This document shows, one piece after another, positions 1 through 64,000 of a DNA stretch of 64,000 nucleotides. Positions within the stretch are counted from its first letter, which is position 1. The number at the start of each line of letters is the position of its first letter. Under the pieces are notes generated by a model, which saw nothing but the letters and a program-made list of their open reading frames with translations, was not told the origin of the DNA and did not search any database. This DNA comes from Spirochaetaceae bacterium (GTDB taxonomy: Bacteria; Spirochaetota; Spirochaetia; Treponematales; Rectinemataceae). The stretch is taken from the NCBI GenBank assembly GCA_025355995.1, contig JANXYQ010000127.1, forward strand, positions 1 through 64,000. The letters run 5' to 3'. A program made the position numbers and the translations under genes.

Positions 1-924
1 TTCATCATCAAGCGCATCGTCGATCTCTATGAGCGGTCGGAATCCCTGCGCGCGCGCTTCTTCCCCACGCCCTACCTTTCCTGCATGGTCAAGGGCTGCA
101 TGGAGCGTGGATGCGACATTAACTCCGGCGGGGCCGAACTCTCCTTCGTCACCATCGAGGCGGTCACCTACGCCACGGCGGTCGACTCATTGCTCGCGAT
201 CAAGTACTTAGTCTTCGATCGCAAGGAATGCACGATGGGCGGGCTCATCGACGCGCTTAAGGCGAACTGGAAGGGCCATGAGGCCTTAAAAGCGAAGGCT
301 CTGAATAAAGCGCCCAAATACGGCCGCGACGATGCGGAGGCCGACGCTATTGCCAAGGCCGCTATGGAGCTCTGGTGCGGCGAGACTTGGAAACACCGGA
401 CCGCGAGCACGGGACGGCAATTCCGGCCGGGTATGCTCTCCTGGAACTATTGGGCAGGGGACGGCTTCATCATGGCCGCGAGCCCGAACGGTCGGGAGCG
501 GGGACAGTTCCTCTCCAACGCGATATGTCCCTCGAACGGGGCCGACATATACGGCCCAACGTCCAACGCCAATTCCGTGGGCACCGTCCTGGGAGGTCGC
601 GGTGGCGAGGGCGCCGACTGGGGCGACTACCTCAACGCCCTGCCGAACGGCGCGAGCCACACCATCACTTTCAATCCGTCCATCCTCCGGGACGCCGAGC
701 ACCGGGCCAAGTTCAAGGCCTTCCTCCGGGGCTACGCGGAGAAGGGAGGCACGGCCCTACAGATCAACATGCTCGATCCTGAGATGCTGAAAGACGCCCA
801 GGCCCACCCCCAGGAGTACCGGCACCTCCTAGTGCGCGTGACGGGCTACAACGCCTATTTCACGACAATCGGCCGCGAGCTCCAAGACGAGGTCATCGCG
901 CGGGTGAGCCATGGGCGATTCTGA
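1..924 (+). CDS. Glycyl radical enzyme, C-terminal part (pyruvate formate-lyase family)
   Basis: The reading frame is open from base 1, so this is the last ~307 residues of a protein that starts before the window. The C-terminus carries the glycyl radical loop RVTGYNAYF about 25 residues before the stop, the hallmark of the PFL/glycerol dehydratase/CutC family in which a glycine is oxidised to a stable radical under anoxia. The active-site cysteine loop lies upstream of the window, so the substrate (decarboxylation, dehydration or C-N/C-S lysis) cannot be assigned. Its stop overlaps the activase start by 14 bp, showing translational coupling. An internal ATG at 85 should not be taken as the start because homology-like sequence runs upstream of it. 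Confidence 0.9.
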   Translation, partial: FIIKRIVDLYERSESLRARFFPTPYLSCMVKGCMERGCDINSGGAELSFVTIEAVTYATAVDSLLAIKYLVFDRKECTMGGLIDALKANWKGHEALKAKALNKAPKYGRDDAEADAIAKAAMELWCGETWKHRTASTGRQFRPGMLSWNYWAGDGFIMAASPNGRERGQFLSNAICPSNGADIYGPTSNANSVGTVLGGRGGEGADWGDYLNALPNGASHTITFNPSILRDAEHRAKFKAFLRGYAEKGGTALQINMLDPEMLKDAQAHPQEYRHLLVRVTGYNAYFTTIGRELQDEVIARVSHGRF

Positions 925-1942
925 ACCGACGGGCCTCGTGCTCCAGGTCCAGCGCATGTCCACCGAGGACGGCCCGGGCCTCAGGAGCACCGCCTTCCTC
1001 AAGGGTTGCCCCCTGGCGTGCGCCTGGTGCCACAATCCGGAGTCGATCGACCCCCGACCGCAGATTCAGCGGATCGGCCTTCGCTGCATCGCGGCCTCGA
1101 CCGGCGACGGATGCGGCGCCTGCCTCCGCTCCTGCCCGCGAGGCGCCCTCGCTCGCGCGGCCGATGGCGGCATCGGCATCGATCGATCGGCCTGCGACGG
1201 CTGCGGGGAGTGCGCCGATGCTTGCCCGGCCGGCGCTATGGAACTCCTCGGCGAAAGGATGGGCGCTCGGGCGCTCGCAGCCGAGCTCCTGAAGGACAGG
1301 GACTACTACAGGCGCTCCGATCGCGGCGGCGTGACGCTATCCGGAGGGGAGGCGAGCGCCCAGTCTTCGTTCGCATTCGAGACGCTCCGCCTCTGCCGCG
1401 AGTCGGGTGCCCACACTGCCCTGGATACCTGCGGCGTCGTATCGTGGGCAACCCTCGAAGAGCTCTACGCTCAGGTCGACCTCGTTCTCTACGATCTCAA
1501 GGAAGCCGACCCCGAGAGGCATAGGGCCTTCACCGGGCTGGACAACGCGCTCGTATTCGAGAACCTGAGAAAAACCGTCTCCCTCATGCGCACGTCGCCG
1601 ATGCCCGCTGCCCTCTGGATCCGCACTCCGATCGTGCCCGGGGCGACGGATAGGGAAGAGAATCTTCTCGAGCTCGGGGCCCTGATCGCGGACCTCGCGC
1701 CTCCACGGCTCGAGCGGTGGGAGCTTTGCGCCTTCAATAATCTCTGCGCCGAAAAGTACCGGCGGCTCGGGATGGAATGGGAATTTGCCCAAGCTCCTTT
1801 GATGCGGGCGACTGACATGGAGACCCTCGCCGGGGCGGCCCGTCGGGGCTCGCGCGGGCTTGTGGATGTTTCCTGGACGGGCTCGACCGCGGAGGCTTCC
1901 GAACCGGCCTCGATAAAGGCAGAAAGGATGGGATCGCCATGA
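911..1942 (+). CDS. Glycyl-radical enzyme activating protein (radical SAM)
   Basis: 343 aa. It should generate the glycyl radical on the upstream enzyme using S-adenosylmethionine. The radical-SAM triad is CPLACAWC near residue 35 (CxxxCxxC). Between it and the barrel there is a ferredoxin-like insert with CGACLRSCP and CDGCGECADACP, i.e. binding sites for two auxiliary [4Fe-4S] clusters, as in activases of non-PFL glycyl radical enzymes. A GGVTLSGGE motif follows, in which the usual proline after GGE is alanine. The start overlaps the enzyme gene and the end overlaps the next gene by 4 bp, so the unit is an operon. Confidence 0.92.
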   Translation: MGDSEPTGLVLQVQRMSTEDGPGLRSTAFLKGCPLACAWCHNPESIDPRPQIQRIGLRCIAASTGDGCGACLRSCPRGALARAADGGIGIDRSACDGCGECADACPAGAMELLGERMGARALAAELLKDRDYYRRSDRGGVTLSGGEASAQSSFAFETLRLCRESGAHTALDTCGVVSWATLEELYAQVDLVLYDLKEADPERHRAFTGLDNALVFENLRKTVSLMRTSPMPAALWIRTPIVPGATDREENLLELGALIADLAPPRLERWELCAFNNLCAEKYRRLGMEWEFAQAPLMRATDMETLAGAARRGSRGLVDVSWTGSTAEASEPASIKAERMGSP

Positions 1943-2781
1943 GAGACAGCTTCGATGAGCGGGATATTACGGCCTTCGAGCCGGCCGAGAAGGTCGGACT
2001 CGTGGCGACCATGAACGACGCCGGGGAGCCTCATGTCAGCCTGCTCACGACCCTCTCGGCCCTCGGACCCAGGGGAATCACTCTGGGCGAATTCTCCAGA
2101 GGCTTAAGCAAGGAGTTCATGCGGCGGCGGCCCAGGGTCGGCTTCCTCGTGATGAGCCTCGATCGGAAGCTCTGGCGCGGCAGGGCGATATGGAAGCGGA
2201 GCGCCAAAGAGGGGAGCGAGTACGTGAAATACAATCGCCAGCCCATGTTCCGCTACAACACCTACTTCGGCATCAACACTGTCCATTATCTCGATCTAGC
2301 CGGAGTCGAAGGTCCCGCGGCCCTGCCGATGGGCGGAATCGTCCTCGCGACTCTCGCCACCGCCCTCGGGGCCGGCTTCGTGGGCCGCCGCGGCCTGGCG
2401 CCTGGGGACGGGTCCGTGCTTCCTCCCTGCGCGCTGGGCGTGCTCGACGCGATGGCGTCGCTCAACTTCCTGGCCTTCGTGGACGGCGAAGGCTTCCCGC
2501 GACTCGTGCCCGTCATCCAAGCGAGGAGCGCGGGAGCCTCGCGTATCGTATTCTCGCCCGGCCCCTGGGGATCCGAGCTCCGCGAGATCGACGAGGGCGC
2601 TTCCACGGCCCTTTTCTCGATGAACCTCGGCATGGAGAGCCTCCTGGCCCGAGGGAGCTATCGCGCCTCGATGGGCGGAGGCCTCGCCGGCATCGACCTC
2701 GAGTATCTCTACAACTCGGCTCCGCCCTGCCACGGGCAGGTCTATCCCCGAGTACCGCTCGAATCCCTCTCGGAGGCCTGA
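1939..2781 (+). CDS. Pyridoxamine 5'-phosphate oxidase-like flavin-binding protein
   Basis: 280 aa, ATGA overlap with the activase. The N-terminus (VGLVATMNDAGEPHVSLLTT) has the look of the split-barrel PNPOx/FMN-binding fold, where the strand pattern 'vg.vaT....g.Phvs' opens the domain; a second similar segment (SLNFLAFVDGEGFPRLVPV) occurs near residue 180, suggesting a two-domain arrangement. No signal peptide or membrane segment. Its function in a glycyl radical operon is not known to me; it could be a flavoprotein reductase or a flavin-binding accessory. Family assignment is moderate; role is open. Confidence 0.6.
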   Translation: MRDSFDERDITAFEPAEKVGLVATMNDAGEPHVSLLTTLSALGPRGITLGEFSRGLSKEFMRRRPRVGFLVMSLDRKLWRGRAIWKRSAKEGSEYVKYNRQPMFRYNTYFGINTVHYLDLAGVEGPAALPMGGIVLATLATALGAGFVGRRGLAPGDGSVLPPCALGVLDAMASLNFLAFVDGEGFPRLVPVIQARSAGASRIVFSPGPWGSELREIDEGASTALFSMNLGMESLLARGSYRASMGGGLAGIDLEYLYNSAPPCHGQVYPRVPLESLSEA

Positions 2782-3530
2782 TGGAGCCGGCGAGCGAGAA
2801 GGCCCGGTCCCTCAAGGCCCGCTGCGAGTCCGTGCTGGAGAAGCGCCTCATCTCAGGCGAGCTCGCCGCTGGCCAGATCCTTCCGCCCGAGCGCGAGCTC
2901 GCGCTGAGCCTCGGGGTCTCGAGGCCGCTGCTCCACGAGGCCATAGTCGAGCTAGCCGCCAAGGGCTTTCTATCCATCGAGCCCAGGCGAGGCGTGCGGG
3001 TCAGGGACTTCTGGCGCGAGGGGACCCTCTCGACCTTCGGAGCGATCGTGCTCGATGCGGGCGGGGAATTCCCTCCGGAGGTCCTCGAGGATGTGCTTGC
3101 CTTCCGGGTCCTGATCGAGCTCGAGGCGACGAGGCTCGCGGCCGCTCGGCGCGGCGGTGAGTACCTTGCCCCGTTGAAAGAACTGCTTATTCGGGAGGCT
3201 GCCCTGCCTCAAAACCCGGCCGAGATCGAGAGGCGCGCCGCGCTCGACTTGCGCTTCCATCAGCTCATCGCCGACGCTTCGGGCAACCGGGTACTGCCCC
3301 TGGTAATGAGCAGCATCGCCCCGATCTCTTTGCCGATGATCCAGCGCTTCTACCGGGCCGGGCCCGATATCGCCGCGATAAGGGATTACCACCGGCGCAT
3401 CGTGGCGGCCGTCGGGGGGGCTCGCGTCGAGGAGGCGGCGAAGCTGGTAGCCGAGATGCTTGAGCAGGGCGCGGAAGTACTCCGGTCTCCGCGTCGGCGC
3501 GAGCGTAAATCTCGACCTCGGTTGACATAA
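2781..3530 (+). CDS. GntR/FadR-family transcriptional regulator
   Basis: 249 aa; ATG overlaps the preceding stop by one base (TGATG). Residues ~5-75 form a winged helix-turn-helix (ILPPERELALSLGVSRPLLH), followed by an all-helical FCD ligand-binding domain (residues ~90-230) with the metal/ligand-type pattern D..FH..I, LDLRFHQLIADASGN and a later H in DYHRRIV. Being the last gene of the glycyl radical operon, it is the probable regulator of that operon by a carboxylate-type ligand, which is an inference from position and family. Confidence 0.88.
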   Translation: MEPASEKARSLKARCESVLEKRLISGELAAGQILPPERELALSLGVSRPLLHEAIVELAAKGFLSIEPRRGVRVRDFWREGTLSTFGAIVLDAGGEFPPEVLEDVLAFRVLIELEATRLAAARRGGEYLAPLKELLIREAALPQNPAEIERRAALDLRFHQLIADASGNRVLPLVMSSIAPISLPMIQRFYRAGPDIAAIRDYHRRIVAAVGGARVEEAAKLVAEMLEQGAEVLRSPRRRERKSRPRLT

Positions 3531-3556
3531 GCTTGCTATGTCGGCGGAGGCGACCA

Positions 3557-3727
3557 ATGACCGTGCTGGAGACGAGAGACATCAACCGGAAGCCGAAGAT
3601 CAGTGCCTTTTTCGGAGAACGAACTATCTCTTGGCCAAAAGCGCGTAGAAGCGAATTCCCGGGCCTTCGCTTATCCGCCACGGGAAACAGGTACCTGGCC
3701 ATCGACCGCATGCGCCAAAAAACATAG
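3557..3727 (+). CDS. Possible small ORF of unknown function
   Basis: 56 codons, ATG preceded by a GGAGG at the right distance (3546-3550). Composition is lower in G+C than the neighbours and I recognise no family. The rest of the 3531-3846 gap holds regulatory DNA (see the operator and promoter entries). It may be non-coding. Confidence 0.2.
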   Translation: MTVLETRDINRKPKISAFFGERTISWPKARRSEFPGLRLSATGNRYLAIDRMRQKT

Positions 3728-3728
3728 A

Positions 3729-3748
3729 GCATTCACGATCCGTTCACA
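3729..3748 (+). promoter_or_regulatory. Putative response-regulator box upstream of csoR operon
   Basis: Two TTCA(C) half-sites, TTCA at 3732-3735 and TTCA at 3743-3746, lie 11 bp apart on the same face of the helix, as expected for an OmpR-type regulator. The 20-bp site matches the site at 10121-10140 at 16 of 20 positions. It ends 19 bp before the -35 hexamer, an activator position. The natural candidate binder is the response regulator encoded at 6833-7546. Confidence 0.5.
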
Positions 3749-3767
3749 CATTCCGAGGGTCCATCCC

Positions 3768-3796
3768 TTGATCATGAATATCGGCCTGCTTATCTT
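3768..3796 (+). promoter_or_regulatory. Promoter of the csoR-copA operon
   Basis: TTGATC (3768-3773), 17-bp spacer, TATCTT (3791-3796). Predicted transcription start is near 3803, exactly where the CsoR-like operator begins. Confidence 0.55.
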
Positions 3797-3802
3797 TAAC
3801 AC

Positions 3803-3823
3803 ACCCCCACCGTGGGAGGGGGT
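3803..3823 (+). promoter_or_regulatory. CsoR-type operator
   Basis: G/C-rich inverted repeat: acccccac (3803-3810), 5-bp centre, gagggggt (3816-3823), with 7 of 8 arm positions complementary. CsoR/RcnR repressors bind such C-tract/G-tract palindromes. It overlaps the predicted start site and lies 23 bp before the csoR ATG, so it fits autorepression relieved by Cu(I). Confidence 0.65.
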
Positions 3824-3846
3824 ATTCCCGGAATGAGGAACGGACG

Positions 3847-4119
3847 ATGGACCATTGCGGAGAGGAAAGCATCAAGGCGCTCGGGCACCTGAAGACCGCC
3901 CGCGGGCAGATCGACGGCATTGCGCGCATGATCGAAGAGGACCGTTACTGCATAGAGGTCTCGAACCAGATCCAGGCGGCGATCGCCCTCCTCAAGAAAG
4001 CGAACCTAATCATCCTCAAGCAGCACATGAACACCTGCGTGAAGGATGCGGCGAAGGCGAAGAATGGCAGCGAGAAGATCGACGAGATTTCGATGATCCT
4101 CGAGAAGTATATAGGATAG
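3847..4119 (+). CDS. csoR: Copper-sensing transcriptional repressor CsoR
   Basis: 90 aa, the usual size for the CsoR/RcnR family of four-helix metal-sensing repressors. The Cu(I) ligand triad C-H-C is complete: Cys35 (DRYCIE), His60 and Cys64 (QHMNTC). The N-terminal [15 protein letters not shown] is the family's DNA-binding helix. GAGGA lies 7-11 bases ahead of the ATG. First gene of an operon that continues into copA with a 10-bp gap. The palindrome at 3803-3823 is the likely target. Confidence 0.93.
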
Positions 4120-4129
4120 GAGCGCGAAG

Positions 4130-6628
4130 ATGGTTCAGGCACTTCAGCTGCAGATACGGGGCATGACCTGCGCGGCCTGCGCCCAGGCCTCCGAGCGGGC
4201 GGTGAAAAAGCTTCCCGGCGTGGAAGAGGCGGCGGTCAATTTCTCGACCGAGAAGCTGCTCGTCAAGTTCGAGGACGGGAAGCTGACGATCGACCAGATC
4301 AAGACAGCCGTCGCCAAGGCGGGCTACGAGGCCGTAGACGACCGGGAATCCAAGGACGTCGCCATCCCCATCGGCGGCATGACCTGCGCCGCCTGCGCGA
4401 AAACGATAGAACGTGTCGTCGGCAAGCTTCCCGGCGTCGACTCGGTCTCGGTCAATTTCGCGACCGAAAAAGCCTCCGTGAAGTACGATCCGGCGGCGAT
4501 CCGCCTCTCCGAGATCAAGCGCGCAATTACGAAGGCCGGTTATATGCCTCTGGCCATCGCGGAAGCCGGCGCCAAGACGGATGAACATAAGGCCGCCAAA
4601 GAGCGGGAGATACGCGTGCTCTGGACGAAGTTCGTCATCTCAGCATGCTTCTCGATTCCCCTACTCTATATCGCCATGGGCGCGATGCTCGGCTGGCCGC
4701 TGCCTTCCGCCATCGACTCGATGAACTTTCCTCTTCGCTACGCGCTGCTTGAGATCTGCCTGGTTATTCCCGTGATCGCCGCGGGCTATCGATTCTATGT
4801 CGTCGGCGTCAAGGCGATCCTTCGCGGCTCGCCCAATATGGATTCCCTCATCGCGATGGGAACGTCCGCGGCCGTCCTCTATAGCCTCTACTCTACATTC
4901 CAGATTGCGGCGGGCGAATTCAAGGCCGTGAACAGCCTCTACTTCGAGACCGCCGGAGTCATCATCACCTTGATCCTGCTCGGCAAATCCCTGGAGGCGG
5001 TCACCAAGGGCAGGACATCGGAATCGATCAAGAAGCTCATGGGACTGGCGCCCAAGACGGCGACGGTGATCCACGATGGCGTGGAACTCGAGATCCCGAT
5101 AGACGAGGTCGAAGCCGGCGACACGGTCATGGTTCGCCCCGGCGAGAAGATCCCCGTGGACGGCGAAGTATTGAGCGGGCACGGCGCGGTCGACGAGTCC
5201 ATGATAACGGGAGAGAGCATCCCCGTGGAGAAGGTCGTCGGCGACCAAGTCATCGGCGCCTCGATGAACAAGAACGGCTCGATCACCTTCAAGGCGACCA
5301 AGGTCGGCGCGGACACGATGCTCTCCCGCATCATCAAGCTCGTCGAGGACGCCCAGGGCTCCAAAGCCCCCATCGCGCAGATGGCGGACATCGTCTCCGG
5401 CTATTTCGTGCCCATTGTATTCGGGATAGCCATCCTGGCGGCGGGTACATGGCTCCTCCTGGGACACAGCTTCGTGTTCGCCCTCACGGTTTTCGTCGCG
5501 GTCCTGACCATTGCCTGCCCGTGCGCCCTGGGTCTGGCTACGCCGACCGCCATCATGGTCGGCACCGGCAAGGGCGCCGAGCATGGGGTGCTCATCAAGT
5601 CTGGCGCTGCCCTCGAGATGGCGCACAAGGTCGATACGATCGTCTTCGACAAAACCGGAACCATCACCAAGGGAGTGCCCTCGCTCACGGATATCGTGCG
5701 CGCAGGCGATCTTTCCGCCCTCGGCCTCGACGAGCTGGGGCTCCTGTCCCTCGCGGCCTCGGCCGAGAAGGCGTCGGAGCATCCGCTAGGGGAGGCCGTG
5801 CTTAGGGCCGCCGACGAGCGCGGTGCGGCTGTCGTCGCGGCAGAGGATTTCTCCGCGGTGCCGGGCCACGGGATCAAGGCCCTCATCGCGGGAAGGCGAG
5901 TCCTCCTGGGCAACGCCCGCCACCTCTCGGCCGAGGGCGTCGATCCCGCGGCCGGCGTCGACGATGCCGATCGATTCTCCGGCGAGGGCAAGACGCCGAT
6001 GTTCATCGCAGTCGATGGGCGTTACGCGGGGCTCATCGCGGTCGCCGATCCCGTGAAGGAGTCCAGCGCGAAGGCCATCGCCGCCCTGCGCGAAATGGGG
6101 ATTTCCGTGGCGATGATAACCGGCGACTCGAAGCGCACCGCCCAGGCCATAGCCAGGCAGGTCGGCATCGACATCATCCTCGCCGAGGTCCTGCCCCAGG
6201 ACAAGGCGGCCGAGGTCAAGCAGCTCCAGGCGGCTGGCAGGATAGTCGCCATGGTCGGGGACGGGATCAACGACGCCCCCGCCTTGGCTCAGGCCGACGT
6301 CGGGATAGCCATCGGCTCTGGCACCGACGTCGCCATGGAAAGCGCCGACATAGTGCTCATGCGATCCGACCTGATGGACGTTCCCACCGCGATGAAGCTG
6401 TCCAAGAGCGTCATCCGCAACATCAAGCAGAACCTTTTCTGGGCATTCGGCTACAACGTCCTGGGCATACCGGTGGCCGCCGGCCTCCTGTATGCCTTCG
6501 GTGGCCCTCTCTTGAACCCGATACTGGCGGCGGCCGCCATGTCCATGAGCTCGGTTTCCGTCCTGACCAACGCCCTGCGATTAAAGCGCTTTAAGCCGTA
6601 TTCAATCACCTCAAGGAGCGTGCGATGA
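4130..6628 (+). CDS. copA: Cu(I)-exporting P1B-type ATPase
   Basis: 832 aa inner-membrane ATPase that pumps Cu(I) out of the cytoplasm. Two N-terminal heavy-metal-associated domains have MTCAAC at residues 12-17 and 84-89. The transmembrane CPC copper motif is at 463-465, the phosphorylated aspartate is D507 in DKTGT, and the hinge GDGIND is at 710-715. All P1B core elements are therefore intact and the length is normal. It follows csoR by 10 bp and its stop overlaps copZ by 4 bp. Confidence 0.96.
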
Positions 6629-6840
6629 AGAAGACACTGTCGATCGAAGGCATGAGCTGCGGCCATTGCGTCAACCATGTCAAGAATGCGTTGGCCGACG
6701 TAGCGGGAGTCGAGAGCGCCGAGGTCGACCTCGGCACGAAAAAAGCGGTCGTGAGCGGCCTCGCCCTCGATGACGCGGCCCTCAAGGCGGCCGTCGCCGA
6801 GGCGGGATACGAAGTCGTCGCCATCGCCGCTCATGCCTGA
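6625..6840 (+). CDS. copZ: Copper chaperone CopZ (HMA domain)
   Basis: 71 aa single heavy-metal-associated domain with MSCGHC at residues 10-15. The histidine between the cysteines is typical of bacterial CopZ. It delivers Cu(I) to the ATPase HMA domains or to CsoR. Overlaps copA by 4 bp and the next gene by 8 bp, so its expression is coupled to both. Confidence 0.9.
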
Positions 6841-7546
6841 CAAGGTCCTGGTCGCCGACGACGAGGAGAAGATTGCCCGGATGGTCGCGAGCTATCTCGA
6901 GGCCTCCGGCTTTCAGCCGCTCCTCGCCTTCGACGGCAAAGCGGCGCTCAGCCTGTTCAAGGAGCACGCCCCCATCTGCCTCATCCTCGACGTCAATATG
7001 CCGGGAGCCGACGGCCTGGATGTGGCGCGCGAAGTGAGGAGGACCTCCTCGGTCCCCATCATTTTCCTGACCGCGCGCGCGGACGAGACGGACAGGATCC
7101 TGGGCCTCGAGCTAGGAGCCGACGATTATATCGCCAAGCCTTTCTGCCCGCGCGAGCTCGTCGCGCGGGTTCGCGCGGTCCTGAGGCGGAGTCCGGGCGG
7201 GACGCTCTCCGGCGTTTCCGATCAGGGTCCGAGCCTGCTCAAGCTGGGCGGCGTAGAGCTGGACATCAAGAAGCGCAGGGCCTCGGTCGCGGGCCGCGAG
7301 GTCAGCTTGACCGCGATCCAGTTCGACATCCTCGTCCAGTTGATGAAGGAGCCGGGCAGGGTATGGACCCGCCTCGAAATCCTCGAGCGCGCGGTCGGAG
7401 CGCGCTACGAGGGCTATGAGCGCACCATCGACGCCCATATCAAGAACATCCGCAAGGCCATAGGCGACGACAGCGAGGATCCCAAATTCATCGGAACCAT
7501 GAGGGGGGTGGGCTACCGCTTCCTCGAAAGCCGCGATGAGGCTTAA
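6833..7546 (+). CDS. OmpR-family response regulator (probable copper responder)
   Basis: 237 aa. Receiver domain with acidic pocket DDEE near residue 9 and phosphoacceptor D53 (LILDVNMPG), the conserved TAR loop and K in YIAKPF. The C-terminal winged helix (from ~residue 145) has the OmpR pattern TAIQFDILVQLM and GVGYRF. The start at 6833 is inside copZ; an upstream in-frame ATG (6770) is within copZ coding sequence and less likely. Position between copZ and a sensor kinase suggests a CusR/CopR role. The direct repeats at 3729, 10047 and 10121 are candidate binding sites. Confidence 0.9.
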   Translation: MPDKVLVADDEEKIARMVASYLEASGFQPLLAFDGKAALSLFKEHAPICLILDVNMPGADGLDVAREVRRTSSVPIIFLTARADETDRILGLELGADDYIAKPFCPRELVARVRAVLRRSPGGTLSGVSDQGPSLLKLGGVELDIKKRRASVAGREVSLTAIQFDILVQLMKEPGRVWTRLEILERAVGARYEGYERTIDAHIKNIRKAIGDDSEDPKFIGTMRGVGYRFLESRDEA

Positions 7547-8993
7547 GTCCCGGCTCTCGCTTTTTTTCTGCGCCGTCATCCTCGTCGGCTCGGCTGCATC
7601 CCTCGCCCTGGTCAGGCTCACGACCGAGAATCTCTTCAGGTCTTTCGTATACTCGGGGGACGCGAGCAAGGCCAAGATCTACGCCGCGATCCTTGGCGAC
7701 TACTTCTCGATGAACCGCAGCTGGGACGGCGCGCAGGTCTTTCTCTCGGAGATTCCCAAGCAAGTCTTCATCACCCTGGATAAAAGCATTCGCGGAGACC
7801 GCGTCGGACAACGGGACGGCCCGATCGCCGCCTACCCGTACGACACCATCCGCAATTTGCTGGCCGACCGCATCGTAGTGGCCGATTTGAAGGGCATCAT
7901 CGTCGCGGACACCTCCGGCAAGCTCCTCGGCACCGTCCACCCCGCGATGCACCTCGCCCATGGGTTTCCCGTAACCGTCGATTTCGCGAAGGTGGGGACC
8001 GTGCTCGTGGGCTCGATGGTCGATTCCTCCCTCACCGGGATCAACGAGCGCTTTCTCGCCTCGGTCTCCGCCTCGATACTGTGGGCGACCATCGGATCGA
8101 GCCTGCTCGCGCTCCTGATGGGGCTTCTGTTCGCTGGCCGCGTCACGCGCCCCTTGGCGGCGCTAAACAGCGCCGCGCGAAGGGTGGCGGCCGGAGACCT
8201 ATCACCCATAGTCGAGACGCGGAGCAACGACGAGATCGCCGAGCTCTCGCTGTCCTTCAATGCGATGACCGAGGAGCTCAGGCGGCTCGAGGAGGCCAAG
8301 AAGCGCATCATCGCCGACGCCGCGCACGAGCTTAGGACGCCGGTCACCCTGATACAGGGCACCGTCGAGGCGATGATCGATGGCGTCTATCCCCTGGAAA
8401 TCTCGACTCTGCGGTCGATGCACGAAGAGACGATCCGGCTCTCCAAGCTGATCGACTCCTTGCGCGAGCTCGAGACGATCGAATCGGGCGAACTCGAACT
8501 GGAATTGGAGGAGGTCGATCCCCTCGAGATCGTTCGCAGGGCGGTCTCGCTCTTCACCGCCCGGGCAGCGGCGAAGCGGATCGAGCTTTCGGTCGTATGC
8601 GGGGAAGAGCCCGGCCCCACGCTCATCGCCGACTACCTGCGTTTGAGCGAGATCGTCTACAACCTCATTTCCAACGCCCTCAAGTACAGCCCCGACGGCA
8701 GCCGCGTGAGATTGAGCGTCAGTTCCGACCGCGCCTGCGTGAACTCCCGCGGCGAGCGCGGCGTCGTCAGCATAGCGGTCGACGATTCTGGCCCAGGCAT
8801 ACCGAAAGAGGAGCGAGAAAGGATATTCGAGCGCTTCTATCGCATAGACCGATCGCGGGCCCAGGATCTGGGCGGCCGCGGCCTCGGACTGGCCATCGCT
8901 TCGGAGATCGCCAAGGCCCATGGAGGCCGGATCGAGGTCGGCGAATGCGACCTGGGCGGGGCGTCCTTCGTCGCGAGGCTGCCCGGGCGCTGA
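7536..8993 (+). CDS. Membrane sensor histidine kinase of the copper operon
   Basis: 485 aa, overlaps the response regulator by 11 bp. TM helix at ~7-27, a periplasmic sensor domain of about 150 residues, second TM near 185, HAMP, then HisKA with H264 in DAAHELRTP and a HATPase domain (N-box LISNALKYSP, G1 DSGPGI, G2 GRGLGLAI). The periplasmic domain has a few histidines and methionines but no obvious CusS-type metal cluster that I can assign. Most likely senses periplasmic copper or envelope stress. Confidence 0.88.
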   Translation: MRLKSRLSLFFCAVILVGSAASLALVRLTTENLFRSFVYSGDASKAKIYAAILGDYFSMNRSWDGAQVFLSEIPKQVFITLDKSIRGDRVGQRDGPIAAYPYDTIRNLLADRIVVADLKGIIVADTSGKLLGTVHPAMHLAHGFPVTVDFAKVGTVLVGSMVDSSLTGINERFLASVSASILWATIGSSLLALLMGLLFAGRVTRPLAALNSAARRVAAGDLSPIVETRSNDEIAELSLSFNAMTEELRRLEEAKKRIIADAAHELRTPVTLIQGTVEAMIDGVYPLEISTLRSMHEETIRLSKLIDSLRELETIESGELELELEEVDPLEIVRRAVSLFTARAAAKRIELSVVCGEEPGPTLIADYLRLSEIVYNLISNALKYSPDGSRVRLSVSSDRACVNSRGERGVVSIAVDDSGPGIPKEERERIFERFYRIDRSRAQDLGGRGLGLAIASEIAKAHGGRIEVGECDLGGASFVARLPGR

Positions 8994-9030
8994 TGCAGCA
9001 CGAATTCGAACCATTCAAGGGGAGGCGAGC

Positions 9031-9495
9031 ATGCGGCATTTATCCCTGAATCGAAGGACCTTGACGATCGCCGTCGCAGTGGGAATCTGCGCCTTGGCCA
9101 TTGCCGTGGCCTTGGCCGGGGAGAGCCCCGCGGCCCCGGCGGCGGTCGGCGCGCGAATCGAAGTACCGGGTGGATCGTACCTGCGTGTCGACGCTAGAGC
9201 TCTCGCTTCGATGTTGACGAAAAAGGATTTCTACTTCGTCAATGTCCATATCCCCTATGCCGGCGAGATCGCGAACACGGATGCGTGTATTCCCTTCGAC
9301 CAGACCAGGGAGCTCATCAAGGGTCTCCCCAAGGACAGGGGAGCGAAGATCGTCCTCTACTGCCGCTCGGGGAGGATGTCCGAGCTTGCGGCCAAGGACC
9401 TCGTCAAGGAAGGCTATACCGACCTGATCGACCTCGAAGGCGGCATGAATGCCTGGCAGGAAGCCGGATTCGCCCTCGTTCAGGCAAAGAGATAA
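9031..9495 (+). CDS. Exported rhodanese-domain protein
   Basis: 154 aa; start chosen at 9031 because GGGGAGG sits just upstream (9019-9025). N-terminal positive residues followed by a hydrophobic helix (residues ~8-30) ending in ALA predict export or membrane anchoring. A single rhodanese domain carries the persulfide cysteine in LYCRSGRMS and a HIPYAGEI segment where CDC25-type domains have H-x-P-G-A-x. Last gene of the copper operon, 37 bp after the kinase. An extracytoplasmic sulfurtransferase next to copper export could help in sulfide/thiol chemistry; that role is inferred. Confidence 0.8.
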   Translation: MRHLSLNRRTLTIAVAVGICALAIAVALAGESPAAPAAVGARIEVPGGSYLRVDARALASMLTKKDFYFVNVHIPYAGEIANTDACIPFDQTRELIKGLPKDRGAKIVLYCRSGRMSELAAKDLVKEGYTDLIDLEGGMNAWQEAGFALVQAKR

Positions 9496-9514
9496 GGGCG
9501 CCCAAGGATATAGA

Positions 9515-9548
9515 ATAAAAAAATAGCCCGCGTCGATCGAACGCGGGC
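9515..9548 (-). terminator. Rho-independent terminator (minus strand)
   Basis: Perfect 8-bp stem GCCCGCGT (9526-9533)/ACGCGGGC (9541-9548), 7-nt loop, and on the minus strand a following T-rich run (complement of 9515-9523). It ends the broken DUF2318 gene and may also stop readthrough from the copper operon. Confidence 0.8.
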
Positions 9549-9581
9549 ATGTTACGCGAGGCGGAAGGCGAACTATAGGCC

Positions 9582-9961
9582 TTAGCCGCCGATCGCGGCT
9601 CCGAGATCGGTCTTGTCGCCTTCGAGTATCGGGACCGGATTGCATCCGCCCTTGATCTTCTCGACCTGGTCGACGCGGAAGCGATTGCCGCAGTTCTGGC
9701 GGACGAAGACGTCGCCCACTTGCTTGTTGTAGCCGCGCCCGGACTGATAGCAGGCCTGGCAGGTATTGAGAGCCGTTCGGATAGTGCCATCGGAAGCCTT
9801 GACCGCGATGATTTCCATCTTGAGACCATCGTACGAGTAGGGATGAAGGCCGCGGCGGCGACGTCCTTCTTCTTGGTGACGATACCGCAATCGGCGGAAG
9901 TCGCGCCTGAGATTCGCGTCGACCCGAATGCCAGGGTCGCGCATGCGATCGCCGCCGCCAT
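9582..9961 (-). pseudogene. Frameshifted DUF2318 (FtrD-like) secreted protein
   Basis: Two adjacent minus-strand frames together give one protein: an N-terminal signal-like segment (IMAAAIACATLAFGS) running to DVAAAAFIP, then a second frame giving YSYDGLKMEIIAVK and the DUF2318 core with TCQACY, QNCGNRF and GGCNPV. The switch is at the GGG run 9840-9842; one extra base would restore the frame. A strong Shine-Dalgarno (complement of 9989-9995) has no ATG, GTG or TTG at the correct distance, so the start may be lost as well; the first in-frame ATG is at 9961. In family members the second cysteine pair is CxxC, here only one cysteine remains. Either decayed or a sequencing error. Confidence 0.65.
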
Positions 9962-10046
9962 GATAGCTTTTCCCTTGAAGAGTGAAGTCCTCCTCGAAGG
10001 CCCGGTTTCGTGCTCTCGGGCCGAGATGGAGATCCTATTTCCCGTG

Positions 10047-10066
10047 TGCGAACGCAGCATGAATCG
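10047..10066 (-). promoter_or_regulatory. Response-regulator box for the DUF2318 gene
   Basis: On the minus strand this is a near copy of the 10121-10140 site (14 consecutive bases identical) with two TTC(A/G) half-sites 11 bp apart. A TAGGAT -10-like hexamer (complement of 10032-10037) follows 9 bp downstream, so the box would replace or overlap the -35. Confidence 0.45.
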
Positions 10067-10120
10067 TTTGTGCGTCTTCCTTTCGATGTTCGGCTCGCGA
10101 TTCCATGAATTGAGCGTCTG

Positions 10121-10140
10121 GCGTTCATGCTGCGTTCACA
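10121..10140 (+). promoter_or_regulatory. Response-regulator box for the SafE-cupredoxin gene
   Basis: Direct repeat gcGTTCA (10121-10127) and gcGTTCA at 10132-10138, 11-bp period. A TATATG hexamer (10148-10153) starts 7 bp downstream, giving the same geometry as the divergent copy. Together the two copies form a perfect 14-bp inverted repeat (10050-10063 / 10124-10137) around the 60-bp middle of the divergent intergenic region. Confidence 0.5.
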
Positions 10141-10193
10141 GCAGCCGTATATGTTCCTTCCAGAAGAGCTTGAGATCTAGCGAGGTAGCCGCG

Positions 10194-12116
10194 ATGAGCA
10201 GTAAGCAGACGATTTTATTCGTGGGTGGCATGACCTGTTCATCCTGCGAGGCGAGGATTTCCGCTGCCCTTCGCAAGGCTCCGGGCGTGATCGAAGCCAA
10301 GGCGAGCCTTAAGGGCGGAAGCGCTTGGATCGAGTTCGACGATGAGACAACCTCGGTCGACAACCTGAAGGCGGTCGTCGAAAAAAACGGCTACACGGTC
10401 AAGAACAAGAAGAGCGCCGCGAGCACGATGGTAGCTTTGGGAATCGGGGTCGTCCTCGTCGCCCTCTATATGATCGCGACCCAGGCGGGCTTGTTCAACG
10501 CTCTCCCCAAAGTCGACGCTTCCATAGGCTACGGCATGCTCTTCGTGATCGGCCTCCTGACATCGGTCCACTGCGTCGCCATGTGCGGGGGCATCGCCCT
10601 TTCGCAGAGCGTCCCCTCGGGCGCGGCCGCCGCAGAAAGGCTCGAGCGCCTCGGCCCCGGACTCCTGTACAACGGGGGTCGCGTGATCTCGTATACCATC
10701 GTCGGCGGCATCGTCGGCGCCCTAGGCTCGGTCTTCCGCTTTTCGCCCATCGCTAAAGGCACAATCGCCGCGGCCGCGGGACTTTTCATGGTTGTCCTGG
10801 GCTTAAAGATGCTCGGCATCATATCGAAGATCCCCTCGGCTTCGCGTCTCCTGCCCGCAAGCCTCCGGGACTCGATAGGCCGCATCGGCGCCGGCTTTCG
10901 GAAGCGCGGACCCTTCGCGGCGCGGACTCCGTTCGCGATAGGCCTCCTCAACGGGCTCATGCCCTGCGGCCCCCTGCAGACAATGCAGCTCTATGCCCTC
11001 GGGACCGGCAGCGCCTTTGCCGGAGCCCTCGCGATGTTCATTTTCTCCGCCGGGACAATGCCTCTCATGCTCGTCTTCGGCTTCGCGGCGGCGCTCCTGC
11101 CTCGCAAATTCGTGCCTGTCATGGTCAGGGCGAGCGCCGTCCTCGTCATGTTCCTGGGCGTCGTCACCTTCGCGCGGGCAGCATCCCTCGCCGGTATCCC
11201 TTTGCTCGGGGACTCCGTATCGCTCGCGGGCATAGCCCAGCCGAGCCTGCCCGCGGCGGCGCCCGCGGGGATAGTTTCGCCTAACGCGGCCGCGACTGCC
11301 CTCGTCGCGACTCTCTCGGGCAATTCTCAGACCGTCACCACGGCCTTTGCATCCAGCCAATACGTTCCCTTCGTAGTCAGGGCCGGGGTTCCCCTTAAAT
11401 GGATCATCAGAGTGACGCCCGACGATCTCAACGGCTGCAACAATCCCGTCACTGTGCCCGCCTACGGCATATCGAAGACCCTCGTCCCCGGCGACAACCT
11501 CGTGGAGTTCACGCCTAAAAAACCGGGAGTCATCGCCTATACCTGCTGGATGGGCATGATCAGGAGTCGGATCACGGTGGTCGCGGATCTCGGCGAAGCC
11601 GCCTCTCTGCCCCCCGACCAGGGCAGCGCCTCGAACGCTCCGCTGATCCCAGGCGGCCAGGGCGGGGTCCTCGGGGGATGCTGCTCCGGCGCGAGCAATC
11701 CTACCTTTGCCGGCGGCAAGGTGCCTGTGGATACTGTCGGCCTCCCGGTTATCGAGAACGGCGTCCAGGTGATAACCGTCAACGTCAGCGGCACGGGCTA
11801 TACGCCCGCCGCCCTCGTGCTTCAGAAGGGCATGAAGGCAGTCATCAAGTTCAAGGCCCAGGACCTCACTTCCTGCACGAGCCGGGTGATCTTCCCCGAG
11901 TACAACGGCGGCCTCGATCTCGGCAAGGGTCAGCTCGAGACCCCGCCCATCCCCGTCACCGCGGATTTCACCTTCCAATGCTCTATGGGGATGCTCCACG
12001 GCTATGTGAAGACAGTCGACGACATCGCGAAGATCGATATGAAAAAGATCAGGGCCGAGATCGGCGCTTACCGCGCCTCTTTGGGCGGCGCCGGTGGCGG
12101 TTGCTGCGGACGATAA
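10194..12116 (+). CDS. HMA - SafE-type permease - double cupredoxin fusion
   Basis: 640 aa; start at 10194 with GAGGT at 10182-10186. Domain order: heavy-metal-associated domain (GGMTCSSC, cysteines 15 and 18); about six to seven TM helices from ~80 to ~370 with the SafE/UreH-like signature SVHCVAMCGGIALS and a second half-repeat LLNGLMPCGPLQTMQ; then two cupredoxin-like domains (~380-460, with CNNPV and YTCWMGM; ~522-610, with CTSRV and FQCSMGM). Linker CC and C-terminal GGGCCGR add further thiols. It probably moves Cu(I) from cytoplasm to periplasm and hands it to its own cupredoxins. Transport direction and substrate are inferred. Confidence 0.85.
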   Translation: MSSKQTILFVGGMTCSSCEARISAALRKAPGVIEAKASLKGGSAWIEFDDETTSVDNLKAVVEKNGYTVKNKKSAASTMVALGIGVVLVALYMIATQAGLFNALPKVDASIGYGMLFVIGLLTSVHCVAMCGGIALSQSVPSGAAAAERLERLGPGLLYNGGRVISYTIVGGIVGALGSVFRFSPIAKGTIAAAAGLFMVVLGLKMLGIISKIPSASRLLPASLRDSIGRIGAGFRKRGPFAARTPFAIGLLNGLMPCGPLQTMQLYALGTGSAFAGALAMFIFSAGTMPLMLVFGFAAALLPRKFVPVMVRASAVLVMFLGVVTFARAASLAGIPLLGDSVSLAGIAQPSLPAAAPAGIVSPNAAATALVATLSGNSQTVTTAFASSQYVPFVVRAGVPLKWIIRVTPDDLNGCNNPVTVPAYGISKTLVPGDNLVEFTPKKPGVIAYTCWMGMIRSRITVVADLGEAASLPPDQGSASNAPLIPGGQGGVLGGCCSGASNPTFAGGKVPVDTVGLPVIENGVQVITVNVSGTGYTPAALVLQKGMKAVIKFKAQDLTSCTSRVIFPEYNGGLDLGKGQLETPPIPVTADFTFQCSMGMLHGYVKTVDDIAKIDMKKIRAEIGAYRASLGGAGGGCCGR

Positions 12117-12138
12117 AAGCGCCGGACGAGGGCGCTTT
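12116..12138 (+). terminator. Hairpin at the end of the SafE-cupredoxin gene
   Basis: 8-bp perfect stem AAAGCGCC (12116-12123)/GGCGCTTT (12131-12138), 7-nt loop, overlapping the stop codon. Only three T residues end the stem and no further U-tract follows, so it is a weak intrinsic terminator. Confidence 0.5.
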
Positions 12139-12191
12139 GGCCGCGCTGACTGATCGCCTGACCTCCCCTTCCGTACCCCCACGCCGCGCGC

Positions 12192-12443
12192 TTACGGGAG
12201 CAGATAGATCACCCGGAGTCCCGAGGAACCAGCCGCCACATACGCATAAGATCCGCTCACCTCCACTATATCGGCGCGCTAGCTTCCCTCGGCGGGAGAC
12301 GAACGAGCGATGGTCGGCCCCACCGAGTCCGTCGCGTGAAGAAACAGGTCTTTCGTGATCGGGTGCTGGCATGCTGCGAGCGCCAATACCGCCGACGCGA
12401 TCGCGATAGTCTTGAAAAACGAGGCGACCTTATTCTGAATCAT
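12192..12443 (-). pseudogene. Relic of an LVIVD-repeat lipoprotein
   Basis: Reading from an ATG at 12443 gives a lipoprotein signal (residues ~10-25, lipobox LALAAC), 54 codons, then an in-frame TAG, then DIVEVSGSYAYVAAGSSGLR and a TAA at 12192. The last part is the classic LVIVD beta-propeller repeat end (SYAYVA..SGLRVI). A normal member has several hundred residues between these two ends, so this is an internal deletion plus a nonsense codon. Its start overlaps the end of the next relic as in a former operon. Confidence 0.6.
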
Positions 12444-13328
12444 TTGCGTTGCCTTGCTCGCCGGCGAACTGGATGCTCAGCAGGGGGTCTTCCTGCCCGG
12501 CGCCGCGGCTGCCGGTCGACTTCTCGTGTTGAAGGTAGTCAAAAGCCTCCGCTTTCCCGGCATCGATCGCGTATGCCTTCTGGAAATGGTCTTTCGCTTC
12601 CGCGTATTTCTCCATCTGATACTAGGTGCGGGAGATATCCAGGTAGAGCGTCAGGAGCAGGTCGTTCCCTTTCTGGTGCCCGCCCCTCTCGAGGGTCTCC
12701 CGGGCGGCGTCGTAGGTCGCGAACGCGTCGGCGTACTTCTGCTGGAGGAACAGGAGACTCCCCAGGTTGATGCGCGCGTCCGCATAGCCCGCATCGATGC
12801 CGAGCGCCTTTCGAAAGTCCCTTCCGCTTTCCCATACTGGAGGAATTTCGCGAGCATGATTCCCGACTTGTTCCAATCCTGCTTTTTCCCGCTCTGCTGC
12901 GCGGCGGACAGCTGGTTGCCCGTGACGAGCTCGATCAGCGTGTCCCTGTCCTTGCGGAAGCCGTCCATGATCGCTTCCCTGCGCCCGTAGTGGAGCCCGA
13001 GATCGGTCTCCTTCAATCCCACGGGCCGATACCGTTGCCAGGGCTCCTTGGTCGAGTAGAACCTCCGGCTCTCGGGCTTCGCGTCGTAGGCTGTCCGCTC
13101 CTCCATGCCTTTCCGCCACGCCTCCATAAAGACCGCCTTGCCTATCAGGGTGATCTCCATCGGCACCCAGATCTCTCCGTCCACGTCCAGGCACATGCCG
13201 CGGTCCGGATGGATTGCGGCGTACTTCCTGCTCGGCATTTTTGTGTTTATGGCCGCGAAGATGTGTCCCGGTACGGTGATGAAGCCCGTATCGACGGCCA
13301 GCGCCGAGGGTCCTCCGCTGACGGGGAT
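12430..13328 (-). pseudogene. Truncated transglutaminase-like/TPR protein
   Basis: Minus-strand frames can be joined into one protein tail: FITVPGHIFAAINTKM and LDVDGEIWVPMEIT (the His and Asp region of a transglutaminase-like domain), a linker, then TPR units (INLGSLLFLQQKYADAF, YQMEKYAEAKDHFQKAYA). Damage: the domain's N-terminus with the catalytic Cys is missing; a single-base deletion near 12818-12824 shifts the frame; and a TAG at 12622-12624 interrupts the TPR. The relic begins directly after the stop of the upstream ATPase-domain gene, in the same frame. Confidence 0.65.
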
Positions 13329-13895
13329 TCAATCCCCGGCTTGATCGCCCGCGCGCCCATAGGCGCCTAGGGGCAGCTCGAGGTCGATCCTGGTCCCCAC
13401 GATGACCTTCGAGGGCCACTCGACGGGGTTCTTCATGCAGTCGACGAAGACGAGGCGGAAGCGGGGGAAGACCTTGCGGACGGCGACGAGGCCCATGCCG
13501 AAGCGCTGATTGCCGAAGCGCTCGCGGTAGGACATGAAGGCGGGAGACATCAGGTCGATGGCCGTGACCGGCTCTTCGAAGGAGTAGGGCAGGCCCGAGG
13601 GATCGAAGCCGCCGCCCGCGTCGAGGATCCCTACCTGCAGGGCGTCATCCCTGCACCGGAACTCCACGATGACGTCCTCTTCCGTGTTCCTCTCCTGATG
13701 CGCGCGGATGGAATTGGCCACCAACTCGAGGATCGCGAAGGTAATCTGCTCGTCGGCGACGTCCGAGTCCGGGAATTTCAGGTCGGAGAAGGATTTCAGT
13801 ATCCGCGGGAAGGGAGTCCCCGGCTTTATGAGGAATCTAAGCGCGGATTTCTGCGCGTTGCGGAAGACGATGCTTGGCACAAGCGGATGATACAC
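13329..13895 (-). CDS. HATPase-domain protein
   Basis: 188 aa with only a GHKL-type ATPase fold: N-box ILELVANSIRAH, G1 DAGGGFDP and a G2-like RFGMGLVAVRK. No phosphoacceptor histidine, receiver or membrane segment, so it is either an anti-sigma-type kinase or the detached catalytic part of a signalling protein. The frame opens at a GTG (13895); an alternative GTG at 13880 sits 6 bases after a TATCAT hexamer with TTACCG 17 bp further upstream and might be a leaderless start. It sits among relics, but its own frame is intact. Confidence 0.6.
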   Translation of the reverse strand: MYHPLVPSIVFRNAQKSALRFLIKPGTPFPRILKSFSDLKFPDSDVADEQITFAILELVANSIRAHQERNTEEDVIVEFRCRDDALQVGILDAGGGFDPSGLPYSFEEPVTAIDLMSPAFMSYRERFGNQRFGMGLVAVRKVFPRFRLVFVDCMKNPVEWPSKVIVGTRIDLELPLGAYGRAGDQAGD

Positions 13896-13948
13896 GAAAA
13901 CACCCGCTTCGGTAAATACGAATTGGGCCGCTGGCGACGCTCGCGCCC

Positions 13949-14250
13949 TCAGTCGCGAATGAAGTAAAGAGCGGCCTCGCCCTTCTCCCTGTTGGCCGAG
14001 ACCAGGACATCGCGATCTGCCTGGCGGAGTACGGCGACATTGCTCGGGCCGACGCCGTTCTCGATGGTCACCGCCTCGAGGACGAGGGGATCGGCGCTGG
14101 TCGCGGACAGGTAGAAGAGGTGCTGGCTACCGCGGCGGCGGCCCCCGATGACGGCAGGCTTGCCCCTGAGGGCGGCGATCTCCATGCCGGCTTCATAGTC
14201 CGCTCTCCCGGGTACGTGGATGTCCCCTCCGGCGGCCAGACCGGGATAAT
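13949..14250 (-). pseudogene. C-terminal fragment of a secreted repeat protein
   Basis: The minus-strand frame reads as a plausible protein tail, HVPGRADYEAGMEIAALRG then SNVAVLRQADRDVLVSANRE, ending in a stop at 13949. The style is of FG-GAP/propeller-like proteins, though I cannot name a family. The beginning is missing: protein-like sequence stops around 14250, where the opposite-strand ferredoxin relic starts. This looks like a rearrangement junction. Confidence 0.35.
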
Positions 14251-14659
14251 CAAGCTGGTGCGTGACCTCTCGGGCCCCCTGCCGAGGACCGACGCGGAGC
14301 GCCTCCCGGAGATCAACGAGGCCGTCAAGGCGAGAAAGGCAGTTAAGCCGGAGCGCGGGGCCTTCCTCGGCTCATCTCTCGGGAGCTTCTTCCACGGCAT
14401 GGCCTCCGGCCAATTCGCCAGGATGGACGCTAGCTACGAGCTTTCGGCCGCCTGCGACGGATGCGGCGTCTGCGCGCGGGTCTGCCCGAGGGAGAACGTG
14501 GTCCTGGAGAATGGCCGTCCCGCGTGGAAGCACGATTGCGACAACTGCGGCGCCAGCTCGACCTGGTGCCCGAAGCGCGCCATCTCCCAGGGCGGAGGCG
14601 TCGCTTCCGGCGGAGGGCATCACGCCCGAGTCGCGTTGGGCGACATGAGGCTCCGCTAA
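14250..14659 (+). pseudogene. Truncated EFR1-type flavodoxin-ferredoxin
   Basis: The C-terminal half of an EFR1-family protein is readable, with an open frame from 14120 but family-like sequence only from about 14250. First cluster motif CDGCGVCARVCPREN is intact. The second, CDNCGASSTWCPK, has serine in place of the third cysteine, so this [4Fe-4S] site is broken. The N-terminal flavodoxin domain (about 150 residues) is absent. The end HHARVALGDMRLR matches the normal family C-terminus. Probably non-functional. Confidence 0.6.
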
Positions 14660-15138
14660 AGAGGGGTTTTGCTCGAGGGGCCTCTCATGTTCCGGATCTG
14701 GGCCACGTGGTAGAAATCGTGCGTGAACACCGAGATGAGGCCCTCGGCCCAGGTCATTTCGCCGCCGTCGAAGGAGCGGTCCAGGAACCTCTCGTCCAGG
14801 GTTCGGGCCCGGGCCGAGAGGGCGTCGTGGGTGGCCTCCATTCGGGCCAATGCGGCCTGCCACCTGGCCTCGGTGACTCTGTCCTTCGGCACCGGGGGGA
14901 AATCCTGGTCGCCTTCCGGAAAGCCGGGGGCCCGGCCTTCCAGGCGAGCGAGGAAGATCTCCTTGTACCGATGGACATGGAGGGCGACCCCCCAGACGGT
15001 AAAGCCTTCGAGGGTGTCGGCGTCGACGACCTGATTGGCCGTCTGCGCGGCCAGTTCGTCGCGCAGGCAGCGCCCGTTGAAGCTGTCGCCCTTCCATTCC
15101 CGGTCCCAATAGTTTATGAGCCTAGACCATGCGTCCAC
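14656..15138 (-). CDS. DinB-family protein
   Basis: 160 aa, complete, starting at GTG 15138 with GGGAGGAAG just upstream. Four-helix DinB/YfiT-type fold with the putative metal histidines in ALHVHRYKE (around residue 54) and FTHDFYHVAQI (around 140). The family includes thiol-transferases and damage-inducible proteins of unclear function. It converges on the EFR1 relic with a 4-bp overlap. Confidence 0.8.
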   Translation of the reverse strand: MDAWSRLINYWDREWKGDSFNGRCLRDELAAQTANQVVDADTLEGFTVWGVALHVHRYKEIFLARLEGRAPGFPEGDQDFPPVPKDRVTEARWQAALARMEATHDALSARARTLDERFLDRSFDGGEMTWAEGLISVFTHDFYHVAQIRNMRGPSSKTPL

Positions 15139-15182
15139 GACTTCCTCCCGTATCTAGTCTACGTCGGACTCTTCGAGGGCTC

Positions 15183-15341
15183 TCATCGCGCGATCGCATG
15201 GAGCCTGCGAAGGAGGAAGGCTGCGATGAAAACGAGGAGGAGGACCCAGGCTAGAATCCCCGAAACGGTTCTCATCATCCTTCGGTACCGCTCGGGCTTG
15301 AACTTGAAGCCCTTGAAGATCGGACGAAATTCGAATTTCAT
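15183..15341 (-). CDS. Small single-pass membrane protein
   Basis: 52 aa, start MKFEFRPIFKGFKFKPERY chosen at 15341 because GAGGAG lies 7 bases upstream. Basic N-terminus followed by one hydrophobic helix (ILAWVLLLVFIAAFLL) and a short basic tail. No known family. Located between DinB and the divergent ABC exporter. Confidence 0.5.
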   Translation of the reverse strand: MKFEFRPIFKGFKFKPERYRRMMRTVSGILAWVLLLVFIAAFLLRRLHAIAR

Positions 15342-15360
15342 GCTCGGCTCCTCGCGGCTA

Positions 15361-15389
15361 TTGGCATTCCCGGCCACGGTTGGCATACT
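15361..15389 (+). promoter_or_regulatory. Promoter of the ABC exporter, apparently leaderless
   Basis: TTGGCA (15361-15366), 17-bp spacer, CATACT (15384-15389), then six bases to the ATG at 15396. The predicted +1 coincides with the start codon, and there is no Shine-Dalgarno. Confidence 0.5.
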
Positions 15390-15395
15390 GGCGCG

Positions 15396-17210
15396 ATGAA
15401 TAAAAAGCGCGCGCGCTTCGCCAGGTGGCTCGGCTACGTCGGGCACTATTCGCCCTGGATGGCCCTGGCGATCGGCGCCCTCCTCGCCGTCATCCTGATC
15501 GACCTGGCCGCGCCGCGGGTCTTCGCCTTCGTCGTCGATGTGCTCCTCGCTCCGGCGAGCCGGGCTTCGGGCAGGGCGAGCCTGCCCCTGCTCGGCCCGA
15601 TGGGCCTGGGCCGGGCCTTCCTCTGCGTCGGCGCCTTCCTCGTCCTCCTCGTCCTATGCAAGAGCGCCCTCCAATTCTGCAAGACGATGCTCCTGGCCCT
15701 CGTCGGGGAGAGGATCCACCTCGAGGTCCGCGGCTCGCTCTTCGAGCACATCCACAGGCTTCCCATATCTTATTTCGACTCGAGCTTCACGGGCAAGATC
15801 ATGGCGAGGGTGACGACGGACGCCGACGCGCTGTGGGGCCTCCTGTACAACGGCGTCAACGGAGTCGTGGCTCCCCTCCTCTCGCTTAGCCTGATCCTGA
15901 TCGTGGTGGCGATGACCGCCCCCGCCCTCAGCCTCGTCCTCCTCCTGGTGCTGCCCGTTTTCGCCGTCCTCTATTATTGGGCGCGGACGCGGAACCAAGT
16001 CGCCATCCGGCTGCAGAGGGAAACGCTGTCGTCCATCTACGCCCGCTTGCAGGAGCAGATCTCGGGGGTAAGGACGGTGAGGACCTTCGGCATGGCGGGA
16101 GAGGAATCGAACCGCTTCATGGACGTTCTGAGGCGGCTCTACGACAACAACATGGCTCTGATGAGGACCTTCGGGACCCTAGGATCGCTGAGCGACCTGA
16201 TCGTGGGCGTCGGCACCGCCCTGGTGCTCTGCCTCGGGGGCTCCTTCGCCGCGCGAGGGTACATCAGCGTCGGCCAGCTCGTGCAGTTCTACGCCTACGC
16301 CGGCATGCTCTTCGTCCCCGTCCAGACCATCGCCAACACCCTCGCCCAGACCTTCTCGCAGGCCGAGGTGGCGCTGGAGCGGATCTTCGAGCTGCTGGAC
16401 CAGGAGGAGGCCAAGGAGTTCTCGGGCGGCCGGCCCTGCCCGCCGCTGGCCGGCGATATCGAGATCGAGGACCTCGACTTCTCCTACGACGGCGAGACGC
16501 CGGTCTTGAGGGACCTGAGCCTGCGCATCCCCGCCCGCAGCGCCGTGGCCATCGTCGGACCCTCCGGAGCCGGCAAGACCTCCCTAGTCAACTTGATCTG
16601 CCGCTTCTACGACTTCCAGAAGGGCCGGATCCTCCTGGACGGCATGGACATCACGACGCTCGAGACCGGGAGCTTCCGCTCCCAGGTCGGCTACGTCCCG
16701 CAGGAGAGCTTCCTGTTCAGCGGCTCGGTCTTCGAGAATATCCAGTACGCGAAGCCCGGCGCAACGATGGAGGAGGTGCGGGAGGCCGCGAGGATAGCGA
16801 ACGCCGACGACTTCATCCGCGCCTTCCCCGAGGGCTACGATACGATCCTCGGCGAACGGGGCGTCAAGCTCTCAGGCGGGCAGAAGCAGCGCCTCAATAT
16901 CGCCCGGGCCCTCCTGCGCAGGCCTCGCATCCTCATCCTCGACGAGCCCACGAGCTCCCTCGACTCGGAGAGCGAGGCGGCCATCATCGACGCGATGGGA
17001 TCCTCCTTCCGCGGCCTCACCAGCATCGTCATCGCGCACCGGCTCTCGACCGTGATGGCCGCCGACCGCATCTTCGTGCTCGACGGCGGGCGCCTCGCTC
17101 AGCAGGGCAGGCACGCCGAGCTGGCCGCGGTCGAGGGCGTATACCGGAATCTCTGCAGCAAGCAGTTCGTCTCGGGCGAGGAGGACCTCCAAGGGGGGAG
17201 GGCGCCATGA
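15396..17210 (+). CDS. ABC exporter (fused permease and ATPase)
   Basis: 604 aa half-transporter that should act as a homodimer or with a partner not seen here. Six TM helices in residues ~20-315, then the nucleotide-binding domain: Walker A GPSGAGKTS near 388, signature LSGGQKQR near 491, Walker B ILILDEPTSSLD near 511 and the switch histidine in IAHRLS. Lipid/peptide/drug exporter family (MsbA/LmrA-like); substrate unknown. Overlaps the next gene by 4 bp. Confidence 0.92.
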   Translation: MNKKRARFARWLGYVGHYSPWMALAIGALLAVILIDLAAPRVFAFVVDVLLAPASRASGRASLPLLGPMGLGRAFLCVGAFLVLLVLCKSALQFCKTMLLALVGERIHLEVRGSLFEHIHRLPISYFDSSFTGKIMARVTTDADALWGLLYNGVNGVVAPLLSLSLILIVVAMTAPALSLVLLLVLPVFAVLYYWARTRNQVAIRLQRETLSSIYARLQEQISGVRTVRTFGMAGEESNRFMDVLRRLYDNNMALMRTFGTLGSLSDLIVGVGTALVLCLGGSFAARGYISVGQLVQFYAYAGMLFVPVQTIANTLAQTFSQAEVALERIFELLDQEEAKEFSGGRPCPPLAGDIEIEDLDFSYDGETPVLRDLSLRIPARSAVAIVGPSGAGKTSLVNLICRFYDFQKGRILLDGMDITTLETGSFRSQVGYVPQESFLFSGSVFENIQYAKPGATMEEVREAARIANADDFIRAFPEGYDTILGERGVKLSGGQKQRLNIARALLRRPRILILDEPTSSLDSESEAAIIDAMGSSFRGLTSIVIAHRLSTVMAADRIFVLDGGRLAQQGRHAELAAVEGVYRNLCSKQFVSGEEDLQGGRAP

Positions 17211-18076
17211 CGGGAAAGGCTTACGTCGGAGCCTGCTCGTGGAAGTATCCTTCGTGGGAAGGGCTCGTCTATTCGAGCCGGGAGCCCGCCAACTATCTCG
17301 AGGAATACGCCAGGAAGTACGGTTCAGTCGAGGTCGATCAGTGGTTCTGGTCCCTGGGCAAGTCGGGCGCCGCCCTGCCCCGGCTCGAAACGGTGGCGGA
17401 GTACGACGCTTCCAGCCCCCCCGATTTTCGCTTCGTCGTGAAGTGCCCCAACGCGATCACGCTGACCCACTTTTACGGAAGGAAGGGGGAGGCCCTCCGG
17501 CCCAACGCCCTCTTCCTCGACGGCGACTTCTTCCTGAGGTTCGTCGACAGCCTGGCCCCCCTGATTCCCAAGATCGGGCTCTTCCTGTTCCAGTTCGAGT
17601 ACCTCAACAAGGAGAAGATGGCGAGCAAGGCCCGCTTCGAGGGCGCCCTCGAGGCCTTCCTCGACGCCCTCCCCGCCGACCTTCCCTATGCGATCGAGCT
17701 GCGCAATCCGCGATGGCTGGACGGCGAATGGTTCGACCTGCTGCGGGGGCGACGGATCGCTCCCGCCCTCCTCCAGGGGTATTGGATGGACGACGTCGCC
17801 GCGATCGTAGACCGCTTCGGCGAGAGGCTGGGCGAGAGCCTTTGCATCCGGCTCCACGGCGAGGACCGGGAGGGCATGGAGGAGCGCACGGGCGAGGACT
17901 GGAGCAGGATCGTGCGCCCCAAGGACGAGGAAATCGCCAGGATTGTCGGCTCGATCGATCATCGCATCCGGAACGGGAAGAGTGTCTACATAAACGTGAA
18001 CAACCACTTCGAGGGCTCGGCTCCGCTGACCATCGCGAAGGTCCGAGCCCTCCTCGCCGGGAGCCCTCAAACTTGA
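17207..18076 (+). CDS. DUF72 (YecE-like) protein
   Basis: 289 aa TIM-barrel-like DUF72 family. Diagnostic segments are GACSWKYPSWEGLVY at the N-terminus, the VEVDQWFW strand, FRFVVKCPNAITLTH and YAIELRNPRW, and a late YINVNNHFEGSAPLT. The biochemical function is unknown. ATGA overlap with the exporter shows co-translation. A GHxxEG-like element near the C-terminus (NNHFEGSAP) is standard for the family. Confidence 0.85.
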   Translation: MTGKAYVGACSWKYPSWEGLVYSSREPANYLEEYARKYGSVEVDQWFWSLGKSGAALPRLETVAEYDASSPPDFRFVVKCPNAITLTHFYGRKGEALRPNALFLDGDFFLRFVDSLAPLIPKIGLFLFQFEYLNKEKMASKARFEGALEAFLDALPADLPYAIELRNPRWLDGEWFDLLRGRRIAPALLQGYWMDDVAAIVDRFGERLGESLCIRLHGEDREGMEERTGEDWSRIVRPKDEEIARIVGSIDHRIRNGKSVYINVNNHFEGSAPLTIAKVRALLAGSPQT

Positions 18077-18089
18077 CCTAGGGATTCCC

Positions 18090-19514
18090 ATGCGCGAAGC
18101 TACTACCATGACACCTAATTCCCTCCCGGTGCTCATCATGTGCGGGATATCATGCTACGCCGGGCTGTCCCGGCTCGTGATGTACGTCCTCCGCATGGAA
18201 AGCCGTGTAAATCTCTATTTCGCCTTCGTCTGCTTCTCCATCGCCTTCTACGATGCCATGGCCGTCGGTCTCTACAATTGTTCCTCCGTCGAGGCGGGAG
18301 TCCTGTGGCAGAGGGGCCAGTTCTTCGCATCGAACTTTATCGGAGGGAGCGCTTTTCTCATGGTCTTCGCGCTCTATGAGAAGAAGTCGGTCGCTTTCAA
18401 GATCCTCTATATATGCCTCTTGGCGGCCTTCCTGGCCCTTGGCCTGGCCTTTCCCGGCCTCATCGTGTCCGCGAGCCGCCCCAACGTACGATCCTTCGCC
18501 ATTTTTGGCGGTCTCGTGACCTATTTCGAGGGCGTTACCGGCATACTATTCAACCTCACCAATGTATTGCTCGTGGTCGGCATGGCCTACATCCTCAGGA
18601 TCGCCATTTCCGCGGCGAGGAGCCGGAAGAGGGAGGACGCCTACTTCCTCCTCGTAGGGCTGAGTCTCTTTTTCGCCAGCGCCTTCACCGACATCCTGAT
18701 CGCGAGCAACATCATCCTCTCCCTCTACAGCGCGGAGTATGTCTTCTTCGCCCTCATCCTCATGATGGATCTCGCCGTGCAGAAGCGCTTCGTCTCCCTC
18801 TTCCGCGAGGTCGAGGCGCTCAACGTCGGCCTCGAGGCCAGGGTGGAGAGGCGCACGCAGGAGATCACGGGGCTCGTCAGCCAACTCTACTCGAAGAACG
18901 CGGAGCTCCAGGACAAGAATGCGGTCCTGGCCGAGCTCGCCGACCGGGACGGCCTCACGAAGCTGCTGAACCACGCCGCCTTCCATAGGCGGCTCGCCGA
19001 GGAGTTCAGCGCCTCGAGGCGCCAGCTCTTTTGCCTGTCGCTCGTCATGATCGACATCGACCGGTTCAAGGAGATCAACGATACCTACGGCCATCAGGCC
19101 GGCGACAAGGTAATACTCATGGTCGCCGAGGTGCTCATGCACAACTCCAGGGATTACGACCTGAAGTCCAGGCTCGTGGACGATCCGGCCGCGTCCCAGG
19201 CGGCCGAGGCCGGGCCCGCCATACGCCTGTACGACGTGTCCGGCCGCTACGGCGGCGACGAATTCGCCCTCCTCCTGCCCTATTGCGGCGCGAAGGACGT
19301 GCTGGTCATAGCAGAGAGGGTCAGGGCGAGGATCGAGGCGATCGCGGTCCCCGGCCTCCCCGACCTCCGCGTCGGGGCTAGCCTCGGCTGCGCGGTCTAC
19401 GACCCGAGGGCGAAGGCGGACTGCCCCGTGGCGGATTTAATGCAGGCGGCCGACCGCGCCCTCTACGAGGCCAAGGCGGCCGGCCGGGGCCGGACCGCGG
19501 TCTCCTCGGCCTAG
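18090..19514 (+). CDS. Membrane diguanylate cyclase (GGDEF)
   Basis: 474 aa. Six or seven hydrophobic segments fill residues ~10-235, followed by a coiled-coil linker (VEALNVGLEARVERRTQEI onward) and a GGDEF domain with the catalytic GGDEF at 388-392. Between the metal-binding DIDRFKEINDTYGHQAG part and the GGDEF loop there is an extra ~25-residue stretch (around YDLKSRLVDDPAASQA) compared with typical cyclases. No RxxD inhibitory site is evident just before GGDEF (IRLYDVSGRY). Makes cyclic di-GMP in response to an unknown membrane signal. A second ATG (18108) is possible. Confidence 0.88.
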   Translation: MREATTMTPNSLPVLIMCGISCYAGLSRLVMYVLRMESRVNLYFAFVCFSIAFYDAMAVGLYNCSSVEAGVLWQRGQFFASNFIGGSAFLMVFALYEKKSVAFKILYICLLAAFLALGLAFPGLIVSASRPNVRSFAIFGGLVTYFEGVTGILFNLTNVLLVVGMAYILRIAISAARSRKREDAYFLLVGLSLFFASAFTDILIASNIILSLYSAEYVFFALILMMDLAVQKRFVSLFREVEALNVGLEARVERRTQEITGLVSQLYSKNAELQDKNAVLAELADRDGLTKLLNHAAFHRRLAEEFSASRRQLFCLSLVMIDIDRFKEINDTYGHQAGDKVILMVAEVLMHNSRDYDLKSRLVDDPAASQAAEAGPAIRLYDVSGRYGGDEFALLLPYCGAKDVLVIAERVRARIEAIAVPGLPDLRVGASLGCAVYDPRAKADCPVADLMQAADRALYEAKAAGRGRTAVSSA

Positions 19515-20356
19515 CCCGAGGGCCTGATGGTCGCCCGGATGAACAAGTGGTCGGAGGGCAGGCGATTGCGCTGCTCTCGGTTGATGGGGATCTCGCCCTC
19601 GATCACGCCCGCGTCGAGGACTTCGATGTCCTCGGTGCAGAAGATGTAGTCGAGTTGGGCGAAGTTGGCGCGCGGGCCGAAGTAGTAGTGCGTGCGCCGC
19701 TGGTCGATCGGGATGCCCACGGTCTCGAGTACGTCGGCGAAGGGGAGTTCGAGTAGGGGGCCGTACTCGAACTGGTGCTCGCCACGGATCAGTATGCCGT
19801 TGAAGTCGCCGAGCACGACGCAGTTGCGGGTCCGCACGAGGGAGCACAGGACCTCGACCTCGCGGATGCGCTGCTCGAGGCCCCGATCCTCGCCGTGCTG
19901 GGATTTGAGGTGGACGGCGAAGACTTCGAGGTTCCCGCCCCCCTCGCCCAGGTCGAGGCGCAGGAGGTTGCGGGAGAAGGCGCCGGGCATCGCCTTGGCC
20001 CGCGCGCCGGGGAAGCGGCCCTTCTTCAGGAGGGCTCCGACGTAGATGCCTCGGCTCGAGTTCTCCTCGTGGATGCGGCAGTCGTAGCGATCGCCCAGAT
20101 AGATGCGGTTGAAGGCCGTCAGGGTCTCCATGCCGCCCACCTCGCAGAGGCTCACGAGGTCGAAGTCGTATTCGAGGATGGTCGCGGCGATGGCGGCGAT
20201 CTTCCCTCTTTCCTTGTTGGGATTGAAGATCGAGGCGTTCATTGCGAGGTAGTCCGCCTCGTCGAGGGCCTCGAGCTCGTCGCGCCCGTACTCCTTGTCG
20301 AGGAGAAGGTAGAAGTTCTCGGCGTTGAAGGCCGCGACGCTCAAGGGCGAAATCAC
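19511..20356 (-). CDS. Endonuclease/exonuclease/phosphatase family protein
   Basis: 281 aa EEP (DNase I/synaptojanin-like) hydrolase, apparently cytoplasmic. Motifs: N-A-E-N-F at the N-terminus, LVSLCEVGGMETL with the catalytic Glu, HLKSQHG, VLGDFNG and the terminal SDHLFIRA with the catalytic Asp-His. Overlaps the previous gene of its operon by 4 bp and the converging cyclase by 4 bp. Substrate not predictable. Confidence 0.85.
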   Translation of the reverse strand: MISPLSVAAFNAENFYLLLDKEYGRDELEALDEADYLAMNASIFNPNKERGKIAAIAATILEYDFDLVSLCEVGGMETLTAFNRIYLGDRYDCRIHEENSSRGIYVGALLKKGRFPGARAKAMPGAFSRNLLRLDLGEGGGNLEVFAVHLKSQHGEDRGLEQRIREVEVLCSLVRTRNCVVLGDFNGILIRGEHQFEYGPLLELPFADVLETVGIPIDQRRTHYYFGPRANFAQLDYIFCTEDIEVLDAGVIEGEIPINREQRNRLPSDHLFIRATIRPSG

Positions 20357-20697
20357 TCGAGCGATTCGATCGACGAGAGGTACCGCTCCAGAGCGGCCTT
20401 GACTTGAGCCTTGAGGGCCCCGAGCTCTTTGTCGTCCCTGACCATGCCGAAGTATTTATACCAGCCGATGACGAGCTGCCCGACGGTCTCGTAGCTGTAC
20501 CGCGCCTTCGCGCGCTCCTCCGGCGTGATCGAGGCTCGATTCTCGGCCAGGTAGGCGCTCCGTTGGGACAGGAAGCCGATCTGCCCCCTTAGCAGGCTCT
20601 TGAAGACGACTCGGTACGCCCTCTTGTGCCCCATGTTGAAGCAGAAGGCCCCGAAGGCGGCGAAGACGATCAGCAGAGAGATATATAGGTTGTTCAT
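20353..20697 (-). CDS. Small membrane-anchored protein, unknown
   Basis: 114 aa with AGGAGG upstream. N-terminal TM helix (LYISLLIVFAAFGAFCFNMG) then a soluble helical, charged domain (residues ~35-114). Coupled by 4-bp overlap to the EEP gene and 12 bp from the kinase upstream. No family recognised. Confidence 0.6.
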   Translation of the reverse strand: MNNLYISLLIVFAAFGAFCFNMGHKRAYRVVFKSLLRGQIGFLSQRSAYLAENRASITPEERAKARYSYETVGQLVIGWYKYFGMVRDDKELGALKAQVKAALERYLSSIESLE

Positions 20698-20709
20698 TGG
20701 CCTCCTTCC

Positions 20710-22119
20710 CTACATCGGGAATTCCAGGACGATCCTCGTGCCCTCGCCCCTCTCTATCCGTATCGTTCCGGCGAGCTGCTTGGCCAGCAGGGATACTAGC
20801 ATGAAGCCGAAGCCGCCCGAGCTCTCGAAGTCGATTGACTCGGGTATGCCCGCGCCGTTGTCCTGCACCGCGAGGACGGCGTTGGCGCCCTGCGTCGAGG
20901 CGGATACGAAGATCGCGTGGTCGCCCTCTCGCGCGAAGGCGTATTTCATTATGTTGGTCAGGAGCTCGTTCACAAGGATCCCGATCGACTGAAGGCGCTT
21001 CGAGTCTATCGAGAAGTCGTCGATGCATTTCTCGATCTTGACATTTTCGCCGTTGGGGAAGTTGCGCACGGCCTGCTCGACGAGGCGATCCAGGTATCGC
21101 TCGATCGATTGCTCGCCGGAGACGTCGGGCTGGTACAGCCTGTCGTAGAGGACGAGCATGCTGCGCACCCGGCTCTTCGCGTCCTCCAAGGCCGAAACCA
21201 CGGCGCTCTCGCCGCTCGCGTCAGCTTGGAGGGACAGGAGGCTGTAAATGGTATTCATGTTGTTCTTGAGGCGGTGGTGAACCTCCCTGAGAATGAGGTC
21301 CTTTTCCGCGAGGAGGGCCTTGATCCTCTCCTCGTCGCGCTTGCGCTCGGTGATGTCGAAATGCATGCCCGACATCCTGATGGGCTTTCCCGCCGAGTCC
21401 CGCTCCGTGATCTTCCCGTTGTCGAGGATCCAGACCCAGCGGCCGTCCCTGTGGCGCATGCGGAGCTCGATCGAGTGCGAGGCGATCCTGCCGGCGAGGT
21501 AGTCCGCGGTGACTTGGTCCGAGCGCGCGAGGTCCTCCGGATGGGTCATGCCGGCGAAGGTCCGGAAGGCGATGGGAGAGACCCCCTCGCGCGCGTAGCC
21601 CAGGATTCCCAGCCAACGGTCGTTGACGACCAGCTCGTCCGTGTCCATGCGCCAGTCCCAGAGCCCGGCCCCCGAGCCTTCAATCGCGAAGCCGAGCTGT
21701 TCCTCGCGCTCCGCCAGCGCGGCCTCCTTGGCCTTCTCCCGCCTCAGGGACTCGAATAGCCGGAGGGCCGTCTTGATCGAGGCGTCGAGCGCGGCCGCTC
21801 CCGAGCCCTTGTCCGCGTAGCCGTAGTGCGCGATCCCATCGGCTTTCCGGGCGGCGGCCTCGTCCTCGTCGGACGTGAGGAAGAGGACAGGCACTTCCCT
21901 CGCCGAGACGATCTCGGAGGCGGCCTCGGCCCCATCCAATCCCGGCCCGAGATCGAGGTCCATGAGGACGAGGTCGACGGCCTCCTCGGCCGATCCGGCG
22001 AGGGCCACGGCCTCCTTCCCGCTCGCGGCGCGGAGGACGCGATAGCCCCGCGACTCCAGCCGCTCCCTCTCGCCCGACGCGAGGGCCGCGTCGTCCTCGA
22101 CGAGTAGGATGGTCTTCAT
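20710..22119 (-). CDS. Receiver-PAS-histidine kinase (HisKA_2 type)
   Basis: 469 aa; the real start is ATG 22119, where the kinase upstream ends with ATGA. Receiver domain with D54 (VLMDLDLGPG), PAS/PAC around 140-265 (GAGLWDWRMDTDELV), then the HWE/HisKA_2 phosphoacceptor REVHHRLKNNMNTI and a HATPase domain (N-box ELLTNIMKYAF, G1 DNGAGI). No membrane segments; cytoplasmic. It is presumably the second component coupled to the kinase at 22116-23255. Confidence 0.9.
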   Translation of the reverse strand: MKTILLVEDDAALASGERERLESRGYRVLRAASGKEAVALAGSAEEAVDLVLMDLDLGPGLDGAEAASEIVSAREVPVLFLTSDEDEAAARKADGIAHYGYADKGSGAAALDASIKTALRLFESLRREKAKEAALAEREEQLGFAIEGSGAGLWDWRMDTDELVVNDRWLGILGYAREGVSPIAFRTFAGMTHPEDLARSDQVTADYLAGRIASHSIELRMRHRDGRWVWILDNGKITERDSAGKPIRMSGMHFDITERKRDEERIKALLAEKDLILREVHHRLKNNMNTIYSLLSLQADASGESAVVSALEDAKSRVRSMLVLYDRLYQPDVSGEQSIERYLDRLVEQAVRNFPNGENVKIEKCIDDFSIDSKRLQSIGILVNELLTNIMKYAFAREGDHAIFVSASTQGANAVLAVQDNGAGIPESIDFESSGGFGFMLVSLLAKQLAGTIRIERGEGTRIVLEFPM

Positions 22120-23255
22120 GGCGCCAGCCGGTCCGGGAGGATCGCGCGGAAGGTGGTGCCGGCGCCCTCTCCGGAGGAGAATTCGATCCTGCCCCCGAGG
22201 TACCTCTCGGTCAGCATCCTCATGCCGTAGGTCCCGAGGCCCCTTCCCCGGCCCTTCGTCGAGAAGGAGCGCTGGAATACCTGCAGCTGGTGCTCCCTCG
22301 GGATGAAGGCCGGATTGCGCACCGAGATCCGCGTGCGGCCCCTCTCCGCCTCGAGCTCGAGGAGGACCTCCTCGCCCGGGGCCGAGGCCTCGAGCGCGTT
22401 CTTGAGCATGTTGAGTATCACGCGCCGGAGGAGGATGGGATCGGAGAAGGCGAGGGGATTGAGCCTCCCGTCGCGGAGGACGATCCGTTTCCCCCCCGCG
22501 TAGTCGGCTATCTCTGCGTGCCGGACGATCTCTCTTGCGAGCTTCCCCAGGTCGAATTCGATGAGCTCGGTCTCGAGGTCGCCGTTCTCCATCGTCAGGA
22601 TCTCGCGCTGCTGCCTCACCTCGTCTATGAGGCTCTCCATCACCGAGGCCACCCTGGGAAGGTAGTCGTGCTCGCTGGCCATCCCTCCGAACTCGGCGTT
22701 GATCAGGAAGAGGCCCGATTGCAGGCTCGAGAGGCCGTTCATCAAGTCGTGGAAGAAGATGCGCTCCAGGATCTCGCGCCGCTTCTTGTCGCTGATGTCG
22801 TTCATGGTGACCATGAGGAAATTCCCGGGCGTTCCGCCTATGGGAACCGCGGTAACGAGGAGGTCCAGGGAGTCCGATTTCCCGTCCCGCCTCAACGTTA
22901 TGCGGCACTCGCTTTCGACCCTTGCCCGGGTGCGGATCGCCTCGACTATCGTATTGACCGCGCCGCAGACCCGGCAGGCCTCGCTCGTGCCGCAGCCGCC
23001 CGTAGTCTCGAAGGCGTGTACGCAGCCGAGGAGCTCGCCGGGGCGCGAGCCGACCGCCTCCGAGGGCTTCAGGCCGAGGGCCGAGAGGGCGGCGGCGTTG
23101 GCGAACAGCACCTGCCTGCGCCCGTTCACGATGAGGGACATGGTCGGCATCAGGTCGAGTATGGCGTCGTAGGGGACGCTCGCCTTCAATGCGTCGAAGG
23201 TCCTCCGGACGTCGTCGGCCGTATCGCGCTCCGCGGGGGCGAAAAGAGTCTCCAT
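22116..23255 (-). CDS. PAS histidine kinase with a four-cysteine PAS motif
   Basis: 379 aa, no TM segments. PAS domain (residues ~25-165) contains GCVHAFETTGGCG...ACRVCG, giving four cysteines in one loop, suggestive of an Fe-S or zinc site. Phosphoacceptor region ERIFFHDLMNGLSS and a HATPase domain (N-box NMLKNALEAS, GLGTYGMRM). First gene of a minus-strand operon with the receiver-kinase, a small membrane protein and the EEP hydrolase. Possible redox sensing is inferred from the cysteines only. Confidence 0.85.
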   Translation of the reverse strand: METLFAPAERDTADDVRRTFDALKASVPYDAILDLMPTMSLIVNGRRQVLFANAAALSALGLKPSEAVGSRPGELLGCVHAFETTGGCGTSEACRVCGAVNTIVEAIRTRARVESECRITLRRDGKSDSLDLLVTAVPIGGTPGNFLMVTMNDISDKKRREILERIFFHDLMNGLSSLQSGLFLINAEFGGMASEHDYLPRVASVMESLIDEVRQQREILTMENGDLETELIEFDLGKLAREIVRHAEIADYAGGKRIVLRDGRLNPLAFSDPILLRRVILNMLKNALEASAPGEEVLLELEAERGRTRISVRNPAFIPREHQLQVFQRSFSTKGRGRGLGTYGMRMLTERYLGGRIEFSSGEGAGTTFRAILPDRLAP

Positions 23256-23292
23256 CCGGCAAGGATAGTACGCTCGCGGAAAAGTATCAACG

Positions 23293-25200
23293 TCATGCCT
23301 CGAAGAGCTTGCGGATCTGCTTCGCGTAGATCGCGTTGATCGCGTGCCGCTTTATCTCCTGCTTGGCCGAGAGCTCCTTGCCGAGCTCGAAGCCCTGGCT
23401 CAGCAGGGCGAAGCGGAAGACGCGCTCGAAGCTCTTGAAGCCGTTGCGCGCGCTCACGAGCTCGCGGATCTCGGTGTCGATCAGCTCGAGGACCTCCGCC
23501 TGGAGCAGCAGGTCCTCGTAGTCGAGGATCGGCACACGGTTCTCCATCGCCCAGGCGCTCACCGCATCCTTGTCGGGCACGATGAGGGCGGTCAGGTACT
23601 TCTGGTCCTGGCCCAGGACGACGGCCGCCTGGACGTACTGGCTCTCGCAGAGCTTCTGCTCGATGGGCGTCGGCTCGACGTTCTCCCCGCCCAAGAGGAC
23701 GATGGTGTCCTTGGCCCGGCCGGTGATCTTGATCTCGCCGCGGCGGGTCAGCATGCCGAGGTCTCCCGTGTCGAGCCAGAGCTCGGGCGTGAGCACCTTC
23801 GCGGTCAGCTCGGGCTTCTTGTAGTAGCCCCTCATCACCTGGGGACCCCTGACCATGATCAGGCCCTTGCGCCCGGCGCCCAGGGCGGCGCCCCTCTCGT
23901 CGGCGATCCTCACCTCGGTGCCCTCGAGGGCGGGGCCGACGGTGCCGGTCACGGGCTTGCGCTGCAGCCTGCAGGAAATGGCGGGAGCCGTCTCGGTGAG
24001 GCCGTAGGCCTCGAGGATGAGTATGCCGATGGCGCCGAAGAAGCGGTCCACCGACGGCGGCAGGGCGCCGCCACCCGACACGCCCGCGATGAACCGGCCA
24101 CCCAGCTTCTGCTTGATCTTGCCGAATACGAGGAGGTTTCCGAGGGCGTAGAAGGGCGAGAGGAGGACGAAGGGAAGCAGGGAGGCGAGGGCCTCGAGGA
24201 TCCTCGGGCGGCCCTTGAAATCGGGACTGCGGCCGAGCAGGTGGTTGCGGAAGTAGGCGAAGGACTCCCCGACCCCGACGAAGAAGGTGAAGAGGATTTT
24301 CTTGGCGCCCCCCTGGGAGTTGATGCTTCGGTAGACTCCGTCCTTGACCGATTCCCAGATCCGCGGCACCGAGGCCATCCACTGGGGCCGTATGGCCTGC
24401 ATGTCGGCGAGCATGATCGCGCCGACGGGCTTGGAGTAGGCGATCGCGGCCGCCGAGACGAGGATGACGTACTGGAGGATGCGCTCGAAGGAGTGCCACA
24501 CGGGGAGGACGGAGAGCCAGATGTCGCCTGGTGAGATGGTGAGGATCTTCGGCAGCTGCTCGGTCTGGTAGAGGAAGTTGCCGTGGGTGAGCATCACGCC
24601 CTTGGGCTCCCCCGTCGTCCCGGAGGTGTAGATCAGGGTCGCGATGTCGTCGCGCCTTCCCTTGGCGGCCTCGTCCAGGTACTCTGCGGGCAGGCGCGCG
24701 AGGCGGGCGGCGCCGAGGGCCGCCACCTCGGCGAAGGTCCTCAGGCTCAGCCCCGCGGCCTCGGCGGCGGCCTTATCGGCGGCCCCCGGCGGGTCGAGGA
24801 GGACCACCGACTCGAGGAAGGGGAGGCCAGCCTTGTTGGCGATTATCTTGCGCAACTGCTTGTCGTTCTCGAGGATCGAGACGCTGCACTCGCTGAAGTC
24901 GAGAATGTATCGGATCTCCTGCTCGGTGGCGTCGCAGCCCCGCGGCACGTCAGCGGCGCCGAGGCCGAGGAGGGCCAGGTCGACGATCATCCACTCGCGC
25001 CGGTTGTCGGCGATGAGGCCGACGTGGTCTCCGCGCTCGACTCCGAGCTCCTTGAGTCCGGCCGCGAAGCCCTTTATGTCCTCGAGCAGCTCGGAATAGC
25101 TGATCGGCTTGAACTCGGCCCCTGCCTTCGAGAATTGGGCGGTCAAGTCGGGGTAGGCCTTGGCGGTCTCGAGGAACATTAGGGGGATCGTGTTTGGCAT
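23293..25200 (-). CDS. Long-chain acyl-CoA synthetase (AMP-binding)
   Basis: 635 aa, normal length for bacterial FadD-type/eukaryotic-style ligases. ATP-binding motif LIYTSGTTGEPKGV around 187-200, the adenylate motif EAYGLTETAP, and the hinge region DTGDLGMLTRRGEIKITGR. Activates fatty acids to acyl-CoA with ATP via acyl-AMP. GGAGG before ATG 25200. Single-gene unit with its own promoter. Confidence 0.9.
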   Translation of the reverse strand: MPNTIPLMFLETAKAYPDLTAQFSKAGAEFKPISYSELLEDIKGFAAGLKELGVERGDHVGLIADNRREWMIVDLALLGLGAADVPRGCDATEQEIRYILDFSECSVSILENDKQLRKIIANKAGLPFLESVVLLDPPGAADKAAAEAAGLSLRTFAEVAALGAARLARLPAEYLDEAAKGRRDDIATLIYTSGTTGEPKGVMLTHGNFLYQTEQLPKILTISPGDIWLSVLPVWHSFERILQYVILVSAAAIAYSKPVGAIMLADMQAIRPQWMASVPRIWESVKDGVYRSINSQGGAKKILFTFFVGVGESFAYFRNHLLGRSPDFKGRPRILEALASLLPFVLLSPFYALGNLLVFGKIKQKLGGRFIAGVSGGGALPPSVDRFFGAIGILILEAYGLTETAPAISCRLQRKPVTGTVGPALEGTEVRIADERGAALGAGRKGLIMVRGPQVMRGYYKKPELTAKVLTPELWLDTGDLGMLTRRGEIKITGRAKDTIVLLGGENVEPTPIEQKLCESQYVQAAVVLGQDQKYLTALIVPDKDAVSAWAMENRVPILDYEDLLLQAEVLELIDTEIRELVSARNGFKSFERVFRFALLSQGFELGKELSAKQEIKRHAINAIYAKQIRKLFEA

Positions 25201-25225
25201 GGCGTGCCTCCGGTAAGTTGTTTAC

Positions 25226-25254
25226 ATATTAACAGATTATGTCAAAGTATGCAA
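25226..25254 (-). promoter_or_regulatory. Promoter of the acyl-CoA synthetase with an inverted repeat
   Basis: Minus strand: TTGCAT (complement of 25249-25254), 17-bp spacer, TAATAT (complement of 25226-25231). The inverted repeat ACATA-N9-TATGT (25224-25242) spans the -10 and spacer and could be an operator for a fatty-acid regulator. It is an A+T-rich island in a G+C-rich window. Confidence 0.5.
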
Positions 25255-25294
25255 ATCCTATTCTCGATCGGGTCGAAGCGCTACAATCCGCTGC

Positions 25295-26062
25295 ATGCAC
25301 CCACAGCTCGGCTTCCTAGGTTTCGCCCTCCTCATCCTCGCCGGAGGGGCAGCCGGCTTCGTCGACAGCATCGCGGGCGGAGGCGGCATGATCACCCTGC
25401 CCGCCCTCCTCGCGGCGGGACTGCCGCCTCATTTCGCCCTCGGCACCAACAAGCTTCAGTCGACCTTCGGCAGCCTGACCGCCTCGCTGCGCTACCGCGC
25501 CGCCGGCATCGTCCGCTTCCGCGACATGGTTCCTGGCATCGCCGCCACCGCCCTAGGCGCGGGCCTCGGGGCCTTGGCGGTGGGCGCCGTCGATTCGGGC
25601 CTCCTTCGCTTCCTCATACCCGCCCTTCTCCTGGCCATCCTCGTCTTCCTCGCCCTCAAGCCGCGCTTCGGCCTCGACGCTAAGGAGGCCAAGGTCGGCT
25701 GGGTTCCCTTCTGGATAATCGCGGGGCTCGTTCTGGGCTTCTACGACGGCTTCTTCGGGCCGGGCACGGGAACCTTCTGGGCCATGGCCCTCGTCGCCTT
25801 CGCGGGGCTCGACCTTCGGGGCGCCACGGCCCACACGAAGGTCGCCAACTTCACGAGCAACCTCGTGTCCCTCGGCGTCTTCGTCGCGTCGGGCAGCGTG
25901 CTCGCTCCCCTCGGGATAGCGATGGGCCTCGCCCAGGCAGGGGGAGCCTGGGTGGGCAGCCGCGTGGCGCTGAAGCGGGGGGCCGGATTCATCCGCGGCC
26001 TCCTCCTGGCCGTGACCGGCGCGATGATCGTCTACATCGTCCTGCGCTACTGGCTTCGCTAG
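25295..26062 (+). CDS. TSUP-family (TauE/SafE) membrane permease
   Basis: 255 aa with about eight TM segments and two TauE half-repeats, starting with AGFVDSIAGGGGMITLP, the family's signature, and a second half with GFYDGFFGPGTGTFW. Exports small organic or inorganic anions such as sulfite or sulfoacetate; substrate unassigned. There is no Shine-Dalgarno; TACAAT (25282-25287) ends seven bases before the ATG, suggesting a leaderless message. Confidence 0.88.
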   Translation: MHPQLGFLGFALLILAGGAAGFVDSIAGGGGMITLPALLAAGLPPHFALGTNKLQSTFGSLTASLRYRAAGIVRFRDMVPGIAATALGAGLGALAVGAVDSGLLRFLIPALLLAILVFLALKPRFGLDAKEAKVGWVPFWIIAGLVLGFYDGFFGPGTGTFWAMALVAFAGLDLRGATAHTKVANFTSNLVSLGVFVASGSVLAPLGIAMGLAQAGGAWVGSRVALKRGAGFIRGLLLAVTGAMIVYIVLRYWLR

Positions 26063-26610
26063 GGCCAGCGCAGCCCCCGCTCCCTGCCCGCCCTGCGGTA
26101 GGCTCCGAAGGATTCGGCTATCCGCTCGTAGCTCGGAGTGCGCCTCTCGATCGCCGCTATCTTGTCCCGGGCGTCCGGAGCCCAGGGGCTGTCGGGGAAC
26201 TCGCTCGCGACGAGGCTGAAAAAATAATAGGCCCGGGGGAAGAGCCGGATGAGCTCCCGCACCCTCGCCCTCAGCTCCTCGTCCTTCGCCTCGTCGATCG
26301 AGTACCAGGCGCTGGGATGGATGGCCATGAAGCAGTCCATGCCCTTCCTGTAGAGGGCGTAGGCGGGGTCGCCGCGGGCGGCCTCGGGCGGGGCCGCTGG
26401 AGGGGATTCCGGTAGGGCCGATAGCGTGGAAAGGACCCGACCATAGGCTTGATTCAGCGCCGCGAAGCGGAGGTGCCGCTCAATGGGATCCTCTCCCGGC
26501 CGCGAGGGCGCAAGATCGGGGTGAAGCTCCTTGGCCCTCGCTCGGAAGGCCTTCTTCACCAGGCCCCGATCCCTGGTGGGCGGGATGCCTAGCAAGCCGA
26601 AGTCGTCCAT
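26059..26610 (-). CDS. J-domain (DnaJ-like) protein
   Basis: 183 aa. The N-terminal J domain (residues ~3-65) includes the DnaK-stimulating HPD tripeptide (KELHPDLAP). The C-terminal part is helical and unlike the zinc-finger or substrate domains of DnaJ, so this is a specialised co-chaperone of unknown client. Overlaps the converging permease by 4 bp. Confidence 0.75.
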   Translation of the reverse strand: MDDFGLLGIPPTRDRGLVKKAFRARAKELHPDLAPSRPGEDPIERHLRFAALNQAYGRVLSTLSALPESPPAAPPEAARGDPAYALYRKGMDCFMAIHPSAWYSIDEAKDEELRARVRELIRLFPRAYYFFSLVASEFPDSPWAPDARDKIAAIERRTPSYERIAESFGAYRRAGRERGLRWP

Positions 26611-26616
26611 GGTTCA

Positions 26617-26625
26617 ATTATAGCA
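26617..26625 (-). promoter_or_regulatory. Extended -10 promoter of the J-domain gene
   Basis: On the minus strand TGCTATAAT (extended -10; TATAAT is the complement of 26617-26622) lies six bases before ATG 26610, so transcription should begin at or next to the start codon. No Shine-Dalgarno and no good -35, as usual for extended -10 promoters. Confidence 0.55.
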
Positions 26626-26636
26626 CCCCTGCAGCC

Positions 26637-26666
26637 TTGACCGCTCCGCCGCTCGGGGGCTACCCT
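26637..26666 (+). promoter_or_regulatory. Promoter of the methyltransferase gene
   Basis: TTGACC (26637-26642), 18-bp spacer, TACCCT (26661-26666); the ATG is at 26678, giving a leader of about five bases without a Shine-Dalgarno. It is back to back with the J-domain promoter. Confidence 0.4.
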
Positions 26667-26677
26667 GCTTCCCGCCT

Positions 26678-27274
26678 ATGCGCGACGACATCGCCACCCT
26701 GTTCGATAGCCTGGCCGATCGCTGGGACGAGCTCGCCGTCCATCCGCGCGAGAGGCTCGACCGCATCCTGGGCCTCCTGGGCGACATAGAGGGCGCCTCC
26801 GTCCTCGATGTCGGGAGCGGGACGGGCGTGCTCCTCGGGCCGCTGCTCGCGCTTATTGGCCCCGGCGGCCGCGTCCTCGCGCTCGACATATCCCCGCGGA
26901 TGATCGCCCTCGCGCGGGGGAAGCGCGCGGACGCCAGGCTCGATTTCGCGGTGGCCGACTTCCTCGCCTGGGAGCCGCCCCGCCCCTTCGACCTGCTGGT
27001 CGCCTATTCCTGCTATCCGCACTTCCTGGACCAGGAGGCCTTCTGGGCGGCGGCGGCCAGGTGCCTGAAGCCCGGCGGCCGCGCCCTCGTCGCCCATATC
27101 GAGGGTAGGGACGCCATCAACGCGATGCACGGCGAGGCCGGCCGCGCCGTCTCGCGCCCGCTCCCCTCGATCGGGGAGCTGGCCCGCATGGCCGCCGGCA
27201 GGGGCTTTGCGGCTCTCGCCCAGGAAGACAGCGAGGATAGTTATTATTTGTTAGCTGATCGCCTCCGAGGCTGA
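26678..27274 (+). CDS. Class I SAM-dependent methyltransferase
   Basis: 198 aa. Motif I is VLDVGSGTGVLL near residue 38, followed by VLALDISPRMIALA and the DLLVAYSCYPHF strand; a Methyltransf_11/25-type Rossmann fold. Substrate unknown. It precedes the flavodoxin-like relic by 14 bp and may share its transcript. Confidence 0.85.
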   Translation: MRDDIATLFDSLADRWDELAVHPRERLDRILGLLGDIEGASVLDVGSGTGVLLGPLLALIGPGGRVLALDISPRMIALARGKRADARLDFAVADFLAWEPPRPFDLLVAYSCYPHFLDQEAFWAAAARCLKPGGRALVAHIEGRDAINAMHGEAGRAVSRPLPSIGELARMAAGRGFAALAQEDSEDSYYLLADRLRG

Positions 27275-27288
27275 TAGGGGAGGATTTT

Positions 27289-27555
27289 ATGAAGATCCTA
27301 GGGATCAACGGCAGCCCGCGAAAGGGCGGCATTACGGACGCGATCCTCAAGATGGCCTTCGAGCCCCTCGAGGCGGCCGGCGTCGAGACGGAGATCGTTC
27401 GGATCGGCGGGGGCAACATCCGCGCCTGCACGGCCTCATGGGAAGGAAACCCTAGGACGCTCCCGATGCGCGGCATCCTCGACCGCCGGAGGCCGAGCCT
27501 GCGGCGACGGCCTTGCCTTCGGCCGACGCCTTCGCGGATAATGCCGCAAGGATAG
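27289..27555 (+). pseudogene. Truncated NADPH-dependent FMN reductase-like gene
   Basis: The first ~52 residues are a clear flavodoxin/FMN-reductase start (MKILGINGSPRKGG, then a helix and VETEIVRIGGGNIRACTA). After ACTA the sequence becomes arginine/proline-rich shadow-like code and stops at residue 88, whereas family members have about 180-200 residues and a CxxC-type loop at this point. The Shine-Dalgarno (GGGGAGG) is intact, so a short product may still be made. Confidence 0.6.
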
Positions 27556-27564
27556 GGGAGGCAC

Positions 27565-27840
27565 ATGATTAAATCCGAATACGACGAGATCATCGAATTG
27601 AGCGCCAAGCACTTCTCGGACCAGATGGAGCTCGACGGTTGGCTGGGCGCCCAGATGGAGAAGCTCGGATTCGACCTGTCGGAGATATCCGGGAGCGTAG
27701 TCCACGAAATATTCCTGAAAACCCTGATCAAGCTCAAGGACGAGAACGAGGAAGAGTTGGAGCTCGAAGAGGACGAGGAGTACGAGGACGACGACGAGGA
27801 CGAAGAGGAGTTCGACGAGGGCGAGGACGAGGACGATTAG
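27565..27840 (+). CDS. Small protein with a polyacidic C-terminus
   Basis: 91 aa. Residues 1-60 form a predicted helical domain; from ~60 on almost every residue is Glu or Asp (EEDEEYEDDDEDEEE). GGGGAGG precedes the ATG at 27565. No family recognised. Acidic tails of this type occur in nucleic-acid mimic, chaperone-binding or ion-binding proteins, but nothing decides between these. Lies 9 bp after the truncated reductase. Confidence 0.55.
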   Translation: MIKSEYDEIIELSAKHFSDQMELDGWLGAQMEKLGFDLSEISGSVVHEIFLKTLIKLKDENEEELELEEDEEYEDDDEDEEEFDEGEDEDD

Positions 27841-27876
27841 CCGCGACACGCCCGAGCTTTGATGTCATGCATATAG

Positions 27877-27965
27877 ATGCGCGCTTTCGCGCATGACTAT
27901 TCTACGCCCGCAAGCCGCGCAGGCGGCTTATAATTTCCTCGGGCTCCCGCGCTAAAACGCGCGGG
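27877..27965. other. Three hairpins before pckG
   Basis: The 27841-27979 gap contains three inverted repeats in a row: ATGCGCG/CGCGCAT (27877-27894, 4-nt loop), AAGCCGC/GCGGCTT (27912-27929, 4-nt loop) and CCCGCG/CGCGGG (27946-27965). None has a proper T-run, though the second is followed by ATAATTT. A TATAAT (27929-27934) has no matching -35. They may terminate upstream transcription or structure the pckG leader. Confidence 0.4.
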
Positions 27966-27979
27966 CTCGAGGGGGAAAC

Positions 27980-29836
27980 ATGGGCGCACCGGACTATGTC
28001 AGGCACGAGGCTCTCGCGAAGTGGGTCGAGGCGATCGCGGCGCTCTGCAAGCCGGAGCGCGTCGCTTGGTGCGACGGCTCCGAGGAGGAGAACGCGGAGA
28101 TCTGCCGCGGCCTCGTAGAGTCGGGCGCCTTCATCCGCCTCGACCCCGATAAGCGGCCGAACAGCTTCCTCGCGCGCTCGGATCCCCGCGATGTCGCGCG
28201 GGTCGAGGACCGTACCTTCATCTGCTGCCGCCGCAAGGTGGAGGCGGGACCGACCAACAACTGGATGGAGCCCAAGGAGATGAAGGCCATCCTGAACGGC
28301 CTCTTCGACGGCTGCATGCGCGGCCGCGTCATGTACGTAGTCCCCTTCTGCATGGGGCCGCTGGGCTCGCCCTTCTCCCACGTCGGCATCGAGGTCACGG
28401 ACTCGGCCTACGTGGTCGCCAACATGCGCATCATGACTCGGATGGGCAGGCCGGTGATCGAGATGCTCGGCGCCGACGGCGAATTCGTCCCTTGCGTTCA
28501 CTCGGTGGGCGCCCCCTTGGCGGAGGGGCACGCTGACGTGGCCTGGCCCTGCAACCCGGAGAACAGGTACATCGCGCACTTCCCCGAGGAGAGGGCCATC
28601 TGGTCCTTCGGCTCGGGCTACGGCGGGAACGCGCTGCTCGGCAAGAAGTGCTTCGCGCTGCGCATAGCGTCGGTGATCGCGCGGGAGCAGGGCTGGCTCG
28701 CGGAGCACATGCTCATCCTCGGCGTCGAGTCGCCCGAGGGAGAGAAGACTTATGTCGCGGCGGCCTTCCCCAGCGCCTGCGGCAAGACCAACTTCGCGAT
28801 GCTGATCCCGCCCAAGGCCGTCGAGGGCTGGAAGGTGACCACCGTCGGCGACGACATAGCCTGGATCAAGCCCGACCCCGAGGGCCAGGTGAGGGCGATC
28901 AACCCGGAAGCCGGCTACTTCGGCGTGGCTCCCGGTACCTCGGAGAAGTCCAATCCCAACGCGATGGCGACCATCGGGGCTAACTCGATCTTCACGAACG
29001 TGGCGCTCGCGCCCGACGGGGACGTCTGGTGGGAGGGCATGACCGACTCCCCTCCGGAGGGGCTGATCGACTGGAGGGGCGAGGCCTGGAGCCCCGGCGC
29101 CGGGAAGACCGCCGCGCACCCGAACGCCCGCTTCACCGCCCCCGCGAGCCAATGTCCCTGCATCGACCCCGAGTGGCAGAATCCGGAGGGCGTGCCCATC
29201 AAGGCCTTCGTCTTCGGCGGGCGCAGGAGCGCGGTCTACCCCTTGGTCTACCAGTCCTTCAACTGGATCTACGGCGTCTACCTCGCGGCGACCCTCGGCT
29301 CGGAGACGACCGCCGCCTCCACGAGCGCGGTCGGGCAGGTCAGGCGCGATCCCTTCGCGATGCTGCCTTTCTGCGGCTACCACATGGCGGCCTACTTCAG
29401 CAACTGGCTGCGCTTCGGCCGCATGATCAACAATCCCCCGCGCATCTTCGGCGTCAATTGGTTCCGCAAGGACAAGGAAGGGAAATACCTCTGGCCGGGC
29501 TTCGGCGAGAACATCCGCGTGCTCAAGTGGATAGTCGAGCGCGCGAACAACCACGCCAAGGGGGTCGAGAGCCCCCTCGGCTGGATGCCGCGCTACGAGG
29601 ACCTCTGCTGGAAGGGTCTCGAGGGCTTCACGAGGGAGAAATTCGGCGAGCTGATGGCGGTCGACCGCGACCAATGGGTGGGCGAGCTCCTCGCCCACGA
29701 GGAGCTCTTCATGAAGCTCTACGACCGCCTGCCCAAGGAGCTCATCTTCATCCGCGAGCTGACCCTCTCCAGCCTCTGGCGCTCGCCGGAGCATTGGGAG
29801 TTCAGCCGGCTCCCTGCGGGCGAGCCGGACGACTAG
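27980..29836 (+). CDS. pckG: Phosphoenolpyruvate carboxykinase (GTP)
   Basis: 618 aa, standard length for the GTP-dependent enzyme. Contains the PEPCK P-loop [13 protein letters not shown] around 262-274, the GTP-PEPCK N-terminal signature [35 protein letters not shown], and the purine-binding GVNWFRKD. Converts oxaloacetate plus GTP to PEP plus CO2 (or the reverse in fermenting anaerobes). GAGGGGG before the ATG. Confidence 0.96.
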
Positions 29837-30393
29837 TCGAGGATCGCGGTGCAGCCGTCCTTGCGCGGAGGCGCCGCGGGCGCGGGACCGGCGGCGTAGC
29901 CCAGGGCTATGGAGCCGAAGATCGCGTGGCTCTCGGGTATGCCGAGCTCGGCGCGGAGGGCCGTCGTCTCGGGACCCGAGGCGATGCGGGCGGGCGCGTG
30001 TACCCAGCAGCTCCCGATGCCGAGCGAGGCCGCCGCCAGCATCATGTTCTGCAGGCCCAGGGCGCAGTCGGGGGCGGAGGTCGGGCCGTCCGCCTCGCCC
30101 GAGGCGATCACAACCACGGGGGCGCCGTAGAAAAGGTCCGATTTCGGATCGGCGGCGATGGCCTTGAAGCGCTCGATCTTGGAATCCCGCAGCGAATCCC
30201 TGATGAGGCCGTTGAGGCGGTCGATGTGCGCCCTCCGCGTAAGTGCCGTGAAGCGCCAGACTTGGGCGTTCATCCCGCTGGGCGCCCAGACCGCGGCGTC
30301 GAGGATGGCCTCGAGCTCGCTCCGGGGAAGGGCGTCGCTCTTGAAGGAGCGCACGCTCCTGCGGGATTTGATGGCTTCGATGATCTTGTTCAT
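29833..30393 (-). CDS. Nitroreductase-family FMN oxidoreductase
   Basis: 186 aa. N-terminal [12 protein letters not shown] is the FMN-phosphate binding signature; [12 protein letters not shown] and [11 protein letters not shown] follow in the expected order. NAD(P)H-dependent reduction of nitro compounds, quinones or flavins; the true substrate is unknown. It converges on pckG with a 4-bp overlap and is divergent from the flagellin-like gene. No Shine-Dalgarno; the ATG is preceded by a T-rich run. Confidence 0.88.
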
Positions 30394-30455
30394 AGATAAA
30401 AAAATACCCGGTCGCGGCTCGAGAGTCTATAGGTATCTTTTACGGGGAGCCCAGA

Positions 30456-31202
30456 ATGAAACGATTCCTCGCAGGCTTGATCCTCTCCGCCGCTTTCCTG
30501 TCGCCGGGGGCCTCGGCCCAGGGCTCGGCTCTCGGCTTCCTGAACGGGATACTGGGGGAGGCGGAGGGCGGGGAGGCGAGGAGCTCCGAGCGCCTGTCGG
30601 GAGGCGTCATGCTCCTCGCCGACGATCCCGCGAGCTACGCCATCTACGATTCGATGCAGGCGCAGGTGCTCTCCCTCGGGGCGGAGATGGGGAACGGCGA
30701 CGACCTGCTGTCCTACTACCGCCTCGTGGACTCGATCCTCGGGAACCTCGTCGACATCGAGCAGCGCATTCGCGAGCTCCTCGCCCAGAGGGCCGGGGGG
30801 ATACTCGACGACTCCGACAAGGAGGCGATAGACTCCGAGATAGGGCAGCTCTATGACGAGGTCGCCTATACGCTCGCGAACGCCGAGTTCAACCAGAAGA
30901 GACTCTTCCTCCCGACGGACGCGGGGATGTCCGGGCTCTTCGGGTCGGCGAAGTTCTACGACCAGGCTTCGGTCGACCGGTCCCTGGAAGACCTCATCGC
31001 GCTGCGCTCGGGGGCGGGCGCGAAGGTCGAGGCCCTCGGGTTCGCGGTCTCGGGCCAGGGGATCGAGGCCGAGAACGAGACCGCGGCCCTGAGCCAGGGC
31101 GACACTGATTTCGCGAGGGAGCTGGCGGCGCTCCAGCGGAGCCACATCCTCGCCCTCGCCGATATCCTGATGCTCAAGCGTTCGGCGCCGCCCCTAAGAT
31201 AG
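30456..31202 (+). CDS. Secreted flagellin-like protein with a Sec signal peptide
   Basis: 248 aa. Residues 1-21 are a clear Sec signal peptide (MKRFLAG..., cleavage near ASA|QG). Residues ~43-151 follow the flagellin N-terminal D1 domain almost step by step: SSERLSGG, LADDPASYAIYDSMQAQV, IEQRIRELLAQ, EIGQLYDEV, ANAEFNQKRLF. Residues ~172-242 match the C-terminal D1/D0 part (SLEDLIALRSGAGAKVEALG, ENETAALS, D.DFARELAALQRSHIL). True flagellins leave by the flagellar type III system without a Sec signal; the hypervariable centre is only ~20 residues. GGGGAG upstream of the ATG. No flagellar genes nearby. Confidence 0.75.
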   Translation: MKRFLAGLILSAAFLSPGASAQGSALGFLNGILGEAEGGEARSSERLSGGVMLLADDPASYAIYDSMQAQVLSLGAEMGNGDDLLSYYRLVDSILGNLVDIEQRIRELLAQRAGGILDDSDKEAIDSEIGQLYDEVAYTLANAEFNQKRLFLPTDAGMSGLFGSAKFYDQASVDRSLEDLIALRSGAGAKVEALGFAVSGQGIEAENETAALSQGDTDFARELAALQRSHILALADILMLKRSAPPLR

Positions 31203-31246
31203 TGTCCTTATCGACTCGGCGCGTTTCTTCTTCCCGGCGCGCGCGG

Positions 31247-31615
31247 TTAAGCCTTCGCCTCCTGCATGAAGCCGAGCTCGAGTCCGTTCGGGTCGCGTGC
31301 GCCAAGGAGTCTGACGCCGTTGGGCATCCTCGTCGGGCCGTGGAGTATGGCCACTCCCTCGGCCTTGAGCATGCTCGCGGTCGCCTCTATGTCCTCGACG
31401 CGGAAGCCGAGGGAGAGGCCCTGGCCCGAGTAGGCGGCTTCCCCGGCCGCCTGGATGAACTCGACTTGGCCGCCCGCGCCGTCGCTCAGGAACGCGATCT
31501 CCATGCCGGGCCTCGGCGAGAGGCGCCGAGCCACCGCGAATCCGAGTACCTTCTCCCAGAACGCTATCGATCCCGCGATGTCCCCCGTCCGCACCGTCAC
31601 GAATTCCATTTTCAT
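31247..31615 (-). CDS. VOC-family (glyoxalase-like) protein
   Basis: 122 aa, one vicinal-oxygen-chelate unit: EFVTVRTGDIAGSIAFWEKVLGF at the start is the first beta-alpha module and DPNGLELGFMQ ends the second with the usual Glu. Ligand and reaction unknown. AGGCAGGACATG start context. It converges with the flagellin-like gene and diverges from the 31713 operon. Confidence 0.85.
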   Translation of the reverse strand: MKMEFVTVRTGDIAGSIAFWEKVLGFAVARRLSPRPGMEIAFLSDGAGGQVEFIQAAGEAAYSGQGLSLGFRVEDIEATASMLKAEGVAILHGPTRMPNGVRLLGARDPNGLELGFMQEAKA

Positions 31616-31712
31616 GTCCTGCCTCCGTACTGCGCGATACTACGCGACTTTCGCTCCCTTGTCCCCGCCTCTCCGCCATGGTAGCCTGGGGCAGAGACGA
31701 AGGGACGTAAAA

Positions 31713-34388
31713 ATGGCCGATATTCATGATTCGCGCCGCGAGGCGATAGCCTCGCGGCTTACCTTCAGCGCCGAGGTCAGGAGCACGACCGCCACCATAA
31801 ATCGGCTCTGCTCCAAGCCCTTCGACAGGATGCACTTCTTCTTCGACGGCCACGTCAGCGGCATCAAGAACCTCGTATACGACAAGGCCATCGACATGGC
31901 CCTCCTCTACGGCGCCATCTGCTCCGCGAACGGGGCGGACAGGCTCGTCGCCCTCGCCAGGCTGCGCGACGAGGCCTACAACTTCCAGGGACTCGAGATG
32001 CCGTACAACACGAGGCGCATCCTGATAGCCCTGATGAAGGAGACGGTGAAGGCCAAGGGCGAGCTCGCGCTCCAGCATCGCTACATGGCCGCCTTCGGCC
32101 AGGCCCTCTCGGGCAGGGCCTACGTCGTCAGGAGCATGCTCGACGAGCTGGGCCTGGCCGAGGTCCCCGAGGCCGCCGCCTCGAGGGGCGACGGCTGGGA
32201 CGACCACGTGTACGACAACGCGGGCCCGGGGAGGAAGACGCCGGCCCAGCTCGTCCTCGACGCCTATATAAAGGGCCTCTCGCGCCTCACGATAGTCTAC
32301 GAGGACCTCCTCGAGACGGCAGCCCTCGAGGAGGCGATCGAGGCCGGGCGCATCATGGGCATCGGAGTCACGATCGGGATCGAGTGCCTCGCCCAGACCC
32401 GGGCGAAGCGGCGCTTCTACCACGTCCTCCTCCTCTGCGGCTGCGGGACGGTTACGGAGCTGGCGGCCCTCCTCGACGCGCCATCGGTGAAGGGCCTGCT
32501 CAAGCTGGTCCACGGCAACTACGCGGAGTACGACAGGCTCTACGCCGAGCTCATCCACCAGTTCAACAAGAAGTCCCTCCCGATCATCAACGAGGGTTTC
32601 GACGGGACTCCGGGCGAGATGAAGAAGCTCTCGGTCGAGGGGCTGCGGGCCCAGGCCAAGGGCAAGTACCTCTTCCACTCCCACCTGGGCCAGCTCCTCC
32701 ACCGCCGCCTCGCCAAGCTGCGCGAGGCGAGGGCAGCCGTCCGACCCGGCGACGGGGGCATCGATCGGCTCAAGGCCGCCGAACTCCGCAAGCGCTTCTT
32801 CGACCCGCTGTACAAGGACATCCTCGCCGATGGCGAGTTCGTGAAGGCCGACAAGCTCTACGCCGCGGTCGCCGGCGTAGAGGCTGAGCTGGGCGAGAGG
32901 CGCGTCCTCGTCTCCTACGTGCGGCCCCTCGACGACGAGCTCGAGGTCTGCGTGAGACAGCTCCTGGGGAACGCCGCGGACATCGACGCGATAGAGCTGT
33001 GGAGCAATCGCGCGAGGCAGGCCGGCTACGCCGAGGACGCGCGCTTCCTCGAGGCCCTGCGGCGCGCCTTGAATCGCGGGGACGCCGCTGCGACCGCCGC
33101 CCTCGCCGCGGGGCGAGGCGTCGCGGGCATCGAGGACGGGCTTTTCGCCGCCGCCGCGGCGCGCTACTCCTCGCGGCCCCTCCTCGGGCGCATAGGCAGC
33201 CACTCCGACGGCTACAGCTTCATGGCGCCGGGCATGGGCTTCGTGCCCCGCGACGAGCTGCGCAATTGGCGAGCGGTGCTGTGGACGAACAAGTCCTCGC
33301 CCCTGCCCGTCGCCCTGCCGGGGAAGGGCGGGCGCGGGGACCGAGCCATCATCCCCCTCGGCAAGGACCGGGGGGCGGCGCGCAGGCCCGAGGCCATCAC
33401 CAAGCCGCTCTCGCTGATCGGGCGCTGGAGGGACCTCAACTCCGGCATCCGGGACGTCGCGCGCATGGTCGGCGGCGCCGCGTTGGCTCTCCTCACGGCG
33501 CAACTGCTCTCCATCCTCTCGGGCTTCCCTCCCTCCGTAGGTCTCTTCCTGATCGGCGCCTGGTTCGCGATCACCTATACTCGCAACTTCATCGTGGACG
33601 AGATCGCGAGGCACGGCCTGCACATCGCGCGCTGGCGCCTCGCCTCCTTCGACGCGCCCAACGCGGCCAACTCGATCTTTTTCACCTTCATGTCCATACC
33701 GCTGCTCCGCTTCGTAGAGCAGCTCCTCGACCGCTTCGTCTTCAACGGCGTTGCGGTTTCGCTTGGATTGAGCGACCTCGCCTTCAGGCTGATCCGCTTC
33801 GTTCCCCTGGCCATCGTCAACGGGACTTACATCTACAGCCACAACAGCCTCCGGGGCTTCACCAAGAGCGTGAAGCGGGCCAACTTCCTGCGCTCCGCGC
33901 TGGCCTTCCCCCTCGCGATCGGCCTTTCCTACCTGAACCCCTGGGGCGCCCTTATCCCCGGCGCCCTCATCAACAAGCTTGCCTCCGACATCATCGGGGG
34001 CTTCACCGAGGCGACCTTCAAGATCATGAAGGAGACCAGGAGGGCGCGGCAGATGTACGAGGCCCTCCTGCCCCTCCTCGCGACCGACGCGGAGGGCGGC
34101 CGCGAGAAGTACGTCCAGCGCCTGGCCATACTCGACGTACTCTACGTCTGGGGGAACAGCGCGCGGGGCAAGGAAGCCCTCAAGAAGGCCATCGCCTCCT
34201 CGAAGAGGCCCGAGGCCATATGGGACGCCCTGGAGACGCCGGTGCACAAGTACGAGTCCTTCGTGAAGCTGATCACCGGCAAGACGGCCTGGCGCAAGCC
34301 CCAGAAGATCAAGCTGGAATTCCTGCGGCTCGCCGCGGCCTTCAGCTACTGGCTCGAGCGGAACAGGCCGGCTTCCTCCCGTGGCTAG
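31713..34388 (+). CDS. Large membrane protein of unknown function
   Basis: 891 aa, start at 31713 with AGGGA upstream. I do not recognise the family. Residues 1-580 appear soluble; segments FFFDGHVSG, the EAGRIMGIGVTIGIE strand and GRIGSHSDGYSF contain His/Asp patterns that resemble PHP-type metal hydrolase barrels, but this is a weak impression. From ~585 there are four hydrophobic stretches (MVGGAALALLTAQLL, VGLFLIGAWFAITYT, near 670-705 and 728-765), followed by a ~120-residue soluble tail with helix-rich, repeat-like character. It overlaps the permease gene by 8 bp, so the two are made together. Confidence 0.6.
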   Translation: MADIHDSRREAIASRLTFSAEVRSTTATINRLCSKPFDRMHFFFDGHVSGIKNLVYDKAIDMALLYGAICSANGADRLVALARLRDEAYNFQGLEMPYNTRRILIALMKETVKAKGELALQHRYMAAFGQALSGRAYVVRSMLDELGLAEVPEAAASRGDGWDDHVYDNAGPGRKTPAQLVLDAYIKGLSRLTIVYEDLLETAALEEAIEAGRIMGIGVTIGIECLAQTRAKRRFYHVLLLCGCGTVTELAALLDAPSVKGLLKLVHGNYAEYDRLYAELIHQFNKKSLPIINEGFDGTPGEMKKLSVEGLRAQAKGKYLFHSHLGQLLHRRLAKLREARAAVRPGDGGIDRLKAAELRKRFFDPLYKDILADGEFVKADKLYAAVAGVEAELGERRVLVSYVRPLDDELEVCVRQLLGNAADIDAIELWSNRARQAGYAEDARFLEALRRALNRGDAAATAALAAGRGVAGIEDGLFAAAAARYSSRPLLGRIGSHSDGYSFMAPGMGFVPRDELRNWRAVLWTNKSSPLPVALPGKGGRGDRAIIPLGKDRGAARRPEAITKPLSLIGRWRDLNSGIRDVARMVGGAALALLTAQLLSILSGFPPSVGLFLIGAWFAITYTRNFIVDEIARHGLHIARWRLASFDAPNAANSIFFTFMSIPLLRFVEQLLDRFVFNGVAVSLGLSDLAFRLIRFVPLAIVNGTYIYSHNSLRGFTKSVKRANFLRSALAFPLAIGLSYLNPWGALIPGALINKLASDIIGGFTEATFKIMKETRRARQMYEALLPLLATDAEGGREKYVQRLAILDVLYVWGNSARGKEALKKAIASSKRPEAIWDALETPVHKYESFVKLITGKTAWRKPQKIKLEFLRLAAAFSYWLERNRPASSRG

Positions 34389-36018
34389 GCTCGAGAGGTC
34401 CTGGGGCGGCCGCGACGCCTTCATCTACGCCTTCTTCTCCGTCAACCTCGTCACCCTCGGCCTGTACATCATCAGCCAGGCCTGGCACTTCCAGGGCGGC
34501 ATGATCCCGGCGCTCCTGGTCGGCGCCCTCCTCGTGCTCACCGAGATCGTCGTCTACGCGGGCTTCATCACGGTGATGCCCGAGGCGGGCGGCGACTATG
34601 TCTGGCAGAGCCGAGTCCTGGGAGGGGCGGTGGGCTTCATCCTCGCCATCACGGGCTGGTGCTTCATCCTCTGGCTCTGGACGCCCCTCTACGCCGACAT
34701 GCTGAGGCAGATCGTCCTCGTGCCCCTGGCCGCGGTCCTCGGCTTCGGGAAGCTGGCCCTCGCGATGGGGGCGAGCCAGGCCGCGTGGTTCGGCTGCTGC
34801 GTAGTCACCTGCTTCTTCATCTTCGTCGTCGTGGCCCTCGGCATGGGGACCTACGCGAAGGTCCAGCGCTTCTGCTTCTGGCTGGGCACCTCCGCCCTCC
34901 TCGTCGTGATCGGCATCCTCCTCGCCGGGGGCGGCGCCGCTCGTTTCGCGGACCGCTTCGACGCGGGCGCCCTGGAGCTCTTCGGCCTGCGCGGCGCCTA
35001 CGCCGCCGTCGACGCGGCGGGCGCGGCGGCCCAAGCGGCCGCGGGATCGGCCACGCCGCTCTGGGGCGGGAGCCTCGGTCAGGTCCTCCTCCTCCTCCCC
35101 TTCCTCGCCTTCTTCAACCTCTGGCCCAACTGTGGCGCCAGCCTCTCGGGCGAGGTGCGGGGCGCCCACGACTTCCGCCGCAACCTCCTCGTGATGGGCG
35201 CCGCCCTCCTATCGGCGACCGCCCTCGCCGCGCTCGCGCTCCTCGCGATAGACCGCTCGATGGGCTGGGGCTTCTACATGCGCGCGAATGCGGCCTATTG
35301 GACCGGCCGCCTCCATCCAGAGGCCGCGAACGCCCTGCCTTTCTGGCCCTACCCCGTCCTCCTCGCCGCGATGACCCTCTCCTCGCCCCTGGCGCGCGCG
35401 ATCGTCGTGCTCGCGATGTCGGCCTGGTTCTTCGGTTGGGCGGGCACTATCTACCTTTCGAGCACGCGCATACTCTTCTCCGCCGCCTTCGACAAGCTCC
35501 TCCCCGGGCACATAGGGGACCTCGACCTGCGCACGAAGTCCCCCGTGAAGGCCCTCCTGTACATGGTCGTCCCCGGCCTCGCGGTCTCGGCCCTGTACGT
35601 GTGGAACGTCTTCGGCTTCGCGAGCCTCACCCTCGTGTCGACCCTCGTGATAGCGGTAACCTATCTGGGCACCGGGGTCGCGGCGGTGATGCTCCCCTTC
35701 GCGAAGAGGGAGCTGTATCGCGCATCGCCCCTCGCGCGTTTCCGGATAGGGCGGATCCCCCTAATCTCGGCCTTCGGCCTGGCCTTCTGCGCCTTCCTCG
35801 GCTACCTGCTATACGAGTGGATGATAGATCCGGGCGATCTCTACGGGATAAGCCTGCGCAACGCCACCTCCGTCGTTTTCATGCTCGTCGTGTACGCGGT
35901 CGCCGGCGCCTTGTACGCCATACTGTACGCGAGGCGACGGCGCGCGGGATTGGGCATGGAGGAAGTATTCGACGAGGCCGATGGCGGCGGTCCTTCGATG
36001 CCGGGAGGCCGAGCGTGA
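34381..36018 (+). CDS. APC-superfamily amino acid permease
   Basis: 545 aa starting at GTG 34381, inside the end of the preceding gene. About twelve TM helices; first helix region contains GGDYVWQSR after a G-rich unwound segment (EAGGDYV), as in amino acid/polyamine antiporters. A further ~40-residue A/G-rich loop (AAAQAAAGSATPLWGG) sits between TM6 and TM7. Substrate unknown. It overlaps the next gene with GTGA. Confidence 0.8.
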   Translation: MARLERSWGGRDAFIYAFFSVNLVTLGLYIISQAWHFQGGMIPALLVGALLVLTEIVVYAGFITVMPEAGGDYVWQSRVLGGAVGFILAITGWCFILWLWTPLYADMLRQIVLVPLAAVLGFGKLALAMGASQAAWFGCCVVTCFFIFVVVALGMGTYAKVQRFCFWLGTSALLVVIGILLAGGGAARFADRFDAGALELFGLRGAYAAVDAAGAAAQAAAGSATPLWGGSLGQVLLLLPFLAFFNLWPNCGASLSGEVRGAHDFRRNLLVMGAALLSATALAALALLAIDRSMGWGFYMRANAAYWTGRLHPEAANALPFWPYPVLLAAMTLSSPLARAIVVLAMSAWFFGWAGTIYLSSTRILFSAAFDKLLPGHIGDLDLRTKSPVKALLYMVVPGLAVSALYVWNVFGFASLTLVSTLVIAVTYLGTGVAAVMLPFAKRELYRASPLARFRIGRIPLISAFGLAFCAFLGYLLYEWMIDPGDLYGISLRNATSVVFMLVVYAVAGALYAILYARRRRAGLGMEEVFDEADGGGPSMPGGRA

Positions 36019-36863
36019 AGCCTGCGGTCATCCGTGAGCGCCGCGCCGTCACCGAGCGGGAGCGCGAGGAATACGACCGGTTCGGTCCCTGGACCTACCA
36101 GGTACGGAGCGCGGCGGCGATGCCCCCGCGCTTCGACGCCTATTACGAGGAGCTCGAGGGATCGGTACTGGTGCTCAAGCTGCCGAGGGGGGTCGAGCGA
36201 AGGGACGCCAATCCCGGCGACGACCTGTACGAGGCGATCCTCGCGGTCGGCAGCGCGGGCGTGACTTTCCTGCGGCTTACGCGCGGCGAGGTCCTTCGCT
36301 GGGACGCGTGCTTCGCGGAGGTAGCCGCTGTCAGGCTGTCGCAGGAGCTCCTGAGCGGGGAGCTGCGCATCGATCTGAGCGGGGGCGGGGTGATCTCGGT
36401 GACCTTCAATACGGTTTCCGCGGAGGCCTTCGACGATTTCGCCCTTGCGGTTCGGCGGGGTCGCGTCGCGGCGGCAGGCGCTGCGGATAGCCGCCGCTTC
36501 TCGTCCGTCGAGCTCGGTCCCGAACCGACGGACGAGGACATGCTCTTCGCGAACCTCCTCCGCGGCCTGCGAAGGCGCGAGGCCAGGCTAGGCCTGCTGG
36601 CCTATCAGCCATCCCGCGCTCTGGCGAGCGAGAGGGGAGGAGGAAAGCGGGGACCCCTCAGCCTTGCCGCGCGGCTCCTGCCCTGGCGCCTGGACGGCTG
36701 CCTCCTCGCGGCCACTCCCTCCGAGCTCGTTATCCTCGTGCGAGGGATCGTCGCGAACGGAGCCCGGCTGCGGGCCCTGCGCATCTCCTCGGACGGCCCC
36801 GATCTCGAGCTGCTCTTCGAGGAGGTTCCCTCGGGTGCCCTAGCCGCCCTCCCGGGCCCGTGA
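36015..36863 (+). CDS. Unknown protein coupled to the permease
   Basis: 282 aa from GTG 36015 (GTGA overlap). No TM helix or signal peptide; a beta-rich, PH-like pattern (GVTFLRLTRGEVLRWDA, GELRIDLSGGGVISVTFN) in residues 60-150 could be a membrane-proximal regulatory domain, with a second possible strand set after 215. No family recognised. Third and last gene of the 31713 operon. Confidence 0.55.
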   Translation: MKPAVIRERRAVTEREREEYDRFGPWTYQVRSAAAMPPRFDAYYEELEGSVLVLKLPRGVERRDANPGDDLYEAILAVGSAGVTFLRLTRGEVLRWDACFAEVAAVRLSQELLSGELRIDLSGGGVISVTFNTVSAEAFDDFALAVRRGRVAAAGAADSRRFSSVELGPEPTDEDMLFANLLRGLRRREARLGLLAYQPSRALASERGGGKRGPLSLAARLLPWRLDGCLLAATPSELVILVRGIVANGARLRALRISSDGPDLELLFEEVPSGALAALPGP

Positions 36864-37370
36864 TCACTCCATCGGCACCATGGTGTCGACCATTTCGAGG
36901 ATGGCGTCGTACAGCGTCTTGCTCTTCAGGCTGGGAACCATGAAGGCGAAGAAGAAGGTCCTCTTCTTCACGTCCGAGTTGACGAGGAGTCCGAAGAAAC
37001 CGTCGTGAGCGACGCCCTTACCGTCCTTGTAGGTTCCCTTGCCGTAGGCGAAGTCGAGGCCGTTGTCGGAATGCGTGTCGATGAAGACGAAGTTCTTGAC
37101 GCCGTTCTGGGTAGCGGCCTTCGCGACGTTCTTCTCGCTGAGGTCCTTCGCGGCGTAAACGGTGTCGTATTTGTCCAACATCACCGTGAGCGCCTCCGAG
37201 GCGGAGTACGCGATCCACGTACCGGTATCGATGGTCGCCTGGGTGTCGTCGGGAAGGTAGAGGCCGACCTTGGCGGCGTCGCAGACTTGGCTCGGGTCAT
37301 CGCCGCTTTGGGCAGCGGCAAAAGAGAAAATAGTAAGGGCAAGGGCCATCGTAAGCGCGACTCGTTTCAT
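36864..37370 (-). CDS. Secreted protein of unknown function
   Basis: 168 aa with a Sec signal peptide (residues 1-20, FSFAAA|Q) and GGAGGAAA before the ATG. The mature part has an alpha/beta pattern (VGLYLPDDTQATIDTGTWI, NFVFIDTHSD, KTLYDAILEMVD). No family recognised. It converges with the preceding operon and follows the ABC operon after a 126-bp gap. Confidence 0.6.
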   Translation of the reverse strand: MKRVALTMALALTIFSFAAAQSGDDPSQVCDAAKVGLYLPDDTQATIDTGTWIAYSASEALTVMLDKYDTVYAAKDLSEKNVAKAATQNGVKNFVFIDTHSDNGLDFAYGKGTYKDGKGVAHDGFFGLLVNSDVKKRTFFFAFMVPSLKSKTLYDAILEMVDTMVPME

Positions 37371-37496
37371 GTTTCCTCCAGCCGCTAAGTATTGAGTAAA
37401 AGACTCAGGATTCCTAGGGGAAGCCGATGAATATTCTCGAAAATCCAGGCCGAGCGGGAGAAGCCTTTCACTGAGGACCGGGATGGCCGGATCCGG

Positions 37497-38648
37497 CTAT
37501 TTGTCCTCTTCGGCCGCCGCGATTACCGGTGCGGCCTCGGGCTTGGATACGCCGATCGCCTCGCTCGGGACGAGGAGCCGAAGCCTGGCGCCGATGGCGG
37601 GCAGCGTCAGTTCGGGGTCGTTGAAGCCGTCCATGGAGACCTTGTGCCCTCCGATGGACAGGACGAGGCGCACTATGGAACCGAGCAGCTTGACGTTGAT
37701 CACCTCGCCCTCGAGGACGTTCGAATCCGCGAGCTCTCCTTCCCCGAGGCCGCCGGCGAGCTGCGAGATCGCCTCGGGCCTGATGCTCACGCACAGCTCG
37801 GCGCCCGGCTTGGCGTCGTAGGCAAGGCGCGCGCGGATTACCTGGCCGTCTATCGCGAGGGTTCCGGCGGCGGGGTCGATCGCGACGGCGGGAATGACGT
37901 TGAGCGTGCCGATGAAGGAGGCCACGTAGGGCGTGGCGGGCCGGTTGTAGATATCGAAAGGCGCGCCTATCTGCTCGATGAGGCCGTCCTTCATCACGGC
38001 GACGCGGTCCGAGATGGAGAGGGCCTCTTCCTGGTCGTGGGTTACGTAGATCGTCGTGATGCCGAGCTTGCGCTGGATGTCGCGGATGTCGTCGCGCAGC
38101 TTGACGCGGATCTTCGCGTCGAGGGCCGAGAGGGGCTCGTCGAGGAGGAGGGCGCGGGGCTCTATGGCGATGGCGCGGGCGAGGGCTACCCGTTGCTGTT
38201 GCCCGCCGGAGAGCTGGTGGGGGTAGCGGGAGCCGAATTCGGACATTCGGATGAGGTCGAGCATCTCCTCGACTCGGTCCGCGATTTTCTTCCCCGTCCT
38301 GCTCGCGCTCCCGCGCGCGGTTCCGCCCGCGGGAGCGCGAGCGATCTTGAGGCCGAAGGCGATGTTCCTCCTCACCGTCATGTTGGGGAAGAGGGCGTAG
38401 TTCTGGAAGACCATGCCGAGGTTGCGCCTGCTGGGCCTTACATCGCCCACGTCGGCGCCGTCTATCAGGATCGAGCCGCTAGTCGGCGTCTCGAAGCCGG
38501 CGATCATCCGCAGGGTCGTCGTCTTGCCGCAGCCGGAGCCGCCGAGGAAGGAGACGAACTCGCCCTTCTCGACGCTCAAGGATAGTCCCTTGACCACGGT
38601 ATTGTTGCCGAAGCTCTTCACTATGTCGCGCAGCTCTATGAAGGCCAT
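37497..38648 (-). CDS. ABC importer ATPase (PotA/FbpC type)
   Basis: 383 aa. Walker A GGSGCGKTT near residue 37, signature LSGGQQQR, Walker B ALLLDEPLSALD, H-loop YVTHDQEEAL, then a TOBE domain from ~240 to the end, as in PotA/FbpC/PhnT-type ATPases for polyamines, iron or phosphonates. An extra ~12-residue stretch (PAGGTARGSASRTG) before the helical subdomain coincides with a 15-bp perfect inverted repeat at 38301-38342 and is not usual for the family. Last gene of the importer operon. Confidence 0.92.
   Translation of the reverse strand: MAFIELRDIVKSFGNNTVVKGLSLSVEKGEFVSFLGGSGCGKTTTLRMIAGFETPTSGSILIDGADVGDVRPSRRNLGMVFQNYALFPNMTVRRNIAFGLKIARAPAGGTARGSASRTGKKIADRVEEMLDLIRMSEFGSRYPHQLSGGQQQRVALARAIAIEPRALLLDEPLSALDAKIRVKLRDDIRDIQRKLGITTIYVTHDQEEALSISDRVAVMKDGLIEQIGAPFDIYNRPATPYVASFIGTLNVIPAVAIDPAAGTLAIDGQVIRARLAYDAKPGAELCVSIRPEAISQLAGGLGEGELADSNVLEGEVINVKLLGSIVRLVLSIGGHKVSMDGFNDPELTLPAIGARLRLLVPSEAIGVSKPEAAPVIAAAEEDK
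38301..38342. repeat. 15-bp perfect inverted repeat inside the ATPase gene
   Basis: GCTCGCGCTCCCGCG (38301-38315) and its reverse complement (38328-38342) with a 12-nt loop, within coding sequence. It accounts for the unusual insertion in the ATPase. Confidence 0.75.
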
Positions 38649-38660
38649 GCCGTACTCCTG

Positions 38661-39449
38661 CTAGTGGGCGCCCGTGCCGATGCCGGGGCCCTTTTCTTTG
38701 TCCGTTCTCGTCAACAGCTGTATGAGGCCGATGGATCCCCAGGTGAGGCCGAAGCTCAGGATCGCGAGGGCCGCCGGCTCGTAGGCGCGGTTGCGTCCCA
38801 TCAGCGCCATGTAGGGCCCGAAGGCCGGCCAGGCGAGGAGGACCGCGAGGGTCAGCTCCCCGATGACGATGGCCAGGGTGAGGAAGGTCGCCGAGAGGAG
38901 GGCCGTCCTGAGGTTGGGCAGGACGACGCGGAACATGAGGCTGCCCCAGCCCGCGCCCAGGCTCTGCGCGGCCTCGGAGAGGCCTCGCAGGTCCATCGCG
39001 CGGAGCCCCGAATCCACCGAGCGGTAGATGTAGGGGAAGGAGACGATGACGTAGCCCGCGACGAGGAGGGCCGGGCTCGAGACCAGGGCCAGCGGGGGCC
39101 TCGAGTAGGTCCTGATGAGGCCGAAGGCGAGGATGATGGGCGGTATCGCGAAGGGCAGGAGCGTCAGGAAGTCGAAGAGGGGCTTGGCCTTGGGCAGCTT
39201 GAGCTGGATCCAGATGGCCGTCGGCACGATGAGGACGAGGCCCGCGACGACGGTGAGCAGGGCCATCTCGAGGGAGAAGCCGAAGGTCTTGAGGAAGTCC
39301 GGATCGACGAAGACGTTGCGATAGGCCGCGAAGGAGAGGACGCCCTTCTTGCCCTTGAGCGAGAAGAGGAAGGTCGCCGCGAGGGGGAGGAAGAAGTAGA
39401 CGATGCCGACGGAGAACCAGAGCCAGGAGAGTCCCGTTCGCCTCTTCAT
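38661..39449 (-). CDS. ABC importer permease (second)
   Basis: 262 aa; true start is ATG 39449, where it overlaps the first permease by 4 bp. Six TM helices and the binding-protein-dependent transport signature EAAQSLGAGWGSLMFRVVLPNLR (EAA loop) that docks on the ATPase. PotC/FbpB C-half type. Start context is within the ATGA overlap, so coupling replaces an own ribosome-binding site. Confidence 0.9.
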   Translation of the reverse strand: MKRRTGLSWLWFSVGIVYFFLPLAATFLFSLKGKKGVLSFAAYRNVFVDPDFLKTFGFSLEMALLTVVAGLVLIVPTAIWIQLKLPKAKPLFDFLTLLPFAIPPIILAFGLIRTYSRPPLALVSSPALLVAGYVIVSFPYIYRSVDSGLRAMDLRGLSEAAQSLGAGWGSLMFRVVLPNLRTALLSATFLTLAIVIGELTLAVLLAWPAFGPYMALMGRNRAYEPAALAILSFGLTWGSIGLIQLLTRTDKEKGPGIGTGAH

Positions 39450-40444
39450 TTGACCCACCTCGAGCTCAGGCGTTGGAGGGCGGTGTAGGCGAGGATGGAA
39501 ATCGTCATCACGATCACCATCCCGAAAGCGAGGGCGAAGCCGAGGTTGGCGTCGTGGAGGACGTTCCCGCGGATCTGCGCGCCGATGAGTATGGGCACGA
39601 TGTTGATGAGGCCGCCCGTGAGGGCGTAGGCGGTGGCGTAGGCGCCGAAGGCGTTGCCGAAGAGCAGTATGAAGGCGGCGAGGAGGGAGGGCAGCAGGAC
39701 GGGGATGCCGACCTTCGCCCAGTACTGGAGGCTCGAGGCCCCGAGGCTCTCGGAAGCCTCCCTCCACTCCTTCTTCATTCCGTCGAGGGCCGGCTCGATG
39801 ATGAGGATCATGAGGGGGATCTGGAAATAGGTATAGGTGAGGGTGAGGCCCCAGAAGCTGTAGAGGTTGAAGCCCGTATCGTAGAGCTCGAAGCCGAAGA
39901 GGGTCCGCAGGAGGACGGTCAGGAAGCCCACGCGCCCGAGGGTCGCGATGAAGGCGAAGGCGAGGGGGACGCCCGCGAAGTTGGACGCTACCCCCGAGAA
40001 GGTAGACATGAAGGAGCGCAGGCCCTTGGGCAGGCCCCCGAGCGAGATGGCGTAGGCGATGAGGAAGCCGAGGAGTCCGCCGAAGACGGCGGTGGTCGCG
40101 CTCACCTTTATGGTGACGAGATAGGAGTTGAGGATGCTCGGCCTGAAGAGATGGGCGAAGTTGTCCAAGGTGAAGGCGCCCGCCTCGGTCTGGAAGGATC
40201 CGACGACGATGGAACTGGCCGGCAGGATCATGAAGAGGAAGGCGAAGGCGAGGAAGGGCACTAATCCTGCCCAAGGCAGGATTGGTCCGAGCCAGGCCCA
40301 GGAGACTTTCTTTTTCCGCTGGGCCCCGACGCGCGGCCCCGGGGCGCCGGCGGGGAATTCCCGCCGAGGTTCCGGGGCCGCACCGCCCAAGGACGCCGTA
40401 GCGTCATTGTCGGCGTCCTTGGGCCGCTCTGCGTGAGCGGTCAT
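39446..40444 (-). CDS. ABC importer permease (first)
   Basis: 332 aa with six or more TM helices from residue ~50 and an EAA loop (ASESLGASSLQYWAKVGIPVL). Compared with PotB/FbpB-type permeases it has an extra ~50-residue N-terminal cytoplasmic extension rich in Ala, Gly, Pro and Arg; this extension is encoded by two palindromes (40335-40379 and 40385-40424) and was probably added by them. The hydrophobic core starts at SWAWLGPILPWAGLVPF. Confidence 0.88.
   Translation of the reverse strand: MTAHAERPKDADNDATASLGGAAPEPRREFPAGAPGPRVGAQRKKKVSWAWLGPILPWAGLVPFLAFAFLFMILPASSIVVGSFQTEAGAFTLDNFAHLFRPSILNSYLVTIKVSATTAVFGGLLGFLIAYAISLGGLPKGLRSFMSTFSGVASNFAGVPLAFAFIATLGRVGFLTVLLRTLFGFELYDTGFNLYSFWGLTLTYTYFQIPLMILIIEPALDGMKKEWREASESLGASSLQYWAKVGIPVLLPSLLAAFILLFGNAFGAYATAYALTGGLINIVPILIGAQIRGNVLHDANLGFALAFGMVIVMTISILAYTALQRLSSRWVK
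40335..40379. repeat. Nested palindrome in permease coding region
   Basis: Outer arms GGCCCCGG (40335-40342)/CCGGGGCC (40372-40379); inner GGCGGGGAATTCCCGCC (40349-40365), symmetric except for one base. Encodes part of the low-complexity N-terminal extension. Confidence 0.6.
40385..40424. repeat. 14-bp perfect inverted repeat in permease coding region
   Basis: GCCCAAGGACGCCG (40385-40398) and its reverse complement (40411-40424), 12-nt loop: same stem and loop lengths as the repeat at 38301-38342. Confidence 0.75.
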
Positions 40445-40454
40445 GCGTATATCC

Positions 40455-41549
40455 TTATTTCTTCTGGATGTCCGCGCCGACGATCTTGTCCCAGCCCTCG
40501 GCTATGGCCTTGGAGGCCGCGCCCTGCTGGGCGAGGCTCGGGAAGACCGCCTTGGCGTAGGCTGCGGCGGGGGGAAGCTTGGCCGCGAGGTCGGCGGGGA
40601 TCGCGTTGCGCTTGGCCATGTCGTTGTAGCGGACGGGGTGGCCGTAGCCCTTGAGCCAGAGGAGCTGTCCCTCGTCGGAATAGATGTACTCCATCCAGAG
40701 CTTGGCGGCGTTGGGATGGGGGGCGAAGGCGCTGATAGCTTGGATGTAGACGCCGGCCACCACGCCGGAATCCGGCACTATGACCTGGATGTTGGGATTG
40801 CCGGCCAGCTTGTCGCGGTTGGCGAGGGCGTTGTAGTCCCACTCGATCGTGATGGGGGTCTCTCCGGAGGCGAGGGTGCCGGTGACGGCGATGAGGGGCA
40901 CGAGGTTCCCGGCCTTGTTCATCTTGGCGAAGTACTGGAGGCCGGCGCCGACGTCGTCAGGGCTCTTCGCGCCGTTGGCGAGGGAGGCGGCGATGACGGT
41001 CATGTAGGCCTGGGCCGAGATGCGGGGGTCGCCGGCTAGGGCGAACTTGCCCTTGAACTCGGGCTTGAGGAGGTCGGCCCAGGTCTTGGGGGGATTCTTG
41101 ATGATGTCGGCGTTGACCTCGAAGGCCAGGGCGCCGTAATAGTCGCCGTACCAGTAGCCGTCCTTGTCCTTGACGCTGTCGGGGATGGACGCCCAGGTGG
41201 AGACCTTGTAGGGGGCGAGGAGGCCGGCGGCGACAGCCTCGGGGCCGAACTTGAGGCCGACGTCTATGACGTCGGGAGCCTGGGGACCGGTGTTGCCCTT
41301 ATTGGCCTTTATCGCCTCTATCTCCTCGGCGGAGGAGCCGTCGGGATTGAGCTCGTTGACCTTGATATTGTACTTGGCCGAGAAGGCCGAGATCATCTCG
41401 CCGTAGTTCACCCAATCGTGGGGAAGGGCGATGACCGTGAGCTGCCCCTCTTTCTGGGCGGCGGCTACGAGGGCCTTGGGAGCTGCCTGGCCGAAGGCGC
41501 CGAACGCGACGACGGCGAGGGCGACGACGAGGACGATTGCTCTTTTCAT
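40455..41549 (-). CDS. ABC importer periplasmic binding protein
   Basis: 364 aa with signal peptide (residues 1-20, cleaved near FGAFGQ|A). Class-II-type solute-binding fold, FbpA/PotD/AEP-like: KEGQLTVIALPHDW, APDVIDVG, NPPKTWADLLKPEFKGKFA, WDYNALA, and a C-terminal GVYIQAISAFAPHPNAAKLWMEY. Ligand not predictable; iron, polyamine, thiamine and phosphonate all fit. First gene of a four-gene unit, with AGGAGG upstream. Confidence 0.9.
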   Translation of the reverse strand: MKRAIVLVVALAVVAFGAFGQAAPKALVAAAQKEGQLTVIALPHDWVNYGEMISAFSAKYNIKVNELNPDGSSAEEIEAIKANKGNTGPQAPDVIDVGLKFGPEAVAAGLLAPYKVSTWASIPDSVKDKDGYWYGDYYGALAFEVNADIIKNPPKTWADLLKPEFKGKFALAGDPRISAQAYMTVIAASLANGAKSPDDVGAGLQYFAKMNKAGNLVPLIAVTGTLASGETPITIEWDYNALANRDKLAGNPNIQVIVPDSGVVAGVYIQAISAFAPHPNAAKLWMEYIYSDEGQLLWLKGYGHPVRYNDMAKRNAIPADLAAKLPPAAAYAKAVFPSLAQQGAASKAIAEGWDKIVGADIQKK

Positions 41550-41594
41550 TATGCCTCCTGTGGACGATTCCCCGGGAAGGCCGGGGTTAATCCG

Positions 41595-41600
41595 ATTATA
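41595..41600 (-). promoter_or_regulatory. -10 element before the binding-protein gene
   Basis: Perfect TATAAT on the minus strand (complement of 41595-41600), 45 bp before the ATG; the matching -35 (TTTCTT at 17 bp) is weak. It suggests the importer can be transcribed separately from the hydroxylase genes upstream. Confidence 0.45.
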
Positions 41601-41644
41601 CGTCCGGTGTATTCGGAAAGAAACACGAATCCGTTAAAACCCGG

Positions 41645-44032
41645 TTACAAAGCTCCGAGGATGGCCTTCCTGACGAGGCCCTTCAGCACCTGGACCTTGT
41701 AGCCGTTCCTGGCCAGGGGGAAAGCTTGAGCGCAGGCGATGGCCCCCGCCAGCTCGGCAGTCTCCTCGTCGGCCTCCCTGCCGATGAGGAACTCCTCCAC
41801 GTTGACCGCGCGGAGGGGGACGGGCGCCACAGCGCCAAAGGCCATCCTCGCTTCCTTGATGACGGCACCCTCGAAGCGCAGGGAGGAGGCGACGCTCACT
41901 ATCGGGAAGTCGATGGAATTGCGGATCCTGAATTTCCGGAAGCTCGACCTGGTTCCGGCCCTGGGAGCAGGCACCGAAATGCCGATCACGAGCTCGCCCG
42001 GCCCGAGCACCGTCGCGCTCAGCATCCGGACGGTGAAGAAGTCCTCAGCGGCGATTGTCCTTGCGGTAGTCCGTATCGAGGCGCCGAGGGCGACCAGGGC
42101 AGGCGCCAGGTCCGAGGCGTTTACGGCCACGCAGCTGCAGTCCAGGCAGCGGTGGGCCTCGGTCATGGCGGCTCCGTCCTCGAGCGTCAGGCTGTCCTCC
42201 GCGTCGAGGCAGCGGCTGGACGGCTCCCTTGCCTTCTGGCTCGCCCTGGGCGAGTCCTGGAGGGCGCCCGCGTTGATACCGCGCAAGCTTTCCAGGCCCG
42301 CGGCCCGCGGCGATGGGGCCTCGCCGCCGAGATAGGCGTCGATCGCGAGGGCGGCCCGGCGGCCCGACGCGATGGCCTCGACCACGGTGGCGGGGCCGGT
42401 CACTACGTCCCCTCCCGCGAAGACCCCGGCCGCGCTCGTCCTCGGGCTCTCCTCCTCGGTCTCGATGCCATTCCACCTGGAGAGCTTGATCGGGCCGAGG
42501 GAAGAGTTCCCCAGGCCTAGGAGGTCCTGGTCCTGGCCGATGGCCGAGATGATCCAATCGGCCTCGAAGAGGAAGCCGCTCCCCGCGATTTCTACGGGCC
42601 TCGGCCGTCCCGACGCGTCCGGGGCTCCCAGCTCCATTCCGACGCATTCGAGGCCGACCAGGGCGCCGTCCTTCATCGCGACTTTCTTGGGGGCGACCAG
42701 GAAGCGGAGCTCCACTCCCTCTTTGATCGCGTCCTCTATTTCCTCTTCCTCCGCGGGCATCTCGGCCCTGGTACGCCGATAGAGGAGGACCGCTTTCTCG
42801 GCGCCGCAGCGCAGCGCGGTCCTGGCGGCGTCGATCGCGGTGTTGCCCCCCCCTACGACGGCGACGGTGCCGCTCAAGACCGGCGGGCCGTTCCATTTGA
42901 CGCCCTCGAGGAAGCCGATGCCGGGAACGACCCTGGGATGGGCCTCGTTCTCGAGTCCCATGCCCTTCGCGGCCCAGGAGCCCAGAGCCAGGAAGATCGC
43001 GGCGTAGCCCTCGGCCTTGAGGGAGTCCAGCGTGAAGTCCTTCCCGAGCCTCCTCCCCGTCTTTGCCTCGACGCCGCCCGAGAGGAGGAAGTCGAGCTCC
43101 TTGTCGAGGACGCCCTGGGAGAGCCGAAAATCGGGGATGCCGTAGCGGAGCATGCCGCCGAGCTTGGGCTGCTTGTCGTAGATCGCGACGGCGTAGCCCG
43201 ATCGGCGCAGGTAGTAGGCGCAGCTGAGGCCCGCGGGCCCGCCGCCGACCACCGCGACTCGCTCGTCCCTTTCCTTCGCGGGCCGCGCGGCGAGCGCCTT
43301 CGCGTGCTCGAGGATGTAGTCCCCGACGCGGCGCTCCACCGCCCTCACCGAGACCGCGCTGTCCCGCTCGTCCCGGTTGCAGCCCTGCTCGCAGAAGTGC
43401 GGGCAGACGCGGCCGGTGACCGCGGGCATCGGGTTATTCTGGAGGATGATGCCCGCCGCCTCGGCGATCTCGCCGGCCCGGATCCTCTCCATGTAGCGCG
43501 GGATGTCGATGTCGTCGGGGCAGCCCTGGGAGCAGCCCGGCGTACCGACGCGCATCGACCCGAAGATCGAATGGAAGCGGTTCTCGCCCGTCAAGGCGTT
43601 GCACTTGTCCCCGCCCTTGCGCAGGCAATGGAAGGCATTGTCCGGATTGCGGTAATACCAGCAGCGGGGTTCCTGGCAGATGTTGCCGCCGACGGTTCCC
43701 ATGTTCCGCAGCTGCGGCGAAGCCACCGCCCGCGCCGCCTCGGCGAGGAGGGGATACTTCTCGCGGATCATCGGGCTGCCGGCGATGCCCGAGAGGGTGG
43801 CGAGGGCGCCTATCGACGCCCCCTCCTCGTCCTCTCGGATATAGTCCAGGCCCTCGATGCCCTTGAGGTCGACCAGCAGCTCGGCGTAGGCCGGGTGCAC
43901 GGCGTCCTTGAGTATCCCGAGGAGGTCGGTGCCGCCGGCGATGACCGCCGCCCTCTTCCCGTAGGAGCCGGCCAGAGCCGCCGCCTCGTCTAGCGTTTTC
44001 GCCGCGACGTGATCGAATTCGCGTATGCCCAT
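41645..44032 (-). CDS. Split CoxM FAD subunit with inserted NAD(P)H oxidoreductase
   Basis: 795 aa, far larger than the ~290 aa of an ordinary molybdenum hydroxylase FAD subunit. Residues 1-~160 are CoxM-like (AVIAGGTDLLG, GTVGGNICQEPRCWYYR, ENRFHSIFG). Then comes a GltD/DPD-like module: ferredoxin-type cysteines (GCSQGCPDDI, CPHFCEQGCN), FAD site VAVVGGGPAGLS, NAD(P) site VAVVGGGNTAIDAA, and GVFAGGDVVTGPATV near 560. CoxM resumes at CVAVNASDLAPALVALGA to the end. The module therefore sits in the loop between HSIFG and CVAV, and should feed electrons from or to NAD(P)H. Confidence 0.85.
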   Translation of the reverse strand: MGIREFDHVAAKTLDEAAALAGSYGKRAAVIAGGTDLLGILKDAVHPAYAELLVDLKGIEGLDYIREDEEGASIGALATLSGIAGSPMIREKYPLLAEAARAVASPQLRNMGTVGGNICQEPRCWYYRNPDNAFHCLRKGGDKCNALTGENRFHSIFGSMRVGTPGCSQGCPDDIDIPRYMERIRAGEIAEAAGIILQNNPMPAVTGRVCPHFCEQGCNRDERDSAVSVRAVERRVGDYILEHAKALAARPAKERDERVAVVGGGPAGLSCAYYLRRSGYAVAIYDKQPKLGGMLRYGIPDFRLSQGVLDKELDFLLSGGVEAKTGRRLGKDFTLDSLKAEGYAAIFLALGSWAAKGMGLENEAHPRVVPGIGFLEGVKWNGPPVLSGTVAVVGGGNTAIDAARTALRCGAEKAVLLYRRTRAEMPAEEEEIEDAIKEGVELRFLVAPKKVAMKDGALVGLECVGMELGAPDASGRPRPVEIAGSGFLFEADWIISAIGQDQDLLGLGNSSLGPIKLSRWNGIETEEESPRTSAAGVFAGGDVVTGPATVVEAIASGRRAALAIDAYLGGEAPSPRAAGLESLRGINAGALQDSPRASQKAREPSSRCLDAEDSLTLEDGAAMTEAHRCLDCSCVAVNASDLAPALVALGASIRTTARTIAAEDFFTVRMLSATVLGPGELVIGISVPAPRAGTRSSFRKFRIRNSIDFPIVSVASSLRFEGAVIKEARMAFGAVAPVPLRAVNVEEFLIGREADEETAELAGAIACAQAFPLARNGYKVQVLKGLVRKAILGAL

Positions 44033-44042
44033 GGCGCCGCCC

Positions 44043-46397
44043 CTAGCCCTTACCCAGGGCGCTGATGATTTTTTCCGGCTTGATCGGGATGTCGTTCACC
44101 CTGACCCCTATGGCGTTGTAGATCGCGTTGAGGATCGCCCTCGGCGTGCAGGTCACGGTGCCCTCGCCGATGCCGCAGGCCCCGTACTCCCCGACGCCCT
44201 TCCAGACCTCGAGGAGGACGGGATCGATGTCGGGCATGTCCGCCATGGTCGGGATGGTGTAGTCGATCCAGTTGAAGTTGAGGGGGATGCCGGTCGCCTT
44301 GTCGTAGATGATCTCCTCGGTGAGGGCCTCGCCCATGCCCATGCATTGGCCGCCGATCTGCTGTCCCTCCGCGCCGGAGGCGTACATCACCGTGCCGCAG
44401 TCGTTGACGACGATCAACTTGAGCACGTCCACCTTGCCCGTGCTCGTGTCGACCTCCACCTCGGCGAAATTCGCGAAGAAGGGAATGCCGGTCGGCGTCG
44501 TGTCCGGGGCCAGGCTCTTGTTGACGGTGATGGGGGCCATGTCGCCCTTCCGCAGCAGCTCCTTCACGGTCATCGACAGCGAGGGCAGGGCGGGCGACAG
44601 GATGCGCCCTTCCGCGAAGTCGACTTGCTCCGGCCTCAGCTTCAGGTGCGCGGCTGCGATCTCGCGCAGCCTCTCCTTGATGTCCCGCGCGGAGTGCATC
44701 ATCACCTCCGACTGCAGGAAGGAGACGGCGCTGTCGGTCTGCACGCAGTCCTTGATACCGTCGTTCGTGTCGACGACGCTGGTCCAGTGGATGTCCCCGA
44801 CGCCGATCCCGAGGAAGCCCAGGGCCTCCGCGCAGCCCAGCACGTTGCAGGTATTGGAGCCGCCCCCGATCTCGATCGAGGCCGCGTTGAGGAGGACCGT
44901 GCAGTCCGGGTTGAGGGTCATCGAGACCTGGACCTGGCCGCGGCGCTTCTCCTGCCACTCGGCGTGCCAGGCGGGGTGCATCGAGAAGCCGATGCCCCGC
45001 CGCTTGACGCCCTCGTATGGCTCGCCCTTTCCGGGGAGGTGGCGGGATTCCCAGCCGATACGCTTAGCGCCCTCGCGGAGGACGGCGTCGAGGCTGGCGC
45101 TCGGCAGGCTCTCCCATTCGTGGGCGAAGTTCTTGACGCAGAGGTCGATCGGGTCCATGCCGAGCCTTTCCGCGAGCAGGTCGATCATGTGGCCGAAGAT
45201 GAGGTTGAACTGGGAGTTGCCGACCCCGCGCATCATGCAGCCGGGCAGGCCGTTCGTGTACACGCCGTAGGACTCCATCCGGAGGTTGGGGATGTGGGCC
45301 AGTACCATCTCCGCCAGCTCCTTGGGGACGAACTTGAGGGCGAACATCGAGAGGTCGGCGTAGGCCCCGACGTTGCCTATCGACTTGAAGTACATGGAAG
45401 TGATGGTCCCGTCCCTCCTCGCCCCGGCCTTGCAGTCGTAGATCGCGGGCTGGCGGGAATTGAGGAAGCTCTCGCGCCGGTTGTGCCTGTACTTGACGGG
45501 CCTCCCCGCCTTCTTGGCGAGGAGGGCGGTGAAGAGGAAGAAGGGCTGGTCGCCCGTGTCCCCGCGGCCGAACTGGCCGCCGACGTAGGAGGCTATGGCG
45601 CGGATCTTGTGCAGCGGCAAGCCGAGCATCTCGTGGATGTGCATGCGCAGCTGGTCGGCCGCGTATGAGTTGGACCAGACGGTCAGCTGATCCGCCTTCC
45701 AGTCCACGAGGCAGCACCAATTGTCCATGGAGCCTTGGGTCGCGTTGTGGTGGATCGACCGCCCCTCGACGACCACCTCGGCCCTCGCGAAGTCGGCGTC
45801 GACGTCGCCTTTATCCTCGAAGACGTCCTGGCCCCCCGTCGGGTCGGGAGGGAGGACGTTGGTCGCGAAGAGGTCCTGGTGGACGAGGGGGGCGTCCGGC
45901 CTCATCGCCGCGATGGGATCGAGGACGAAGGGCAGGACTTCCCAATCGATGTCGATGAGCCGCAGGGCCTCCTCGGCTATCTCCTCGCTCTCCGCCGCGA
46001 CCGCGAAGCCCATCTCGTCGCCGACCCAGGCCGCGTACTCCCCGAGGACCCGCCTGTCGCGGTACTGGAACATCATGCGGTCCCAGGGCACGGTGTCCAC
46101 GCAATCCGTCCAGCCGGCGTTGGTAAGCTTGAGCGCCGCGATCGCCGGATCCTTGTAGGTGAGGATCGCGACCACGCCTGGCAGGGCCTCCGCCTTGCTC
46201 GAGTCGAAGCCCCTGATGCGCGCGTGCGGGTGCGGGCTATGCAGCACCCTGGCGTAGAGCAGGTCCGGGAAGCGGGACTTGATCGTGAGGTCGTCGGCGT
46301 ATTTCGCCTTGCCGCTCGCCTTCTCCTGCCCGTCTATCTTGGGCCGGTACTTGCCGAGGAACTTCCGGGGAACCCGTTGGGTGAAGCCTTCGCTCAT
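44043..46397 (-). CDS. Molybdenum hydroxylase large subunit (XDH/CoxL family)
   Basis: 784 aa from ATG 46397 (4-bp overlap with the Fe-S subunit). Molybdopterin cytosine/pterin dinucleotide-binding subunit: KIDGQEKASGKAKYADD opening, GGQFGRGDTGDQPFFLF, RGVGNSQFNLIFGHM and the active-site region YGACGIGEGTVTC with the catalytic Glu near the C-terminus. Hydroxylates an aromatic or purine-type carbon using water. No cysteine of CO-dehydrogenase type (VAYRCSFR) is present, so it is not CODH; substrate unknown. Confidence 0.9.
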   Translation of the reverse strand: MSEGFTQRVPRKFLGKYRPKIDGQEKASGKAKYADDLTIKSRFPDLLYARVLHSPHPHARIRGFDSSKAEALPGVVAILTYKDPAIAALKLTNAGWTDCVDTVPWDRMMFQYRDRRVLGEYAAWVGDEMGFAVAAESEEIAEEALRLIDIDWEVLPFVLDPIAAMRPDAPLVHQDLFATNVLPPDPTGGQDVFEDKGDVDADFARAEVVVEGRSIHHNATQGSMDNWCCLVDWKADQLTVWSNSYAADQLRMHIHEMLGLPLHKIRAIASYVGGQFGRGDTGDQPFFLFTALLAKKAGRPVKYRHNRRESFLNSRQPAIYDCKAGARRDGTITSMYFKSIGNVGAYADLSMFALKFVPKELAEMVLAHIPNLRMESYGVYTNGLPGCMMRGVGNSQFNLIFGHMIDLLAERLGMDPIDLCVKNFAHEWESLPSASLDAVLREGAKRIGWESRHLPGKGEPYEGVKRRGIGFSMHPAWHAEWQEKRRGQVQVSMTLNPDCTVLLNAASIEIGGGSNTCNVLGCAEALGFLGIGVGDIHWTSVVDTNDGIKDCVQTDSAVSFLQSEVMMHSARDIKERLREIAAAHLKLRPEQVDFAEGRILSPALPSLSMTVKELLRKGDMAPITVNKSLAPDTTPTGIPFFANFAEVEVDTSTGKVDVLKLIVVNDCGTVMYASGAEGQQIGGQCMGMGEALTEEIIYDKATGIPLNFNWIDYTIPTMADMPDIDPVLLEVWKGVGEYGACGIGEGTVTCTPRAILNAIYNAIGVRVNDIPIKPEKIISALGKG

Positions 46398-46948
46398 GCC
46401 CGGCCTCCCGGCGCCGCGGCGCCCGCTTTCCTCGCGGCGATCTTGGCCGAGGCGTTGAGCACCGCGCGGGCTATCCCCGCGTAGCAGCCGCAGCGGCAGA
46501 TGTTGCCCCCCAGGGCTTCCTTCACCTCGGCGAGCGTCGGGCTGGGGTTCGCGTTGAGCAGGGCCCGGGCCGTCATCACGAAGCCGGGCGTGCAGTAGCC
46601 GCATTGGAGGGCAGTGCCGAAGCCCGGCTCGGACTGCTCGGCGAAGGCCTCGACGACGGGGTCGTCCGCGGGGAGCCCCTCGATCGTTTGGATGTCGTGC
46701 CCATCGGCCTCGACGGCGAGGACCATGCAGGAGAGCACGGCCGCGCCGTCCTCGAGCACCGTGCAGGCGCCGCAGGCGCCCTCGTCGCAGGAAACCTTGA
46801 GCCCGGTGAAGCCGAGCCTTTCCCTCAATAGATAAGCCAGGGTGGTGGAGGCGGAGAGGTCGTCCCCGAGAGCGAAATCGCGCCATTGGCCGTTTACCCG
46901 GATCCTGATCCCGCGCTCTCGCGACGATGCGGCTTCGTTTTTTTGCAT
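46394..46948 (-). CDS. Molybdenum hydroxylase [2Fe-2S] subunit (CoxS family)
   Basis: 184 aa. Start MQKNEAASSRERG at 46948 chosen for GAGGGAA upstream; an earlier in-frame ATG-like codon at 47017 lacks this. Plant-type cluster CDEGACGACTV...LSC, and second cluster CGYCTPG...CRCGCY. Carries electrons from the molybdenum centre to the FAD subunit. First gene of the three-gene hydroxylase operon. Confidence 0.92.
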   Translation of the reverse strand: MQKNEAASSRERGIRIRVNGQWRDFALGDDLSASTTLAYLLRERLGFTGLKVSCDEGACGACTVLEDGAAVLSCMVLAVEADGHDIQTIEGLPADDPVVEAFAEQSEPGFGTALQCGYCTPGFVMTARALLNANPSPTLAEVKEALGGNICRCGCYAGIARAVLNASAKIAARKAGAAAPGGRA

Positions 46949-47026
46949 GGCATTCCCTCGTGGTCCAAGGGTAGCCGCGGGCAGGGGCGGAGTCAATCGA
47001 GAATCGGTGCGAGGCACGCGGAATCC

Positions 47027-47765
47027 CTAGACCCGAGCCTCGAAGTTGGTATCCCTGAACCTGATCCTGCAGGAGAAACCGCCTTCGCCGGTCGAGAACT
47101 CCACCGAGCCGCCCAGCCGCGACTCGCCGATGCTCGACACGAGGCTGAGGCCGAGATTCCCCTCCCTGCCCCGTCCGTCGAAGTCAGCCCTCGCGCCGAA
47201 GCCGTCGTCATCGACCTCGAGGACGACGGCTTCGCCCTCGCGCCGGGCTCTTACCCTCACCAGATCCTGCAGGCGCCCTGGGAGACCGCGATCTTCCCGG
47301 TGACGTAGTCGAGCTCCCAGCTGCCGATGCTCGCCATCTCCTCCGCGCGCTCGAGGAGGAAGCGGCTCTTGTCGATGCGCTCGGCCATCTCGTCCCTTCT
47401 CGTCGCGTCCCTCGAGGCGGTGGTGATACATTCGCGGCCGCCCACTCGGACTATCGCGGCGGAGACCTGGAAATGCCTCACTTCGCCGCCCTTGAGCTTG
47501 AAGGGAACCTCCAGTTCCCTGACGCGCCCGTCCCGCGCGAGGAGGGCCGTGAAGCGCTCCCGGCCCTCGACCTGCGCCCAAATGCCCAGCTCGCCCGAGG
47601 TCCTGCCGATGACCTCCTCGCGCCGGTAGCCGGTGATCGCGAGGAAGGCCTCGTTGACCTCGAGGTAGCGGCCGTCCGCGAGGCTGGAGATCGTGATGCC
47701 GTCGGGGCGCTCATGACGGCCGCGGAGAAGAATTTCCCTGGCGTCAGGGCTACGGCTTGATCCAT
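47027..47765 (-). pseudogene. Broken PAS histidine kinase
   Basis: Three minus-strand pieces make one damaged kinase. MDQAVALTPGKFFSAAVMSAP is followed, after a one-base loss in the G run 47704-47707, by a PAS domain (DGITISSLADGRYLEVNEAF, GYRREEVIGRTSGELG, and a PAC-like TTASRDATRRDE). A second PAS begins (GSWELDYVTGKIAVSQ) but breaks off near 47260, and the frame then changes into the last part of a HATPase domain (LEVDDDGFGARADF, GLSLVSSI). The phosphoacceptor and N-box are missing, so an internal deletion accompanies the frameshifts. Non-functional as a kinase. Confidence 0.7.
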
Positions 47766-47837
47766 CACGATAGCATAATCGAGGGGAAGGGAAGGCGCAA
47801 AGTCGGCTGGTGCGCCGGAAAGACCGAGTATATACTG

Positions 47838-48710
47838 ATGAGGAAAATCACCCATGAAAAACAGGAGCGCGCCGTGGGGCACTCGAGCTATGGGATCGTC
47901 CTTCCGATCATGCTTGCCGCTTTCCTGGCTTCCTGCGCCTCCGCCCCGACCCGCGGCGCGCCCGCGCCGCCGACCCAGCCCGCCCCGCCCCCCGTCCCCG
48001 CGGCGAGCGAGGCCAAGCCCGCGTCCATCACCGCCGCCGCCCTCGGCCTATACCGGACGATGGAGACGGCCCGCGCCGCGCCGAGCGACGACGAACTCAA
48101 GGTCGTCGCCTCCGCCAAGACCCTCATAGGCATGGCGCCCAACGCCAAGGTGACCGTGAACGGGAAGCTGTTCACGCTGGACTGCATCGGCACGGTGAGC
48201 GCGATCTTCTACCGGATGGACATCGACATCACGAAGGACTTCGGCAAGTATTCCGGCAATGGCGTGAACTGCCTGTACATGACGCTCAAGGACAGGGCCG
48301 TCCTCCATTACGACAGGTACCCGCGCACCGGGGACGTCATCGTCTGGGACAACACCTGGGACGCGAACGGCGACGGCGACCGCGCGGACGACCCGCGCAC
48401 TCATGCGGGCGTCGTCATGGCCGTCGACGACGACGGCACCATCTACTACGTCCACGAGAACATGTTCAAAGGGGTCATGATCGAGGTGATGAACCTCCTC
48501 CAGCCCGCCGTAGCCAGCGACGCGAGCGGCAAGAGGCTCAATAGCAGCCTGGCGATAGCCACGGCGAGCGGGGGGCCCAAGCCGGCGCGCTTCCTCTCCG
48601 GCGACGTCTTCGACGCCTTCGGCGACATACTCAGGATCAAGGACTACCTGAAAGTCCCGGGGGCAGCCGGCCTGGCCCGATGGCCCCTCGCCGTGGCTGC
48701 GGCCAGGTAG
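47838..48710 (+). CDS. NlpC/P60-like lipoprotein
   Basis: 290 aa. Lipoprotein signal with lipobox FLASC around 29-33, then a ~40-residue Ala/Pro linker. The catalytic-type core is LDCIGTVSAIFY (Cys in the DC..T pattern), GDVIVWDN and HAGVVMAVDD (His), as in NlpC/P60 or CHAP-like cell-wall peptidases. TATACT/TATATA lies immediately before ATG 47838, so the start is either leaderless there or at GTG 47874, which has CAGGAG upstream. It is divergent from the broken kinase. Confidence 0.65.
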   Translation: MRKITHEKQERAVGHSSYGIVLPIMLAAFLASCASAPTRGAPAPPTQPAPPPVPAASEAKPASITAAALGLYRTMETARAAPSDDELKVVASAKTLIGMAPNAKVTVNGKLFTLDCIGTVSAIFYRMDIDITKDFGKYSGNGVNCLYMTLKDRAVLHYDRYPRTGDVIVWDNTWDANGDGDRADDPRTHAGVVMAVDDDGTIYYVHENMFKGVMIEVMNLLQPAVASDASGKRLNSSLAIATASGGPKPARFLSGDVFDAFGDILRIKDYLKVPGAAGLARWPLAVAAAR

Positions 48711-48715
48711 GCGCC

Positions 48716-49051
48716 CTAGACCTCCGTCTCCCCGGCCTGCTCTTCCTTCATGTGCTTCCACACCTGCCTCTTCTTCCAGTGCCCGCGGCCGGCGCGGCCG
48801 GCGCTGCCTCCCTTGAAGAAGAGCTGCGACAGCAACAGCAGTCCGATGGCCTGCCAGAAGCGGATGGCGGGCAAGTTGAAGATGGCCGGCATCAGGGCGT
48901 TCCAGAGCCACATAGTGACGAAGCCGCAGAGGGCGAGGATGCAGGGCACGATTATTATCCCGCCGACTATGACCGCTACCTTCGCCCCGGCCGACCACTC
49001 CGACCAGGATTTGCGATGCCCATGCCCATGCTCCATTCTCGTATCGCTCAT
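48716..49051 (-). CDS. Small membrane protein next to the ECF sigma factor
   Basis: 111 aa, short His-rich start (EHGHGHR), two TM helices (VAVIVGGIIIVPCILALCGF and IGLLLLSQLF-containing segment), basic tail. 25 bp after the sigma gene, so it is probably cotranscribed; by position it could be its membrane-bound anti-sigma partner, but it lacks a recognisable zinc-anti-sigma domain. Confidence 0.6.
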   Translation of the reverse strand: MSDTRMEHGHGHRKSWSEWSAGAKVAVIVGGIIIVPCILALCGFVTMWLWNALMPAIFNLPAIRFWQAIGLLLLSQLFFKGGSAGRAGRGHWKKRQVWKHMKEEQAGETEV

Positions 49052-49076
49052 CGCGCACCTCCGTGCTGAAGACGTT

Positions 49077-49625
49077 CTAGTCTTCCATCCAGTATTCGAG
49101 GGCGGCCGTCAGCTTTATGACGGCGCGCCTCTTGCGGGACATGAGCGTGTCGATCGATACTCCCGTGCTTTCCGCGAGCTCGGCGAAGGTGAAGCCGTCC
49201 AGGGCCTGGGCTTTCAGCACCTCGCGCTGCTCGGTCGGCAGGGCCTCGATGGCGGTCGCCAGGGCCTCGTCGATCTCGCCGCGCACGAGTTCGTCGTGGG
49301 GATCGTAGCCTGCGGCGATCGATATCTCCTCGAGGGTCTCGTCGGGGATGTCGACGGCGCCCGCCCTGCGGCGCGCGCCCTCTCCCCGCCAGAGGTCCAG
49401 GAGGCGATTGCGCATCGCGGAGAAGATCCAGGCGGCGACATCCTCGACCAGCGACAGGGCGTTGGCGTTCGCCATGGCCCTCCCGAAGGCGTCCTGGAGG
49501 GCGTCCTCGGCGCTCTCCGCGTCGGGGGCGTGCCTCTTGGCCCAGGCCAGGAAACCGCCGCTCCTCTCCCTGTACGCTTTCTCGATGGCGGCCGTCGCGG
49601 CTCCGGTTTCGTGATTCACGCTCAT
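49077..49625 (-). CDS. ECF-type RNA polymerase sigma factor
   Basis: 182 aa with sigma-2 (DALQDAFGRAMAN, AAWIFSAMRNRLLDLWRG) and sigma-4 (LPTEQREVLKAQALDGFTFAELAE, STGVSIDTLMSRKRRA). Directs transcription of an unknown regulon. GGAG before ATG 49625. The next gene upstream on the strand is the 7TMR-DISM/RsbW-like protein, 56 bp away. Confidence 0.9.
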   Translation of the reverse strand: MSVNHETGAATAAIEKAYRERSGGFLAWAKRHAPDAESAEDALQDAFGRAMANANALSLVEDVAAWIFSAMRNRLLDLWRGEGARRRAGAVDIPDETLEEISIAAGYDPHDELVRGEIDEALATAIEALPTEQREVLKAQALDGFTFAELAESTGVSIDTLMSRKRRAVIKLTAALEYWMED

Positions 49626-49681
49626 GCTCTCCGCCTATAACGACGGCCCGGCCGGCGCTTTCGTGCGCGAAATCGGCGGAA

Positions 49682-51955
49682 TCATCTCGGCGCCGTCGCG
49701 GCCTCCCCGCCGAAGTACTTCACCAGGGTCACCTGGTTGCCCCTGTCGTTGAATTGAACCTTGTCGAAGGCGCTCAGCGTGATGAAGAGCCCGCGGCCGT
49801 GCTCGAGCAGCTCCGGGTCGGGCGCTCCCGCGCCCGCGGAGTATTTGCGGTGGTCGAAGCCCGGTCCCTCGTCGGTCACGCGGAAAGTGGCCCGGGATGC
49901 GGAGAGCGAGTATTCCACGGAGACGCGCCGCGCGCGGTAGCGCGGGTCGAGGCGCCGCTCCTGGAGGAGCTCGAAATAGCGGCCCTCCGCCATGCTCTTG
50001 GTCTTCTCGTCGAAGTCGATCTGGAGGTTCCCGTGCTCGACGGCGTTGACGGCTATCTCGCGCAGGCAGCCGGCCAGGAAGCGGGCCTCGTCCTCGTCGA
50101 CGTACCTGGAAAGGTGGGCGGTCGCGCGGCGGCAGACCTCGTCGGCCGCGGAGAGGCTCGACTCGACGTCGTAGCGCTCCCGCCCCTCGATGAAGTACTC
50201 GGAGAGCGGGTCCTTCGTCTCGGGGACGACGCGAAGCAGTATCTCCTTGCGCTCGAGGGCGTCGATGCGCTCGAGCCGCAGCTTGCAGGGCTTGGGATCG
50301 CCGACCGGGGCCTTGATCCGCAGGATGATCTCGCTCGTTCCCCCCTTGTCCCTGAGGGAGCGCGCGGCCGCGCGCAGGAATTCCACGGGCAGCGTGCCCT
50401 CGCGCTTCTCCGCGTACACGGCGTCCGGCAGGCCGAGCGGGGCCGCTCCGGGCCTGTCGAGGCCGAAGAGCTCGGTCGCCGCGCGGTTGCCCTCGATGAA
50501 GGCGAGGTCCTCGGCGAGGAGGGCGACGGGATCGGAGCTGCCTTCGAAGAGGCTGCGGTAGCGGCGCTCGCTGGCGGTCAGCCGAGAGCCGGTCTCGGTG
50601 AGCACGCCGATCCGCTCCTCGAGCGTGCGGTTGAGGCCGTTGAGCCGGTCGTGGAGGAAGCCGAGGCGGTTGGCGAGGATGAGGGCGGTGCCCATCGTGA
50701 AGAGGAAGAAGCCGTATTTGGTGAGGAGGAGGTCCCACTGCATGTATACGGCGTCGATGATGTCGAAGACCGCGGTCGCGAATAGGAGGAAGCCGCCTAT
50801 GACCAGGTTACCGATGGGGGTCCTGACGAGGGCCTTCAGCAATATCCTGCCTAGGGAGCGGCCGTCATCCGTGCCGCGCTCCCGCTTCCAGCGCCGTCGG
50901 CCGTCGGAGAGGAAGCGCCCCAGGATGTCGACCCCGAAATAGAAGAAGGCCATGATGAAGCCCGAGAGCTGCCAGACGCGAAGGAGGTCGAAGGCGAAGG
51001 CCATCGGCATGACGAGCTCGCCGAGTGCGATGATCGCGCAGAAGAGCCCGTACCAGAGCGTGGTCTTCTTTATCCTGGTGTCATTGAGGGTCTCGAGGAA
51101 AGAGCCGACGAGGGGGAGGATGAAGGCGAGCGTGAAGAGCTCGATACGGGAGACGAGGTCGCTGTCGGCTATGAAGCGCGTGACGGTATAGGTGCGCATG
51201 AGGAGATAGAGCCCGAGGTCGAGCGAGAAGAGGCCGTAGAAGAGATTGTGCCTGTCCTTCGTGCGGACGAAGAACATGAAGAGGTGGTAGAGGCCTATGA
51301 AGAGATAGAGCCCGATGAGGACCATCGGGCCGATGTCGGCGTTCGCGCTCTCTATGGCTTCGTAATCGTCGATGTAGTAAGGCTTGGCCTGGTTGAAGCC
51401 CGCGGGCAGGTAGGTGGGGTCGGCGACGATCCTGACCGCCAGGACATTGGCCCCCTCGCGGAATAGCCTGCCGTCGACGGGGAAGTGCGCGTCCCGCAGG
51501 CTGCGGTGCACCGATATCTTCCCGTCCTTCGCGAGGTGCAGCTCGGACTTCACGAGGGCTCCGTTCAGGTAGACCTCCCAGTCGTCGCCGATGCCGGCGA
51601 AATGCAGGCCGAGCACGCGGCCCGCGGGGTTCGGGAGGGTGAAGGGGATGAGATAGGTGAACTCCATGGTGGGGTAGGAGGCGAGAGAGAAGGGCGGGCG
51701 CGTGGGCATCCCCGCGAAGCCGAGCTCGATGGGGCGCGCGAGGCGTCCGGCGGCGCCGGCGGGCGGGAGGACCTTCCATCCTGGGGCGCCGGCGGCGGGG
51801 ATCGACCCGATGAGGCCGGGGTCGAACCCGACGCGCGCGTAGAGCGGGGAGGCGTTCAGGTCGACGCGCATAGAGGGCGGGGCGGCGGTCGCCGCCGGGG
51901 CGAGGGCGAGCAGGACCAGCAGCGCGGCGAGGAGCCGCGGACGTTTGGGCATCAT
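49682..51955 (-). CDS. 7TMR-DISM receptor with PAS and RsbW-like ATPase domain
   Basis: 757 aa from ATG 51955. Signal peptide (residues 1-23), a periplasmic DISMED2-like beta domain (~40-200; YLIPFTLPNPAGRVLGLHFAG, WEVYLNGALV), seven TM helices (~205-440), short coiled coil, PAS (YRSLFEGSSDPVALLAEDLAF), then an ATPase with CLREIAVNAVEHGN and DEGPGFDHRKY. The latter is of the RsbW/SpoIIAB (anti-sigma) kind rather than a histidine kinase, and no H-box is seen. Suggests control of a sigma or anti-anti-sigma partner. Confidence 0.8.
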   Translation of the reverse strand: MMPKRPRLLAALLVLLALAPAATAAPPSMRVDLNASPLYARVGFDPGLIGSIPAAGAPGWKVLPPAGAAGRLARPIELGFAGMPTRPPFSLASYPTMEFTYLIPFTLPNPAGRVLGLHFAGIGDDWEVYLNGALVKSELHLAKDGKISVHRSLRDAHFPVDGRLFREGANVLAVRIVADPTYLPAGFNQAKPYYIDDYEAIESANADIGPMVLIGLYLFIGLYHLFMFFVRTKDRHNLFYGLFSLDLGLYLLMRTYTVTRFIADSDLVSRIELFTLAFILPLVGSFLETLNDTRIKKTTLWYGLFCAIIALGELVMPMAFAFDLLRVWQLSGFIMAFFYFGVDILGRFLSDGRRRWKRERGTDDGRSLGRILLKALVRTPIGNLVIGGFLLFATAVFDIIDAVYMQWDLLLTKYGFFLFTMGTALILANRLGFLHDRLNGLNRTLEERIGVLTETGSRLTASERRYRSLFEGSSDPVALLAEDLAFIEGNRAATELFGLDRPGAAPLGLPDAVYAEKREGTLPVEFLRAAARSLRDKGGTSEIILRIKAPVGDPKPCKLRLERIDALERKEILLRVVPETKDPLSEYFIEGRERYDVESSLSAADEVCRRATAHLSRYVDEDEARFLAGCLREIAVNAVEHGNLQIDFDEKTKSMAEGRYFELLQERRLDPRYRARRVSVEYSLSASRATFRVTDEGPGFDHRKYSAGAGAPDPELLEHGRGLFITLSAFDKVQFNDRGNQVTLVKYFGGEAATAPR

Positions 51956-51963
51956 AGAACCAG

Positions 51964-51992
51964 AGTATAGGGGCAGCCGACTCCCCGGGCAA
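51964..51992 (-). promoter_or_regulatory. Promoter of the 7TMR-DISM gene
   Basis: Minus strand: TTGCCC (complement of 51987-51992), 17-bp spacer, TATACT (complement of 51964-51969), ATG eight bases on (51955). Leader is at most 1-2 bases; no Shine-Dalgarno. Confidence 0.5.
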
Positions 51993-52040
51993 TGCGGTTT
52001 TTCCATTTTGCCGTGGAAGCCTGGAACTCCGGCCCCGGCG

Positions 52041-52174
52041 CTAGCGCATCGCGAGCCCGAGCGTGAGCGCGACGGTCGCCAGCCTGTTCTCGGTCTCCGG
52101 GCTGACCGAAGCGCTCCAGGCGGCGCGCGCGTACTGGGATACGCCGGCCGCCGTACCCCCGAAGAAGCGCGCAT
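52041..52174 (-). pseudogene. Possible relic of a formylglycine-generating-enzyme-like C-terminus
   Basis: AGGAGG and an ATG at 52174 start a frame that only makes sense if one base is added in the G5 run (52154-52158): MRASSG then GTAAGVSQYARAAWSA and a stop at 52041. The tail (YARAAWSASVSPETENR, then LGLAMR) resembles the C-terminus of SUMF1/FGE-like proteins (Y.R.A.R....P......GFRLA), but the similarity is weak. The surrounding 51993-52248 gap otherwise shows only a 6-bp hairpin (CGCGCA 52221-52226 / TGCGCG 52233-52238). Confidence 0.25.
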
Positions 52175-52248
52175 GAGTTCCTCCTACAGGACTAGGAGGA
52201 ATATACTCAATCTCCCCGCGCGCGCAGCGAAATGCGCGACCAGAGCGC

Positions 52249-54129
52249 TTACAGTTCGGTCTGCGAGCCGATCTCGACGACCCGGTCGGGAGGCAGGCGG
52301 AAGAAGTGCGTGGGGCTCACCGCGTTGTTGAAGAGGAAGGAGAAGAGCTCCTTCCTCCACTTCCCCATGCCGCCCTTCTTCCCGACGACCAGGGCCTCGC
52401 GGCCTATGAAATAGGTCGTCTTCATCCGGTCGTTGTCGAAGCCGGGGATCACGACCCGCGAGAGGGCGGCCGGGACGTCCGGCGTCTCGCTGTAGCCGAA
52501 GTGGAGGGCGACGTACCACATATCTCCTAGCGGCCCGGTGACGACGGCCCGCGCGGCATCGTCCACGTAGGGCTCGTCGACCGTCTGGACCGAGAGGACG
52601 ATGGTCAGGTCGTGCAGGACCTTGTTGTGCTTGAGATTGTGCAGCATGGCCTTGGGCACGCCCTTGGGATCGGCGGTGAGGTAGACGGCGGTGCCGGAGA
52701 CACGGTGGGGCGGGGCGAGGGCTATGCTCGAGGCGAAGAGCTCGGGAGAGAGGCGGAAGGCCTGGATCTTCTTGGCGAAGAGCTTGCGGCCGTCCATCCA
52801 GGTCTTCATGACGAGGAAGAGGAGCATGGCGAAGGCGACGACTATCCATCCGCCCGAGGCGATCTTCATGACGTTCGAGGCGAAGAGCGAGGAGTCTATG
52901 ATCAGGAAGAGGAGCCCTAGCGGGATGACGAGCCAGAGCGATGCCTTGAAGGCCTTGCGCGCCAGGAAGATCATGAGGCAGGTGGTCATGAGCATCGTCG
53001 CGGAGACGGCGATGCCGTAGGCGTTGGCGAGGTTGTTCGAGGTCTTGAAGGCGAGGACGAGGCCGACCGTGCCGGCCAGGAGGACCCAGTTCACGAAGGG
53101 CACGTAGACCTGGCCTATGGTCTCGTCGGAGGTATGCCGCACCGTGATGCGCGGCCAGAAGCCTAGCTGCACGCTCTGCCGGGCAAGCGAGAAGGCGCCC
53201 GAGATCACGGCCTGCGAGGCGATGATCGTCGCCGCGGTCGCCAGGATGACGAGCGGGTACATCGCCCACTCGGGGGCGAGGCGGAAGAAGAGGTTGCTCT
53301 CCTTGTCGGGATTGGCCAGGAGGAAGGCTCCCTGGCCGAGGTAGCTTAGGAGGAGGGCGGGGTAGACCATGAAGTACCAGGAGCGGCGTATCGGCTTGGT
53401 CCCGAAGTGGCCGAGGTCCGCGTAGAGCACCTCGGCTCCGGTCATCGCGAGGATGATGAAGCCGAGGAGGCCGAAGGTCAGCTTGGGGTTTCGGAATACG
53501 AAGCGGATGGCCTCGAGTGGATCGAGGGCGGCCAGGATCCCGGGGCTGATGAATATCGCCTTCAGGCCGAGCACGCCCATCACGAGGAACCAGAGCGCGA
53601 TGATGGGCCCGAAGACCCTTCCGACCTTCGTCGTGCCCTTGGCTTGGGCGGGGAAGAGGGCGACGAGGACCAGCACGGACAGGGGCACTATGTAGGGAAG
53701 GAAGTTAGGCGAAATCAATTCGAGACCCTCGATAGCCGAGAGGACCGAGACCGCCGGGGTGATCATGCCATCGCTGTAGAGCAGGGAGGCGCCGATTATC
53801 CCCAGGATGGCGATGAAGGCGCTCCGCCTCACGCTTCCCTTGGGCAGCTGCCGCGAGACGAGGCTCACGAGGGCCAGGATTCCGCCCTCTCCGCGGTTGT
53901 CCGCGCGCAGGACTATGCCCAGGTACTTCACGCAGACCACCAGACTCAGGGACCAGATCATCAGGGATACGATACCCACGATGTTGTCGCGTTGCAGCGC
54001 GATGCCCCGCTCTGGGGCGAAGCATTCGCGCAAGGCGTAGAGGGGGGAGGTGCCAATATCGCCGAAGACGACGCCGATCGCGCCGACGGCCAGCGCGAAT
54101 TGCCGGCGCCCGCCTTCTTTACTGCTCAT
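52249..54129 (-). CDS. kup: Kup-type potassium transporter
   Basis: 626 aa, normal Kup length. Twelve TM helices in residues ~10-430; GVVFGDIGTSPLYALRECF at the N-terminus is the family signature with the K+-coordinating Asp. The C-terminal ~190 residues are the soluble domain (SGTAVYLTADPKGVP). K+/H+ symporter of the inner membrane. Start context GAGGA with TAGAGT five bases before the ATG. Confidence 0.95.
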   Translation of the reverse strand: MSSKEGGRRQFALAVGAIGVVFGDIGTSPLYALRECFAPERGIALQRDNIVGIVSLMIWSLSLVVCVKYLGIVLRADNRGEGGILALVSLVSRQLPKGSVRRSAFIAILGIIGASLLYSDGMITPAVSVLSAIEGLELISPNFLPYIVPLSVLVLVALFPAQAKGTTKVGRVFGPIIALWFLVMGVLGLKAIFISPGILAALDPLEAIRFVFRNPKLTFGLLGFIILAMTGAEVLYADLGHFGTKPIRRSWYFMVYPALLLSYLGQGAFLLANPDKESNLFFRLAPEWAMYPLVILATAATIIASQAVISGAFSLARQSVQLGFWPRITVRHTSDETIGQVYVPFVNWVLLAGTVGLVLAFKTSNNLANAYGIAVSATMLMTTCLMIFLARKAFKASLWLVIPLGLLFLIIDSSLFASNVMKIASGGWIVVAFAMLLFLVMKTWMDGRKLFAKKIQAFRLSPELFASSIALAPPHRVSGTAVYLTADPKGVPKAMLHNLKHNKVLHDLTIVLSVQTVDEPYVDDAARAVVTGPLGDMWYVALHFGYSETPDVPAALSRVVIPGFDNDRMKTTYFIGREALVVGKKGGMGKWRKELFSFLFNNAVSPTHFFRLPPDRVVEIGSQTEL

Positions 54130-54193
54130 GCCGTACTCTATCCTCGCGGGCTCCGCTTATTCAATGAGGGGAGGCAGCCTCGCGGGCCGGGCG

Positions 54194-54222
54194 TTGACAG
54201 CCGCTCCGAGCTCGAAGAAAAT
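54194..54222 (+). promoter_or_regulatory. Promoter of the NlpC/P60 gene, leaderless type
   Basis: Perfect TTGACA (54194-54199), 17-bp spacer, GAAAAT (54217-54222), six bases to ATG 54229. No Shine-Dalgarno between. Confidence 0.55.
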
Positions 54223-54228
54223 GCCATC

Positions 54229-55257
54229 ATGAGTAAAAGAAGTTTCGCCCTGGTCCTCTTCGCCTCCCTCGGCGCCGCAGCCGCCATCGCCGCCTGGGCC
54301 GTCCCCGCCGAGGGCGAGGCTCGCAAGCGCATAGTCGAGACGGCCCAATCCTTCAAGGGAGTTCCCTACGTCTACGGCGCCGAGTCGCCGTCGGCCTTCG
54401 ACTGCTCGGGCTTCGTCCAATACGTGTACGCCCATGCCGCCGACCTCGAGATACCCCGGAACTCGAAGGGGCAGTGGGCGGCCGGCAAACCCGTCGATAA
54501 GAGCGATATCAAGCCCGGGGATATTTTCGTATTCGATACGGCCGGTGGCGGCGGACCCAGCCATGTCGCGATCTATATGGGCGACGACAAGATCATCCAC
54601 GCCATCTCCGAGGGGCCTCAGACAGGCGTAGTCGTCACGACACTGCCCGACCATTATTTCGCCCAGCGCATAATCGGCGCGAGGTACTTCATCGTTTCCG
54701 CGGCATCGGCGGCTCCTGCGCCGATCGTTCCCGCTCCTACGCCTCAGCCCAAGGCTACTGTCCCCGCAAAGCCAGCTCCCGCTCCAACTCCCGCCCCCGC
54801 TCCTGCGCCCGCGCCGGCTCCAGCTCCCGCGCCAGCTCCGGCGCCGGCTCAAGCTCCGGCTCCTGCGCCCGCGCCCCTTCCCGCAAAGCCCGCCCCTGTT
54901 CTCTCCAAACCGGCGGCCGAGGAACTCCCGATATCGCAAGTCGGATTCGTCATCAAGCGGCCCGGCGACGTCTTCATGGATCCGATATCGGCGGCTACCG
55001 GCACCGCCATCGCCTTCACGATCACGAACGGCACCGGGAAGGATCAGATCTTCCACGTTTTTTTCTATAAGGCCGACGTGGATTTCTCGAAGACAAAGAT
55101 CCTGCGCGAGGACCGGCAAGCCATCGCGGCCGGGAGCGGCGTGGAGATCGAGCCCTATCTATTCACGGAGCCCGGAGTCTATCGCCTCAACGTCAAGACC
55201 GCCGATAATACCCAGCTCATGCAGCGCACCTGGAAGGTGGTGGACCTCAAGCGCTAG
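54229..55257 (+). CDS. Secreted NlpC/P60 endopeptidase with Pro-Ala linker
   Basis: 342 aa, signal peptide (residues 1-25). NlpC/P60 catalytic domain ~30-155 with FDCSGFVQYVY (catalytic Cys), SHVAIYMGDD (His) and KIIHAI. Then an almost pure Pro-Ala linker (~165-225; repeats of PAPA) and a C-terminal immunoglobulin-like domain (residues ~240-342: VGFVIKRPGDVFM to RTWKVVDLKR). Likely cuts peptidoglycan stem peptides in the periplasm; the linker may span the murein. The PAPA code is a low-complexity repeat. Confidence 0.88.
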   Translation: MSKRSFALVLFASLGAAAAIAAWAVPAEGEARKRIVETAQSFKGVPYVYGAESPSAFDCSGFVQYVYAHAADLEIPRNSKGQWAAGKPVDKSDIKPGDIFVFDTAGGGGPSHVAIYMGDDKIIHAISEGPQTGVVVTTLPDHYFAQRIIGARYFIVSAASAAPAPIVPAPTPQPKATVPAKPAPAPTPAPAPAPAPAPAPAPAPAPAQAPAPAPAPLPAKPAPVLSKPAAEELPISQVGFVIKRPGDVFMDPISAATGTAIAFTITNGTGKDQIFHVFFYKADVDFSKTKILREDRQAIAAGSGVEIEPYLFTEPGVYRLNVKTADNTQLMQRTWKVVDLKR

Positions 55258-56513
55258 CCCGGACTTCGTCCAAGCCGCTCGTTGGCCTTGCGGAGGCGGT
55301 CGGACAGGAGCTCGGCTAGCCTGCGGGGAGCCTCGCTGTCGGTCTTGAGGTAGAGCTCGAAGACCTCGGGGGGTATGACGAGCGCGAAGCTCCCCAGGTC
55401 CGCGCGGGCCGTCGCGCTGCGGGCCTCGCCCTGCATCAGGGCCATCTCCCCGAATATCTCCCCCGGCCCGATCCCCGCGAGGCGGAGCTCGCCGCCCGCG
55501 GCGGGAATGTAGATCCCGATCTCGCCGCGTTGCACGAAATAGGTTTCCATCCCGCCTTCCCCCACGGAGAAGACTTTTTCGCCCTTCGCGTACTCGCGCC
55601 CGTAGCGCCGGAAGAGCCGCTCGGGCTTCCGGAAGAGGGAGCGGGCGGAGCCGGCGCTGCGGCTTCTCTGGAATCGGGCGAAGAGGAGGGCGTCGAAGCG
55701 CTCCTCGATATAGACGAGCTCCGCGAAGGCGAAGAAGAGGCAGAAGAAGAGGTACACGTTCGCCAGGAGGACGATCAGGTTGCCGAAGATGCCGTATAAC
55801 AGGTCGTATCGCGCGTTGCCCATGAAGAGCCGGAAGAGGCCCGAGAAGGCGAGGGTCGACAGGACGCAGAGCAGGGCGGCCGCGAGGGCGGTCCCGCGCG
55901 CCGGGCGTTCCGGCGGGGCGTAGCGGTAGCTCAGGTAAACGAAGGCGAAGAGGACGAGGGGAGGGGCCGCGCGGGAGGCCGCGCGTATCGCGCCGCCGAA
56001 GAGGGCGCCGGGCCCCATGGCCTCGGAGAGGAATCGGGCCGCCTCGGATGCCGCGAGGATAGCGACGACGGCGAGGAGGACGACGAGCTCGAGCATGAAG
56101 CCGAGGAGATTGGCCCGGAGGATACCGGCCTTGCCGGCGTTGGACCAGACGACCCTGATGCCGCGCTGGATCGTGACGACGAGGAGGCGCGCCGAATAGA
56201 GCAGGCTCGCCGCGCCGATGGCGGCGGCCGGCGTGCCCAGGGGCCTCCCGAGGAAGGCCTTCACGGCCTCGGTCGCCTCCATCGCGCCGAGGAAGGAGGC
56301 CACCGTGCGCTCGGCCTCCGCCAGGGCTCCCGGCCTCGCTCGCAGGAGGGCGGAGGCCAGGCCGAGGGCCAGCAGCACCGCGGGCATCGCGGAGAGGAGG
56401 AAGGCGTAGGCGCCGGCCGCCGCGTGGTTGGCGAGCTCGTGCTCTCCGAATCGCTCGAAGGCGAAGACCAGCCTCTGGGCGAGGGCCGTCGCTGCCCGCT
56501 TGATCCTTCCCAT
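55254..56513 (-). CDS. YihY/BrkB-family membrane protein with C-terminal cNMP-binding domain
   Basis: 419 aa. Six TM helices (residues ~25-270) of the YihY family (NHAAAGAYAFLLSAMPAVLLALG). The C-terminal ~115 residues are a cyclic-nucleotide-binding fold with GEIFGEMALMQGEARSATA, the phosphate-binding cassette (GE...R[ST]A). This extra domain is not part of standard YihY proteins. It may gate the membrane part by cAMP or c-di-AMP/GMP. Converges with the NlpC gene by 4 bp and lies just after the receiver-kinase gene. Confidence 0.8.
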   Translation of the reverse strand: MGRIKRAATALAQRLVFAFERFGEHELANHAAAGAYAFLLSAMPAVLLALGLASALLRARPGALAEAERTVASFLGAMEATEAVKAFLGRPLGTPAAAIGAASLLYSARLLVVTIQRGIRVVWSNAGKAGILRANLLGFMLELVVLLAVVAILAASEAARFLSEAMGPGALFGGAIRAASRAAPPLVLFAFVYLSYRYAPPERPARGTALAAALLCVLSTLAFSGLFRLFMGNARYDLLYGIFGNLIVLLANVYLFFCLFFAFAELVYIEERFDALLFARFQRSRSAGSARSLFRKPERLFRRYGREYAKGEKVFSVGEGGMETYFVQRGEIGIYIPAAGGELRLAGIGPGEIFGEMALMQGEARSATARADLGSFALVIPPEVFELYLKTDSEAPRRLAELLSDRLRKANERLGRSPG

Positions 56514-56523
56514 ACGCGCGCGC

Positions 56524-58815
56524 TCAGGGGGCGAAGCTGAGCGAGGCCTCGGTGCCCTTCCCGGGCGCGAATCTCAACTCCCCGCCGAGCTGCCTCGCGA
56601 GCATGGACATGATCATCATGCCCGTGCTGGAGGCCGTCGCGGGCTCGAGCCCGGCGGGCAATCCCGTTCCGTCGTCGGCGACGGTAAGGCGCACGAGGCC
56701 GCCCGCTTCCTCGAGCGAGACGCGGATCTCTCCCCCTTCCGAATCGGGATAGGCGTATTTGAAGGCGTTCGTCATCATCTCGTTCAGGATGAGGCCGACG
56801 GGCACCGCGTGGGCCGCGTCGAGCTTCAGGTCGGCGAGCGACTTCGTCACCCGCAGGCGGTCCCCGCCCGGGTCCATCGCCCCGTGGATCGAGTCTACCA
56901 GCCGCTCGACGTACACGCGCATGTCGACGGTCGCGAGGTCGTCGGACATGTAGAGCCGCTCGTAGGCCGAGGAGATCGAATCGATGCGCCCGATCGCCGA
57001 TCGAAGCACCAGTTTCGCGGATTCGTCGCCCATCGCGTCCATCTCGAGATTGAGCAGGGACACGATCACGCTCAGGTTGTTCTTCACGCGATGCTCGAGC
57101 TCCTTCATCAGCATACTTTTCTGCTCCGCGTTCCGGCGGAGGGATTCCTCGAGCCTCTTCTGCACGGTGATGTCGCGTCCGACCCCGACCAGGCCTACGA
57201 TCTCGCCCTGGGCGTTCCGGATCGGGACCTTGGAGGTCAGCAGCCAGTGCACGGTGCCGTCCTCGTCGAGGAAGTCCTCCTCGCGGTTGATTATCGGCTT
57301 CCCCGCGAAGACCTGCCGGTCGTCCTCCTGCCCGCGCATCGCTATTTCCGGCGGGAACAGCTCGAAGTCGGTCTTCCCCAGCTGGTCGTTCTCGGCGCTC
57401 TGCTCCTTACCGTGGAAGGAGGCTATGTTCGAGATGGTCTTGCGGCCGGACAGGTCCTTGAAATAGACGGGGTCGGGCAGGTTGTCGATGAGGGTCTTGA
57501 GGAATATCCGCTCTTGCGCGACCTCGTCCTCCGCCTTCTTCCGCTCCGTAATGTCCCGCCCGATGCCGACCAGGCCGATGACGGCTCCCTGGTAGTCGCG
57601 CAGGGGTATCTTCGAGGTCAGGAGCCAGCGCTTGCCGCCGTCCGCGCGCGCGAAGGATTCCTCCCGGTTGAAGATGGGCTCGCCGCTCTCGATCACGACG
57701 AGGTTGTCCCCGTGGCCGCGCTCGCCGACCTCGCCCGGGAAGAGCTCGAGATCGGTCTTGCCGAGGGCCTCCTCCTTGTCGACGAGCCCGATGTTCTCGA
57801 TGTCCGCGCGATTGGCGATGATTTTCCGGCCCTCTAGGTCGTTGAAATAGACGGGATCCGGGATGTTGTCGATGAGGGTCTTGAGGAAGAGGTGCTCGCG
57901 GCGGGCCTTCTCCTCGGTCTTGCTCAAGCTCGTGACGTTCTGGAGCACGCCGATGACCATGCTCCGCTCCGGGTCGTACTCGGCTATCGAGTGGATGTCC
58001 AGGACGATGCCTGTGCCCAGCTGCCGGATCTTGAAGTAGCGATCGTAGGGCTCGCCTTTTTTTATTAGGGCGGCGAGGGCCTCGTCCAGCTCCGCGCGGT
58101 ACTCGCTCAGCGGTATGGACTGGATATCCGACAGCGCCCACTCGCTCTTCGGGAATCCGTAGATCCTCATCGCTCCCTTGGAGGCCGTGATGGCGTCCGT
58201 TCCCAGCCGGTACTCCCAGTTTCCGATCCCGGCCACGGATTCCGCCCGAGTCATCCTCGCCTCGCTCTCCGCGAGCCGATTCGACTGGGCGGTGATCTCC
58301 CGCTCCGACTCCAGCAGGCTGGCGTTCGCCGCCTCCAGCTCCTCGCCGGTAACCTGGAGGTCCTCTATCGTGACCCGGAGCCTTTCGTTGACCGCCTCGA
58401 TCTCCATGTTCTTCTGGTGGAGCCTCTTCTGGGCCTCGAAGAGCTTGAAGGACATCTTGATCGACGCGTCGAGGACGGTGAAGACCGAGGACTTGACGAC
58501 GTAGCCGTAGTTCGTTATCTCCTCGGTCTTAGCCACCGCCTCCGGCTCCGTATGGGACGAGAGGAAGAGGATCGGGACGTCGTGCGCTCGGAGGATCTCC
58601 CTAGCGGCCTCGGTCCCGTCGATGCCCGCGCCGAGATCGATGTCCATGAGGATCAAGTCGTAGGACCCCGGCCCCCTGCGGAATAGCTCGATCGCCTTCT
58701 CGCCGCTCGGCGCGTGGATTACGGCGTACCCGACGCCCTCGAGCTTCTTGATCTCGGCGAGCGCGATGATCGCCTCGTCCTCGACGAGGAGGATGGTCTT
58801 CGGGGGATTGGTCAT
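56524..58815 (-). CDS. Receiver-triple PAS-histidine kinase (HisKA_2)
   Basis: 763 aa, cytoplasmic. Receiver (D58 in LILMDIDLGAG) at 1-125, coiled coil ~135-195, three PAS domains (GIGNWEYRLGTDAI; IDNIPDPVYFNDLEGRK; IDNLPDPVYFKDLSGRK) and HisKA_2 (ELEHRVKNNLSVIVSLLNLE) with HATPase (LNEMMTNAFKYAYPD, DDGTGL). PAS2 and PAS3 are nearly the same sequence and arose by duplication. The architecture is that of a hybrid cytosolic sensor whose partner regulator is elsewhere. Confidence 0.92.
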   Translation of the reverse strand: MTNPPKTILLVEDEAIIALAEIKKLEGVGYAVIHAPSGEKAIELFRRGPGSYDLILMDIDLGAGIDGTEAAREILRAHDVPILFLSSHTEPEAVAKTEEITNYGYVVKSSVFTVLDASIKMSFKLFEAQKRLHQKNMEIEAVNERLRVTIEDLQVTGEELEAANASLLESEREITAQSNRLAESEARMTRAESVAGIGNWEYRLGTDAITASKGAMRIYGFPKSEWALSDIQSIPLSEYRAELDEALAALIKKGEPYDRYFKIRQLGTGIVLDIHSIAEYDPERSMVIGVLQNVTSLSKTEEKARREHLFLKTLIDNIPDPVYFNDLEGRKIIANRADIENIGLVDKEEALGKTDLELFPGEVGERGHGDNLVVIESGEPIFNREESFARADGGKRWLLTSKIPLRDYQGAVIGLVGIGRDITERKKAEDEVAQERIFLKTLIDNLPDPVYFKDLSGRKTISNIASFHGKEQSAENDQLGKTDFELFPPEIAMRGQEDDRQVFAGKPIINREEDFLDEDGTVHWLLTSKVPIRNAQGEIVGLVGVGRDITVQKRLEESLRRNAEQKSMLMKELEHRVKNNLSVIVSLLNLEMDAMGDESAKLVLRSAIGRIDSISSAYERLYMSDDLATVDMRVYVERLVDSIHGAMDPGGDRLRVTKSLADLKLDAAHAVPVGLILNEMMTNAFKYAYPDSEGGEIRVSLEEAGGLVRLTVADDGTGLPAGLEPATASSTGMMIMSMLARQLGGELRFAPGKGTEASLSFAP

Positions 58816-58865
58816 TGCCTCGAGTATGCTCTAGCCGAGCCGATTTTTGAAGAGGATGAATAGCC

Positions 58866-60134
58866 TCAATCCAGGCCGATCATAAGGGCGAGCTTCTTCA
58901 CCGTGAAGCGGTCTCGTATGGAGTGCGCGCTTCTCATGCCCAGGGCTATCTCGAGCTGGCCGAGGCCGAGCTCCCTCGCGTCCGTCGGGCAGCCGGCGAG
59001 GGCGAGGAGGCGCCTTGTCTCTGCGAGGCCCGGCACCGAGGCTGCGAGGGCGAGGATGCCGTCCCAGCCATCGATTATCGCGGCCATCAAGGACTCGCGC
59101 TCCGCCGTTCCCATCGAGAGGAAGCGTTCCTGGCAGGCTATCGCCTCCTCCGCCGCGTCGCCGAAGGCCTCCCGGATGAGGGCTTCCTCGGCTTCCCGCC
59201 GGGGCGGGGCGGCGCGGCCCAGGCGCTCGGCCGCCTGCGATTTCGACAGCCCCCTGACGCCGTCCCAGAGCCTCGCCGCCTCGAGGGTGCCGATCGCGAC
59301 CTTGAGCCCGTGCAGGACGGGAGGGCGGCCCTCGCGCAGCAGCCGCAGCTCCCAAAAGTGCGAGTACTGGTGCTCCGCGCCGGAAGCCGGCCGCGAGTGT
59401 CCGGCCTCGGCCATGCAGAGCCCCGACTCGACGAGAGCGCGCATCAGGGCGACGACGCCCTCGGGGCTCGCCGCGCCGATGGCGGGCGCGGCGTCGGCGC
59501 AGGACCGCGCGGCCGCCACGGAGCGCCGGGCTATCGCCTCGTCGAAGGGCTCGCCCCACAGCAGGGACCCGAGCCGCCAATCGGCTACGGCCGTGAATTT
59601 GCAGAGCATGTCGCCGAAGCCGGCAGCTATCATGGGCCGCGGCGCCCGCGCGAGGACCTCCGTGTCCGCGAACACCGCGACGGGAGCCGCGGCCGGGACC
59701 GTGCGCTTGCCGCCGTCGACGACGAGGGGCGCTACGATCGAGCTGTAGGCGTCGACCGAGGGAGCAGTCGCGAGGCTGACGAAGCCGCGGCCCGTACGGT
59801 GGCAGGCGAAGCGGACTATGTCGGTGATCGTCCCGGACCCGACGGCGACATAGAGCCGCTCCCTGGGATCGTCGTCGAGGAGGAGCCTTAGTATGCTGCG
59901 CGCGTCGGCGGCGAGGTAGGGTTCGTCGAAGACCGTCGCGCGCGAAGCGAGGCCGGCGCCTCGAAGCTCGGCCAAGGCCTCCTCGCCCGCGGCCTTCCAG
60001 GTATTCGCGTCGGCGACGAGCCTCGGCGGAGCCGCGCCGGAGGCCGAGTTCGCCCTCGCGGCGCAGAAGGCGGCGAGGCGCTTCGCCGCTCCTTTTCCAA
60101 TATCTATCACTTCGGGAAGCCGGCCTGTATCCAT
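58866..60134 (-). CDS. araM: sn-Glycerol-1-phosphate dehydrogenase / AraM-like
   Basis: 422 aa from ATG 60134 (GGAGGAAC just upstream; ATG 60155 is upstream of the Shine-Dalgarno and less likely). NAD(P) and glycine-rich loop GSGTITDIVRFACH, the family pattern ATAPSVDAYSS, SGAEHQYSHFWE and LHGLKVAIG contain the Zn ligands (Asp, His, His). Reduces dihydroxyacetone phosphate to glycerol-1-phosphate in archaea and Bacillus. Being next to araB and araA it matches the B. subtilis araM arrangement. Confidence 0.85.
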   Translation of the reverse strand: MDTGRLPEVIDIGKGAAKRLAAFCAARANSASGAAPPRLVADANTWKAAGEEALAELRGAGLASRATVFDEPYLAADARSILRLLLDDDPRERLYVAVGSGTITDIVRFACHRTGRGFVSLATAPSVDAYSSIVAPLVVDGGKRTVPAAAPVAVFADTEVLARAPRPMIAAGFGDMLCKFTAVADWRLGSLLWGEPFDEAIARRSVAAARSCADAAPAIGAASPEGVVALMRALVESGLCMAEAGHSRPASGAEHQYSHFWELRLLREGRPPVLHGLKVAIGTLEAARLWDGVRGLSKSQAAERLGRAAPPRREAEEALIREAFGDAAEEAIACQERFLSMGTAERESLMAAIIDGWDGILALAASVPGLAETRRLLALAGCPTDARELGLGQLEIALGMRSAHSIRDRFTVKKLALMIGLD

Positions 60135-60186
60135 CCTGTTCCTCCGAAAGGGCAACTATATATCATGCGAAGCTTCGCTTTCTCGA

Positions 60187-60215
60187 TTGACGGAACCCGG
60201 AAGCGATGATACAAA
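60187..60215 (+). promoter_or_regulatory. Promoter of the lacI-araBA operon
   Basis: TTGACG (60187-60192), 17-bp spacer, TACAAA (60210-60215); predicted +1 near 60222, directly at the palindrome below. Confidence 0.5.
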
Positions 60216-60222
60216 GAAAATA

Positions 60223-60238
60223 CCGTGTACGTACACGG
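60223..60238 (+). promoter_or_regulatory. Perfect 16-bp palindromic operator of the arabinose locus
   Basis: CCGTGTACGTACACGG is a perfect palindrome. Its TGTACGTACA core is like AraR boxes of Bacillus, although the regulator here is a plain LacI-type protein. A degenerate half copy, ACGTGTACGC, follows at 60245-60254. Being at +1, it fits repression by the downstream regulator; its position also allows control of araM. Confidence 0.7.
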
Positions 60239-60266
60239 ATCAATACGTGTACGCAAACGCAATAAA

Positions 60267-61316
60267 ATGGAAGCGGAACGAATCACCGTAAAAGAGATCG
60301 CCCGTCTCGCAGGCGTCTCCATCGGCACCGTCGATAGGGTCCTCCACGACCGGGGCGGGGTTTCCGTCGAGACGAAGGAGCGGGTCGACGAGATCATAGC
60401 CTCCCTCGGCTACGAGCCCAACCTCCTCGCGCGGCAGCTCTCGCTCAATAAAAGCTACACCTTTCGCGTGATCCTGCCTCGCGCCGACCAGGATTCGGGC
60501 TATTGGTCGCTGTGCCTCGCGGGCATACGCCGGGCCGAGCGCGATCTCGCGCCGTACAAGGCCGCCCTGCGCGTCGACCAATTCGACCGCTACGACGGGG
60601 CCGCGTATGGCGCCCTCCTCGAAGACCTCGTCGCCGATCCCTGCGACGGGCTGCTCATCGCTCCCGTCCTTCCGGACGAGCTCCTCCCCGCTCTCTCCCG
60701 CCTGGCCGCGGCTCCCTACGTGTTCTTCGACAGCGAGGTCCCGGGCGCCGCTCCGGTCGCGTCCATCGGCCAGGATGCGTTCAGGGCCGGCCGCCTGGCG
60801 GGCCGGATGATGTCCCTCCTCGTCGCGGGCCCCGGCCCCCTCGTGGCGGTGAGCGCCCACGAGGGCGACAGGCACATACGGCAGCGCATCGAGGGCTTCG
60901 AGTCCTTCCTCGGCGGATCGAGGGAGATAGAGGTCGCGGAGTGCCCGGAGCTCGAGGCGCCCGAGGAGTGCGACCGCTTCCTCGGCGCCCTCTTCGGTGC
61001 GAGGCCCGGCATAGCGGGAGTCCTCGCCGCCAATTCTTCCGGACACCTCATCGGCGAGTGGCTGGCCTCGCGCGGGGCGAAGGACGGCTGCGCGCTAGTG
61101 TCCTGGGACCTGGTGCCGGCCAACGCGCGCGCGCTGCGCGACGGCAAGATCGACTGCGTCGTTTCGCAGCGGCCCGCGGAACAGGCCCGCGAGGGCATGG
61201 AGCGCCTATTCAGGGCGGTCGTGCGCGGCGAGCGCGACGATTCGCCCGCCTCCATACCGTTGGAGATCTACTTCAAGGAAAACATTCCCGTTACGGACGA
61301 TGAGGAGGATAGATGA
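60267..61316 (+). CDS. LacI-family transcriptional regulator of arabinose genes
   Basis: 349 aa; start MEAERITVKEI at 60267. LacI helix-turn-helix (ITVKEIARLAGVSIGTVDRVL) at residues 5-25 with hinge EPNLLARQLS, followed by a periplasmic-binding-protein-like sensor (~60-340; CDGLLIAPVLPDEL, VFFDSEVPGA). First gene of the operon, 4-bp overlap with araB. Most likely senses L-arabinose or a derivative and binds the palindrome at 60223-60238. Confidence 0.9.
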   Translation: MEAERITVKEIARLAGVSIGTVDRVLHDRGGVSVETKERVDEIIASLGYEPNLLARQLSLNKSYTFRVILPRADQDSGYWSLCLAGIRRAERDLAPYKAALRVDQFDRYDGAAYGALLEDLVADPCDGLLIAPVLPDELLPALSRLAAAPYVFFDSEVPGAAPVASIGQDAFRAGRLAGRMMSLLVAGPGPLVAVSAHEGDRHIRQRIEGFESFLGGSREIEVAECPELEAPEECDRFLGALFGARPGIAGVLAANSSGHLIGEWLASRGAKDGCALVSWDLVPANARALRDGKIDCVVSQRPAEQAREGMERLFRAVVRGERDDSPASIPLEIYFKENIPVTDDEEDR

Positions 61317-63013
61317 GCTCCAAGAAAGGCCTGGACTACGTCCTGGGCATCGATTTCGGCACCGATTCGGTGCGCGCCCTCGTGGTGGACGCGGCCGACG
61401 GATCGAGCGCGGGGACGGCGGTCAGCGCGTACAAGCGCTGGGCGAGGGGAGAGTATTGCGATCCGCGATCGAACCGCTTCCGCCAGCATCCCCTGGATTA
61501 CGTCGAAGGGATCGAGGATGCAACCAAGAGGGCCCTCGCCGCGGCCGGCGCCGAGGCCGGCGCCTCCATCGCCGCCAAGGTCCGCGGCATAACGATCGAC
61601 ACGACCGGCTCGACGCCCTGCCTCGCCGACGCCACCGGAGCTCCCCTGGCGCTCAAGGCAGAATTCGCCTCGGAGCCCGACGCCATGTTCGTGCTGTGGA
61701 AGGACCACACGGCCGTCCCCCAGGCGGAGCGCATCAACGCCCTCGCCCGCGGCTGGGGCGGCGAGGACTTCACCAAGTACGAGGGAGGCATCTACTCCTC
61801 CGAGTGGTTCTGGGCCAAGGTTCTGAAGCTCGTCGAGAACGAATCCACGGCCATGGCCGCCGCTCGCACGGTCGTCGAGCACTGCGATTGGATGCCCGCC
61901 CTCCTCACGGGGGTCAAGGACCTCGAGTCCTATAGGCGCAGCCGCTGCGCCGCGGGGCACAAGGCCATGTGGCACGCCTCCTGGGGCGGCTATCCTCCCG
62001 CGGCCTTCCTCGACAAGCTAAGCCCCCGGCTCTCCGAGCTCGCGGCTTCCCTCGGGACGGAGACCTACACCGCAGAGACCGCGTTCGGGAAGCTCTGCCC
62101 CGAGTGGGCCGGGAGGCTCGGGCTGCCGGCCGACGTGGTCGTGTCGGTCGGCGCCTTCGACGCGCACATTGGCGCCGTGGGCGGCGACGTGGCGCCGGGC
62201 ACCCTCCTCAAGATCATGGGCACGAGCACTTGCGACATCATGATCGGGCCCAAGCCGGCCGTCGGCGCCGCCGAGAAGCTCGTGGCCGGCATCTGCGGGC
62301 AGGTCGACGGCTCGGTGGTCGAGGGCATGATCGGCTACGAGGCCGGCCAGTCGGCCTTCGGCGACGTCTTCGCCTGGTTCCGCAAGCTCCTGGCCTGGCC
62401 GGCGCGCGCCGGGCTTCTGGGCCTCGCGGCCGGGGCCGATGCCGCCGCGGCCGCGCTCGAGCTCGAGGACAAGCTCCTCCCCGCCCTCGAGGCCGAGGCC
62501 GCCAAGATCGACCCCGCGGCCTCGGGCCTCGTCGCCCTCGATTGGATGAACGGGCGCCGCACGCCCGACGCCGACCAGGCCCTGACCGGCGCGCTGGCCG
62601 GCATCAGCCTCGGCACCGACGCTCCCGCCGCGTACCGCGCCCTCATCGAGTCCGCCGCCTTCGGCTCGCGCGCCATCGTGGAGCGCCTGCGCTCCGAGGG
62701 CGTCAAGGTCGAGCGCGTGGCCGCGATCGGCGGCGTCGCCCGCAAGAGCCCCCTCGTCATGCAGATCACCTCGGACGTCCTCGGCATGGACATCTCCGTG
62801 TCCGCGAACGACCAGTCCGTCGCCCTCGGCGGCGCCATGTTCGCCGCGGCCGCGGCCGGCCTCTACCCCGACGCCCTCTCGGCCCAGGCGGCGATGCGCG
62901 CGCCCATCGAGCGCGTGTACAAGCCCGATCCGGCGCGTCGCGCCGCCTACGACAAGCTCTACCTGAAGTACAAGGCCCTCGGCGCCTTCGCCGAGAAGGA
63001 GATGCGCGCATGA
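61313..63013 (+). CDS. araB: L-ribulokinase
   Basis: 566 aa, FGGY-family kinase. LGIDFGTDSVRALVV is the N-terminal phosphate-binding motif; ITIDTTGSTPCLAD and EWFWAKVLKLVENES are characteristic of AraB; IGGVARKSPLVMQI lies in the C-terminal ATPase lobe. Phosphorylates L-ribulose to L-ribulose-5-phosphate. Overlaps the regulator and araA by 4 bp each. Confidence 0.94.
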   Translation: MSSKKGLDYVLGIDFGTDSVRALVVDAADGSSAGTAVSAYKRWARGEYCDPRSNRFRQHPLDYVEGIEDATKRALAAAGAEAGASIAAKVRGITIDTTGSTPCLADATGAPLALKAEFASEPDAMFVLWKDHTAVPQAERINALARGWGGEDFTKYEGGIYSSEWFWAKVLKLVENESTAMAAARTVVEHCDWMPALLTGVKDLESYRRSRCAAGHKAMWHASWGGYPPAAFLDKLSPRLSELAASLGTETYTAETAFGKLCPEWAGRLGLPADVVVSVGAFDAHIGAVGGDVAPGTLLKIMGTSTCDIMIGPKPAVGAAEKLVAGICGQVDGSVVEGMIGYEAGQSAFGDVFAWFRKLLAWPARAGLLGLAAGADAAAAALELEDKLLPALEAEAAKIDPAASGLVALDWMNGRRTPDADQALTGALAGISLGTDAPAAYRALIESAAFGSRAIVERLRSEGVKVERVAAIGGVARKSPLVMQITSDVLGMDISVSANDQSVALGGAMFAAAAAGLYPDALSAQAAMRAPIERVYKPDPARRAAYDKLYLKYKALGAFAEKEMRA

Positions 63014-64000
63014 TCGACCTCAAGAAGTACGAGTATTATTTCGTGACGGGCAGCCAGGACCTCTACGGCGCCGACGTCCTCAAGAAGGTGGACGAGCACT
63101 CTAAGGCGATGGTCCAGGCCCTCGACCCGAGGCTCCCCTGCAAGCTCATCTGGAAGAGCGTCGTGAAGGGGCCCGACGCCATCCTCGCCCTCGTCCGCGA
63201 GGCGAACTCCAATCCCAATTGCGCGGGCATCATCACCTGGATGCACACCTTCAGCCCCTCGAAGATGTGGATCGCCGGGCTCACCGAGCTCAATAGGCCG
63301 CTGTGCCACCTCCACACCCAGTTCAACCGCGACATCCCCTGGGACGCCATCGACATGGACTTCATGAACCTCAACCAGTCGGCCCACGGCGACAGGGAGC
63401 ACGGCTTCATAGGCGCGCGCCTGCGCATCCCCCGCAAGGTCGTGGTCGGCCACTGGGAGGCCCCGGCGGTCCTCGAGAAGCTCTCCGGTTGGATGCGCGC
63501 GGCGGCCGCCTTCGCCGACGGACGCAGCCTCAAGGTCGCGCGCTTCGGGGACAACATGCGCGAGGTCGCGGTCACCGAGGGCGACAAGGTCGAGGCCCAG
63601 ATCAAGCTCGGCTGGTCGATCAACGGCTACGGCGTCGGCGACCTCGTCAAGGCCGTGACGGCGGTGGGCGAAGCCGAGGTCGACGCTCTCGTCAAGCTCT
63701 ACGCCGACGAGTACGAGATCGCCTCCGACGCCAAGTCCGGCGCCGGCCTCGAGCGCGTGTGCGAGCAGGCCCGTATCGAGATCGGCATGAAGGCTTTCCT
63801 GTCGGAGAGGAATTGCGGCGCGTACACGGACACCTTCGAGGACCTGCACGGCCTGCCCCAGCTGCCCGGCCTCGCCTCGCAGCGACTGATGGCGTCGGGC
63901 CTCGGCTTCGGCGGCGAGGGCGACTGGAAGACCTCCGCCCTGGTGCGCGCGATGAAGGTCATGGCGAGCGGCCTCGGCGGCGCCTCCTTCATGGAGGACT
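63010..64000 (+). CDS. araA: L-arabinose isomerase, N-terminal part
   Basis: ATG 63010 is in the end of araB; the frame stays open to the window edge (330 of about 500 residues). Opening YYFVTGSQDLYG, GIITWMHTFSPSKMWIAGL and LHTQFNRDIPW identify AraA, as does the metal-site pair LGFGGEGDWKTSAL near the end of the window. Interconverts L-arabinose and L-ribulose. The C-terminal third is outside the window. Confidence 0.95.
   Translation, partial: MIDLKKYEYYFVTGSQDLYGADVLKKVDEHSKAMVQALDPRLPCKLIWKSVVKGPDAILALVREANSNPNCAGIITWMHTFSPSKMWIAGLTELNRPLCHLHTQFNRDIPWDAIDMDFMNLNQSAHGDREHGFIGARLRIPRKVVVGHWEAPAVLEKLSGWMRAAAAFADGRSLKVARFGDNMREVAVTEGDKVEAQIKLGWSINGYGVGDLVKAVTAVGEAEVDALVKLYADEYEIASDAKSGAGLERVCEQARIEIGMKAFLSERNCGAYTDTFEDLHGLPQLPGLASQRLMASGLGFGGEGDWKTSALVRAMKVMASGLGGASFMED

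Follow-up and report, generated by a model that had tools for sequence, protein, structure and literature searches.

A flagellin homologue with a predicted Sec signal peptide in the Spirochaetota

The window, by which we mean the whole 64,000-nucleotide stretch of DNA analysed here, carries on its forward strand a gene at 30456..31202 that we term a Sec-flagellin. The coordinates and frame given by the first-pass annotation are confirmed: a 248-aa open reading frame (ORF) begins with the ATG at 30456, and its stop codon ends at 31202. The assignment of the gene to clade 1 of a wider family draws on the ORF, the Pfam and PDB matches, codon GC and orthologues described below. A GGGGAG motif resembling a ribosome-binding site (30444..30449, +; read from the sequence) lies a few bases 5′ of the ATG. 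About 20 open codons upstream of this ATG contain no start codon, and the N-terminus is therefore not mis-called. The codon-position GC of 0.67/0.43/0.90, in a window of 66% GC, fits a real gene. Seven clade-1 genes were examined upstream of the start codon, and most of them have AT-rich TATA-like elements 10–25 nt 5′ of it, that of the window gene being tctataggtat.

The neighbours of the gene in the window encode metabolic or transport functions (PEP carboxykinase, nitroreductase, a glyoxalase-like protein, an amino-acid permease, TauE, a methyltransferase and a DnaJ-domain protein). Several other ORFs were recorded in the window: an 88-aa ORF at 27289-27555, whose start resembles that of an NADPH-dependent FMN reductase/flavodoxin (MKILGINGSPRKGG) but which then breaks off, perhaps through truncation or a frameshift; a 91-aa protein with a long C-terminal Asp/Glu run (27565-27840); a large ORF close behind the Sec-flagellin (31713-34385; about 890 aa), with membrane segments predicted by eye; and a 168-aa protein with a signal-peptide-like start (36867-37370). 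The last three have no Pfam match.

The product of 30456-31202 is a genuine flagellin homologue, as the first-pass annotation had proposed. It matches Pfam Flagellin_N (PF00669) with 47.2 bits against a cut-off of 26.6 (E 2.9e-12) and PDB flagellins in phmmer searches at a best E of 5.8e-18, the top match being aligned over both the N- and C-terminal segments; these E-values, together with 25 relatives, rule out chance resemblance. Identity to FlaB is about 25–31%, and the flagellin segments quoted in the first-pass annotation align with D1 and the C-terminal D0 of FlaB. Flagellin_N is the sole domain matched: the FlaA sheath domain (PF04620) was not found in the window protein, nor was Flagellin_C (PF00700) at E up to 1, although the C-terminal helix still aligns with flagellins. 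Among relatives, two clade-1 proteins match PF00700 below the cut-off and two of four clade-2 proteins above it. The only NCBIfam models matched, far below their cut-offs, are general flagellin and HAP3 models. FlgL/HAP3 proteins share a related D0-D1 fold and give weak profile matches; however, the window protein scores far under the FlgL cut-off and FlgL forms its own long-branch clade in the tree, which rules out identity as FlgL.

The first 21 residues form a predicted Sec signal peptide, MKRFLAGLILSAAFLSPGASA (30456..30518, +), followed by QG; it is of the signal peptidase I type with no lipobox cysteine, and carries n-, h- and c-regions and an A-x-A site (ASA|Q; predicted cleavage A21|Q22). 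The window protein thus has the features of a Sec/signal peptidase I substrate and is predicted to be one, with the call made by a simple hydrophobicity and pattern measure rather than SignalP and the cleavage itself inferred. Its best 10-residue Kyte-Doolittle mean is 2.29; across the family, the best such mean in the first 40 residues is 2.2–3.6 in 26 of 26 members, compared with 1.2 or less in 49 FlaB proteins, although in clade 2 the 5′ end of one gene (G457) is cut by its contig and the start of another (G587) is unsure. The same n/h/c pattern recurs in the 25 relatives, which bears out the Sec signal claimed by the first-pass annotation as a prediction. FlaA proteins from the same genomes begin in the same style, as read by eye. 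The flagellar apparatus is regarded as the exporter of flagellins; the Sec-flagellin probably reaches the spirochaete periplasm by bypassing the flagellar export channel.

The signal peptide precedes the first flagellin helix and is not that helix, and the search for orthologues returned the same arrangement. Relative to FlaB, only the first ~6 residues (MIINHN) are replaced by the signal peptide in the alignment; D0 aligns from about residue 7 of FlaB onward (FLN..L vs FA.R.L; SLIYLNRIL vs SAMFADRSL). The mature N-terminal D0 helix (residues 22-48; 30519..30599, +) is followed by the overlapping D0-D1 “spoke” SSERLSGG..DD (residues 43-57; 30582..30626, +), identified by alignment and regional identity and two residues shorter than that of FlaB. 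The first-pass statement that a normal D0 start is lacking was thus mistaken. Next come the D1 N-terminal helical hairpin with QRIREL and EI.QLYDE motifs (residues 58-142; 30627..30881, +), the D1 beta-hairpin AEFNQKRLF (30882..30908, +), the D1 C-terminal helix (residues 170-212; 30963..31091, +; pLDDT about 85-96) and a C-terminal D0 helix that is shorter and more hydrophobic (residues 219-243; 31110..31184, +). The variable centre is missing, as first described: after the beta-hairpin, FlaB has an outer D1 centre of ~45 residues (about 139-185) that is absent here, with an occupancy of 0.11 in clade 1 and 0.17 in clade 2.

Structure prediction agrees with this layout. A first AF2 model built on 12 alignment rows gave D0 a pLDDT under 50; a second, with 54 rows of relatives, improved D0 (helix 22-48, about 52-54) and reached a mean pLDDT of 76.8, with most of the D1 core at 82-97. 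In this better model the signal-peptide stretch is low-confidence and non-helical, and the first mature helix begins at residue 22. The model shows the helical hairpins of flagellins; with these present and the signal peptide lying ahead of D0 in orthologues, neither outcome that the first-pass annotation had set as a refutation was seen. Leptospira FlaB gives the best Foldseek matches (6pwb, 3.2e-06; 9lrz, 3.5e-06), and VIA-align superposes about 160 residues on flagellin D1 at Z 14-15 and an rmsd of about 2.2. The protein is thus predicted to have a D0-D1 flagellin fold in which N- and C-terminal helices pair up about a beta-hairpin; D1 is confident, whereas D0 is placed only tentatively, as alignments that include D0 give an rmsd near 20.

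What has been kept and what has been lost suggests how the protein might work. The spoke is the best conserved region of the family (identity 0.62 in clade 1 at 33-48, 0.63 in clade 2), against about 0.34–0.39 in D0 and D1 of clade 1, where D0 is conserved about as much as D1, and 0.23–0.47 elsewhere in clade 2. The termini of flagellins lack order in the monomer and gain it in the filament (PMC8306008); conservation of spoke and D0 thus suggests that the Sec-flagellin works in a partner-bound or polymeric state, attached to itself or to another flagellin. The C-terminal end of FlaB D0 (273-286; last ~12 residues) is occupied only 27% in both clades, and Sec-flagellins have neither the complete C-terminal D0 helix ending at about LLQ nor the M(I/V)INHN-type start free of a signal peptide that characterize FlaB. 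The FliS chaperone site of FliC is its last 40 residues (PMC8306008), and loss of MIINHN and of the last ~12 residues therefore points to erosion of the parts that serve type III export.

One rival reading is that Sec-flagellins assemble by themselves, in the periplasm or at the cell surface, into a flagellin filament made without type III export; we consider this quite unlikely. Both clades are missing the last ~12 C-terminal D0 residues, which in known flagellins add to the filament core, and at the loci examined the Sec-flagellin is not linked to any gene dedicated to assembly or capping. On the other side, D0 and the spoke, which are ordered only on polymerization (PMC8306008), are conserved in clade 1 at least about as well as D1, and a D0-D1 core is enough for filaments in spirochaetes and in B. 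subtilis (PMC9254593).

Profile searches identified 26 Sec-flagellins in two clades and 10 family-level groups of Spirochaetota; in a contig scan, a single sequence gave no match, and an alignment gave 10 loci. Clade 1 comprises 12 proteins, including that of the window, from families f1, f4 and f42 and four further named assemblies; the named relatives are metagenome-assembled Spirochaetes/Spirochaetales. Clade 2 was found in 14 of 393 sampled genomes (families f25, f28, f39, f47, f50, f51 and f57), and in its proteins the N-terminal extension beyond the signal peptide is longer. In the maximum-likelihood tree, clade 1 (support 100/100), clade 2 (97/93) and FlaB (87/95) each lie on one side of a branch; Sec-flagellins do not group with FlaB, and the branching order among the three has a support of only 52, so that the two Sec clades may or may not be sisters. 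A Sec-flagellin is a flagellin by homology and fold, and not a FlaB by defining features. The dN/dS ratios of 0.22–0.41, of which the higher-dS comparisons are near saturation, indicate a family under purifying selection. A TGA in one member (G010), considered as a possible disruption, is a normal stop codon.

These data bear on the reading that the protein is an ordinary minor flagellin exported through the flagellar apparatus, with a start that only looks like a signal peptide, or else a decaying paralogue. Its divergence from FlaB is high, and FlaB paralogues are common among spirochaetes. However, the hydrophobic segment occurs in every member with no overlap with FlaB, D0 begins only past that segment, and the export- and chaperone-related ends have been lost; intact frames and the dN/dS values rule out a pseudogene. 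We therefore regard this reading as very improbable.

The window genome has three normal FlaB genes and an FlgL-like gene on other contigs, and it also has several FlaA genes; given the FlaB and FlaA genes, it encodes ordinary spirochaete periplasmic flagella. FlaB and/or FlaA are likewise encoded in 22 of 22 holder genomes. As FlaB was found in all 90 of the phylum's genomes sampled at a completeness of at least 90%, co-occurrence with FlaB says little phylum-wide, and it carries weight only in family f1. There, a Sec-flagellin occurs in three of 11 genomes with FlaB-type matches and in none of 19 without (Fisher about 0.04, calculated by hand, many f1 genomes in the comparison being incomplete). 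The 19 of 30 f1 genomes without a FlaB-type match belong mainly to genera g12 and g13, a pattern that suggests loss of flagella within a family having flagellated members. No Sec-flagellin was found in the other genome of the window's genus (79% complete) or in most flagellated relatives. The distribution is patchy, and the Sec-flagellin is therefore not a required part of the flagellum.

Across 23 loci, no neighbour is common to many and only the gene itself is broadly shared; at most loci, including that of the window, the neighbours are unrelated to flagella. The first-pass observation that flagellar neighbours are absent therefore holds for the window but not for the whole family, since flgBC-fliEFG adjoins the Sec-flagellin gene in two clade-2 genomes that belong to different families. 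In G569 (L131:9774-16848), the gene is directly upstream of, and on the same strand as, flgB-flgC-fliE-fliF-fliG-fliH-fliI (flgB and flgC identified by Pfam, the remaining genes by reading ORFs). In G564 (L129:1881-10436), it is on the opposite strand, separated by one ORF from the fliG end of a flgB-flgC-fliE...fliF-fliG cluster. Ahead of the G569 gene lie a sensor kinase and a LuxR-type response regulator, and in G564 two opposite-strand genes, one of them sigma-factor-like by eye, separate flgB-flgC-fliE from fliF-fliG. By a rough post-hoc estimate, the chance of two adjacencies to this operon in about 22 genomes is near 0.001, or nearer 0.04 if any flagellar cluster counts; the adjacency is supportive of a flagellar link and not decisive.

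Patchy distribution and unrelated neighbours at most loci would also be expected if the flagellin fold had been repurposed, with no flagellar tie, for a periplasmic protein that is monomeric or attached to the membrane (a chaperone, scavenger or adhesin), and the C-terminal segment of clade 1 is more hydrophobic than that of FlaB (median 12-residue maximum 1.76 vs. 1.02). Conservation of the spoke and D0, the flgBC-fliEFG adjacency in two families and the absence of members from all 19 f1 genomes without FlaB-type matches argue against this reading, and we judge it unlikely.

The best explanation, to which we give about an even chance, is that the Sec-flagellin serves the periplasmic flagellum as an accessory protein, delivered by Sec and acting via flagellin-type contacts. 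This reading follows from the facts that spirochaete flagella are periplasmic and that their sheath protein FlaA is Sec-exported: FlaA has a signal peptide, and current thinking is that it joins the filament once Sec has exported it (PMC9254593). A FlaB paralogue would have switched from flagellar type III export to Sec, with a signal peptide, presumably cut off by signal peptidase I, in place of the first residues of FlaB. The product would be a soluble, trimmed D0-D1 flagellin core, probably periplasmic, that could engage the flagellum from outside by a FlaA-like route through D0, spoke and D1 contacts. Candidate contact sites are filament ends, exposed protofilament surfaces and unassembled FlaB, and the protein may decorate, end, nucleate or compete with FlaB, with whatever effect on the filament each of these might have. 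The accessory reading is favoured by homology, fold, the signal peptide in 26 of 26 members, the conserved spoke and D0, the loss of the ends that serve type III export, purifying selection, the flgBC-fliEFG adjacency and co-occurrence in f1. Against it stand the ubiquity of FlaB, the unrelated neighbours at most loci and the patchy distribution; moreover, a FliD-capped filament would not obviously take up subunits from outside.

Comparison with known systems places the protein between FlaB and FlaA. With FlaB, the core of spirochaete periplasmic flagella, it shares homologous D0, spoke, D1 and C-terminal helices, a D0-D1 only architecture and the expected compartment, whereas it differs in its signal peptide, its missing segments (MIINHN, outer D1 centre and last ~12 residues) and its separate clades. 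With FlaA (PF04620), it shares a signal peptide, Sec-type export and an expected location in the periplasm of flagellated spirochaetes; FlaA, however, has no flagellin homology (PMC9254593), whereas the Sec-flagellin has the flagellin fold. Campylobacter jejuni FlaC similarly consists of flagellin termini without a central domain and is dispensable for a functional flagellum, but it is secreted through the flagellum (PMC8306008), whereas the predicted route here is Sec. The structure 3k8v/2zbi, of a Sphingomonas alginate-binding surface protein and not a spirochaete Sec-flagellin, is a flagellin fold annotated as a cell-surface protein; it matches the window protein in structure but is distinct in sequence. 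The first-pass interpretation is partly supported: a Sec-routed flagellin fold is upheld, but Sec export does not on its own point to an unusual filament, since spirochaete flagella are periplasmic and FlaA, too, probably gets there by Sec (PMC9254593).

In conclusion, Sec-flagellins constitute a conserved and apparently undescribed family across the Spirochaetota; we found no description of a Sec-signal flagellin family in spirochaetes in the open-access papers searched. Leptospira work postulates, on the FlaB core, a protein X whose identity is unassigned (PMC13144727), as well as sheath densities without an assignment (PMC9254593); the Sec-flagellin could be one of the unassigned components of spirochaete filaments. 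A more tentative, somewhat unlikely reading is that it represents a second class of Spirochaetota flagellin, Sec-exported and polymerizing in the periplasm, either extending the FlaB filament from outside or forming a separate one; if true, flagellin assembly would be uncoupled from flagellar type III export. A Sec-routed family that keeps the flagellin core would naturally test which parts of flagellin serve export and which serve assembly.
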